The notes below the pieces were generated by a model. The model worked only from the letters and a program-made list of their open reading frames with translations. It ran no database searches and was not told the origin of the DNA. Positions 1 to 39,865 of a stretch of DNA of 39,865 bases are shown piece by piece. Numbering within the stretch: position 1 is the first letter of the stretch; each line of letters opens with the position of its first letter. A program made the translations under genes and the position numbers. Origin of the DNA: Candidatus Electrothrix aarhusensis (GTDB lineage: Bacteria > Desulfobacterota > Desulfobulbia > Desulfobulbales > Desulfobulbaceae); assembly GCA_004028505.1 (NCBI GenBank), contig MTKO01000088.1, positions 1 through 39,865 of the forward strand, read 5' to 3'.

Positions 1-114
1 GATCGGTATAATGTCTAGTATCTTTCTGTTTATAACGGATTCTGTTGATTTCAACAAAATATGTAAAAAGCTTACTGGTCGTGTAAAATTATAAGGAGAA
101 GCAATCCCGTTAAT

Positions 115-312
115 ATGCACTGGTCGGTTGCACACCGTACCAGCAATATGGCTGATCGTCTGATGAAATTCATAAAATCTGCACAGCAATTAACTGAAAT
201 ATTAACTGTATACGTTGGTAATCCGGAACCAGTGCCGATGATGATGGCTGATCAATTAATCTTTATGCAACGGCTTAACTTCTATGTTATTTCAACTTGC
301 TATTTTGAGTAG
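115..312 (+). CDS. small ORF overlapping the start of the P-type ATPase; possible N-terminal remnant
   Basis: A 65-codon ORF that begins 16 bases after an AGGAG sequence at 94-98 and runs 29 bases into the ATPase gene in another frame. It starts with a His-Arg-containing stretch (VAHRTSN) and then a short segment that could match the small ferredoxin-like metal-binding domains often found ahead of P1B ATPases, but no CxxC is present. I do not recognise it with certainty. It may be a separate small protein translationally coupled to the ATPase, or an N-terminal part of the ATPase cut off by an indel, as seen in several other genes here. The spacing from AGGAG to ATG is longer than ideal. Confidence 0.25.
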   Translation: MHWSVAHRTSNMADRLMKFIKSAQQLTEILTVYVGNPEPVPMMMADQLIFMQRLNFYVISTCYFE

Positions 313-2443
313 CGCAGCCTATGTGGTGAAGACAGCAGCTCGGTCTACAACAGATGGTATAGAAATTGTTAAGGACTCCATTTATGGTAAGCTCAAAAGT
401 AAGCTCAGTCAGTTTGATGCTGACCCTCTGATTGATTCTTTACTGGCACCGGAAGATATTGAGAACAAAAAGTCGCTTTCGCAGGGGCAGAAGAAAGAGG
501 GTGTCGAAAGGGTATCTGTAGCTGAAGATATTGAAGATGAACCTGATTCACATTCTCTTGCAGAAAAAGATGTTAACCGTGATATGGTTATTTCTACTGT
601 TGCGATGGGAGCGGCTCTTATTGGAAGATTGGTGGCACCACCTGTGCTTTTGCTGAGTTTGCCGGGCTGGGGCTACGTATCTATGCCAGCATTTATTCAG
701 GCTTATGATAAGATTCGTCGAAACGAGGTTGATATAAATACTATTTATACTGTGACAGCTGCCGGGTGTTTTTCAGGAGGATATTATGTTTCTGGTACGA
801 TGGCTGCTTTCTTCTATGTGTTAAGTAAAAAGTTGCTTATCAAAATCACAGATGATTCCAAGCATAGCCTGATAGATGTTTTTCATCAACAACCACGTTA
901 TGTTTACGTATCGGTTGACGGTGGTCTTGAAGAGCGTCGTCCGTTTGATAGCCTGCGTTGTGGTGATACTGTCGTTATTCATGCCGGTAATCCTGTTCCA
1001 GCTGACGGAACAGTGGTCGAGGGAACGGCAAGCGTGGACCAGCATATTCTTACCGGTGAATCACAACCTGTAGAAAAAGAAAAGGGAGATAAGGTTTTTG
1101 CCGCAACACTTGTGTTAACGGGAAAGCTTTATATTAATGTTGAAAAAGCGGGGGAGGAGACCAGTGCGGCCCAGATAGGCAAGATTCTTGAGGAGATGAC
1201 GAATACTAAAACAGAATGGCAGCTTCGAGCGGAAGATTTTACCCAGAAAACAGTTATTCCCACCTTGGCAGCAGGGGCCTTGATGTTGCCTTTAGGTGGT
1301 CCTATGGCGGCTGTTGCTTTGGTGAATAGTCATTTTGGATATCGCCTTTCTATTGTCTCTTCAATTAGTGTGTTGACCTATACGCGTCTTATTGCCAGAC
1401 AGGGGGTGCTCATAAAGAACGGACAGGCACTGGATCAGCTTCACTCCGTAGATACGGTGATTTTTGATAAAACCGGTACATTAACCACCTCAATTCCAAA
1501 TGTTTGCATTATCCACAGTGGTGTTGAGTATAGTGACGAGCAGGTCTTGGCGTATGCTGCTGCTACTGAAGGAAAAAATGCTCACCCTATTGCTCATGCT
1601 ATTGTTATTGCTGCTAAAAATAAAGGGTTAAAATTACCTCTTTTAGATAAAGATTATGATGAAGCATATCAAGTAGGATATGGTATTCAGGCGAAAATAA
1701 AGGGGAGAGTGATTCGTCTTGGAAGCCGTCGCTTTATGGATAAGGAGCAAATTTACATAGGCAATCAGTTTCTTGTGGCTGAAGAGAGAGCTCATCAGCG
1801 GGGGCATTCTCTGGTTTTGCTTGCTGTAGGTAATTCTGTTGCCGGGGCCTTGGAGCTTGCTCCGACATTGCGCCCCCAGACATTGAGGGCTATTCAAGAA
1901 TTACAGACCCAACATAATAAAACTATATGTATCCTCTCTGGGGATCACGAATTGCCGACAAAAAATTTGGCTTGCCAGCTCGGTATTGAGAAATATTTTT
2001 TTGACGTCCTTCCGCAGGATAAAGCTGAAGTGATTAAGCAGTTTCAAGCGGAAGGGAGAACTGTTTGTTTTGTCGGTGACGGGATTAATGATTCCATAGC
2101 ACTCAAGCAGGCAGATGTCTCTGTCTCCTTGCGAGGTGCTTCCAGTATTGCTGTTGATACGGCAGATATTATTCTCATGAATGAAGAACTCATGCAGCTC
2201 TCATATTTATTTACTGTGATTGGGGAATATGAAGAGAAAATGCGTGCTAACACGTTAACATTATTGAGCCCGAGTGTAGCTGCTGCTGTTGGGGTACTGT
2301 TATTTCACTTTAATGTAGTTGATACGTTATTATTAAAACAGATTGGATTAACAGTGAGCTTGTTGAATACAGCGAGGCCTTTGGTGAACGAACAGGACTC
2401 TTCAGGAATTTTACAACCTTTCCTTGCTGAAATAACAGCATGA
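284..2443 (+). CDS. P-type (P1B-like) cation-transporting ATPase lacking the CPx motif
   Basis: Membrane ATPase of 719 residues that should couple ATP hydrolysis to cation transport through an aspartyl-phosphate intermediate. Visible motifs are TGES at 257-260 (actuator domain), the phosphorylation site DKTGTLT at D395, an HP dipeptide in NAHPIAHAI (the P1B nucleotide-domain signature) and GDGIND at 598-603. Hydrophobic pairs occur near residues 100-130 and 155-190, two more before the phosphorylation site, and a pair at the C-terminus. The segment that carries CPC or CPH in heavy-metal pumps reads FGY at 351-353, and there is no N-terminal CxxC domain, so the substrate cannot be read from the sequence. 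No clear ribosome site precedes the ATG at 284; translation may be coupled to the preceding small ORF. The stop overlaps the ATG of the next gene (ATGA). Confidence 0.93.
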   Translation: MLFQLAILSSAAYVVKTAARSTTDGIEIVKDSIYGKLKSKLSQFDADPLIDSLLAPEDIENKKSLSQGQKKEGVERVSVAEDIEDEPDSHSLAEKDVNRDMVISTVAMGAALIGRLVAPPVLLLSLPGWGYVSMPAFIQAYDKIRRNEVDINTIYTVTAAGCFSGGYYVSGTMAAFFYVLSKKLLIKITDDSKHSLIDVFHQQPRYVYVSVDGGLEERRPFDSLRCGDTVVIHAGNPVPADGTVVEGTASVDQHILTGESQPVEKEKGDKVFAATLVLTGKLYINVEKAGEETSAAQIGKILEEMTNTKTEWQLRAEDFTQKTVIPTLAAGALMLPLGGPMAAVALVNSHFGYRLSIVSSISVLTYTRLIARQGVLIKNGQALDQLHSVDTVIFDKTGTLTTSIPNVCIIHSGVEYSDEQVLAYAAATEGKNAHPIAHAIVIAAKNKGLKLPLLDKDYDEAYQVGYGIQAKIKGRVIRLGSRRFMDKEQIYIGNQFLVAEERAHQRGHSLVLLAVGNSVAGALELAPTLRPQTLRAIQELQTQHNKTICILSGDHELPTKNLACQLGIEKYFFDVLPQDKAEVIKQFQAEGRTVCFVGDGINDSIALKQADVSVSLRGASSIAVDTADIILMNEELMQLSYLFTVIGEYEEKMRANTLTLLSPSVAAAVGVLLFHFNVVDTLLLKQIGLTVSLLNTARPLVNEQDSSGILQPFLAEITA

Positions 2444-3504
2444 TTAATAAAATACGTCCAGTTCTTATGATTCCTCTGCGCCGTTGCGGTAGTCACGCTC
2501 TGCGCTTGCGTCTCAATCTCAGCCCTGAATTTTATGCACCATACCCACTTCACATTGTTGATTTTATCGACCTGCTCCCTTTGTATGGGAATTTGAACGA
2601 ACCGTCACGATATTTTCAGCTTGTTGTTGATCTTGTTGGGTTGCAAAATGCGAGTATGGTCAAATGGAAAAATATTGCGCTTGATCCTGTTTTGCTGTTT
2701 GAGAGAATACAAGAACGATCGCCTAATATTCATACTGTGCTGTGGGAAATGTTGTATATTGCCGCTGAGCAGCGAAAGGCACGGGTCGTGATGGATAAAT
2801 CTCTAGACAGCGTTTTCTATGCTGAAGAGCTGTTACGTGTTAATCCAAATATGCTGTTTTTAAATATCATTAGGGATCCGCGTGCGCAAATAAGTAGTCT
2901 GAATAAAGCCATTATCTATGATTTTAATACGCTTTTAAATACGCAACGATGGGTGAAAGCCTACAGAAAGGCAAGAGAAATTGAGCAGAAGTATCCCGAA
3001 CGAACTCTCACTATTCGTTTTGAAGATTTTGTCGTCCATCAGGAAGATATACTGCGTCAAATTTGTGATTTTGTCGGCATCAGCTTTATCCCGGATATGA
3101 TCAAAATCAGCCAATCAAAAGAAGCAATGGAGCTTTCTCGATTATCAAATTTATGGAAAAATAACGGATTCGACCCTATTCCTTCCAATATCAATAAATT
3201 TGCCAATAATCTGAATTATCAAGAAATTGTACTCATCGAGACATTAACTGAAGAGTTAATGGATTATTACGGATACGAACGCATGACAACTGGATCTGTC
3301 CACTTTGCACCGGAGCAGTATGAGCAGGCAAGACAGGAAAATTCTTTACAGAGGCAACGCGTTTGGAAGGGATTAGCGCAGCAGAATCATATTGATTATA
3401 CATTACGTCGTTTCAGGATAAATTATTTGGCAATGATACGGCATCGTTTGGAGTCTTCTGAAATTGTTGCAAGTGGACACGGTGTTGAACAAAGCGCCAG
3501 TTGA
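2440..3504 (+). CDS. sulfotransferase-fold protein (PAPS-dependent type)
   Basis: A 354-residue protein resembling the bacterial Sulfotransfer_1/3 families, which move sulfate from PAPS to a hydroxyl or amine. The N-terminal phosphosulfate-binding loop is visible as RRCGSHALRLRL from residue 14, and the 3'-phosphate-binding segment as IRDPRAQISS around R145. A typical C-terminal region follows (RFEDFVVHQEDILRQICDFVGI). The acceptor is unknown. The start ATG overlaps the ATPase stop, so the two are almost certainly co-translated. Its place in a cassette with a C39 exporter suggests, by inference only, modification of a peptide or an envelope molecule; the nearby 51-residue peptide contains no tyrosine but several Ser and Thr. 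The last ~70 residues are Arg/Gln-rich and unlike the core domain. Confidence 0.82.
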   Translation: MINKIRPVLMIPLRRCGSHALRLRLNLSPEFYAPYPLHIVDFIDLLPLYGNLNEPSRYFQLVVDLVGLQNASMVKWKNIALDPVLLFERIQERSPNIHTVLWEMLYIAAEQRKARVVMDKSLDSVFYAEELLRVNPNMLFLNIIRDPRAQISSLNKAIIYDFNTLLNTQRWVKAYRKAREIEQKYPERTLTIRFEDFVVHQEDILRQICDFVGISFIPDMIKISQSKEAMELSRLSNLWKNNGFDPIPSNINKFANNLNYQEIVLIETLTEELMDYYGYERMTTGSVHFAPEQYEQARQENSLQRQRVWKGLAQQNHIDYTLRRFRINYLAMIRHRLESSEIVASGHGVEQSAS

Positions 3505-3515
3505 AGAGAGAGAGG

Positions 3516-4247
3516 ATGAACAACCTGTATAGTGTTCTTGGGGTTGCCAAAGACGCAGACAGTGAAGAAATAAAAAAAAGCTTTCGTCTATTGGCTAAAC
3601 AATATCATCCAGATATAGCCGGAGGAGATAATGAACAGTTTCGAAAAATCACGCACGCTTATAAAATTATTTCAAATAAAACTTCCCGTAATGACTATGA
3701 TAAAACCCTAAATAATTTTCATTATCAAACAGGTAGTTTTTCCGAATATAGTAAGGACCGTTATACGGTTGAAGGGAAACATCTGAAGAAATTGATACAG
3801 GAAATTATAAGGTATGGTCATTTTACCTACCTAACTGTTAGGTATAAAGAAAAAAAAATATTTACCTTGTCGTACCCTATGGCTGTTGCATTTGCTGTGG
3901 TCGGTCTTATCAAGGCTCCTATTGCATTTTTGCTGTTGCATTTGGGAGCAGGGGCCTTGTGTACTGTTGAAGTGAGCAACCGACTGATGACATTATTTGA
4001 AGAAGCGCTGATCTACCATAATAGAGGAAGTATTCTTTCGGCGGAGAAACGCTATAAAGTAATACTGAAGAGGAGTGAATATTTTATACCGGCCCGCATA
4101 AATCTCGGTCTTCTGTACCGTCAGAGAGGGGAACGGCAAAAGGCAATACATTGCTTCCGAAAAGTGCTTGATGCGGTACCTTTTGGAGAAATAGGAGATA
4201 TGGCAAGAAGGCAATTAGAAGAATTACAAGGATTCTATTCAAGTTAA
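3516..4247 (+). CDS. J-domain (DnaJ-like) membrane protein with TPR-like C-terminus
   Basis: Starts at ATG 3516 behind a purine-rich ribosome site (GAGAGAGAGG). An upstream in-frame TTG at 3501 is possible but would sit inside the end of the sulfotransferase gene. Residues 3-65 form a J-domain with the essential HPD at 31-33, which should stimulate an Hsp70 partner. A hydrophobic stretch around residues 120-150 (MAVAFAVVGLIKAPIAFLLL) looks membrane-embedded. The C-terminal ~75 residues contain TPR-like helices (EEALIYHNRGSILSAEKRY, ARINLGLLYRQRGERQKAIH). The zinc-finger and substrate-binding regions of classical DnaJ are absent, so it is a specialised co-chaperone. Position between the sulfotransferase and the peptide ORF suggests a role in handling a client made by this cassette. 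Confidence 0.88.
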   Translation: MNNLYSVLGVAKDADSEEIKKSFRLLAKQYHPDIAGGDNEQFRKITHAYKIISNKTSRNDYDKTLNNFHYQTGSFSEYSKDRYTVEGKHLKKLIQEIIRYGHFTYLTVRYKEKKIFTLSYPMAVAFAVVGLIKAPIAFLLLHLGAGALCTVEVSNRLMTLFEEALIYHNRGSILSAEKRYKVILKRSEYFIPARINLGLLYRQRGERQKAIHCFRKVLDAVPFGEIGDMARRQLEELQGFYSS

Positions 4248-4257
4248 AACAAACTTG

Positions 4258-4286
4258 TTGACTCGTTCAGACGTATTCATTACATG
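4258..4286 (+). promoter_or_regulatory. possible sigma70-like promoter ahead of the small peptide ORF
   Basis: TTGACT at 4258-4263 resembles a -35 box; 17 bases on, TACATG at 4281-4286 is only a weak -10 match. It lies just after the J-domain gene stop and about 50 bases before the peptide ORF, where separate control of the peptide would be expected. Low confidence because the -10 is poor. Confidence 0.22.
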
Positions 4287-4336
4287 TGATTACGGCATAA
4301 ACTTATTCAATTTATTCAACTTATTAGGAATAAAAA

Positions 4337-4492
4337 ATGGAACAGCATACAAAAAAAACAACTCAGCACGCCGCTTTTGTTTCCTCTAGTAAAAAATGCA
4401 GAGTAGCGACAAATGTAAAAGCGGGGTGGAAATGGTTTGACGATTTCAAAGAAAAGGCAAGTAATAACTTGAATAAATTGAAAAACATCTAG
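4337..4492 (+). CDS. 51-residue Lys-rich peptide, candidate cargo of the C39 exporter
   Basis: ATG at 4337 follows AGGAATAAAAA, a reasonable ribosome site. The product starts MEQHTKKTTQHAAFV, has one Cys (C21), two close Trp in GWKWFDDF, and a Lys/Asn-rich amphipathic tail ending in KLKNI. It has no membrane segment and no double-Gly motif in this frame. It sits directly upstream of a terminator and of genes for an HlyD-like adaptor and a C39 ABC exporter, the usual place of a secreted peptide precursor. Shifting by one base at the A5 run 4481-4485 lets the frame continue to TGA at 4554-4556. That would give a 72-residue product ending LVEIEDNEMAGMG, whose acidic and hydrophobic spacing is leader-like. 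No family is recognised, and the function is inferred from position only. Confidence 0.5.
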   Translation: MEQHTKKTTQHAAFVSSSKKCRVATNVKAGWKWFDDFKEKASNNLNKLKNI

Positions 4493-4586
4493 TGATTTCA
4501 AGAAAACGAAACAACTTGTTGAAATAGAAGATAACGAGATGGCAGGGATGGGATGAACGTCCAATATTCAATAGTATTTCAGGCCT

Positions 4587-4616
4587 AGGGAGCCTACTCT
4601 ATCTCCCTCTTTTTTT
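4587..4616 (+). terminator. Rho-independent terminator-like hairpin after the peptide ORF
   Basis: AGGGAG at 4587-4592 pairs with CTCCCT at 4603-4608 around a 10-base loop, followed by a T-rich run (CTTTTTTTGC). Placed between the peptide ORF and the exporter genes, it would make the peptide transcript abundant and allow only partial read-through into the exporter, a common arrangement for secreted peptides. Confidence 0.55.
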
Positions 4617-4638
4617 GCTATTACAATAGTATGTCGAT

Positions 4639-5214
4639 ATGGCCATGTCTTTTTCACAGACCCTTGAGTCGCGTCATTATGATATTTCCAGGCTTTTCAT
4701 GATCGGAATGCTGGTTGCTGTGCCTTTTTCTGTGTTGTGGGGGTATTGGTTCTGTACCGCCTCAATTCCTGTCTACGAAACGACCCGTCAGTTTCGTGTT
4801 TCGGACAACGAGTTAATCAGAAAAACTTTTCCTCGTACGGGCGGAGGAGGGATACGTACTCAATCTTTGAAAAATAGAAAAATCTTTGCTGTTTTTTCCA
4901 CAAAGGCAGGGAAAAATATTACACGCTATCAACAGGGGTATTTTTTTCCACAGGCCGAAAAAAATAAAAAGGCCGGGGCTGTTCCTCTTACAGTTTTTGA
5001 AATTATCCCTAGACGTTCTGGTGAAAATGATAGGGTTGTCTTACTGGCAGAATACCCTGCCGATCAAACAGATCCTTTTGCTGATCGAACAGAAGGAGAA
5101 ATCTGCATTGCTGTCGGGCAAACAACTCCGCTGAAGATTCTGGCGCAATCATCAGGGTTACTGAAAGAAAAGAGCCTTCCTATCGCCTTTCTTTCTCAAA
5201 GAACAGCGCAATGA
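4639..5214 (+). CDS. short HlyD-like membrane-fusion/adaptor protein
   Basis: A 191-residue protein with one N-terminal membrane segment (about residues 18-40, LFMIGMLVAVPFSVLWGYWF) and a periplasmic beta-rich part. The section after the membrane helix (SIPVYETTRQFRVSD) and the later AEYPADQTDPFADRTEGEI stretch resemble the barrel region of HlyD-type adaptors. The long coiled-coil hairpin and lipoyl halves of full-length HlyD (usually 350 or more residues) are missing. It would sit on the inner membrane next to the ABC exporter. Start chosen at ATG 4639, with an alternative ATG two codons later; no good ribosome site is seen. Its stop overlaps the start of the exporter gene by four bases, so the two are co-translated. 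Confidence 0.68.
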   Translation: MAMSFSQTLESRHYDISRLFMIGMLVAVPFSVLWGYWFCTASIPVYETTRQFRVSDNELIRKTFPRTGGGGIRTQSLKNRKIFAVFSTKAGKNITRYQQGYFFPQAEKNKKAGAVPLTVFEIIPRRSGENDRVVLLAEYPADQTDPFADRTEGEICIAVGQTTPLKILAQSSGLLKEKSLPIAFLSQRTAQ

Positions 5215-7925
5215 TCTTTCGAGGAGCTTTTCCGAAAAGACGTTTTTTGATCCCCGAGGTTGTCCAGACTTCATCCATGGATTGTGGCCCGGCTTCTTTA
5301 AAGTCGTTGTTAGCTGGTTTTGATATTCCTGTTAATTATGGGCGTCTTCGTGAAGCCTGTATGACCGATGTCGATGGTACCTCCATTGATACTCTCGAAG
5401 AAATTTCCGTTGCTTTAGGTCTTGATGCTATCCAGATTATGGTGCCGGAAGATCATCTGCTACTCTCTGAAGCCAGCGCATTGCCTGCCCTTGTTGTCAT
5501 TCGACAACCAGGAGGGTTAACCCATTTTGTTGTCCTCTGGCGGCTTCACAATAATTTTGTCCAAGTTATGGATCCTGCCACCGGTCGTGCTTGGTGGACC
5601 CGTAAACGACTATTGAACAGTCTGTATATTCATGCCCTTCCGGTAACAGAAGACTTTGCCAAGGCTTGGATTAGTGAAGATAGTTTTATCGCATCGTTGC
5701 AGGCTCGTTTGGATCTTTTAGGTATACAGCAACAAACTATTGAAGAATTAATTTATCGTGCTCTGGAGCCCGATATTTGGCAGACAGTTGCCTCACTGGA
5801 TGCGGCAGCGAGATTAACTGAAACGTTGGTGCGTACAAAGGGTATTCAAGCTGGCACAGAAGCAGGAAAGGTGTTACGGGAATTTACTGACAGTGTCACC
5901 TGTTGTTCTATGGCTGACGCGTACACGGTCGTCCCGGAAAGATATTGGTGTGTTCGGAAAAGCCAACAGGGTGTGTTCCTGCATGGTGCTGTCCTGATTT
6001 CAGTCTTTGGAAAAGCGACGGCAGATGAAACTGATGATCAGGATGAGCCTCCTGTTTCTCCCAAAATTTCAGCAGCACTTCAGGAGAAGGAACGTCATGT
6101 AGGACTGGAAATTCTGCGGACGATATTAGAAAATGGTCGATTATTTCCAGCCTTACTTGTGGTGACACTTATACTGAGTTCTCTTGGAACAGCTCTTGAG
6201 GCTTTGCTGCTCAAAGGATTATTCGAATTTACCAATTTTCCAGCACTAGCCTATTATCGGGCAGAAATTTTTGGCGCACTTATCGTTTTTTTTTCCGCAA
6301 TGCTCATGCTAGAACTTTCAGGTGCTGCGACGGCTCTCCGTATAGGCCAATGGCTCGAAGTTCGTTTCAGGGTATCTATTTTACAGAAAATACCCCGTCT
6401 TGGAGACCGGTATTTTCATAGTCGTCTGACTTCGGATATGGCCCAGCGTGTTTATGAACTTCGGGCCTTACGGGGAGTACCTGAACTGGCTGTTACTGTC
6501 TTTAGAAGTATTTTTGAAATTATGTTAACAACTGCTGGGATTATTTGGTTGAATCCCTCAGGGGCCGTTATAGCTGTAGTAACCTCAATTCTTGTTGTCG
6601 GCGTTTCATTGCTTACCCAATCCTGGCTCAAAGAGCAGGACTTGCGTTTCCGTAGCCATATCGGAGCACTCAGTCGTTTTTACCTTGATGCTCTGCTCGG
6701 ACTGGTGCCTATCCGTACCCATCGGGCCGAGCGTTCAATATCTGTTGAACATGAAAGTATGTTGGTTAAATGGTCACGGGCGGGCATGAATTTTTACGCG
6801 ACCAATCTTGCGGCTGTTGGTATGCAGAGTTTGGCCGGGACATTTTCAGCTGTTTGGATACTTTTCAGTTATCTTAAAGGGGGTGGAGAGGCTGGCGGGG
6901 TACTGCTTCTGCTCTACTGGATCATGAAACTTCCCGTGCTAGGACAGACTTTGGCAGGGGCCTTTCAGCAATATCCCATGCAGCATAATCGCATGCTTCG
7001 TCTTTTGGAAATGCGTGACAGCAGCGAGGAAACAGAAACTTGGTATAACGAAGAGCAAAAAGAGCAAACACGGGGGAGTGCTTCTCAACCTGATGCACAA
7101 GCAGCATCGTCATCAGGACTTTCGATAGTGATGGATGCGGTACAGGTTCATGGAGGTGGTAAAGTTTTGCTCAAAGATATTGATCTTAACGTGAACAGTG
7201 GAGATCATATTGCAGTTGTAGGGCCTTCTGGTGCTGGGAAATCAAGTTTTGTCGGTCTTCTTCTCGGCTGGAATCAGCCTGTATCAGGCTCTGTGCATGT
7301 TGATAATGAGCTGTTACATGGGGAGCGCTTGTATCGCCTTCGTAAAGAAACAGCATGGGTTGATCCTGGCGTGCAGTTGTGGAATCGTTCTTTGGAAGAA
7401 AATTTACGGTACGGAACCTATGATGAGACAGCTTGTTCCCTTGAAGAAGCTATGCAATTAGCTGATCTGTCCGAGGTAACAAATCGACTTGCGGGTGGTC
7501 TCACGACACTTCTTGGCGAAAACGGAGGGTTGCTGTCTGGAGGTCAAGGGCAACGCGTTCGTTTGGGCAGGGCTTTTCTACGTACCGGAGTTCGTTTGGT
7601 GATTCTGGATGAGCCATTTCGGGGCTTGGACCGAGAAAAACGAAGAGAATTTCTGCAACGTTGCCGTCAATACTGGCAGGGTGCGACATTATTTTTTGTC
7701 TCACATGATATTGATGAAGCCTTGGGCTTTAACAGAGTGTTGGTCATGGAACAAGGTGAGGTTGTAGAAGATGGCCGCCCTGATCATCTCGTGGAAGATT
7801 CCCGATCACGCTATCACGCCTTATGGCAAGCAGAACGCAATATTCAGCAGAAACTGCATGAACACCACCGATGGCGGAATTGGATTATGAAGGAGGGGAA
7901 ACTTCAAGAAAAACCGAATTCTTGA
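5211..7925 (+). CDS. C39 peptidase-containing ABC exporter (bacteriocin/RiPP type)
   Basis: A 904-residue fused exporter. Residues 15-125 are a C39 cysteine peptidase with the full triad: C25 in MDCGPAS, H105 in LTHFVVL and D121 in VMDPATG. C39 domains cut leader peptides after a double Gly during export. Residues about 145-300 are an insert of unknown fold between peptidase and membrane part. Residues about 310-590 hold the transmembrane domain. The ATPase domain has Walker A GPSGAGKS at 671-678, signature LSGGQGQR from residue 775, Walker B with D800 and E801, and the H-loop VSHD. All catalytic residues are intact. The 4-base overlap with the adaptor gene indicates co-translation. It is the last gene of the cassette and meets the GGDEF gene tail to tail. 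The substrate is likely the upstream peptide, but this is inferred. Confidence 0.93.
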   Translation: MIFRGAFPKRRFLIPEVVQTSSMDCGPASLKSLLAGFDIPVNYGRLREACMTDVDGTSIDTLEEISVALGLDAIQIMVPEDHLLLSEASALPALVVIRQPGGLTHFVVLWRLHNNFVQVMDPATGRAWWTRKRLLNSLYIHALPVTEDFAKAWISEDSFIASLQARLDLLGIQQQTIEELIYRALEPDIWQTVASLDAAARLTETLVRTKGIQAGTEAGKVLREFTDSVTCCSMADAYTVVPERYWCVRKSQQGVFLHGAVLISVFGKATADETDDQDEPPVSPKISAALQEKERHVGLEILRTILENGRLFPALLVVTLILSSLGTALEALLLKGLFEFTNFPALAYYRAEIFGALIVFFSAMLMLELSGAATALRIGQWLEVRFRVSILQKIPRLGDRYFHSRLTSDMAQRVYELRALRGVPELAVTVFRSIFEIMLTTAGIIWLNPSGAVIAVVTSILVVGVSLLTQSWLKEQDLRFRSHIGALSRFYLDALLGLVPIRTHRAERSISVEHESMLVKWSRAGMNFYATNLAAVGMQSLAGTFSAVWILFSYLKGGGEAGGVLLLLYWIMKLPVLGQTLAGAFQQYPMQHNRMLRLLEMRDSSEETETWYNEEQKEQTRGSASQPDAQAASSSGLSIVMDAVQVHGGGKVLLKDIDLNVNSGDHIAVVGPSGAGKSSFVGLLLGWNQPVSGSVHVDNELLHGERLYRLRKETAWVDPGVQLWNRSLEENLRYGTYDETACSLEEAMQLADLSEVTNRLAGGLTTLLGENGGLLSGGQGQRVRLGRAFLRTGVRLVILDEPFRGLDREKRREFLQRCRQYWQGATLFFVSHDIDEALGFNRVLVMEQGEVVEDGRPDHLVEDSRSRYHALWQAERNIQQKLHEHHRWRNWIMKEGKLQEKPNS

Positions 7926-7949
7926 CCCTTGATTTTTGGCTTTTTGAGG

Positions 7950-10295
7950 TCAGGATTCCTCTTGTCGCTTATTCCTGTACATACGTTCATCCGCAGTATT
8001 CAGCAATTCATCTGCCAGCATCCCGTCATCCGGGTATACAGCCGTGCCGGTAGCAGCGGAGATATTGATATTAATATCAGGAGATAGCTGACAAGGAGCC
8101 CCCAGTGCTGCATTGATTTTATCGACAATCCGCAAGAGATCATCATTGCTTTGCATACCGGGCAGAAGCAGAACGAATTCATCCCCACCCATCCGGGCAA
8201 CCATATCCGCTTGCCGTACAGAGGAAAGCAAACGGCGTGCAACCTCCTGAAGAAGAAGGTCTCCGGTATCGTGCCCGTATTGATCATTAACCGGTTTAAA
8301 TTTATTCAGATCAATAAAAATCAGAGCCATTTTTGCTGAGCTCTGTTTTGCCGCGATCAGTTCCTGTTCAAATCTCTCATAAAAGAGCAGTCTGTTGGCC
8401 AACTTGGTCAGGCAGTCATGGTAAGCGTTGTGATGCAATTGCCGCTCCATCCGCCTGCGTTCAGTTATGTCTGTGGCGATCTGAATTTTAACATCACGGC
8501 CATCGAACCATTTAATGACCCGATCATGCAATTCGTACCAGCGTTCGTTAAAGGGGTTTTGTCGTTCCCAGACATAACTTTCGCCGGAACATTCACCGCT
8601 ATCGCACAGTAGATCGTTGGGACAGCAATCACAGGGGCCGTCCAATCCTATTTGCAAACTTTTCCAGCAGATGGCTCCGGTTATGTCACCGAATATATCA
8701 AGAGCGTATTTATTGAGAAAGAGTAACTTATATGATTCAAGATCAATAACATAGACCATAGCGTCTATGCTGTCGAGGACGGTGAGAAGTCGTTGGCGGG
8801 CGGCTTCCAAGGCTTCTTCTGCCTGTTTCCGCTCGGTTATATCCCGGATGACGGCTACAAAACAAGCTGTGCTGTGGTCCGGCTCAATGTATTGGAGGTG
8901 GATCTCAACCGGAATTTTGGTCCCGTTTTTATGCTGATGGACGGTCTGAAAGAAGAGATTTTTTGTCTTGCCCTTTGTTAATTCGGCGATCATTTCTCGA
9001 AATTTCGCTTCTGTAAAATCGGGTTTAATGGATACCGGAGTCATCTTCATGAATTCGTCCGCACTATAACCGACCTGATTCTGCCCGCCCTGATTGACAT
9101 AGGTAAATCGCAGTGTTTCCGGGTCAAACATGAACACGGAGTCAAGGGTCTTATCCAAAACATTTTTAAAACGATTCAGCTCCAGACGGGTTGTTTCGCG
9201 GCTGGCATAAAAGCTGATCAGAAGCCAACTGATTGGTCCCAACAGGATAAAAAGGACCAAATTGAAGAGCAACAGGCTGTACCGAGCAGGCATCAGATGT
9301 TCCTGCTCAATCTGTTCAAGAGGAAGGCGGGTGAGCAATTTCCAATAATATTCTCCTGTCTTAATTTCCTCCTCACTTTCTCCAAACGCATTGGGATTTC
9401 CCGTGCTGGAGGTCATACCGTCACTTAAAGGATAAAGAGTTATAAAAGTGAAGAGGTTTTCGTTGGTGACAAATTGACCTGAGTATTCCGAAGAAATATT
9501 TTTCCATGCTTCCGGGTAGCTGGCATCAAAGGTGCGTCCAGCACGTTCAGACCACATGAAGGCCCAAGCATCATTTTGTCGTTCTCCATACAACCAGTAG
9601 CCCTCACGATTGAGCAGCATGAGTTTCCCATGCAGGCGGTCAGCTGTATACTCAGCCAGTTGATCCAGAATTTCTTGACCAAGGTAATTCAGAAGAACAA
9701 CCCCCTGTTTGTTCCCTTTTTGATCAAATATAGGGGTTCCGAAACGAAGCATAGGTTTATAGGGCTTTTCAACAGCGCCGTGTTCTACGTTCAGGTCAAA
9801 GGGGGAGATAAAGACTTCACCATGATTGAGTTTGATCGTATCCTGAAAATAATAGCGCTTTCCTTTATACTGGAGATCTTTTTTCGGCACGATAACGCTT
9901 TGTTCTGCAATACGATTGACCCGTATCTGCTCCATGCCATCCTTGTTGACGAGTCTGACTTGATCATAGACCCGTCTATGTTGCGAAAAAAGATGGAGGA
10001 TTTCGGTAAAGTTATTCAGAGCGTCTTTCTGCTCCTTTTGGTCGGAGCATTTCGGATATGATTCAGCAAGAATTTTAAGATCGGTGGTGATGTTCAAGAA
10101 CAGCTTGTGGATTCCATCCTCATGTTGGCCGATGATATATTTTTCTTCGCTTTTATGCAGTTCTTCCTGGTGTTTTTTTTCGTCTTGATAAAACAGATAG
10201 GAAATGGAGAGACTCAAGAGCATGATCGGAAGGATCAGGAGGAGAAAGCAGTACAGTCTATTCGGGCTATGTATGCTCTGGAACTTTTTTTGCAT
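7950..10295 (-). CDS. membrane-bound PAS-PAS diguanylate cyclase (GGDEF) with periplasmic sensor
   Basis: A 781-residue signalling protein that should make cyclic di-GMP from two GTP. An N-terminal membrane helix (about residues 14-35) is followed by a ~300-residue periplasmic region of Cache-like character, then a second membrane helix (LLLFNLVLFILLGPISWLLI). Two cytoplasmic PAS domains follow; the first starts near FKNVLDKTLDSVFMFDPETL and ends in a PAC-type RDITERKQ, and the second has a Cys-rich loop (CDCCPNDLLCDSGEC). The GGDEF domain ends the protein, with an intact GGDEF at 703-707 and an RQAD inhibitory-site motif just upstream, implying product feedback. No EAL domain. No clear ribosome site is visible at this ATG, so an internal start is possible. 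The Cys cluster in the second PAS could bind a metal or cofactor (inference). Confidence 0.92.
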   Translation of the reverse strand: MQKKFQSIHSPNRLYCFLLLILPIMLLSLSISYLFYQDEKKHQEELHKSEEKYIIGQHEDGIHKLFLNITTDLKILAESYPKCSDQKEQKDALNNFTEILHLFSQHRRVYDQVRLVNKDGMEQIRVNRIAEQSVIVPKKDLQYKGKRYYFQDTIKLNHGEVFISPFDLNVEHGAVEKPYKPMLRFGTPIFDQKGNKQGVVLLNYLGQEILDQLAEYTADRLHGKLMLLNREGYWLYGERQNDAWAFMWSERAGRTFDASYPEAWKNISSEYSGQFVTNENLFTFITLYPLSDGMTSSTGNPNAFGESEEEIKTGEYYWKLLTRLPLEQIEQEHLMPARYSLLLFNLVLFILLGPISWLLISFYASRETTRLELNRFKNVLDKTLDSVFMFDPETLRFTYVNQGGQNQVGYSADEFMKMTPVSIKPDFTEAKFREMIAELTKGKTKNLFFQTVHQHKNGTKIPVEIHLQYIEPDHSTACFVAVIRDITERKQAEEALEAARQRLLTVLDSIDAMVYVIDLESYKLLFLNKYALDIFGDITGAICWKSLQIGLDGPCDCCPNDLLCDSGECSGESYVWERQNPFNERWYELHDRVIKWFDGRDVKIQIATDITERRRMERQLHHNAYHDCLTKLANRLLFYERFEQELIAAKQSSAKMALIFIDLNKFKPVNDQYGHDTGDLLLQEVARRLLSSVRQADMVARMGGDEFVLLLPGMQSNDDLLRIVDKINAALGAPCQLSPDININISAATGTAVYPDDGMLADELLNTADERMYRNKRQEES

Positions 10296-10706
10296 AATTA
10301 CGAGGAGGTAAAGCTAGGTGTGTTGCTATCTTTGATAAATATTAAGATGTAATCGCCCACTATTTGTCCCACCTTGTCGAAATGGGCAATGTATAGGCAA
10401 CATAGGCAAGTACTTCTTAAACCATAATAAAAGTAAGAAGTAAATAGGAACGCTATGGCAAAGTGATGATTGAGTAGGGCTCCGTACCTTACAGAAGATA
10501 GATTTTTTGTCTGAGAAAAGGTGGTAATCTTTTTCAGTTTTTCTCAACTCTTCCTTCGTCATCCTGAACGATTATAAAAAACAGATGGGTATTAATGCGG
10601 AAGAAGAACTCTGTGGCTGTTTTCTCGGAAACGCGGTATCCTGTTTTTATTACTATTCTGCTCTTGTCGAGTACTCGCCGTAATTCAATGAAGAATCCTT
10701 GCTGAT
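10296..10706. other. intergenic region between divergent genes
   Basis: About 410 bases between the GGDEF start and the KAP start. It must hold both promoters, but I see no convincing -35/-10 pair. Short ORFs here have no supporting composition or ribosome site. I see no RNA gene or repeat. Confidence 0.5.
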
Positions 10707-12161
10707 ATGACCGCCATGCCTGAAAATGCTGATTCGCTCATCTACAGCCATAATGATGAACCGGTTCTGGAAACCGCGTTTAATGAGGAGTTCATTGCGC
10801 GACTTTGTGGGATTATCCGCAACTGCCGGCCACCAAAAGGCTTGGCTGTTACCGGTTACTGGGGAACGGGTAAAACTAGTACCCTGAAGCAGCTTTATTA
10901 TCATTTGACCGGCAAGCTGCCACCGGGTTGCACCGAGCGTGATAAGCCCGAAGGTGGCCCGCGACACAAGGATGTTGCTCTAGTACCGGTCTGGTTCGAG
11001 GCTTGGCGATTTCAGCACGAACAGCAGCCCATCGTGGCTCTGCTTAATGAAATCCGGGTTAAGATAGGGCTGCTCAACAGGCTGACAGCTGAAGCGGGAA
11101 AACTCGGCAGTGTCGCGCTTCTCGGTTCTTTGAGCATCTTTGATGAAATCATCAAAACAGCCTCGGGCGGTACAGCTACTCCCAAAACCGGCGGGATCAT
11201 GGCCATCGGAGAAAAATGGGAGAAAGATCGTTACCTGAATAAGCTGCCCAGTGCGCAGATCAGCGGGCTTCTGGAAGAGGCCATTAAAAAAGGCCTCGGT
11301 AACCGTGTAAAGGGCAAAGAAAAACGCTTGATTATCTTTATCGACGACCTGGACCGCTGCCTGCCCACCGCCTCTTTGCGTCTGCTGGAAGGAATCAGGA
11401 TCTACCTGAATCTGAGTAACTGCATCCTTGTTTTCGGCATGGATCACCGCCAGCTGGAGCAATCACTCCTTGAAGCACTTCCTTGGATCGACAATAAAAA
11501 TGAGGCGGACAGGAAGCAGGCATCCTATTATGCCAATGAATATCTGGAAAAAATCTGTCAAGACATTCACCAGCTGCCTTTACCGGACCTGGAAGAGAAG
11601 GCGAAGTATTTCAAAAGTCTGCTCAGTAGGTTGGACAGCAAACTGAACAGCGACAATGCAAGAGAATCCCTTGACCATGCCCAATTCCTGGATCAGATCC
11701 TCCGGCAATTCGACTGCCTTCCCGCCAATCCCCGCAAGATCAAGATGCTGGTTAATCGTGTGGCTTTGATGCTGCGTGAGATTCCACCAACAGAGGAAGA
11801 GGACGTCAGTGGTGATGATCCCGTCAGGCAATACAAGTTGTTGCTCATAGCGGCCATTATCTGTACTTTTCATAAACGAATATATGAACAGTTGGTGAGT
11901 AATCCCGGCTATATCAACGAGGTGCTCAACTACAGCAAAGCCGATTTGTCCCTGATTATACAGGATGCCAAGGATTCCGGTCAGCAGAGTCGGTTTGCCC
12001 CTATGACCGATGTGCTCACTTCACGAACTGAGGGTGAACGCCTGCCGGTTAATCCCAGTGACAGTAATGTCTTCCGACTGCATGAGCTTCTGGACGACCT
12101 TGACGTGATCACCAAAGATGAAATTGAGCCGTATTTGACGCTCAGGAGGCCTGTGCAATGA
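10707..12161 (+). CDS. KAP-family P-loop NTPase
   Basis: A 484-residue protein of the KAP (Kidins220/ARMS, PifA) STAND-type NTPases. Walker A is GYWGTGKTS at 50-58, the KAP-typical WFEAWRFQ follows, and Walker B is FIDDLDRC with the acidic pair at 213-214. The region after it (NCILVFGMDHRQLEQSL) and the later LPANPRKIKMLVNRV are also family-like. Unlike many KAP proteins, I see no pair of membrane helices inserted in the NTPase core, so it is probably soluble. KAP NTPases are known in phage exclusion (PifA of F plasmid). The last four bases overlap the start of the NACHT gene, so the two are co-translated, which suggests a joint function. Confidence 0.9.
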   Translation: MTAMPENADSLIYSHNDEPVLETAFNEEFIARLCGIIRNCRPPKGLAVTGYWGTGKTSTLKQLYYHLTGKLPPGCTERDKPEGGPRHKDVALVPVWFEAWRFQHEQQPIVALLNEIRVKIGLLNRLTAEAGKLGSVALLGSLSIFDEIIKTASGGTATPKTGGIMAIGEKWEKDRYLNKLPSAQISGLLEEAIKKGLGNRVKGKEKRLIIFIDDLDRCLPTASLRLLEGIRIYLNLSNCILVFGMDHRQLEQSLLEALPWIDNKNEADRKQASYYANEYLEKICQDIHQLPLPDLEEKAKYFKSLLSRLDSKLNSDNARESLDHAQFLDQILRQFDCLPANPRKIKMLVNRVALMLREIPPTEEEDVSGDDPVRQYKLLLIAAIICTFHKRIYEQLVSNPGYINEVLNYSKADLSLIIQDAKDSGQQSRFAPMTDVLTSRTEGERLPVNPSDSNVFRLHELLDDLDVITKDEIEPYLTLRRPVQ

Positions 12162-12616
12162 ATCAGTCGCTGCCTCCGACTCAGCTGCCCCGTAAAGATG
12201 ATTTTGTCGATATCCCCAATAACCGCACCCTGCTGCGTTATTATCAAAAGCTGTATCAGCACTTCTCCTATGCCAATAATTTCGGCTTAGCTCTGGATGA
12301 CGACGACCGAGCAGGCAAAAAGGGGAAGTCCATCCTCCTCAGTAAGCTTTTTGTCGCACCAAAGCTCTCCGCCGCCCACATCCGACCGGAGCAGCAGGTC
12401 GATGCTGAGCATGAGCAGGAGAAGGTTGTGCCGGAACGGCAACATTTTGCAGATGTCCTCAAGAAGCACCAGCGGCTTTTCATTCTCGGCGATCCCGGCA
12501 CGGGTAAATCCACCCTGATTAACTGGCTGATGCTGGAGCTGAGTTATAGCGGCGACAGCATGCTTAAACTGGCTTTGGGTAATGTGGTTCCCTTTGCTTT
12601 ATCCTTCGGGATATGA
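12158..12616 (+). CDS. NACHT NTPase, N-terminal part (frameshifted gene)
   Basis: First part of a NACHT-LRR protein. An ~100-residue N-terminal region (LLRYYQKLYQHFSYANNFG) precedes Walker A GDPGTGKST at 111-119. The frame then derails after VVPFAL and stops at 12614-12616. The next frame carries ILRDMKLSNVSSWDDLW, the expected NACHT continuation, from 12601. Adding one base near 12595-12601 restores a single ORF from 12158 to 14406, about 749 residues. The sequence at the junction is not a classical XXXYYYZ slippery heptamer, so a true mutation or sequence error is more likely than programmed shifting. The start overlaps the KAP stop (ATGA). Confidence 0.85.
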   Translation: MNQSLPPTQLPRKDDFVDIPNNRTLLRYYQKLYQHFSYANNFGLALDDDDRAGKKGKSILLSKLFVAPKLSAAHIRPEQQVDAEHEQEKVVPERQHFADVLKKHQRLFILGDPGTGKSTLINWLMLELSYSGDSMLKLALGNVVPFALSFGI

Positions 12617-14406
12617 AGTTGAGCAATGTCAGCTCCTGGGATGATCTCTGGCAGAGCTGGTGTGCGGCGAACCCGGCTTTTGGGCCGATTATGGAGGAGG
12701 ATCGCGGCACGTTGGAACAGGTCTTCAGCTCTGGGCAGGCCCTTTTTCTTCTGGACGGCTTGGATGAAATCTCCAACCGGGAAATTCGTGCCGGGTTAGG
12801 TCGGGCAATTCTGGATGGGCTGAAAAAATATCCACGCTGTCGTTTTGTTATCACCTCTCGTATCCTTGGCTTTTCGCAGGAGGAAATACTTGGGTTTGGG
12901 ATCAAGATGCCTGGAGGTGCAATACAAATGGCGTCAGGATATACTGGCGTAGGAAAATTTTATGATCTTATACCGGTACGGTACCTCGCACCCTTTGATC
13001 CAGATCAGGTCCGCAACTTCTGTAGCAACTGGCACAGCCAATACGTTGCCCAAGATCGGGAAAAACGCTTTGCCGATCTTCTGGAACGTCTCAAGCTCAA
13101 TGACGGTTTGGCCCGCTTGGCTCGGATTCCGGTGCTTCTCAATATTGTCTGCTTCATTCATGCCCGTCGGGGTCAGCTGCCTGATGGTCGGGCTGAGCTG
13201 TATCGCCGAATTGCCGAGACCTACCTTACAGCCTTGGATACGGCCCGTGGTATTCGTTTCCGTGACCGGAGCTTGCAGTTTGATTTTTATGACCTGCATG
13301 GTTGGTTGGGTGCAATTGCCTGGAGGATTCAGCAAGGTCGTGGGGAAGAAAATAATAGCGTGGTCATCGCGCAGGCACGGGTGGAGGAGATTTTTCGTCA
13401 GGGCATTCTGGATACCGGCCTGAGTGAGAAGGAGGCAGAACAGGAAACAGCCTTTATCATGGATTATATTGCTGAACGCAGTGGGCTTTTTATTCCCAGG
13501 GGCGAATCGGAAACAGGGGAAACCCTGTATGCCTTTACTCATCTTAGCTTTATGGAATACTTTGCTGCTGCTCACTTACGTTCCGAGGTGGAATTTTGGG
13601 ATAAGGATGGTGCGGAATGGCAGGCTTTGCGGGAGAAGATGCAGCAGCCTGTGTGGAAAGAGGTTTTTATTCTCTTTTTTGAGCTGATGGAGAATGCCCG
13701 GCAGACGGAGCATTATTTGGCGCTGTTGGTGGGGAGTAAGCCGGATATTATTGAGAGAAGAGAAGGAAATTATATGCCGGTATTGGAAGAATCTTTTGTG
13801 TTCGATATCAAGACGGTCTCCTTTTATATTTGGTTTGCTTGGGAACTATTGGCTGGAATAGTTATGGATACGGCAGTCAAGATGCCGCTAAGATCTCGAC
13901 AGGAGTATCTTAGTTTGCTTTGGAGTTTTATTCTCAGCGCTCAAATGCAGCGAAGTATATTGGGGCTAAATCCCATGCTGACGCACCTTTGGATTGAACA
14001 GTTTGATTCTCTTTCTCTGTTTCAGGAACAGGCAAGAAACATGGAACAGCTCAAATTAGAGGGGCAAAGAATCGCTGACCTCACACCACTGGAAAAACTT
14101 GTCAGTCTTAAGGAATTGTATATTGTAGAGTGCTCACTCAATAGCTTAGATCCATTGGGTAAGTTACTTAATCTGGAACGACTTTATTTGATTGAGGTAG
14201 AGGTTAAGGACCTCTACATATTAGCTAACATTAAGCAACTTAAACATCTTTCGATGATATCCTGTTCGCTCGACAATTTGACTTCCCTAAGCAAACTTGA
14301 TCATCTTGCAGAGCTTAATCTAACCGGAAGTAATGTCAGCGCGAGCTATGTGAAGGAGCTGAAGAAAAAAATACCGCATACAGAAATTATATTTGTTGAA
14401 GAATGA
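12613..14406 (+). CDS. NACHT NTPase with C-terminal leucine-rich repeats (second part of split gene)
   Basis: Carries the rest of the NACHT domain: Walker B FLLDGLDEIS (46-53 region), sensor-like RFVITSR, then winged-helix and helical parts (LARLARIPVLLNIVCF, FTHLSFMEYFAAAHL, both typical of NACHT NTPases). The C-terminal ~110 residues form about five leucine-rich repeats (LVSLKELYIVECSLNSL, LLNLERLYLIEVEVKDL, IKQLKHLSMISCSLDNL). Bacterial NACHT proteins with repeat domains are known anti-phage sensors related to animal NLRs, with the repeats as ligand recogniser. No separate effector domain is obvious. The ATG at 12613 has no ribosome site and lies inside the conserved fold, so this ORF is best read as the continuation of the preceding one. 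Confidence 0.87.
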   Translation: MKLSNVSSWDDLWQSWCAANPAFGPIMEEDRGTLEQVFSSGQALFLLDGLDEISNREIRAGLGRAILDGLKKYPRCRFVITSRILGFSQEEILGFGIKMPGGAIQMASGYTGVGKFYDLIPVRYLAPFDPDQVRNFCSNWHSQYVAQDREKRFADLLERLKLNDGLARLARIPVLLNIVCFIHARRGQLPDGRAELYRRIAETYLTALDTARGIRFRDRSLQFDFYDLHGWLGAIAWRIQQGRGEENNSVVIAQARVEEIFRQGILDTGLSEKEAEQETAFIMDYIAERSGLFIPRGESETGETLYAFTHLSFMEYFAAAHLRSEVEFWDKDGAEWQALREKMQQPVWKEVFILFFELMENARQTEHYLALLVGSKPDIIERREGNYMPVLEESFVFDIKTVSFYIWFAWELLAGIVMDTAVKMPLRSRQEYLSLLWSFILSAQMQRSILGLNPMLTHLWIEQFDSLSLFQEQARNMEQLKLEGQRIADLTPLEKLVSLKELYIVECSLNSLDPLGKLLNLERLYLIEVEVKDLYILANIKQLKHLSMISCSLDNLTSLSKLDHLAELNLTGSNVSASYVKELKKKIPHTEIIFVEE

Positions 14407-14492
14407 TTGTTTCTGCCGTTAAAACAGATGACCTGTTGCTGTCACCTTTTTCCAGAACATTCTTTTATGTCCTGAAGGGACACCCGCCAATA

Positions 14493-14514
14493 GCCCCGTG
14501 ATTTATCGCGGGGC
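14493..14514 (+). other. strong GC-rich hairpin upstream of the TPR gene
   Basis: A 9-bp stem (GCCCCGTGA paired with TCGCGGGGC, one G-T wobble) closes a TTTA loop. There is no T run after it, so it is not a standard terminator in this direction. It lies 22 bases before the GTG start of the next gene and could modulate its expression or protect an mRNA end. Confidence 0.5.
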
Positions 14515-14536
14515 CTGATGACATGGAGACCAACCC

Positions 14537-15067
14537 GTGAAAGATCAAGACTCGTTCGCCAGAACTCAATATGTAGGCATGTATTTCAAGGTGTTGCCAG
14601 CCAGCCTGATTTTAGGAATTATTGCCCTTTTTGCCTCTGGCTGGTTAGCCTTTATCCTTATTATGCTCGGCGGCCTTCTTCTCCCTTTCCCCGCCATGTA
14701 CGCCACCGGTCGAATCGCTGATTTCTTCGTTTTCATCTATAACGGTGGTAGCGGGCGCAACACCTTGCAGGATCAGCTTGCCGGTGAGGTGGATAAAATC
14801 AGGATACTGAAAAGAGAAGATAAATTCAAAGAGGCACTTGAACAGGCGGAAGCAGTACTCGTCCGCGACCCGGAACACCCGGAAGCTCTGTTCTTCAAGG
14901 CCCAAATCCTGTCCCAAGAATTCGAGAAATACGGGGCTGCCAATGCCTGCCTAAGCAAAATCATCGATAGGGATCCTGCTCCTGATGACAAGCTGCTGCA
15001 ATGGGCAGAGACTCTGCGCGAGGAAATTCTGGAACGGATCAAGGAACGGGCAGAGCAGCAGGGATAA
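14537..15067 (+). CDS. membrane protein with cytoplasmic TPR-like domain
   Basis: A 176-residue protein with a GTG start behind GGAG at 14525-14528. Two adjacent hydrophobic helices lie at about residues 20-60 (LPASLILGIIALFASGWLAF, then a Gly/Leu-rich helix), forming a hairpin in the inner membrane. The C-terminal ~100 residues are soluble and helical with TPR-like repeats (KFKEALEQAEAVLVRDPEHP, ALFFKAQILSQEF). It follows the KAP-NACHT pair by 130 bases on the same strand. It could be a membrane partner of the NTPases or simply a downstream gene. Function unknown. Confidence 0.8.
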   Translation: MKDQDSFARTQYVGMYFKVLPASLILGIIALFASGWLAFILIMLGGLLLPFPAMYATGRIADFFVFIYNGGSGRNTLQDQLAGEVDKIRILKREDKFKEALEQAEAVLVRDPEHPEALFFKAQILSQEFEKYGAANACLSKIIDRDPAPDDKLLQWAETLREEILERIKERAEQQG

Positions 15068-15123
15068 CTTGAGGCGGGGAATCTGGACTGCGTTTTTGCG
15101 AAAGATTTGCGGGGGGAGGAATT

Positions 15124-15158
15124 GGGCTCGTACTCTGAAGAGTAAAGAGTACGAGCCC
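15124..15158. terminator. long inverted repeat between convergent genes, likely bidirectional terminator
   Basis: A perfect 13-bp stem (GGGCTCGTACTCT at 15124-15136 against AGAGTACGAGCCC at 15146-15158) with a 9-base loop. It lies between the stops of the TPR gene and the Pit gene, as expected for a shared terminator. TTTT follows a few bases after on the plus strand. Confidence 0.7.
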
Positions 15159-15171
15159 GATTCGGTTTTGC

Positions 15172-16437
15172 TCAGCTGAAGATCGCCTTTAAGATAAAGA
15201 AAAAGACCATCGCCATAAGAGCTCCTGCTGGCAGAGTGACCAGCCAGGAAATAATAATATTGAGTACCACTCGCAGGTCCAAGGCTCCGATGCCTCGGGC
15301 CAGACCGACACCAAGAACTGAGCCTACCAAGATATGAGTGGTGGAAACGGGCAGGCCGGTACGGGAGGCCAACACCACTGTGGAGGCCGCAGCAAGCTCG
15401 GCACAGAATCCTCGGGAAGGGGTCAGCTCGGTGATTTTGGTGCCCACGGTGAGCATAACTCGATACCCCAGGGTAACAAGCCCTGTCACGATCCCGGCAC
15501 CGCCAAGGAGAAGAATCCAAAAAGGCATCTCTGATTTCTGCATGACCTCGCCGCCAGAGGAGACAATGCTGACCACTGCTGCCAGCGGTCCGATACCGTT
15601 GGCTACATCGTTGGAGCCGTGGGCAAAGGCCATGGAGCAGGCTGTGAACAGCATCATCGGGGTGAAGACTTTTTCCACGCTGGCAAAATGAAAATCTCGA
15701 TCCGCAGCCGGATCTTCTTCAACCTTACGAATCAGGGACCAGCCGAGTAGGGCCGTGAGCAGGCCGATAAACACAGCAGCAACGAGACTTTGGCCCGCAG
15801 TCAGATTGACATTCAGGTGCTTCAATCCTTTGAATAAGGTGACGAGAGAGATGACAAAGCCGACCAAAAAGATGTAAAACGGTGCATATTTTTTGGCATT
15901 TTTGAGCGGGTTCTCCGTGTCGAAAATCAATTTACGGGTACTCATGACCAGGAGAAAGGAGATGGTCCCGCCCACTGCCGGAGAGATGACCCAGCTAGCA
16001 ATAATCTCAGCTATCTTTGACCAGTTAACAGCCTCGGGTCCGATGCCGACCAAGGCAAATCCCACGAGGGCTCCCACGATAGAATGGGTGGTGGAAACCG
16101 GCCAGCCCTTTGCTGAGGCGACCATCAGCCAGACAGCAGCGGCCAGCAAAGCAGCTAGCATGCCGTAGACCAAAATTTCTGGTTTATCCGCTATGCTGGT
16201 TGGATCAATAATTCCCTTGCGAATAGTCTTGGTAACATGCCCTCCCGCCAAGACTGCCCCGGCAAATTCAAAAATAATAGCGATGCCGATTGCCTGTTTC
16301 ACTGTGACCGCACCCGCGCCCACAGAGGTTCCCATGGCATTGGCAAGGTCATTGGCCCCGACCCCCCAGGTCATGTACAGGCCGAAGATCATCGCCAAGA
16401 TGATCAAAATTGTTCCGTAGGCCGTTATTACTTCCAT
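15172..16437 (-). CDS. pit: PiT-family inorganic phosphate transporter
   Basis: A 421-residue inner-membrane permease of the low-affinity phosphate transporter (Pit) family. The two inverted family signatures are clear: GANDLANAMGTSVG near residue 27, and HGSNDVANGIGPLAAVV in the second half. The paired motifs WPVSTTHSIVG and LPVSTTHILVG are also present. About 10-11 membrane segments are expected, and length is normal for the short bacterial form. The ATG is preceded by GGAG. It lies 73 bases downstream of a DUF47 gene on the same strand, the standard Pit partner, so the pair forms an operon. Confidence 0.96.
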   Translation of the reverse strand: MEVITAYGTILIILAMIFGLYMTWGVGANDLANAMGTSVGAGAVTVKQAIGIAIIFEFAGAVLAGGHVTKTIRKGIIDPTSIADKPEILVYGMLAALLAAAVWLMVASAKGWPVSTTHSIVGALVGFALVGIGPEAVNWSKIAEIIASWVISPAVGGTISFLLVMSTRKLIFDTENPLKNAKKYAPFYIFLVGFVISLVTLFKGLKHLNVNLTAGQSLVAAVFIGLLTALLGWSLIRKVEEDPAADRDFHFASVEKVFTPMMLFTACSMAFAHGSNDVANGIGPLAAVVSIVSSGGEVMQKSEMPFWILLLGGAGIVTGLVTLGYRVMLTVGTKITELTPSRGFCAELAAASTVVLASRTGLPVSTTHILVGSVLGVGLARGIGALDLRVVLNIIISWLVTLPAGALMAMVFFFILKAIFS

Positions 16438-16510
16438 TGTCCCGCTCCTTGTTATGTTTCCTTCTCGTTCTTCTTCTTTTTGCTTGGGGCGATTGATTAT
16501 GCCGAGCTGC

Positions 16511-17197
16511 TTACTTTGACAGGAACAACAGTAACCGATCTGACATGTTTTCTGCCAGATCCGACATGTTTCCGATCAAGTCTATAATTTTATACCAAAA
16601 AATGGCCGATATGGGTGATAAGCTGTCTTCTATGGTGAACAGTGTACGCCTGAGTTTATGCAGGGTTTGGTCGATATCATGCTCGCTTTTGCGTAGAGCA
16701 TCTATCATCTTGATAACCTTATCATGCTCTAGGCCCCTAAAGCCAACTTGGACCAATTCATCCAGCTCCTCAATGATTGATTTGGCTTCAGTGCAGATGC
16801 CTAAGGTGTTGATCAGCAGGGTGTTGAGTAGCTCCTTGATGGCATCAGGGACTTCCATGTCCCGACTGATCAAGATTTGGCTGATTTCTTCTGTGTTGTC
16901 AGCCAAGGAATCCTGATCGTGGAGCAGCTTGAGTAGATCTCTGCGGTCCACAGGCAGGAAAAGTGTTGTTGGCATATTGAGACGAAAAATACTTTTCTGC
17001 TTGTCCGCCGCTGTTTCCAGTTCATCAATCTGGTCGGCAATTTTTTTGATCCCTTCATAATCCTGTGCATACAGGGCAGCAAACAGCGGTTGCAGCAAAG
17101 ATACACAGCTGAAAACCGTTCGCATATGTTCCTGAATCGGCTTAAAGGGTGATTTGTGCAGGAGCCCGGCTAAGGGGCTGGTCGATTTCAATGTCAT
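16511..17197 (-). CDS. DUF47 (PhoU-like) phosphate transport regulator
   Basis: A 228-residue all-helical protein of the DUF47 (TIGR00153) family, distantly related to PhoU, usually encoded next to Pit transporters and thought to regulate or assist them. Family-typical acidic helices are visible (YEGIKKIADQIDELETAADK, DRRDLLKLLHDQDSLADNTE, SLSPISAIFWYKIIDLIG). The ATG is preceded by AAGGAGAG. It lies directly upstream of pit in the same direction. The specific role is inferred from the pairing. Confidence 0.93.
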   Translation of the reverse strand: MTLKSTSPLAGLLHKSPFKPIQEHMRTVFSCVSLLQPLFAALYAQDYEGIKKIADQIDELETAADKQKSIFRLNMPTTLFLPVDRRDLLKLLHDQDSLADNTEEISQILISRDMEVPDAIKELLNTLLINTLGICTEAKSIIEELDELVQVGFRGLEHDKVIKMIDALRKSEHDIDQTLHKLRRTLFTIEDSLSPISAIFWYKIIDLIGNMSDLAENMSDRLLLFLSK

Positions 17198-17258
17198 AGT
17201 ACTCTCCTTAAAATGTTGCTTTGTATTCTACAATTCTTGTCTCTTCAAGACATAATTT

Positions 17259-18050
17259 TTATGTCTCTTTGTTCTCGTCGATTTTTTCGATAAATTTTAT
17301 CAAGGGCTCAGAGGGATAACTAATTGGAATCATTTTGTTATTAACTTCCTCGAACAGGCTAGGGCCGTCAGGGTTGCTGCTGCAAATAATATGATGTCCC
17401 TTGATGTCAGCGACATTCCGCCAAACACTGCCAGAAGGATCTATAGGGGTATGGCCGACAATAAAGGGGGTATGTTTGGCAAGCCCCAGATCTTTCCGAA
17501 AATGCTTCACATCACTCTTTGTATAGCCAGCCAGATAATGGGGTCGTTTCAGGCGGCTGTTGATAAGATCGTTGCTGATTTTGGCGTGATGGTGCAGATT
17601 GATCAGTTTATTGCGGGTCACTTTTCTCCTGCTCGGGCCAGCATGGCAGGCGATAAATGAATCCGAACAGATAACATAGGCAAGGAGGTTGTAGAAACGC
17701 TCCATCTCCGCCACATATTCGTCACCGCGTAGCTCCTGAAGTCGTCGGCGCATTAACAGCCCCTGAGAGATGGTGTTTTTGCTCAAACTCTCTGAGAAGG
17801 TGTCATGATTGCCCTTGAGATAAAAAAGGTTTTTTGGGAAGTACTGCTTGAGGCGGAGAATCAGATCCATCATCAGAATGGAACTGTCCATGTCTTCCAT
17901 TTCGCCATCCACCTCGGAATGCACAGCGTCGCCGAGAATAATCAAGCTGGCAGTGTCTGCTTCCAGGCCAGCCAGAAATCTATTTTCCGTGATAATCTTG
18001 AGAAGATTATTCACCTGGGCATGGAGATCGCCGACAATGATCGGGGCCAA
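17259..18050 (-). CDS. calcineurin-like metallophosphoesterase (probably the C-terminal half of a frameshifted protein)
   Basis: Metallophosphoesterase with GDLHAQ near its start, GDAVH, GNHD, and a C-terminal GHTP (FIVGHTPIDPSG), the metal-binding set of PPP-type phosphatases. The only start in this frame is a TTG at 18050 without a ribosome site. The frame stays open about 27 codons further upstream and reads AYRPENNEGKPGGLIELPNN, which looks like real protein. If one base is added near 18104-18110, this joins the end of the upstream P-loop protein (LLEQEPYRPENNEG), giving one ~697-residue polypeptide. I favour a frameshifted fusion over two overlapping genes. The substrate is unknown. Confidence 0.85.
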   Translation of the reverse strand: MAPIIVGDLHAQVNNLLKIITENRFLAGLEADTASLIILGDAVHSEVDGEMEDMDSSILMMDLILRLKQYFPKNLFYLKGNHDTFSESLSKNTISQGLLMRRRLQELRGDEYVAEMERFYNLLAYVICSDSFIACHAGPSRRKVTRNKLINLHHHAKISNDLINSRLKRPHYLAGYTKSDVKHFRKDLGLAKHTPFIVGHTPIDPSGSVWRNVADIKGHHIICSSNPDGPSLFEEVNNKMIPISYPSEPLIKFIEKIDENKET

Positions 18051-19351
18051 GTTGTTGGGCAGCTCGATAAGTCCGCCAGGCTTTCCCTCGTTGTTCTCCG
18101 GGCGATAGGCTCCTGCTCCAGAAGGGTGTTGACATCTTTAAGGAGCGCAAGGGCCTGGTCCGGGGGCAGTAAGCTGATCTCGCCGCCGTAGATGCGACGA
18201 ACTGTCCTCAGAGCCTGATAGCGGCGTTGTGCGACTCTGGCTTCGCGTTCAGTATCCGTGATCTGGATGATTTCCACCCGACTTTTTTCCGTCAGGGGCG
18301 TTATGATAATATCACCTTTGATATTAGTGAGAGTGATGTGGCGGGCTGCAACGCTTTGATCAAAATCAAAAGCAGCTTGATATTCTTCATTGGAACAGCC
18401 TATCATGACCGTTTCACCGGGACAAACACGGGTAAATCGACAAAGGTGCATGCCATAGGTGCTCGGGTCTGTGATCAACCAGTTTCTGCGCAGATATTTT
18501 CTTCGTACGCCCAAGGGGAGTTCAGGGTAGAAGCGCAGAATTTGGTTACCGAGTTTTAGCCCAAAGGGATTGCCGTCAAAGGAGATCCGAGTTTCTTTTG
18601 TTATGTGCTGCCATTGATCGGTGAGTGACAACCAATTGCTGGGGTCGCGACGAAGGATCAGCCATTTCCAGCCATCCAGTGTGGTCAGGCTCGGCCTGGG
18701 GCCGGAGGTAGCTGTGGCCCAGGACGGAATGCCGGGCTCGCCTTCTTCCACAATACACATGGGCGGTTGTTCCAGGCCTTCCCGAATATAGACCTGCATC
18801 TTCACCCTGTGGAGATAGAGGACAATTTCCTGGTATACAGCCACCTGCCGTTTGACGATATCAAGGGTCATGATCTCGTCCACAGGAAAATAGCCCTCTG
18901 ATTTGCGTTCCTGGCGTTGTTTGAAGATGACATCCGGCTTGGGGAGGAGAAATTCAAAGATATAGCGTTGTCGCCAGTTGCTCTGGAGAAAATCGTACCC
19001 TTCCGGCGGGAGCTGAATACGTTCCAGTTGCAGGCGCAGAGGTTTTTCAGCGTCTTTCCATTCTGAATCAAAGACGGTTAAGGCCTGGGGGAAGCCTTCA
19101 AAGGGGAGTCCAAGGTGAATTTCACGGGGACGGTAGATAAGAGTCTTGTCTTTCCACCAGCCCTTGCGGGTCAGATCGATATAGCCCTCATTGGGCCATC
19201 CGTGTATTTTTTTGATATAAAAAGTTTTTCCTGCTCCCGGCGGTCCGGTCACCAGCAGCTGAACAAAGGTTAGGCCGACGGGAAGGTCCACCCCACGAAT
19301 GTTTTGTAGGGTGTCAATCGCAACCAATTTTTTCCTAAAGGGATCTGCCAT
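18011..19351 (-). CDS. P-loop ATPase with FHA-like region, likely fused to the phosphatase
   Basis: Starts at ATG 19351 behind GGAG. A P-loop GPPGAGKTF lies near residue 35, followed by a kinase-like domain (IHGWPNEGYIDLTRKGWW). A stretch at about residues 315-390 (GETVMIGCSNEEYQAAFDFD, then SVAARHITLTNIKG) has the shape of an FHA phosphopeptide-binding domain, with ARH in place of the usual SRH. From about residue 410 (after LLEQEP) the reading frame becomes low-complexity Arg/Ser and ends in a tail that overlaps the phosphatase gene, consistent with reading out of frame. Kinase-like, FHA-like and phosphatase parts in one chain suggest a phospho-signalling switch; this is inference. The 132 bases between this gene and the HAD gene show nothing. 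Confidence 0.8.
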   Translation of the reverse strand: MADPFRKKLVAIDTLQNIRGVDLPVGLTFVQLLVTGPPGAGKTFYIKKIHGWPNEGYIDLTRKGWWKDKTLIYRPREIHLGLPFEGFPQALTVFDSEWKDAEKPLRLQLERIQLPPEGYDFLQSNWRQRYIFEFLLPKPDVIFKQRQERKSEGYFPVDEIMTLDIVKRQVAVYQEIVLYLHRVKMQVYIREGLEQPPMCIVEEGEPGIPSWATATSGPRPSLTTLDGWKWLILRRDPSNWLSLTDQWQHITKETRISFDGNPFGLKLGNQILRFYPELPLGVRRKYLRRNWLITDPSTYGMHLCRFTRVCPGETVMIGCSNEEYQAAFDFDQSVAARHITLTNIKGDIIITPLTEKSRVEIIQITDTEREARVAQRRYQALRTVRRIYGGEISLLPPDQALALLKDVNTLLEQEPIARRTTRESLADLSSCPTTWPRSLSAISMPR

Positions 19352-19482
19352 AATCTCCTCATCAAGCTGTGCATAAGCCTATCTCATGGCTCTTTGTAGA
19401 AATTTACTTTATTAGAAGGGAAGAAATAATGCAATGAGAGAGTTATGAGGCAGCTCTTTGATAAAGGGGAGGGGCGCTTTTT

Positions 19483-20112
19483 TTACGTATTTTTCACAAA
19501 CTCCGGCAACCGCAAAATCTCCATAAAACTCTCCACATGATACGCCGCCTCAAGCTGAGGATTCTTAAAGGCAATCAGCTTCATGCCCACCGAAGCGCAA
19601 TGATCACGATCCACTGTAGAATCACCGATAAAGATAGCCTCGTCCACTGTCAGGCCGAAATGCTTCAGGATGATGTGCAGGGCGTCCGGGGCAGGCTTGG
19701 GACGGGGAGAGTTGGAGGCGGTCATGACAATCTCAAAGTTTGAGCGCAACTCAAAAATATCCAAGATCATATCCATCGTGTTGAATCGATTGGTGGAGAT
19801 GGCCCGGTGATACTTCGGGGTGATGATTTTAAGGAATTCCTTGAGATCAGGTGCGATGATCATGTGGCGCAGAAAGGCACCATAGTCAAGCTCCTGCCGG
19901 AATCTGTCTACTTCCGTCATATCTACCTGATTATGATTGCGGAAGATCTGGGCCACCGAATCAAAGACATTATGGATATGGACGTAGCCGAGTTCTTCCT
20001 CATTCATGGGCGGACAGTCAAAGGCCGCAAGGATATGGTTGTAATAGGCCCGATTTGCTTCGCGGGAATCGAACATGACGCCGTCGCAGTCAAAGATGAC
20101 GAGTTTCAACAT
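19483..20112 (-). CDS. HAD-superfamily hydrolase (phosphoglycolate phosphatase-like)
   Basis: A 209-residue HAD phosphatase. Motif I is DCDGV with the nucleophile D8 and acid D10, motif II is the Thr in ISTNRFN, motif III is the Lys in PRPKPAPD, and motif IV is GDSTVDRD. An alpha-helical cap lies between motifs I and II (residues ~16-90), as in the Gph/beta-phosphoglucomutase subclass. The substrate cannot be told. It follows the HD gene by 46 bases on the same strand and is probably co-transcribed with HD and YkgJ-like genes. Confidence 0.92.
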   Translation of the reverse strand: MLKLVIFDCDGVMFDSREANRAYYNHILAAFDCPPMNEEELGYVHIHNVFDSVAQIFRNHNQVDMTEVDRFRQELDYGAFLRHMIIAPDLKEFLKIITPKYHRAISTNRFNTMDMILDIFELRSNFEIVMTASNSPRPKPAPDALHIILKHFGLTVDEAIFIGDSTVDRDHCASVGMKLIAFKNPQLEAAYHVESFMEILRLPEFVKNT

Positions 20113-20158
20113 GAGGTTTTACCTTAGATGGGGAAAGAGAGAGGTGGGGGTAAAAGGC

Positions 20159-20857
20159 TTAGAGGAGCTCTGAGCCATAAATTTCGTGATGCAGTTCGCT
20201 GAAAAAAGTTTCCATAAATGCATGCCTACGTTCCGCGATCTGGCGTCCAAGAGGCGTGAGCATTTGTTCCCGAACTTTGGACATTTTGACCTGAAATTCT
20301 CGGTAGGCGGTATCTTCGGTGGAATAGGATTCCGTGTTTGCAGGATCAATTTCAGCATTATGAAGTCGGGCCCCGATCTGACCAGCAAAGAGAAAGGCCC
20401 TGCCTATACCGATAGCACCGATGGAATCCAGCTTGTCCGCATCAAAGAGGATCTTAGCCTCTGTTGTTTCCGGTGAAGTGCTGCTTCGGAAACGATGGGC
20501 ATGAATGCAATGACAGATTGCTTCCTGGGCTGCTTGGGAATAACCTAATTCCTGAAGAAGTGGTTTTGCCATCTTCGCTCCCAGCTTAGCATGACAGATC
20601 TTGCCTTTGGTGCTGCTCTCCTGCTTGCGTCCGATATCATGGAGCAGGGCAGCCGGGGCGATGATATCCAGGTGGGCCCCCATCTTGCGACCGATGGTCA
20701 TGGCCATGTGAAAGACTCGCTCGCTGTGATCCGGGCCGTGGGAGCCGCCTTCTTCAAGGCAGTAGCGGGCACTGATTTTATGCAGGAACCCCAGCAGCTC
20801 CACATTAACATCGATTGCCGGTTCCCCGGCTTCTGTCCTGCTCGTTCTATTCGCCAA
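20159..20857 (-). CDS. HD-domain phosphohydrolase
   Basis: A 232-residue protein with the HD metal-binding set: SHGPDHSERV, ALLHDIGRK (the HD pair), CIHAHRF and DADKLDSIG. It belongs to the group of single-domain HD hydrolases (YedJ-like) that act on nucleotides or similar phosphoesters; the substrate is unknown. The start is a TTG that overlaps the stop of the upstream YkgJ-like gene by 11 bases, which points to translational coupling. No better ATG exists before the conserved part. Confidence 0.9.
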   Translation of the reverse strand: MANRTSRTEAGEPAIDVNVELLGFLHKISARYCLEEGGSHGPDHSERVFHMAMTIGRKMGAHLDIIAPAALLHDIGRKQESSTKGKICHAKLGAKMAKPLLQELGYSQAAQEAICHCIHAHRFRSSTSPETTEAKILFDADKLDSIGAIGIGRAFLFAGQIGARLHNAEIDPANTESYSTEDTAYREFQVKMSKVREQMLTPLGRQIAERRHAFMETFFSELHHEIYGSELL

Positions 20858-21584
20858 AGTATTCCTGGATCAGCCAGCGAATGGCGATGAGGAGCAGAAC
20901 ATTATCATTGGTTTCCATGGACTGTTGCTCCATAGGCGATAAGGGCTTGTTCAGCTTGATATAGCCGTTGTTCAGTTCCTGCCGGAAGGTGTCCAAATTA
21001 TAGAGGGCCATGATGTATTGATCGGCCTGCTCCTTGGTCGGACGAAACCCTGCCTGAATCTTGGGATGCTGGAGAAGCTGCGTCATTTTATCGTTATAAC
21101 GGTTATACTCTTCCAGACCCTGATCTTGAAAATACTCAGCAGCGGAAAAATCCTTACCTGTCTCGAAACCGCGACAATGGGGTTCTTTGAGCAGGACAAA
21201 TTGTTCGGTGATCTTGCCATCTTCTCCGCAGGAAACACCGCGTCCGACGGGATAGGCTCGGCAGGCCGCTGGGCGGTCCTCGTAAACCCGACAACCATAG
21301 TCTTTGACAAAGACGCAACTAGCTTTGCCGTCGTCAACCATAGTTAGGTAGCAGGCCGGGAACAGCATCCCTTCCTCCCACTCAATAATGACGAATTGTT
21401 CTAAAAACATGCCGGAGTGGCGGTGGAGTTTGTTTTTGAGACGCAGAACATCATAGGGGGTCAGGATCAGGTCGAGCTGGTGGCAACATTCGTTGAAGCA
21501 GGGGACATCGGGATGGCAGGAAAAACAAAATTTTTCGCTATTGCCAAGGGCACTGCAATGTTCGGGAAGGTTATGATCGTTCAT
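20847..21584 (-). CDS. YkgJ-family cysteine-cluster protein
   Basis: About 245 residues from ATG 21584 (MNDHNLPEHC). The frame is open further upstream but only across a dispersed repeat, so that start is rejected. An N-terminal Cys cluster (FCFSCHPDVPCFNECC) and later Cys residues (ASCVFVKDYGCRVYEDRPAA, then CRAYP) match the YkgJ/UPF0153 family, thought to bind zinc or iron. Known members have been linked to protein or flagellin methylation contexts, but function here is unknown. It is first gene of a probable YkgJ-HD-HAD operon. A second, divergent member lies at 37515-38465. Confidence 0.88.
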   Translation of the reverse strand: MNDHNLPEHCSALGNSEKFCFSCHPDVPCFNECCHQLDLILTPYDVLRLKNKLHRHSGMFLEQFVIIEWEEGMLFPACYLTMVDDGKASCVFVKDYGCRVYEDRPAACRAYPVGRGVSCGEDGKITEQFVLLKEPHCRGFETGKDFSAAEYFQDQGLEEYNRYNDKMTQLLQHPKIQAGFRPTKEQADQYIMALYNLDTFRQELNNGYIKLNKPLSPMEQQSMETNDNVLLLIAIRWLIQEYFGE

Positions 21585-21612
21585 ATTGTTAGTAGGAAAA
21601 GGTATCTGCGAA

Positions 21613-21678
21613 GTAGGGGCACGGCACGCCGTGCCCCTACGGGTCCGGGATCGGGCGAACACAGGGATTCGCCCCTAC
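21613..21678. repeat. dispersed palindromic repeat, copy 1
   Basis: Two hairpins in a row. 21613-21640 is a near-perfect palindrome (GTAGGGGCACGGC / GCCGTGCCCCTAC with a 2-base loop), and 21653-21677 has arms GGGCGAA and TTCGCCC. The 26 bases 21653-21678 are identical to 33909-33934. Both copies begin GTAGGGGC and end GCCCCTAC, like short non-autonomous palindromic elements. It sits between bamA and the YkgJ-like gene. Confidence 0.8.
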
Positions 21679-21699
21679 GATTATTTATTGAATCCTTCG

Positions 21700-24414
21700 T
21701 TAGAAGCTTCCGCCCATCGCGAAATCCCACTGGGCATCTTCGTCGCCTTCCTGGGTATCAAGATTGTATCCCCAGATCAGACGAAGTGGTCCCATAGGGG
21801 AAAGCCAGTTGACGCCGAGTCCTGTTGATTTTTTGATGTTTCCGAAATCCCAGTCGTCATCCTGATCATAGACATTTCCGAAGTCAATAAAGGCAACCCC
21901 ACGAATGCCCGCATCAGTGAGGAGCGGAAAGAAAACTTCAATATTACTGAACCACATCTTGTCACCGCCGTATTTTTCATCATTGTTCGGGTCAATGGGG
22001 CTGACAGATGAGGACTTAAAGCCGCGAATGGAGTTCATGCCGCCGAGATAAAAATTATCATAGACCGGCAGCTTGCCGTCTTCATTCTCAAATGCCTGCC
22101 CGGCAGCGAGCTTGGTGTGGAACACCAGATCAAGGGGCATGGGAAAAAACCAGCTGGTAAAACCCTCCAGTTTTGTATAAGCGGCTTCACCACCCAGCGG
22201 GCCACCGGCATATTTAATACTCAGGCTGTGTTTAGAACCGGAACTGGCGTTAAAGCGGCGGTCTCTGGTATCCCGGACAAGGGAGAGACGAACCGCGCTG
22301 GTGATGTTAATTTTTGCTGATTCAAGGATGTAATCCGAGGCATCTTCGGAGATATCACTCAGCTCGGTGTCAGTCCACGTATAGCCATAGTAAATCCGCC
22401 ATTTGTCGACGAACTGATGACCTAAACGGAGTCCACCACCAGTTGAGCCCTTGGTGTAGTCAGTGTATTCCCGCTCCCAGTTAAAGGCGTCAATACCCGC
22501 AGAAACCTTGGAGTCGAAAATCCGGGGATCGGTGTATGAGAGGTTGAACTTATTGCTCACAGCACTGAGGTTGGCGGCAAAGGCCAAGCGAGTCCCGAGA
22601 CCGAGGAAGTTGTCCTCTGAAATTTCGCCCATGAACATGACCTTGTCTGATGAGGAGTAACCGGCACCGATACTGAATTGTCCGGTGGGTTTTTCCTTTA
22701 CCGCAACCATGATATCCATTTGATCATTATTCATGGTTTCCTGAGGGATAACACTGACGTCTTCAAAATATCCCAAACGTTGCAAACGATTGGTGGAAGT
22801 ACGGATCGCCTTGGAGTCATAGACACCGCCTTCCTCAACTTCTAGATCTCGACGAATAACGTTATCCCTGGTCCGGGTGTTCCCCTTAATCTTAACTCGG
22901 TTGAAGTTAACCAAATCACCCTGCTCAATTTTGAAGGTGATATTGACCCGCTTGCCTGTCTCTGATTTATCGACCTGAGGCCGGATATTGGCAAAGGCAT
23001 AACCGTGTTCCGCATAGAGATCAGTCAGTTTCATCACATCGTCACGCATGATTTTCCGGTTGAGGAACTTCTCCTTGCGGATCTGCAACAAACCAATCAT
23101 TTTATCCCGATCTTCAATCAGCTCCCCTTGGACTTCAACGGTTCCTACCTGATAGCGGGGGCCCTCTTGGATGGTAAAGGCGATATAGAGGTCATCTTCA
23201 GCCTCTTCCACTTCCGGCTCGCCAATTTTAGCCTCGATAAACCCCTGGTTATTATAAAAGGCACCCAGTCGAGCAGCATCCTGCTCTAAAACATCCAGCT
23301 TCAGGGTGCCTGCCTCAGTGATCCAGGAAGAGTACCAGTTCCAGGTCGAGGTCTGTATCTCGTTTTTCAGTTCCTCATCAGTAAAGGCTTCATTGCCGAC
23401 AAAGCGAATGCCGGATATGGACATCTTGTCGCCCTCATTGACGATGAATTTCACCTCAACGGAATTCTCATCCGGATCCTCCAAAGCGAATTTGCTCCGA
23501 GCCGCATAATAGCCTTTGCTTCTGTAGAGCCCGTTAATCCGTTTGACGGCATCATTGAGTTTAGACGGATTGAGAATGGTGTTGAGCTTAATATTGGCAG
23601 CATCCCGAACATCCTCTTCTTCGACTTTATTAAGTCCGGTAAAGGTGATGGTCTTAATAAGAGGTTTCTCTTGAACCCGGAAGATGACAGCCTTTCCTTC
23701 AGGCGAATCATTAACTTCAATCTCCACGTTGTCAAAATAGCCCATAGAAAAAATTTGCTTTAAATCCTTACGCAAGGTGTCAGGGCTGTAGGTGTCTCCG
23801 GGTTTTGCGGAGATTTTTCGACGGATAGCTCCTGAATCAATGCGTTTATTTCCCTCCGGAGTGATTGTTCCGATAATAAAGTTGCGATTGGTGTAACTGA
23901 GGACATCCACTAAGCTGCTCTTTAATACCGAATGGACCTCGGACAGCGCAGTCCCCTCACGAAAGGAGGAATACGGTGTTTCCGGTTTTAAGAGGTCAAT
24001 GACTTGCATGTCAACGGAGATATGCTCACCGAGCATGGTGAGGCTGCCGACCGCCACATAATCAAGCCCGGCGCTTTCCGCCACCTTGGTTAGCGTGGCC
24101 GTGGTAGGCGGCCAAGGACCGTTATAATCAACCAGTTGTTCTGCCTCAAGACGGGAGAGCATGACAATATCTTTATCGCTTAACGCCCCTTCAAAGGCAA
24201 TATCAACTCGTTGGGCCACTGTTTCGCTATGTTCAGCGTTAATTTTCAGAGGGAGGAAAATAGTGTTCTGCTCAATTGCTAAGGCCGTACCAGCGGCGGC
24301 AAAAAAAACGAACAGTGAGAGTAATGAAAGCAACGAGAGCTGCAACGCTGCAAAAAAACGTGATAAGGGAATAATCGGCTTCACAGTGCATTGAGCTTGC
24401 GATGGATGACTCAT
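21700..24414 (-). CDS. bamA: outer-membrane assembly factor BamA with extra N-terminal domain
   Basis: Core of the BAM complex, which folds beta-barrel proteins into the outer membrane. The start is set at ATG 24414 (AGGAAC ribosome site); an ATG 48 bases upstream lacks one. A signal peptide (SLLSLLSLFVFFAAAGTALA) is followed by an extra ~120-residue domain (residues ~50-170, TTATLTKVAESAGLDYVAVG), which resembles TolB-N/CsgG-type folds and is common in Desulfobacterota BamA. Five POTRA domains follow (for example GYFDNVEIEVNDSPEGKAVI), then the 16-strand barrel with the IRGF motif in the loop 6 region and a C-terminal GGSF ending in the Phe needed for assembly. It is 904 residues, longer than the ~810 of E. 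coli because of the extra domain. plsC lies upstream on the same strand. Confidence 0.95.
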   Translation of the reverse strand: MSHPSQAQCTVKPIIPLSRFFAALQLSLLSLLSLFVFFAAAGTALAIEQNTIFLPLKINAEHSETVAQRVDIAFEGALSDKDIVMLSRLEAEQLVDYNGPWPPTTATLTKVAESAGLDYVAVGSLTMLGEHISVDMQVIDLLKPETPYSSFREGTALSEVHSVLKSSLVDVLSYTNRNFIIGTITPEGNKRIDSGAIRRKISAKPGDTYSPDTLRKDLKQIFSMGYFDNVEIEVNDSPEGKAVIFRVQEKPLIKTITFTGLNKVEEEDVRDAANIKLNTILNPSKLNDAVKRINGLYRSKGYYAARSKFALEDPDENSVEVKFIVNEGDKMSISGIRFVGNEAFTDEELKNEIQTSTWNWYSSWITEAGTLKLDVLEQDAARLGAFYNNQGFIEAKIGEPEVEEAEDDLYIAFTIQEGPRYQVGTVEVQGELIEDRDKMIGLLQIRKEKFLNRKIMRDDVMKLTDLYAEHGYAFANIRPQVDKSETGKRVNITFKIEQGDLVNFNRVKIKGNTRTRDNVIRRDLEVEEGGVYDSKAIRTSTNRLQRLGYFEDVSVIPQETMNNDQMDIMVAVKEKPTGQFSIGAGYSSSDKVMFMGEISEDNFLGLGTRLAFAANLSAVSNKFNLSYTDPRIFDSKVSAGIDAFNWEREYTDYTKGSTGGGLRLGHQFVDKWRIYYGYTWTDTELSDISEDASDYILESAKINITSAVRLSLVRDTRDRRFNASSGSKHSLSIKYAGGPLGGEAAYTKLEGFTSWFFPMPLDLVFHTKLAAGQAFENEDGKLPVYDNFYLGGMNSIRGFKSSSVSPIDPNNDEKYGGDKMWFSNIEVFFPLLTDAGIRGVAFIDFGNVYDQDDDWDFGNIKKSTGLGVNWLSPMGPLRLIWGYNLDTQEGDEDAQWDFAMGGSF

Positions 24415-24606
24415 AGGACGTTCCTGTGTATCTGAAATTATATTGAATAACTGTTCATGCATTCATCTGTTCTCTGCTGACACATTGTTCAGCGGATCGG
24501 CAACGACTCCCGGCTTTCTGCCGTATGCCGCTCTGATATGCGGAAAAATATCATTATGCCATGTTCCTTTTTTTTTGCAAAGAAATACTCTCTGCTCGGC
24601 AGCTTC

Positions 24607-25266
24607 CTATCCTTTAACTTCAGCAGAGACGGTAGGGCTGTTTTCCAGTTCCGGCAAGGGACGATGGCATTCATTAAGCAGCTCCGCCACTTTCTGATGC
24701 AGTATCCCGGCCAGCATTTGCTTGTCCTTGGCTTTGAAGTCTTTCGTCGGTATCGGCGTACCTATGCGAAGCACGACATCCCCTCCACGGGCCAGCAGCT
24801 CGCCCTTAGGTAATGCTTGATGGGTGCCGTTGAAGCCTACCGGGACAACATCAACCCCAGCCTTGAGCGCCAACATAATGGCCCCGGTTTTAAAGGGCTG
24901 GAGGTGACCGTCTGAGCTACGGGTTCCTTCGGGAAAAAGGATAACCGATGCTCCGTCGGCAATGCGTTGTGCGGCATCGTTCAGACTTTTAACTGCTTCT
25001 CTGCCGCGCGAGCGATTAATGGAGATGAAATCCACCGCCCGCAGGCCGGAACCAAAGATCGGGATAGCAAAGAGCTCTTTCTTAGCTATCCAACGGTAGT
25101 CATGGCTAATATAGCCGGAAAAGGACATGATGTCAGCCATGCTGCTATGATTGCCGACAAAAATATACGGTTTTGCTGGATCAAGTTTTTCCTTACCTTC
25201 AACCCGTACCCTGATATTAGCGATGCGACAGAGAAGACGCCCCCAGGTTCTGGGAAAGACCTGCAC
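24607..25266 (-). CDS. plsC: 1-acyl-glycerol-3-phosphate acyltransferase (PlsC), main part of a frameshifted gene
   Basis: Adds the second acyl chain to lysophosphatidic acid at the inner membrane. Motif I is NHSSMAD (the HX4D catalytic pair), motif III is FPEGTRSSDG, and motif IV is VVPVGFNGTH. The GTG start at 25266 is not real: the frame is open upstream and reads GLLGAIADVHWFRKSKVKVQ, the normal N-terminal flank, until it meets a six-G run at 25333-25338. Adding one base there joins the frame that begins at 25394, giving a normal 262-residue PlsC. About 190 bases separate it from bamA downstream. Confidence 0.9.
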   Translation of the reverse strand: MQVFPRTWGRLLCRIANIRVRVEGKEKLDPAKPYIFVGNHSSMADIMSFSGYISHDYRWIAKKELFAIPIFGSGLRAVDFISINRSRGREAVKSLNDAAQRIADGASVILFPEGTRSSDGHLQPFKTGAIMLALKAGVDVVPVGFNGTHQALPKGELLARGGDVVLRIGTPIPTKDFKAKDKQMLAGILHQKVAELLNECHRPLPELENSPTVSAEVKG

Positions 25267-25268
25267 TT

Positions 25269-25394
25269 TTACCTTTGACTTACGAAACCAATGAACATCT
25301 GCGATGGCACCGAGCAGACCGCCGCAGTCAAAGGGGGGATGGTAAGATACGCCAGAAGACCTCGAGTAAATTGGAGAATAGACTTAGTATGCAT
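25269..25394 (-). CDS. plsC: N-terminal fragment of plsC in a shifted frame
   Basis: From ATG 25394 the frame reads MHTKSILQFTRGLLAYLTIP, a typical short membrane-binding N-terminus of PlsC, up to the six-base homopolymer at 25333-25338. After it the frame is wrong and stops at 25269. The homopolymer position makes a sequence error the simplest reading. A start further upstream at 25463 is possible but adds a polar segment not typical of the family. Confidence 0.6.
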   Translation of the reverse strand: MHTKSILQFTRGLLAYLTIPPLTAAVCSVPSQMFIGFVSQR

Positions 25395-26049
25395 AGTATG
25401 TGTTAGGCTGTGACTGATTTGTTTGCTGCCCTCAGGGCTTCTTTGAGTTTTTCTTCTGCTCATTTCTGCTTGTTTTGAGCGTCCATTTGAATGCCCTGAT
25501 CAAAGACCACCGGGCTCCGCATGATGGATTTGGGATGTATTCTCTTTCTCCGGGAGACGTTGATAGGGGGGGGGGAAGAAACAACGAAAAAATAGATCTG
25601 TTCAGTTCTCTGGTAGCAGGGAATATTATATTGCAAGAAGTATATATTGATACTGTCGGATGTCAAGCAATTCGTCGAGTTATCCCACGGTGAAAACGCC
25701 ATCGCGATCTCCTCTGTGTAACCTGAAAAGTAAAAAAGAGTCCCCCTGTAGCGAAAAGAGTTTTTACCTATTATGTACCCGTTAAGGATCAGAATCATAT
25801 CCTTTTAGGGTGGTATTTTCTGTTCCCCTTTGTACGGTGAATTCACATTTTCGCCTTGATTTTTTCGATCCTAATGTGTTTCTATTGTTAGTAGAATTGA
25901 TTGACTATTGTATAAGTAGCTGCTTAAATATAATCGACACTTCATTTCGACGGAAAAGCCGAGCTTTCAGCATGTTTACAGTTTTAGGAGTGTCGACTAT
26001 TCACAGCAGAGTACTTATTTTAAAATCAGGATAACTGTAGGCAAAGATT
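25395..26049. other. intergenic region
   Basis: About 650 bases between plsC and the acidic-repeat protein. It contains a nine-G run (25567-25575) and a TATAAT at 25929-25934 without a good -35. ORFs here have no ribosome site or recognisable composition. Promoters for both flanking genes must lie here, but I cannot place them. Confidence 0.5.
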
Positions 26050-26475
26050 ATGCGCTGTAAATGTGATTACATCACTTTTGATCAACTGGATATATGTCCA
26101 AAATGCAAAAAGGATATATCAAAACTTTCCAAGTCATTATCGGGTGTTACATTCAGAGCTCAGATCCCTGATTTTCTACAGTTGGATGTTGATGAGTCGG
26201 AGCAGGAAGGAGAAGATTTTGAAACAGAAATGGACTCTTATGATGAAGAGACTGAAGCTGAGGCTGCGTTTGACGACGATGTAGAGCAGGAAGGAGAAGA
26301 CGAAGAAATTGATTTTTCCTCTGATGATGATTCGGAGGAGGAGATTGAGTTTGACCTGTCTGCTGATGAGGACTCAGGTGAAGCTGATGATGGCGGTATA
26401 GAGCTGGCAATTGATGATGAGAGTGATGATGGCGGCTTGATTTGTCTCTTGATAGCGATGATGATGGGGGCCTAG
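26050..26475 (+). CDS. zinc-ribbon plus acidic-repeat protein, first part (frameshifted)
   Basis: Starts MRCKCDYITFDQLDICPKCK, a two-CxC/CxxC zinc ribbon, then ~20 neutral residues and a highly acidic Asp/Glu stretch. At about 26433-26436 the frame slips: after DDESDDGG the protein should continue LDLSLDSDDDGG but reads LICLLIAMMM and stops. The repeat units elsewhere have GGCC at the matching place, where this one has GGC, so one C is missing. Restored, the gene runs 26050-27026 (about 325 residues). Function unknown. Confidence 0.8.
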   Translation: MRCKCDYITFDQLDICPKCKKDISKLSKSLSGVTFRAQIPDFLQLDVDESEQEGEDFETEMDSYDEETEAEAAFDDDVEQEGEDEEIDFSSDDDSEEEIEFDLSADEDSGEADDGGIELAIDDESDDGGLICLLIAMMMGA

Positions 26476-27026
26476 ACCTGTCTCTTGATGATGACGGCGA
26501 TGATGGTGGCCTTGACCTTTCCCTTGATGATGACAGCGATGATGGCGGCCTAGACCTGTCTCTTGATAGTGATGACGATGATGGAGGCCTTGGCCTTTCT
26601 CTTGATAGTGACGACGATGATGGGGGCCTTGATCTTTCTCTCGATAGTGACGATGACGGTGGAGGACTTGGTGGTCTTGACCTGTCTCTTGATAGTGATG
26701 ACGACGACCTTGATCTTTCTCTCGGCATGGAGAGCGACAAAACGGGCGAACCGGGCAATTCACTTGACTTAAGCGGGCTGGATATCTCCGACCTTTCTTC
26801 TTCTTCAGACGGTGGATTAGGTGACCTCTCTCTTGAAAGTGATAGCGGTGCCAGTGCGTTGGATGATAATCTCCCTGATTTGGAGATGGATGGGCTTGAT
26901 CTCAACGCTCCGATGCAACCTCCCAGCGGAGGTGGAGCAAATAAGAAGCTTTCCCCAGGGGTTAAAACCGGAACAGCACTTGATGATTTTGATATCGACT
27001 TGGGCGATCTTGGAGATCTTGGTTAA
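26442..27026 (+). CDS. acidic Asp/Leu/Ser repeat protein, second part
   Basis: About eight copies of a 10-13-residue repeat based on SDDDGGLDLSLD, with variants, followed by a less regular acidic tail and a C-terminal basic-to-acidic segment (NKKLSPGVKTGTALDDFDID, then LGDLGDLG). The ATG at 26442 lies in the repeat and is not a true start; the gene begins at 26050. Such regular Asp-rich repeats with a hydrophobic Leu pattern can bind calcium or act as protein-interaction scaffolds, but the sequence is not that of RTX repeats. No signal peptide is seen, so it is likely cytoplasmic. The tRNA-Phe promoter starts 16 bases after its stop. Confidence 0.82.
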   Translation: MSLDSDDDGGLDLSLDDDGDDGGLDLSLDDDSDDGGLDLSLDSDDDDGGLGLSLDSDDDDGGLDLSLDSDDDGGGLGGLDLSLDSDDDDLDLSLGMESDKTGEPGNSLDLSGLDISDLSSSSDGGLGDLSLESDSGASALDDNLPDLEMDGLDLNAPMQPPSGGGANKKLSPGVKTGTALDDFDIDLGDLGDLG

Positions 27027-27042
27027 AAAAAGTAAAAAGTCG

Positions 27043-27072
27043 TTGACAGACATTATAAAATTATGATATAAG
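27043..27072 (+). promoter_or_regulatory. sigma70 promoter of tRNA-Phe
   Basis: A perfect -35 TTGACA at 27043-27048 and TATAAG at 27067-27072, spaced 18 bases, end about 21 bases before the tRNA. Strong promoters of this kind are usual for tRNA genes. Confidence 0.8.
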
Positions 27073-27093
27073 AATCAACACTCAACATTGAGT

Positions 27094-27169
<76 letters not shown>

Positions 27170-27179
27170 TGCATATCCA

Positions 27180-27212
27180 AGCGTTATAGCTTTGCCTATA
27201 ACCGCTTTTTTT
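27180..27212 (+). terminator. Rho-independent terminator after tRNA-Phe
   Basis: AGCGTTATAG pairs with CTATAACCGCT (one bulged C) around CTTTGC, followed by seven T. Confidence 0.8.
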
Positions 27213-27577
27213 ATTTCATGTTAGTCGCACTGCTTTGGCCTGTTTCTTCTTGTCCTCTTGACATTTTTTTGTTGGTAGTGACGTTTTTCGTCGATTTCTC
27301 TTGCTTGTCCCTTGATAGAAAGCCGTTATTCAACGACCTGTTATTTATTTTACGCCCTCCTCTGGATGCGAATATTTTTTTTAGGCAGGTGCTGGTTTTC
27401 TCCCTCCATACGTTGACTTTTGATCATTGAAGGAGGTGTTAACGATATCCTATGAAAACTCCCAGGGATTATTGTTGTATTTTGGCATGTTCTTTGCTTT
27501 TATTTGCAATAGATCTAGGATAGATGGTGCTCGGAAAGAATGTAAGAGAAAGCTCTTCCAAATGACAGTAGGCTATA
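27213..27577. other. intergenic region before the PilZ gene
   Basis: About 365 bases. A GGAGGTG at 27431-27437 precedes a 23-codon ORF (27452 onward, MKTPRDYCC) at unusually long spacing; I do not regard it as secure. Nothing else is seen. Confidence 0.4.
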
Positions 27578-28030
27578 ATGATGGAACATAGTGTGGATAG
27601 ACGTCGATTTACTCGAGTGGACATTCTGTTGGATGTACGTCTTGATTTCGGAGTGCAGAGATACAGGCATTTTGCCAACAATCTCAGCCTGAGTGGACTC
27701 TATGTGAAGGGGTTCTATGAGCAAAAGGCCGGGGATGCCTGTATAATTGAGGTAAAACAGGCTAATGTCGGGGACGGTGCTGTCATACGCGCTATTGCTT
27801 CGGCTGTCAGAGTGAATGAGACCGGTATGGCCTTGAAGTTCATCTCTATGAAGCTTGATAGCTTTTTATTGCTTCAGACCGTTTTTTCTTCTTTTGCCGA
27901 GGATCCGCAGTTATTGGGAGGGGAATCACTTGAAGATATTTCTTTTACCCAGGAAGACGGACTCATTTTGTACGATAATACACTTCCGCTGAAAAATTAT
28001 TTCTTCCCGACAGGCAAAAATAGGGCGTAG
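27578..28030 (+). CDS. PilZ-domain protein
   Basis: A 150-residue protein, probably cytoplasmic, with the cyclic-di-GMP-binding PilZ signature: the RxxxR part in DRRRFTRVD near the N-terminus and the (D/N)xSxxG part in NNLSLSGLYV. It is likely a receptor for the signal made by cyclases such as the GGDEF protein in this window. The C-terminal ~45 residues (GGESLEDISFTQEDG) go beyond the domain and have no recognised match. The second Met (27581) is an alternative start. Likely monocistronic. Confidence 0.88.
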   Translation: MMEHSVDRRRFTRVDILLDVRLDFGVQRYRHFANNLSLSGLYVKGFYEQKAGDACIIEVKQANVGDGAVIRAIASAVRVNETGMALKFISMKLDSFLLLQTVFSSFAEDPQLLGGESLEDISFTQEDGLILYDNTLPLKNYFFPTGKNRA

Positions 28031-28230
28031 GGTTCAGTAGCCGTAGTTGCGCCTGTCGCAAGATCATAGAGAAGAATTTTTACTTTTTCTTTCCCGCCTC
28101 CTCCTTTGCCTCCTTTCTTCCTGCGCAACACCGCCTTCTCTGTACCCTCCCGTACGGAAAATCTCCTACTTTTTCCACCATCGAGGATAAAGAGATGCTC
28201 CTCAGCCGCTTTGCATCGGTTTTTGCCCAT
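27997..28230 (-). CDS. small basic ORF of uncertain reality
   Basis: A 77-residue ORF starting MGKNRCKAAEEHLFILDGG, behind AAAGG with good spacing, and with a Lys/Gly-rich middle (RRKKGGKGGGGKEKVK). It overlaps the end of the PilZ gene by 34 bases tail to tail. The composition is protein-like, but no family is recognised. It could be chance. Confidence 0.3.
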   Translation of the reverse strand: MGKNRCKAAEEHLFILDGGKSRRFSVREGTEKAVLRRKKGGKGGGGKEKVKILLYDLATGATTATEPYALFLPVGKK

Positions 28231-28502
28231 AGCTCGCGCCTTTGTCTCGACCTTGTTATGATGCCCCTGGACGCCTAGGGAAAAAGCGGCAGTCTGTGTT
28301 TCTGAAATCGTGCCCGGCCTGCTTGATTACAAGAGTAGCTCTTTTTTTACTATCCTCTCCTGCCCAGTTATAGAGGAATATCAGGCTATTTTGGTTTGCT
28401 TTTCCTTGGGTCAGTGGTAATGTCTTTTGCAGGGAGAAAGGACGGGGAGACTAAGATCAGTAGGTCCACTTGAGTGCAACGAAAGCGGACAGCTTTTATT
28501 GA
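28231..28502. other. intergenic region before the AbiH-like gene
   Basis: About 270 bases. AAGAG at 28331-28335 and CTCTT at 28339-28343 form a small hairpin with a T7 run at 28342-28348, a weak terminator-like feature. No promoter is clear. Confidence 0.4.
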
Positions 28503-29366
28503 ATGACAATGCTATACATCATAGGTAACGGATTTGATCTCTGGCACGATCTTCCAACCAATTACAGCCAGTTCTATGAGTTCGCACAAGACGCGCTTGA
28601 TGAACTTGAGTCCTATTTCAATATTGATATCACGACAAGTGCCCCTTGGTGTGATTTCGAGAATTGCCTAGGTACCTATGACTGGAACCTACTCTATGAA
28701 GATCATGACCATACCGATGTTACCGCTGAGTCATTCAGACCAAGTGAGGCGTATGGATTAGAGGACGAGCTGACTATGCAAGCTGATGAACTCGTTCAAA
28801 CAATTGAGGAGAAGTTTCATCAATGGATTGACGGGATAGACGTTTCTATAGCCCGGAAGAAAATTAAATTCAATATTGATGCTCGCTATCTCACATTCAA
28901 TTATACTTCGACACTTCAGGTGGTCTATGGGATAGATAACGACAACGTCCTGCATCTCCATGGAAGATCAGACAGTATGGATCAACTGGTTTTTGGTCAC
29001 TGTAAGACAATGGCGGAAGAATCTGAATTAGACGAGAACGGTGATAGTAATCGAACAATGTTCTCTGATGCGGAGGGGGCAGCCAAGTATCCATTTTACG
29101 CGCTACAGAAGCCCAGCGATAAAATAATCGCCAAGAATCGGGAGTATTTTGAATCTCTGGTTGGAGTTAAAGAAATCGTTGTAATTGGCCATTCATTGAA
29201 TGACGTGGATCTCCCGTATTTCCAGGAGGTGGCAGAGAAAACTATGGGTTGCAGATGGCTGGTCTACTACTACTCAAAATCAGAAGAGAAAGATCATATC
29301 CGACAGTTGATCAAGTGCGGTATTAGCAAAGAGAACATTCGCACATGCACATATGCTGACCTGTAG
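28503..29366 (+). CDS. AbiH-family abortive-infection protein
   Basis: A 287-residue protein matching the AbiH (PF14253) pattern: MLYIIGNGFDLWHDLPTNY at the N-terminus, FNYTSTL followed by VLHLHGRSD in the middle, and VVIGHSLNDVDLPYF near the C-terminus. AbiH proteins confer abortive infection against lactococcal phages by an unknown mechanism; the N-terminal glycine motif suggests nucleotide binding. ATG 28503 or 28509 are both possible starts. It lies 33 bases before a universal-stress gene, but a common operon is uncertain. It is a lone defence gene, about 13 kb from the KAP-NACHT module. Confidence 0.88.
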   Translation: MTMLYIIGNGFDLWHDLPTNYSQFYEFAQDALDELESYFNIDITTSAPWCDFENCLGTYDWNLLYEDHDHTDVTAESFRPSEAYGLEDELTMQADELVQTIEEKFHQWIDGIDVSIARKKIKFNIDARYLTFNYTSTLQVVYGIDNDNVLHLHGRSDSMDQLVFGHCKTMAEESELDENGDSNRTMFSDAEGAAKYPFYALQKPSDKIIAKNREYFESLVGVKEIVVIGHSLNDVDLPYFQEVAEKTMGCRWLVYYYSKSEEKDHIRQLIKCGISKENIRTCTYADL

Positions 29367-29399
29367 ATAAAATTTAGAGCTGAATATTCCGGTGAACAA

Positions 29400-30251
29400 A
29401 TGACACAAATCGATCAATTTGAAAGTGTATTTCGGGCAGCGGCACACGATGCCTTTGAGTACGATGTCGTCGCATTTCCTCGTGTGCTGTTCGTTACCGA
29501 TGGCAATGCCGAACAAAGCAAGGCCTTTATACAGCAGACGCTTGACTATGCAACCAATTTAAAGCAATCAGAAATCGAACTGGTGCATGGTGAGGAGTTT
29601 CGTACCACCGACGAGTTGCTGAAAAAAGTCACCGCCCACCACCCCGACCTGATCTGCACCTATCGGAATCTGCACAGCAAGGCATGGAAATTTCAGCACA
29701 GCCTGGGGGAACACCTGGATGTATTGCTCCAACGAACCGAGGCACCGGTACTGGTCATGCCGCATCCGGAAGCCGGATTTGCCAATCTTGATGCGCTCCG
29801 GGAGACAAAAACGGTCATGGTGATGACCGGTCAGCTGGTCAATAATCACGCATTGGTTAATCATGCCATCAGCTTTGTCGCACCGGAAGGTGCATTATAC
29901 CTGACCCATATCGAAAACAAGGCAGTCTTTGAACGCTATATCGATGCCATCTCAAAGATTCCCTCCATTGATACCGATGATGCGCGGAAACATATCTCGC
30001 ACCAGCTGCTCCAAGATCCCATCCATTACATCACCTCCTGTCAGGAGATACTGGAGGAAAAGGGACTGTCACTCAAGGTCCATTCTCTGGTGAGCTTCGG
30101 TCACCACCTGACAGAATATCGGCAGGCGGTGGAATCACAAGCAGTCAACCTGTTGGTCATGAATACCAAGGACGACGAACAGCTGGCTATGCACGGTCTG
30201 GCTTATCCCCTGGCGGTTGAGCTACGTCAAATCCCTCTTTTGATGCTGTAA
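29400..30251 (+). CDS. tandem universal stress protein (UspA-like), two domains
   Basis: A 283-residue cytoplasmic protein of two UspA-like halves. The first half (about 1-140) has VLFVTDGNAEQS and ends in APVLVMPHPEAGF. The second half (about 145-283) has ALYLTHIENK, a LLVMNTKDDEQLAMHGLAYP stretch where ATP-binding Usp proteins have Gx2Gx9G(S/T), and ends in IPLLML. The glycine motif is largely missing, so nucleotide binding is doubtful. It ends two bases before the ion-transporter gene, so the two are co-translated and the Usp protein probably regulates or senses for the transporter. Confidence 0.85.
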   Translation: MTQIDQFESVFRAAAHDAFEYDVVAFPRVLFVTDGNAEQSKAFIQQTLDYATNLKQSEIELVHGEEFRTTDELLKKVTAHHPDLICTYRNLHSKAWKFQHSLGEHLDVLLQRTEAPVLVMPHPEAGFANLDALRETKTVMVMTGQLVNNHALVNHAISFVAPEGALYLTHIENKAVFERYIDAISKIPSIDTDDARKHISHQLLQDPIHYITSCQEILEEKGLSLKVHSLVSFGHHLTEYRQAVESQAVNLLVMNTKDDEQLAMHGLAYPLAVELRQIPLLML

Positions 30252-30253
30252 TT

Positions 30254-31630
30254 ATGGAACATGCCATTACCCATGCCTCGCATGGCACCACGCTTTTTTT
30301 TACCGGTGTTCTTATCCTGCTGATCGTCGCGTTGGCGCTGGAAGAAAAGATACACGCAAAGAAATCCCTAATTGTCGGCTTGTTTGCCGCTGCGCTCTTG
30401 CTCCTGGACGGGGCACTGGGCCTGCTGCCCTTTGGCCCGATTACCTTGCCCAATGGTCATACCCTCAATATGCCGGTGTATATTGAAGCCATCGACTGGG
30501 GAGTAATCGCCATTATTATCGGCTCAAGTATCTTTGTCGATGTGACCTCCCGCTCCGGCCTTTTTACCTGGATCGCCATTAAACTTACCAAGCTGTCCTG
30601 CGGTGATCCGCTGAAACTGCTGTGGTACTACGGTCTCATGACGGTGGTATTTTCTGCGGTGCTGAACAACGTGACCGCCATGATTATTGTCGGTTCCTTA
30701 TCCGCAGTATCTTTGAAAAGATTGCAGCGTGAAGAGCAGTTGCTGGGTTTTCTGCTGATTGAGGGCCTGCTCACCAATATCGGCGGCTTGTTGACCCTGA
30801 TCAGTTCTGTGCCGAATATTATTATCGGCACCACCGCCGGTATCAGCTTTGTTACCTTCTTCCTCAAAGCCAGTCCTTACGTGGTGGTGGCTACTGCAGC
30901 GACCATCTGGTTGGGTGCCCGTCTCTTCAAAATCAACAGATTGAGCGATGCCGAGGAAATCGCCGCTGCCAAACAGCATGTTGCTGGCTTTGATGAAAAC
31001 GACGGTATCGAGAGCCAGAGATTCTTCTGGTTCGGTGCGATTATGCTGGGTGCCTTTATCCTGGTGATAGCCACCACCTCTGTTCTGCCGGTGGTCAGCA
31101 GTCTGGGCATGGGCTACGTGGCCCTGACCTTTGCCCTCATTATGCTGATTCGTTACAAGCATGAAGTGGAGCAATTCTATAAGGCCGTTGACTGGGACCT
31201 GATCGGCTTTTTCATGGCCTTATTTGTTGTTATCCATATGCTGGAATACGCTGGAGTGCTGGACCTGATAGGGCAGGGGATTACCCGGATCATCGGTGAG
31301 GATGGCAATCGTTTTGGTGTCGGCGCGCTGCTTGTTTCTGCCGCAGGATTCAGTAGTGTCACGGATAATATTCCTCTGGCCGCCATGCTTGGCAAAATTC
31401 TCGCTGCCCAAGGGACGGCAGGTGACTCATCGCTCTGGTGGTCCGTGATTTTCGGAGCCAACCTCGGCGGTAACCTAACGCCTATCGGTAGTGCATCCAC
31501 GCTGGTTGCTGTCACCATTATTCATAAACACAATCTCAAGCTGTCCTTTGGCGGTTTTGTTGCCAAGGCATTACCCTTCGCGGCAATGCACATCATCCTA
31601 GCCACGATATATGTGCTGGTGTTTCTCTGA
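30254..31630 (+). CDS. ion transporter of the ArsB/NhaD/P-protein superfamily
   Basis: A 458-residue inner-membrane carrier with about 11-13 helices. Diagnostic stretches are SAVLNNVTAMIIVGSLSAVS in the first half, GGLLTLISSVPNIIIGTTAG, and GANLGGNLTPIGSASTLVAV in the second, as in the P-protein and NhaD branches of the ion-transporter superfamily. The likely activity is sodium/proton or other cation exchange, but organic-anion transport cannot be excluded. It is coupled to the tandem Usp gene. The length is normal. Confidence 0.9.
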   Translation: MEHAITHASHGTTLFFTGVLILLIVALALEEKIHAKKSLIVGLFAAALLLLDGALGLLPFGPITLPNGHTLNMPVYIEAIDWGVIAIIIGSSIFVDVTSRSGLFTWIAIKLTKLSCGDPLKLLWYYGLMTVVFSAVLNNVTAMIIVGSLSAVSLKRLQREEQLLGFLLIEGLLTNIGGLLTLISSVPNIIIGTTAGISFVTFFLKASPYVVVATAATIWLGARLFKINRLSDAEEIAAAKQHVAGFDENDGIESQRFFWFGAIMLGAFILVIATTSVLPVVSSLGMGYVALTFALIMLIRYKHEVEQFYKAVDWDLIGFFMALFVVIHMLEYAGVLDLIGQGITRIIGEDGNRFGVGALLVSAAGFSSVTDNIPLAAMLGKILAAQGTAGDSSLWWSVIFGANLGGNLTPIGSASTLVAVTIIHKHNLKLSFGGFVAKALPFAAMHIILATIYVLVFL

Positions 31631-31754
31631 TTTTTATGATTTTTTTATCACTGCACACCATCTGCTTCATCGCTATTGCATGATTACTGTTGAATGATCG
31701 TCATCGAAGGATACTGTGTAAATGTCGATCTGTCCAAAATAAAAAAAGAAAAAT

Positions 31755-32045
31755 ATGGATAAATTAGAAGCCCTCAGACATTCACTGGACAATCTCGACA
31801 GTGCATTGATCTCCATTCTCTCAGAGAGGTTTAAACTCACTTATGACGTAGGTGTTTTTAAAGCTGAAAACAACCTTCCTTCCATTGACAAAGAAAGGGA
31901 AAGGAAACAATTTGAAAGAATTAAACAATTGGCAGTCAACCACGGGTTGGAGCCTGAGATTGCCGTTAAGGTTCTGCGTCTTATTATCGACGAAGTAGTG
32001 AAAAAACATGATAAAATTCAGGAAATTAAGAAAAAGGAAAAATAA
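31755..32045 (+). CDS. AroQ-type chorismate mutase-like protein
   Basis: A 96-residue helical protein with the AroQ pattern: LRHSLDNLDSALISILSERF, a Lys at VGVFKAEN, then an Arg-rich KERERKQFERIKQLA and C-terminal helix VLRLIIDEVVKKHDKIQ. Chorismate mutase converts chorismate to prephenate for Phe and Tyr synthesis. Active-site positions (first Arg, R in SERF, Lys in VFKAEN, Arg/Glu in the middle helix, Gln at the end) can be placed plausibly, so activity is likely. It is a stand-alone domain without prephenate dehydratase. It precedes the thioredoxin-like gene by nine bases. Confidence 0.85.
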   Translation: MDKLEALRHSLDNLDSALISILSERFKLTYDVGVFKAENNLPSIDKERERKQFERIKQLAVNHGLEPEIAVKVLRLIIDEVVKKHDKIQEIKKKEK

Positions 32046-32054
32046 ACAATACCT

Positions 32055-32543
32055 ATGGACGCAGCAACCCAACGCTTCATACGCATCGGCACAGCCAGCA
32101 TCGGCCTTATCGGTCTGGACATCGCCCTGAATACCATCGCCCGCCAAGAGATGAGCGAAACCGAGGCTGTCGATTTTCTTTTTACTGAAATTAAACGACA
32201 AAACTACATTGCCCCTGGCAACGAAGAGAAATACAGAGAAGCCCTCTTAACCGCCTATCGCAAGCACTGCAATATCGCAACCGAAGAAGAAGGCCTGATC
32301 ATTCGCATCTTCGGTACCGGTTGCGTCAGCTGCAACAGCCTCCAGACTCTGGTTATCGAAACCCTTGATCGTTTGAAGCTGGCCGCTGATATTGAACAAA
32401 TTCACGATCCCGATGAAATCGGTCGAGCCGGTGTCACCATGACGCCCGCCCTGATGATTAACGGAACCATAAAAAGTACCGGACTCATACCCGCCCCGGT
32501 ACAGGTCGAACAATGGGTACAGGAGTCAAATAATGCTGCATGA
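32055..32543 (+). CDS. thioredoxin-fold protein with CxxC (small glutaredoxin-like/redox-active disulfide family)
   Basis: A 162-residue protein. The C-terminal ~80 residues (from RIFGTGCVSCNSL) are the thioredoxin-like fold of archaeal-type small redox proteins (redox-active disulfide protein 2 family) with a CVSC active site and the cis-Pro region VTMTPALMING. The N-terminal ~75 residues are helical, beginning FIRIGTASIGLIGLDIALN. The N-terminal domain has no recognised catalytic residue. The stop overlaps the start of the MscS gene by 11 bases, indicating co-translation. Role: thiol redox regulation, partner unknown. Confidence 0.85.
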   Translation: MDAATQRFIRIGTASIGLIGLDIALNTIARQEMSETEAVDFLFTEIKRQNYIAPGNEEKYREALLTAYRKHCNIATEEEGLIIRIFGTGCVSCNSLQTLVIETLDRLKLAADIEQIHDPDEIGRAGVTMTPALMINGTIKSTGLIPAPVQVEQWVQESNNAA

Positions 32544-33813
32544 ACAACCCCATCTTTTTATCGCCTGGCTTGAGCAGGCAGGTATTTCACATACTCTCTC
32601 GGTTCCGATCACCTATACCCTTATCATCTTTGTGGTCTTTTTCACGGCCCTGCTGACGACTTGGCTTGTCCGTCGTTTCTTGATCCGCTCGCTGATCAAA
32701 ATCATCCGCAATAACCAAATGCGCTGGGATGATGCCCTGACGGATCATCATTTTTTCACCCGACTGTCCTGGTTTGTCCCGGTACTCATCTTCTATATCG
32801 CCCAAGACATCCTCTTGCCGCCGGATTCTCAATGGCTGAAATTTGTTCCCCGTTTGATTTTATGCGGCTTTATCCTAGCCGGAATACGGGTAATCAGCGC
32901 GTTACTCAAGGCTGCCAACAGTATCTACCGCTCCCGCCATCTCCAAACCGGCAAGACCATCCGAGGATATATTGATGCCATCAGGATCATTTGTTATCTC
33001 TTAGGAGCTATTTTGATGGTTAGTACCCTCACCGGTCGCTCGCCCTGGGGTCTGCTTTCTGTCATGGGTGGTTTAACCGCCCTGACCATGCTCATCTTTC
33101 GGGACACCATTCTCGGTTTTATCGCCGCTATCCAGCTCACGACCAATGATATGATTCGGGTGGGTGATTGGATCGAGATGGAATCTCACGGCGCAGATGG
33201 CGATGTCATAGAGGTGTCCATCCACTCGGTTCGGGTGCGCAACTGGAATAAGACCATAACCACCATCCCCACCTATGCCCTGATCGCCAATCCCTTTAAA
33301 AACTGGCGCGGCATGACAGAGTCCGGGGGCCGTCGAATCAAACGGGCCCTGCATCTTGACATGACCTCGATCCGTTTTTTGACTGAGGATGAATTGGACA
33401 AGCTCGAAGAAATTCGTATCCTGCGGCAATACCTCCGCAGCAGGAGGGAAGAAATCAGGAAATATAATACGGCGCGGGGAGCGGAGACAAGCGGGACGAT
33501 CAACGGACGCTCCCAGACAAACATCGGTCTTTTTCGGGCCTATATTTCAGCATGGCTTCAAGAACACCCGAAAGTCCATAAGAAAATGACATTTCTGGTC
33601 CGGCAACTCAAACCCGGCCCCACCGGTATGCCTCTGGAAATCTATGTCTTCAGCAACGATCAGGTTTGGGCCAATTATGAGGCCTTGCAGGCAGATATCT
33701 TTGATCATCTGATTTCTATCCTGCCCTATTTTGATCTGCGCATTTTCCAGGAGCCTTCTGGCTACGATTTCAGAGCGCTCTCCAAAATCGACTCTGCGCC
33801 GATTGAGCAATAA
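32533..33813 (+). CDS. YbdG-like MscS mechanosensitive channel
   Basis: A 426-residue inner-membrane channel of the YbdG subgroup of MscS. Four or five membrane helices (about 25-165), then the Gly/Ala-rich pore-lining helix and MscS core (FRDTILGFIAAIQLTTNDMI, VGDWIEMESHGADG). The C-terminal domain has the YbdG-type INGRSQTNIGLFRAYISAWL and PGPTGMPLEIYVFSND. The long insert and C-terminal length fit E. coli YbdG (415 residues), which protects weakly against hypo-osmotic shock. The ATG overlaps the upstream thioredoxin-like gene. Confidence 0.93.
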   Translation: MLHEQPHLFIAWLEQAGISHTLSVPITYTLIIFVVFFTALLTTWLVRRFLIRSLIKIIRNNQMRWDDALTDHHFFTRLSWFVPVLIFYIAQDILLPPDSQWLKFVPRLILCGFILAGIRVISALLKAANSIYRSRHLQTGKTIRGYIDAIRIICYLLGAILMVSTLTGRSPWGLLSVMGGLTALTMLIFRDTILGFIAAIQLTTNDMIRVGDWIEMESHGADGDVIEVSIHSVRVRNWNKTITTIPTYALIANPFKNWRGMTESGGRRIKRALHLDMTSIRFLTEDELDKLEEIRILRQYLRSRREEIRKYNTARGAETSGTINGRSQTNIGLFRAYISAWLQEHPKVHKKMTFLVRQLKPGPTGMPLEIYVFSNDQVWANYEALQADIFDHLISILPYFDLRIFQEPSGYDFRALSKIDSAPIEQ

Positions 33814-33855
33814 GGAACCCCCCTCGAAAAAATCCCCATTTTTCGGTACAGTGTC

Positions 33856-33934
33856 GTAGGGGCAAGCCCCTGTGCCTGCCCGTTTATATACGGCACGGAA
33901 CATTCATAGGGCGAACACAGGGATTCGCCCCTAC
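33856..33934. repeat. dispersed palindromic repeat, copy 2
   Basis: Begins GTAGGGGC and ends GCCCCTAC. The last 26 bases (33909-33934) are identical to 21653-21678 of copy 1; the internal part differs in length and sequence. It sits between the MscS gene and a minus-strand small gene. Confidence 0.78.
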
Positions 33935-33953
33935 ATAGCCTGTGCAAAGCTCC

Positions 33954-34181
33954 TTACACTTCCTGCACAGTGTAACTGCATTCAGCAATAATATCCTCTC
34001 GATTATGAGAGCAATCTTCCGGGTGCTTATCCGGACATTTTGCATCGTACCACCTGTTGCCAGCAAGTGTCATCGCCGCATCCTTAGAGTCGGCTTCCAC
34101 CGTGTACCTCTGCTGCTCCATCTTGCAGGTACACGTCTCAGCCCGTTTCCCCGGTTGGATCTTTACTGTGTATTTCGGCAT
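33954..34181 (-). CDS. small Cys-rich hypothetical protein
   Basis: A 75-residue protein with an ideal ribosome site (AGGAGGT, 7 bases before ATG). It starts MPKYTVKIQPG and has five Cys: CTC near residue 17, then KCPDKH, EDCSH and AECSY. The balanced composition and strong ribosome site support a real gene. Paired cysteines suggest metal or disulfide binding. No family recognised. It lies convergently next to the repeat copy. Confidence 0.7.
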   Translation of the reverse strand: MPKYTVKIQPGKRAETCTCKMEQQRYTVEADSKDAAMTLAGNRWYDAKCPDKHPEDCSHNREDIIAECSYTVQEV

Positions 34182-34508
34182 AATCAGGACCTCCTAGCTT
34201 ACATTTTTTTGAAAAACAAACTCACTCTTGTAGCGGACAACAATGACCGCCTGCAATTCGAAATGACCCAACATAACATTATCTTTGAGAAAGAAAAGAA
34301 AAAAAGCCGCAAAAAATACAAGTTTGTATTGTTCAGAAAATCGATAAATGTCTCTACAAGAGGGGTCTGGGTAAGTAAACGAGCAAACAGGAGAGTAATG
34401 AAAATTCATTGGCTTTAACTTGTATATCCGCTATGATCACCTCATGATACGAGGGAAATAAGATGGGAAACAGACCCTCCCGCCAGTAAAGGATACCGCA
34501 GGATACCC
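34182..34508. other. intergenic region
   Basis: About 330 bases between the divergent small Cys-rich gene and the PEP-synthase-like pseudogene. AT-rich, with an A-rich run around 34290-34320. Nothing else is seen. Confidence 0.45.
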
Positions 34509-35510
34509 ATGGCCAACTCCTACATTCGCTTTTTTTCTTCTGTCAATAAAAAGGATACCGCCGAGGTCGGCGGGAAAGGGGCAAACTTGGGCGAGCTGAC
34601 CAAAGCAGGCTTTCCGGTTCCTCCCGGTTTTGTGGTTACCGCACAGACATATAGCGATTTCTTTACTTCCCTTTGTCCAGGAAAACAACTGGACCAGCTT
34701 GCCAAGGCCCGACCGAATGAGCTGGAACGATACTGCGCCCCGATTCGCGAGTCTATAATTTCGACGGACCTGCCTTCCCTCCCGTCCAAGGCCATCCCGG
34801 TTTCCGGTGCAGAGGAAATCGTCACCGAGTCCTCCAGGGGTATGGGGGCCGCCATTGTTGACGGCAGAGTGACCCCGGATCGCTACATCCTGGATCGCAA
34901 GACTTTGCAACAGCGTGAACGCCGAATTGCCTGCAAGCGTTTTATGGTTTCCTCCGCCCTCTGGGCTGGTGCCGAATCGAGATTGAAAAAAATTCCCCCG
35001 GATATGCAGCAGCAGGAAACACTGCCAGCGCCTCTTCTCGACACCGTAGCGAACTGGGCTATCCGGATAGAAGAACATTTCGGCAGTCCCCAGAATCTGG
35101 AATGGGCCATTGCCGGAGATGCCTTTTACCTGCTCCAGTCCCTTCCCATCACCGGGATAGGGTTCACCGAACAAACAAACGACCCGGACGGACAGTATGT
35201 TTTGTTCAAGCCCTATCTGGAAAATATGACCGAACCGCTCACCCCGATGACGGCGGATCTGCTTTCCCGAGTAGTTTTTCCTGTATGTCAACTCATTGAC
35301 GGACGGGTCTATCTTAATCTCAAATTTCTGCGTCCTTTGATCCCGTTCAAGCTTTCTGATCAGGAGGTGGCCGATCTGTTCTACGACCTGAGCATTGGTA
35401 TCCACCTGCCGCTCAAACGGATTGCTTGGCTGAAGCTCCCTTTAAAAGGTGCTTTCCACGGAAATGGGCAGGGAAATCAAAGAACTCGCAGAGGAAGCCG
35501 GTCGTTATGA
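34509..35510 (+). pseudogene. PEP synthase/PPDK-like N-terminal domain, decayed
   Basis: Starts like PEP-synthase ATP-binding domains (EVGGKGANLGELTKAGFPVP, PPGFVVTAQTYSDFF) and later has GMGAAIVDGRVTPDRYILD and EHFGSPQNLEWAIAGDAFYL with LLQSLPITG, the end of that domain. The middle of the ATP-grasp fold, which contains the conserved ARSSATAEDLP region, is missing. A one-base shift in AAAAGG near 35444-35449 moves the reading to the next fragment. With a large internal deletion and frameshifts the enzyme cannot work. A short PEP-binding-like paralogue with another role is less likely. Confidence 0.8.
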
Positions 35511-35997
35511 ATCTGTGCGGGATATCCTTTTGCAATGTTCGACAGACCAAGTGCTGACCGAGCTTTGCCAGGTGTCGGAGGTTGAACATTTTTTCCGGCT
35601 CTTTCAGCAGTTTTTCGCAAAACACGGGCATTGGGCCGTGCGGGAACTTGAGCGGCAATCTCCCCGCTGGGAGGAAAATCCGGCTCAGGTTATCGGGATG
35701 ATCCGTAACTATCTGCTCACGGATGCGGGACAGAAGGGGCCGAAAAAGCAATCGAAAAACATACCGGCACAGAGTCGAGCCGAACTGGAAACCAAATTGC
35801 GGCAGCAGCTTGAACGCCTCCCTCTGGAGCGTTTTTTTCATCCGCGCCAATGTCTTCTCAATTTTTTGATTACTCAAGCGAGATACCTGATCAAACGTAT
35901 CCTGTTGAAGACAAAGCAGTTCTTTACGGCCAATCCGCCTCGCCGGGATATTACGAAGGAATCGCCCGGGTTACCCGTGATGCACGTCACAAACTGA
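35449..35997 (+). pseudogene. PEP synthase-like pseudogene, middle fragment
   Basis: Continues the pseudogene: EMGREIKELAEEAGRYESVR and VEHFFRLFQQFFAKHGHWAV belong to the helical central part of PEP-synthase-like proteins. The GTG at 35449 is not a real start. The frame ends in a Lys/Pro-rich tail from about 35900 that looks out of frame. Confidence 0.72.
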
Positions 35998-36060
35998 AAT
36001 GTCTTGTAAACTCTGCTGCATGCAGCGGGATACTCACAGAAGATATCATTACGATCGGAG
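35910..36060 (+). pseudogene. remnant of a PEP-utiliser swivelling domain
   Basis: In a third frame, DKAVLYGQSASPGYYEGIAR resembles the start of the phosphohistidine swivelling domain of PEP-utilising enzymes (usual form GxxASPGxxxGxAxV). After ~10 more residues the similarity is lost, and the catalytic TxGGxxSHxA part is absent. The next gene starts at 36069. Confidence 0.5.
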
Positions 36061-36068
36061 AAAACAAT

Positions 36069-36398
36069 ATGCTGCTTATCGGAAAAATTATCATTTTTCT
36101 TCTTGGGATGGGGGTGGCTGTCCAGATTGTCGCCGCTTTCTATAGTATCCTTGATCTCTGGTACACAATCCGTACGGAATATCCAAGGGTCATTCGAGGC
36201 ATTGTGTTCTGGTGCGGCATAAGCGCCCTCATCGCCTTTCTGGTCGGAGACAACCTGCGCAATGCCTTTCTTTGGGGGATAATTTTTTATGTTCCTTTTT
36301 ATGTAGGCAATTTCTACCTCCTTCAATCCATCATAAGATACCGTTACAACAAGGTTGAACACGAGATACATGATGAACAGCAGGAAGAATCCCATTAA
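36069..36398 (+). CDS. small membrane protein with three predicted helices
   Basis: A 109-residue protein; ATG 36069 follows GGAG at 36057-36060, eight bases away. This start is preferred to one upstream, because the upstream part is pseudogene. Helices at about 3-28 (LLIGKIIIFLLGMGVAVQIV), 42-62 (VIRGIVFWCGISALIAFLVG) and 70-90 (LWGIIFYVPFYVGNFYLL), then a polar C-terminus. No family recognised. Confidence 0.65.
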   Translation: MLLIGKIIIFLLGMGVAVQIVAAFYSILDLWYTIRTEYPRVIRGIVFWCGISALIAFLVGDNLRNAFLWGIIFYVPFYVGNFYLLQSIIRYRYNKVEHEIHDEQQEESH

Positions 36399-36417
36399 GT
36401 TGCACGCCCAGAAAAAA

Positions 36418-37434
36418 TTATTTTTTTCCGTATAATTCCGGGTACAGGGTTGTTGCGCAGTCAGGACAGATCCCGTGACTGAAGTCCGCCTCGGAATGCT
36501 CTCGTATATACGACTCAATCTGGTTCCAATACCCCTTATCGTCTCGTATTTTTTTACAGGAGGCGCATATGGGCAGGAAACCGCTTAATATTTTCACATG
36601 GGACATAGCTTCCTGCAATTTTTCTGTTCGTTGCTCAACAAGCTCTTCGAGCTCATCCTTATATTGATTAAGCTCCTTTTCCGCAGTCAGCCTTTTCTTC
36701 ATTTCATCCAAGGAATTCATAATGATATAAAGAGAGAGTAAGAGCGTGATCACAATAATCGCAATTGAAATACAGAACAGCCCCTTTGTCAGATGCACAA
36801 TCTCATCGTTGATTTCCTCAAAAAAAATACCGGTACCGATAATCCATCCCCAAGGTTTAAAGAGTTTCACATAAGAAAGCTTGGGTATAACGCGCACAGA
36901 ATCTTTTTTCCATTTCCAATAATATTGGGCATAACCGCCGTTATCTTCTTTTGCCAAAACAACAAATTCCTGAAAAAGATGTCGGCCTTCCGAATCAGTG
37001 AAATTCGAGAGATTCTTGCCCTCCATACGCTTAAAACGAGGATGCATGATCATAACCGGCTTTGTATCGTTAATCCAAAAATATCCTCTCCCTTCAAATC
37101 CATAACGGATTTCTCGAATCTGGTCTGTTGCCAGCTTTTGCCCTACCTCTAAGGAAAGCTTGCCGGATTTGACCAGCTGTTCATAATGTCTCAACATACT
37201 AAGAACAGTCTGAACTTCAGCGGAAATCAGCGCTTTTTTCTGGGCCAGAAGGTTATGCTTAAACACCGGCAGGGCGACAGCAAAAAGGGTCGCTACAAAA
37301 AGAAGAATGGTCAGAACAGAGGGGAAGACTATACGGATGATCTCTTTTTTATAAAATTGACCAGTCCCGTCAATCATGATGCGCCCGAGTACTTTGTCCA
37401 CTACGGCTGTAAGCTTCAACACGATTTTCTTCAC
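36418..37434 (-). CDS. Cache-domain membrane sensor with coiled coil and C-terminal Cys motif
   Basis: A 338-residue membrane protein. Two hydrophobic helices (about 33-55 and 215-240) enclose a single-Cache periplasmic domain (EGRGYFWINDTKPVMIMHPR, LFKPWGWIIGTGIF) that binds small molecules. The cytoplasmic part is a short coiled coil (ELNQYKDELEELVEQRTEKL) and then the conserved tail LSGFLPICASCKKIRDDKGY with CPDC near the end, a Cys-containing motif often found at the ends of PAS or HK-like proteins. No kinase, GGDEF or methyl-accepting domain follows, so output is unknown. The GTG start at 37434 overlaps its GGAGG; an in-frame GTG at 37422 has better spacing and is an alternative. Confidence 0.88.
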   Translation of the reverse strand: MKKIVLKLTAVVDKVLGRIMIDGTGQFYKKEIIRIVFPSVLTILLFVATLFAVALPVFKHNLLAQKKALISAEVQTVLSMLRHYEQLVKSGKLSLEVGQKLATDQIREIRYGFEGRGYFWINDTKPVMIMHPRFKRMEGKNLSNFTDSEGRHLFQEFVVLAKEDNGGYAQYYWKWKKDSVRVIPKLSYVKLFKPWGWIIGTGIFFEEINDEIVHLTKGLFCISIAIIVITLLLSLYIIMNSLDEMKKRLTAEKELNQYKDELEELVEQRTEKLQEAMSHVKILSGFLPICASCKKIRDDKGYWNQIESYIREHSEADFSHGICPDCATTLYPELYGKK

Positions 37435-37514
37435 CTCCTTTGGGATATTTGCTGACTAATGGAAATTCCTCAGAGACCGCTAGACTCGCGGTCAAAAAGA
37501 AGATGCTGGGAAAA

Positions 37515-38465
37515 TTAGCCCTTATTCGCTTTCAGAATACAATCCAGCTCACATGCCGCTGCATAGGCGGTAATTTCCTCTTGCAGAAATTGTACATAAG
37601 GGCAATCGGTTACTGCAAGGAGAGAATTTCGTATCATATAATTCTTGCTCTGTCCCATTGGCCCAAGCGGTTCAAGGATATAACTAAAGATCTGCGGACG
37701 GCGACAAACCCGAGGGCGTTGAGTGTACACATTGCAACGTCCGTTCTGCGCAAGGGCAGGGCAGGATGACTCCTTGGGCAGAATCATGCTCCAGCCGTTT
37801 CGCCAATGCACCATTTCCGGGGTGCGGGTACCGCATTGATCCGCATCCGCACCGTGATAAAAAGGACGACCATCGATCTGCAAAACAGCATTGTCCGCCG
37901 CCGAATCAAGAGCCAGCCTGCTCCGGCTTTCGGCTGTGTCATGACGGGGAAGGGTAAAGAGTTCGGTTTCCGAATCCTGTAAGGGAATCTCAAAGAACTC
38001 CTGCTCCATCCCTTTCTCCGGCCCGACACAGCAGAGCGTACAGTTACAGGGAGCACAAAGCCGAGAGTTGATTTCCTCCAATTCCGCTTCCAAAATGCGC
38101 TGATTGATCAAGGCCGTACATGCCGTTGCCGCATCTACTGGCTGACCGGACTCATCCACCACCTTAGCATCCAGCTCATCCGGTTGCTGGTCGGTGCCAG
38201 CTCCTCCCATAGTTCCAATTTTTTCAAGTAATTGTAGATGGTCAAGATAACGGCGTAGCAACGCTTCCGGTTCTGTATAGACTGTGTAGGCAGTTTCAAT
38301 CGGCTCTGTCATTTCGCTGATAATGTCTTCAACCTTTGCCTCGGGGCCGCTGAGCTGATACATGAATTGCAGTATAGAAACCAGCGGTAACACCGGCTGT
38401 TTGAGTAACGCTATTCCATCCTGAAGATCATCCTGAAAATCTTCTTTCTTCACCTTTCTCTTCAC
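37515..38465 (-). CDS. YkgJ-like cysteine-cluster protein, long form
   Basis: A 316-residue protein starting at GTG. The N-terminal ~130 residues (LVSILQFMYQLSG, YLDHLQLLEKIGTM) are helical and specific to this protein; the family part begins with CAPCNCTLCC at about residue 140, followed by other Cys (RCNVYTQRPRVCRRP, TDCPYV) that match the YkgJ/UPF0153 zinc or iron-binding cluster. It is longer than the usual ~110-250 residues. Its function is unknown; the shared family suggests metal-dependent modification. Confidence 0.86.
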   Translation of the reverse strand: MKRKVKKEDFQDDLQDGIALLKQPVLPLVSILQFMYQLSGPEAKVEDIISEMTEPIETAYTVYTEPEALLRRYLDHLQLLEKIGTMGGAGTDQQPDELDAKVVDESGQPVDAATACTALINQRILEAELEEINSRLCAPCNCTLCCVGPEKGMEQEFFEIPLQDSETELFTLPRHDTAESRSRLALDSAADNAVLQIDGRPFYHGADADQCGTRTPEMVHWRNGWSMILPKESSCPALAQNGRCNVYTQRPRVCRRPQIFSYILEPLGPMGQSKNYMIRNSLLAVTDCPYVQFLQEEITAYAAACELDCILKANKG

Positions 38466-38763
38466 CTTCTGCCCCCCTGTCCTTCTCCATAAATTTGAAT
38501 TTGCCTCCTAAAGTACACAAGATTCAGGCCGAAAACAAGCAGGAGCGATGTTTTTTCCATGCAGCTGAAGTTACCTTTCTCCTTTACAGCAGGCAAGAAA
38601 ATTATTAGGTATCAGCGTGCGGAAAAAATACACGCAGTTCCCTGATGAAAATAGCGGAATGAAAAAATCGGGTATTTTTTGAGAGATGATGTAAACAGTA
38701 AAATATGATTTCCTCAATTTCGCAGAATAATTTTTCAAATTTACTTCTGACATACTTCCAATA
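38466..38763. other. divergent intergenic region
   Basis: About 300 bases between the YkgJ-like gene and def. It must hold promoters for both, but no clear pair is found. An AT-rich tract (about 38640-38760) leads up to def. Confidence 0.45.
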
Positions 38764-39270
38764 ATGGCTATCAGAGAAATAGTGACCTATCCTGCTCCGG
38801 TCCTCCGGGAACAAGCAGTAAAAATAGAAGAGTTTGATGACGCGCTCCGAGAACTGGCCGAAGATATGGCCGAGACCATGTATGAGTCCCAGGGCGTCGG
38901 CTTGGCTGCTAACCAAATCGGTATCGCCCGGCAGATAGTGGTGGTTGATATCTCGACCGAGGAGGATGAGCGAAAATACATTGTCCTCATCAATCCTGTT
39001 ATCTCCGAGGGTGAAGGCAAGGTACCTGATCAAGAAGGCTGCCTGAGTGTTGTGGAGTACAGTGCCAAGGTGGACCGCTTTCAAAAAATTAGGATCACAG
39101 CACAGGATCCAGAAGGTAAACAGATTGATTTCATTGCTGAAGACCACTTTGCCCGTATCATTCAGCACGAGGTGGATCATCTCCACGGCAAGTTATTCAT
39201 TGACCGGATAAGCAGCCTGAAACGGGGGCTGTACAAGAAAAAGTTGAAAAAAATCTTAAAAAACCAATAG
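38764..39270 (+). CDS. def: peptide deformylase
   Basis: Removes the formyl group from nascent N-terminal Met. The three family motifs are complete: GVGLAANQ at 44-51, EGCLS at 91-95 (C93 metal ligand) and HEVDH at 135-139 (two metal His and catalytic Glu). It is 168 residues, a normal type 1 length, with a Lys-rich C-terminus. It lies 12 bases before fmt, the conserved def-fmt order. Confidence 0.97.
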   Translation: MAIREIVTYPAPVLREQAVKIEEFDDALRELAEDMAETMYESQGVGLAANQIGIARQIVVVDISTEEDERKYIVLINPVISEGEGKVPDQEGCLSVVEYSAKVDRFQKIRITAQDPEGKQIDFIAEDHFARIIQHEVDHLHGKLFIDRISSLKRGLYKKKLKKILKNQ

Positions 39271-39282
39271 GAAAATCAAGGA

Positions 39283-39865
39283 ATGAGTGATCCTCTGCGT
39301 ATTATTTTCATGGGGACCCCCGAATTTGCCGTGCCTAGTCTTCATGCCCTGCTTGACTGCCCGGAACAGGTAGTGGGTGTGGTCTGTCAACCGGATTGCA
39401 GACAGGGACGGGGGAAAAAACTCTGTCCACCGCCGGTGAAAGTCCTGGCGGAAGAGGCGGGGATTCCTGTCCTCCAGCCGACCTGCATTTGTAATGATGC
39501 GTTTTTTGAGGCGATCAGCGCCTTGGAACCGGACCTGATTGTGGTCACAGCCTACGGCAGAATCCTGCCTGGCTGCCTGCTTAAGCTGCCCCGCTTCGGT
39601 ACCATTAATGTCCACGGCTCGCTCCTGCCCAAGTATAGGGGTGCCGCACCTATTCAATGGGCAGTCATCAACGGTGAAACCGAGGCCGGAGTCACTATCA
39701 TGCAGATGGATGAAGGCGTGGATACCGGTGATATCCTGCTGCCTATTAAGTTGCCGATTACAGAAGAAGACACCAGTGGTACGCTGTTCACTAAATTGGC
39801 CTACCTCGGGGGCAGGCCCTCTTTGAGGCGATATCTCGGATCAAGAGAGGTGACCTGCCTCCCAC
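39283..39865 (+). CDS. fmt: methionyl-tRNA formyltransferase, partial and frameshifted at the window end
   Basis: Adds formyl to initiator Met-tRNA. It starts MSDPLRIIFMGTPEFAVPSL with AAGG upstream. The catalytic residues are visible: N109 and H111 in TINVHGSLLPKYRGAAP and D147 in VDTGDILL (equivalent to N106, H108 and D144 of E. coli). At the five-G run 39808-39812 the frame shifts: the expected GGQALFEAISRIKRGDLPP appears one frame away, so a base is missing there. The gene runs past the window end, so the C-terminal domain is not seen. Because fmt is a core gene, a sequence error is likely. Confidence 0.93.
   Translation, partial: MSDPLRIIFMGTPEFAVPSLHALLDCPEQVVGVVCQPDCRQGRGKKLCPPPVKVLAEEAGIPVLQPTCICNDAFFEAISALEPDLIVVTAYGRILPGCLLKLPRFGTINVHGSLLPKYRGAAPIQWAVINGETEAGVTIMQMDEGVDTGDILLPIKLPITEEDTSGTLFTKLAYLGGRPSLRRYLGSREVTCLP

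Follow-up and report, generated by a model that had tools for sequence, protein, structure and literature searches.

Among described systems, the layout nearest to the locus considered here is that of Xanthomonas raxX-raxSTAB, in which, as set out in the accessible part of the source, a small precursor peptide, a sulfotransferase, an adaptor and a leader-removing exporter are encoded in one cluster (PMC6637879). The PCAT/C39 bacteriocin exporters share with this locus a C39 domain with an intact catalytic triad, fused to an ABC exporter. Classical C39 substrates have Gly-Gly at the site of cleavage. The NHLM/NHLP families (TIGR03796/TIGR03797) are among those that score highest for the exporters in question, and a RiPP-type cluster on a plasmid of Piscinibacter gummiphilus (NZ_CP136338.1) carries the nearest relative found outside the genus. 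Within the available portion of its description, the miuraenamide cluster has ATPases listed as ORFs to which no pathway gene name is assigned, and it differs from the present locus in that no peptide exporter is mentioned (PMC10051162). For cable bacteria, no description of peptide natural products or of their export was found in the open-licence literature.

Organization and conservation of the locus

The window, a stretch of 39,865 nucleotides from Candidatus Electrothrix aarhusensis, begins at the first base of its contig (C74), which is also where the visible region starts. Six consecutive plus-strand genes had been proposed near this end in a preliminary description; all six ORFs were found, with Pfam domains in four of the products (P-type ATPase, Sulfotransfer_3, DnaJ plus TPR, and C39 plus ABC), and the two 4-base overlaps reported between neighboring genes were located at 2440-2443 and 5211-5214. 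The features are as follows.

284-2443, plus strand: P1B-type P-type ATPase (719 aa) lacking the HMA domain and CPx site; TGES, DKTG, HP and GDGIND intact
2440-3504, plus strand: sulfotransferase (Sulfotransfer_3; 354 aa), overlapping the ATPase gene by 4 bases
3516-4247, plus strand: membrane J-protein (243 aa) with a J-domain containing HPD, a hydrophobic stretch at about 114-154 and a C-terminal TPR; alternative TTG start at 3501
4337-4492, plus strand: 51-aa precursor peptide with a Lys-rich leader (residues 1-30) ending in TNVKAG and an amphipathic 21-residue tail (31-51)
4337-4426, plus strand: putative leader part (residues 1-30), with cleavage presumed after Ala29-Gly30
4587-4616, plus strand: weak stem-loop and T-run between the peptide and adaptor genes (-7.2 kcal/mol, z +0.38)
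4639-5214, plus strand: short single-pass membrane protein (191 aa) in the adaptor position
5211-7925, plus strand: C39-peptidase ABC exporter (904 aa) with triad C25/H105/D121, Q19 and intact ABC motifs
7950-10295, minus strand: PAS-GGDEF diguanylate cyclase, a convergent boundary gene present at the same place in a second species (G004)

All six orthologues occur in identical order in G004, with identities of 66-84% (ATPase 82, sulfotransferase 84, J-protein 83, peptide 73, short protein 66 and exporter 78%). The dN/dS values between the two species range from 0.10 to 0.23 across the six genes and, taken with the shared gene order, indicate that the locus is not a product of chance; to judge from its own value of 0.22, the peptide ORF is under purifying selection. 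Equivalence of the upstream part of the window with that of G004 was rejected, as bases 1-330 match none of the G004 stretches.

Peptides with a constant leader and the associated exporter

The full C39 triad claimed for the exporter was confirmed: C25, H105 and D121 are invariant in 8/8 related exporters, as is Q19. The N-terminal C39 domain (PF03412, E 6e-19) is followed by the ABC exporter domains PF00664 and PF00005, with GPSGAGKS at 671, LSGG at 775 and ILDEP at 798, as expected of a PCAT. Matches in the PDB were to ComA chains and PCAT1-type chains, the best full-length one being 4ry2 (E 1.6e-8). Compared with PCAT, the exporter has a long insert between the peptidase (to ~134) and the first membrane helix (from ~310). 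Membership in NHLM was rejected, the scores against TIGR03796 (158.4 and 164.1 bits) falling far under the curated cut-off of 853.3; type-2 loci resemble NHLM/NHLP in also carrying a second ABC protein, but the peptides match no family.

Eight exporters of this subfamily are distributed over six of the eight genus genomes. A scan of genome contigs with the exporter as query yielded nothing beyond a 29% match to the ABC domain. The Piscinibacter exporter is 35% identical over its full length, with the triad present, and belongs to a RiPP-type cluster that encodes a DUF692 enzyme. Its likeness to the present locus extends to an overlapping upstream HlyD ORF and an annotated 57-aa protein with VNVKLG; in contrast, it has genes for DUF692, MoeB, MoaD, TfuA and a carbamoyltransferase, and the annotation of the two stretches covered includes neither a P-type ATPase nor a sulfotransferase or J-protein. 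A plasmid search with a type-2 exporter matched 61 records, none covering more than 80% of the query; besides Piscinibacter, the nine other matches listed cover 18-22% of it, corresponding to the C39 part.

The description of the small ORF as a Lys-rich, cargo-sized peptide was borne out (10 Lys in 51 residues), as was its conservation at this place: each of the seven exporter loci with enough upstream DNA has a relative, a small ORF of 44-63 aa containing [ST]x[VIL]KAG, the eighth (L027) being cut by a contig end and thus outside this count. These peptides have Lys-rich leaders of 30-34 residues that end in the motif and are strongly basic (net +5 to +11), and their alignment reveals a constant leader joined to a variable tail. 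Across the leader ends of ten genus peptides and one from Piscinibacter, K at -3, G at -1 and V, I or L at -4 are each found in 11/11, and A at -2 in 10/11. The likeness of the Piscinibacter peptide to the family is only weak: among 461 ORFs it ranks second, at E 2.3.

Across 17 partly overlapping stretches with 1304 ORFs of 40-70 aa, 1272 of them distinct, the motif was found in eight, and these are the eight peptides of the exporter loci. With a peptide profile, 5 of the 257 genomes of the class gave a match at E 0.01 or better, all within Ca. Electrothrix. The two genus genomes without an exporter gave no match (G005) or one at E 0.74 (G002); the latter, like the weak matches in G000 (E 2.06) and G001 (E 2.84), was taken as chance, as was a single match of the pattern ACNAAYGTNAARGCNGG in G003, in a frame without an ATG start. 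G001 does possess an exporter, and its want of a peptide match at E 0.01 is explained only by its cut contig. The genome of the window encodes four peptides, and G004 has two at the joint between its modules, the second sharing the TNVKAG leader end. Of the four peptides in the window's genome, two are encoded on exporter-less contigs, an observation that counts against the explanation preferred below. None of the peptides scanned matched a family in Pfam or NCBIfam, and assignment to a known family there was rejected.

Ala-Gly, rather than the Gly-Gly or Gly-Ala of C39 cargo, occupies the aligned leader end in 10/10 genus peptides, and the [ST]x[VIL]KAG ending in place of GG separates this leader from those of PCAT substrates. 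The KAG ending is best read as a leader type for which no record was found. Absence of Gly-Gly at the presumed cut site also counts against the preferred explanation. That the peptide is the cargo had been proposed from position; with a relative at 7/7 testable exporter loci, the proposal now rests on more than position, and we infer that the peptide is exported. Less favorable was the outcome for the terminator attributed to the peptide gene: the candidate, which has a stem of 6 bp, a loop of 10 bases and a T-run, folds no better than shuffled sequences and is missing from the terminator scan.

The short membrane protein had been called HlyD-like. That name draws on its position, size and single membrane helix; its sequence matches no Pfam or NCBIfam family up to E 0.1. 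The PDB offered no convincing match to its profile, the best being a nanobody (E 0.97), and comparison with the Piscinibacter HlyD gave a probability of 0.9%. Single-sequence structure predictions were poor for both this protein (mean pLDDT 46.5) and the J-protein (44.2).

The upstream genes and their occurrence elsewhere

The ATPase has the catalytic motifs of a P-type enzyme (TGES at 257, DKTG at 395, GDGIND at 598) and scores 383 bits against TIGR01525 (cut-off 346). It is indeed CPx-less, as first described: the protein contains no CP dipeptide, YRL is aligned at the CPC position, and CPx is absent by eye from the corresponding columns of eight aligned ATPases. Pfam detects no HMA domain, and with both features missing a canonical metal pump was rejected. 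The sulfotransferase matches PF13469 (E 6.6e-20); its best solved match is the sulfotransferase of CurM, a polyketide enzyme (E 1.3e-6), and a relative with 52% identity in G232, where it occurs without an exporter, adjoins a gene resembling APS kinase by eye. For the J-protein, the most likely start is ATG 3516, which follows AGAGAGAGG, rather than TTG 3501. The protein carries a J-domain (PF00226, with HPD at residue 31 in the 243-aa form) and is not a full-length DnaJ: Pfam finds only DnaJ, TPR-type and a weak DUF4342 match, with no zinc-finger or C-terminal domain, and it reaches 71 of 377 bits against TIGR02349.

The six genes had been presented as one system. A survey of the neighborhoods of exporter homologues went against an obligate unit: six of the eight exporter stretches, one of which (L027) spans only 6.4 kb, carry nothing related to the ATPase, sulfotransferase or J-protein, and six of the eight genus genomes have a paralogous exporter locus of this kind. 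Conversely, in two relatives genes of the upstream type are found together with nonribosomal-peptide (NRPS) genes: in G004, where the NRPS genes are situated upstream, and in G002, which has neither an exporter nor a significant peptide match. In G002, which encodes the ATPase family four times, a 33-kb stretch holds an ATPase, two sulfotransferase-like genes, a J-protein 62% identical to that of the window, and NRPS genes. Its sulfotransferases are not closely related to that of the window, and the three-gene module as such has thus been observed only in the window and G004. G000 has no convincing NRPS, only two weak condensation-domain matches, and an NRPS partner for the add-on is therefore unseen there. 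A P-type ATPase on a Methylobacterium plasmid has an exopolysaccharide gene as its only biosynthetic neighbor in an incomplete annotation. The locus thus looks composite, with one module of peptide, short membrane protein and C39 exporter and another of ATPase, sulfotransferase and J-protein.

Interpretation and significance

The locus is proposed, with a probability of roughly 0.57, to be a composite peptide-export island in which an export core for KAG-leader peptides has been joined upstream by a natural-product accessory add-on. The 51-aa peptide would be made with its Lys-rich leader of about 30 residues, which the C39 domain may recognize by its K-A-G (-3 to -1) together with the hydrophobic positions -4 and -8, cutting after Ala29-Gly30. 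Transport of the amphipathic tail of 21 residues through the inner membrane would then fall to the ABC domains, possibly with help from the short single-pass protein encoded at 4639-5214. As a second module joined to the core in two species, the ATPase, sulfotransferase and J-protein would most likely take part in the modification, folding or pumping of a natural product. The exported product would likely be a bacteriocin-like or signaling peptide.

It is possible, although unlikely, that a truncated natural-product locus simply lies beside an independent peptide exporter and that the two have no common product. The exporter does occur without the other three genes, and the ATPase and J-protein without the exporter; gaps of 89 and 146 bases flank the peptide gene on its J-protein and adaptor sides, and the first three genes have a G+C content of 38-43% against 47% for the exporter gene. 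The join has nevertheless been retained in two species with every gene under selection, all six genes are co-oriented, and two peptides occupy the joint in G004. Improbable, too, is the view of the small ORF as a regulatory or chaperone-bound small protein whose KAG motif is shared for another reason. Its relatives on exporter-less contigs, the missing Gly-Gly and the high leader charge would suit such a role, whereas a leader that stays constant while the tail varies, the peptide at every testable exporter locus and the lack of a significant match in the two exporter-less genus genomes speak for a precursor.

A rax-like system, with sulfation of the peptide by the sulfotransferase, trimming and export by the C39 exporter, and the ATPase and J-protein as accessories to a single sulfated signal, is distinctly improbable. 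The locus had been said to match no nameable system, which is too strong for the set of peptide, sulfotransferase, adaptor and C39 exporter, equal to that of raxX-raxSTAB, and holds for the additional ATPase and J-protein, which the accessible part of that account leaves unmentioned (PMC6637879). The contiguity of the six genes in two species and a weak match of the sulfotransferase to human tyrosylprotein sulfotransferase 2 (TPST2, E 5e-5) would also fit. Against this, neither the window peptide nor its G004 orthologue contains a tyrosine, so that tyrosine sulfation of the window peptide is impossible; one is present in the second G004 peptide. The sulfotransferase is better matched by CurM and has a relative apart from any exporter, and nothing related to it is present in six of the eight exporter stretches. 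The locus departs from rax further in lacking Gly-Gly and in an exporter whose nearest outside relative found sits in a DUF692 RiPP-type cluster; the adaptor is not recognizably HlyD.

For the composite island, the defined leader motif makes the peptide family searchable and, if CPx-less ATPases handle natural products, a new use would be revealed for a pump family known for metals. A broader joint reading, highly doubtful at present, would combine KAG peptides with their own exporter, a merger with NRPS through the CPx-less ATPases, and release into the filament periplasm; the adaptor would be too short to reach an outer-membrane channel, and the peptide would thus be released into a periplasm that extends along the filament. 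If that were true, CPx-less P-type ATPases would have switched from metal transport to natural-product handling, the peptide system would in some species be physically merged with NRPS assembly lines, and the peptide would act inside the filament, as a signal or a structural component, instead of being secreted as a bacteriocin.

Organization and conservation of the cassette

The window begins at the first base of its contig, C74, one of the 143 that make up the 3.73-Mb genome of Ca. Electrothrix aarhusensis, a cable bacterium of the Desulfobulbaceae. Reading of the ORFs upheld the places and order of the six genes given in the preliminary description, together with both four-base overlaps between them:

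284-2443, plus strand: P-type ATPase
2440-3504, plus strand: sulfotransferase
3516-4247, plus strand: J-protein
4337-4492, plus strand: small peptide
4639-5214, plus strand: short adaptor
5211-7925, plus strand: C39 exporter

Pfam assigned a P-type ATPase, Sulfotransfer_3, DnaJ with TPR, and C39 plus ABC domains (the exporter) to the cassette; the peptide and the adaptor were without any match. The start of the J-protein is better placed at the ATG at 3516, behind AGAGAGAGG; the resulting protein of 243 aa is as long as its counterpart in G004, a second species of the genus. The terminator earlier ascribed to the peptide gene was not borne out; the stem-loop 3' of the gene is weak (z +0.38) and is absent from the terminator-scan list.

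Comparison of homologues among the eight genomes of the genus identified the complete cassette, in the same order, in G004. Identities between the two versions are 82% for the ATPase, 84% for the sulfotransferase, 83% for the J-protein, 73% for the peptide, 66% for the adaptor and 78% for the exporter, with dN/dS values of 0.10 to 0.23 across the six genes. A downstream diguanylate cyclase gene is common to both; a second ATPase (40-41%) upstream of the cassette and a second peptide, its leader likewise ending in TNVKAG, were found in G004 and not seen in the window. Just 5' of the ATPase gene lies a 65-aa ORF (115-312), for which neither a Pfam match nor a DNA match in the G004 stretches was found. 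The G+C content of the ATPase, sulfotransferase, J-protein and peptide genes (284-4492) is 36-43%, compared with 48% after 10296, a difference that may point to recent acquisition. Further downstream, KAP NTPase, nSTAND3-type and LRR ORFs stand in a row (10707-14406), followed by an AbiH-type gene (28503-29366); these are possible anti-phage genes.

The exporter and its leader peptides

Eight copies of the exporter were found in six of the eight genus genomes; in G002 and G005 (69% complete) the search returned ABC-domain matches only. The C25-H105-D121 triad and Q19 are invariant in all eight. The proposed tie of the exporter to the ATPase, sulfotransferase and J-protein is not supported as stated, since six of the eight loci (here, type-2 loci; fetched stretches L025 to L030, of 20 kb each except L027 with 6.4 kb) carry no relative of any of the three. 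The gene order in each is short adaptor, C39 exporter, then second ABC protein; the last of these reads as two overlapping ORFs in the genome of the window (L025 7179-9376, contig C68) and is a single ORF in L026 and L028. Neighbors at the three type-2 loci displayed (L025, L026, L028) are a band-7 protein, a binding-protein-like lipoprotein and a DUF697 protein, with Band_7 and DUF697 confirmed by family match in L026. This set recurs at NRPS loci as well (L063 and L064 of G004, L114 of G002).

A conserved peptide ORF at the exporter, as the preliminary description had anticipated, is present. In five of the six type-2 loci, an ORF of 44-49 aa precedes the adaptor gene at a distance of about 2.5 kb (2451-2531 bases); the stretch of the sixth, L027, stops 662 bases upstream of it. 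The basic N-terminal part of all these ORFs ends in [ST]x[VIL]KAG, a motif found in 8 of 1304 ORFs of 40-70 aa (1272 distinct) over 17 fetched, partly overlapping stretches, all eight being exporter-locus peptides. A profile of the KAG peptides added two members from the genome of the window (E 1.8e-6 and 0.013, respectively), both on contigs without an exporter:

L074, contig C129, about 1537-1668: stand-alone peptide, profile match
L075 1501-1644, contig C46: stand-alone peptide, profile match

With both included, the profile's only members in the rest of the genus genomes were the peptides of the exporter loci. Class-wide, 5 of 257 genomes matched at E 0.01 or better, all within the genus; the genus genomes below this level are G001, with its exporter on a cut contig, and the exporter-less G002 (a single match, E 0.74) and G005.

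Exported precursor peptides typically pair a leader that stays constant with a tail that varies. Alignment of the ten genus peptides on KAG gives leaders of 30-34 residues with K, A and G at -3, -2 and -1, V/I/L at -4 and -8, S or T at -6, and V/I/M at -10 in eight, the remaining two having Cys; the tails vary between peptide types. The window tail is amphipathic, its helical moment being reached by 0.6% of 2000 shuffles, and that of its G004 counterpart by 0.9%; four further tails did not stand out from shuffles. The data support the peptide as the putative cargo of the exporter.

The nearest solved relatives of the exporter are chains named 'ABC-type bacteriocin transporter' (E 1.4e-8 to 1.8e-8), and NHLM (TIGR03796) is among its best-scoring NCBIfam families, at a score far below cut-off. 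With a peptidase-plus-membrane profile at E 1e-15, the window's own genome was the sole match among 395 genomes of the phylum, a sample from which the further exporter carriers of the genus were absent. A search of 72,556 plasmid records with this part of the protein gave one match, from Piscinibacter gummiphilus, which is 35% identical over the full length and sits in a RiPP-type cluster with genes for a DUF692 (MbnB/TglH/ChrH) enzyme, TfuA, MoeB and MoaD. The Piscinibacter exporter is preceded by an overlapping, unannotated HlyD ORF (PF13437, E 2e-12), and this ORF at the same place is the best reason for regarding the short window protein as a putative adaptor. An annotated 57-aa protein of that cluster contains VNVKLG and ranked second of 461 ORFs by the peptide profile, without significance (E 2.3).

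The add-on genes and natural-product loci

The window ATPase is P1B-type by score (TIGR01525, 383 bits; cut-off 346) with the catalytic motifs present, and neither HMA nor CPx was found by Pfam, alignment or motif scan. In 249 genomes of the class, with up to four candidates per genome scored at E 1e-120, its family comprises nine members from the genus, including that of the window, and a tenth from a different family of the same order. An NRPS condensation domain lies within about 6 kb of five of the nine (three in G004, two in G002); five more distantly related ATPases (31-33% identity) all lack one at that range. No NRPS was seen beside the window ATPase, and the whole of its genome gives only two weak condensation-domain matches. 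The two further G002 ATPases have as neighbors a type III polyketide-synthase-like gene in one case and a carboxyl-methyltransferase gene in the other. A histidine-specific methyltransferase gene lies next to the family member from outside the genus (G063), and the G007 copy is interrupted by a reverse-strand ORF. Across the genus, and in one further family, CPx-less P1B-type ATPases are repeated neighbors of genes for NRPS, type III PKS-like proteins or methyltransferases (L055, L056, L057, L058, L059, L062, L103). P-type ATPases have been reported from NRPS regions, among them two in the miuraenamide cluster (PMC10051162) and one in the lusichelin cluster (PMC12210259), where it is tied to siderophore transport. 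The lusichelin case favors a metal role in clusters of this kind.

The J-protein family (E 1e-15, 249 genomes of the class) has three members, in the genome of the window, G004 and G002. The G002 gene lies at 114 kb on a contig with NRPS genes in its 81-107-kb part, which also holds PKS-like sequence (by eye), a member of the ATPase family, a Sulfotransfer_4 protein and another sulfotransferase-like ORF that has no Pfam match. G002 has neither an exporter nor a significant peptide match in its genome, and therefore the association of the ATPase and J-protein with an NRPS locus does not depend on the exporter, with sulfotransferases there too. Neither G002 sulfotransferase is closely related to that of the window (G002 gave no match at E 1e-8), a result that weakens the notion of one fixed three-gene module. 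The nearest sulfotransferase outside the genus (52%, G232) lies 3' of a gene reading by eye as APS kinase; no relative of the window ATPase or J-protein was found beside five others (27-30%) in the stretches fetched.

The closest known arrangement to the cassette is rax, but rax needs a tyrosine, which is missing in the window peptide. In the literature covered, which includes few subscription papers, the cable-bacteria papers searched contained no hit on ATPase, sulfotransferase, NRPS, peptidase or gene-cluster terms. Cable bacteria combined with nonribosomal peptides led to one Baltic Sea review, cable bacteria combined with bacteriocin gave matches on other subjects, and the leader motif gave no match. 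Upstream of the G004 cassette, and running in its direction, are NRPS genes, a gene that matches radical SAM weakly and below cut-off, and one resembling the formylglycine-generating enzyme. In the window, a leader-peptide export core is thus joined to natural-product-type genes, and all six genes may serve one product.
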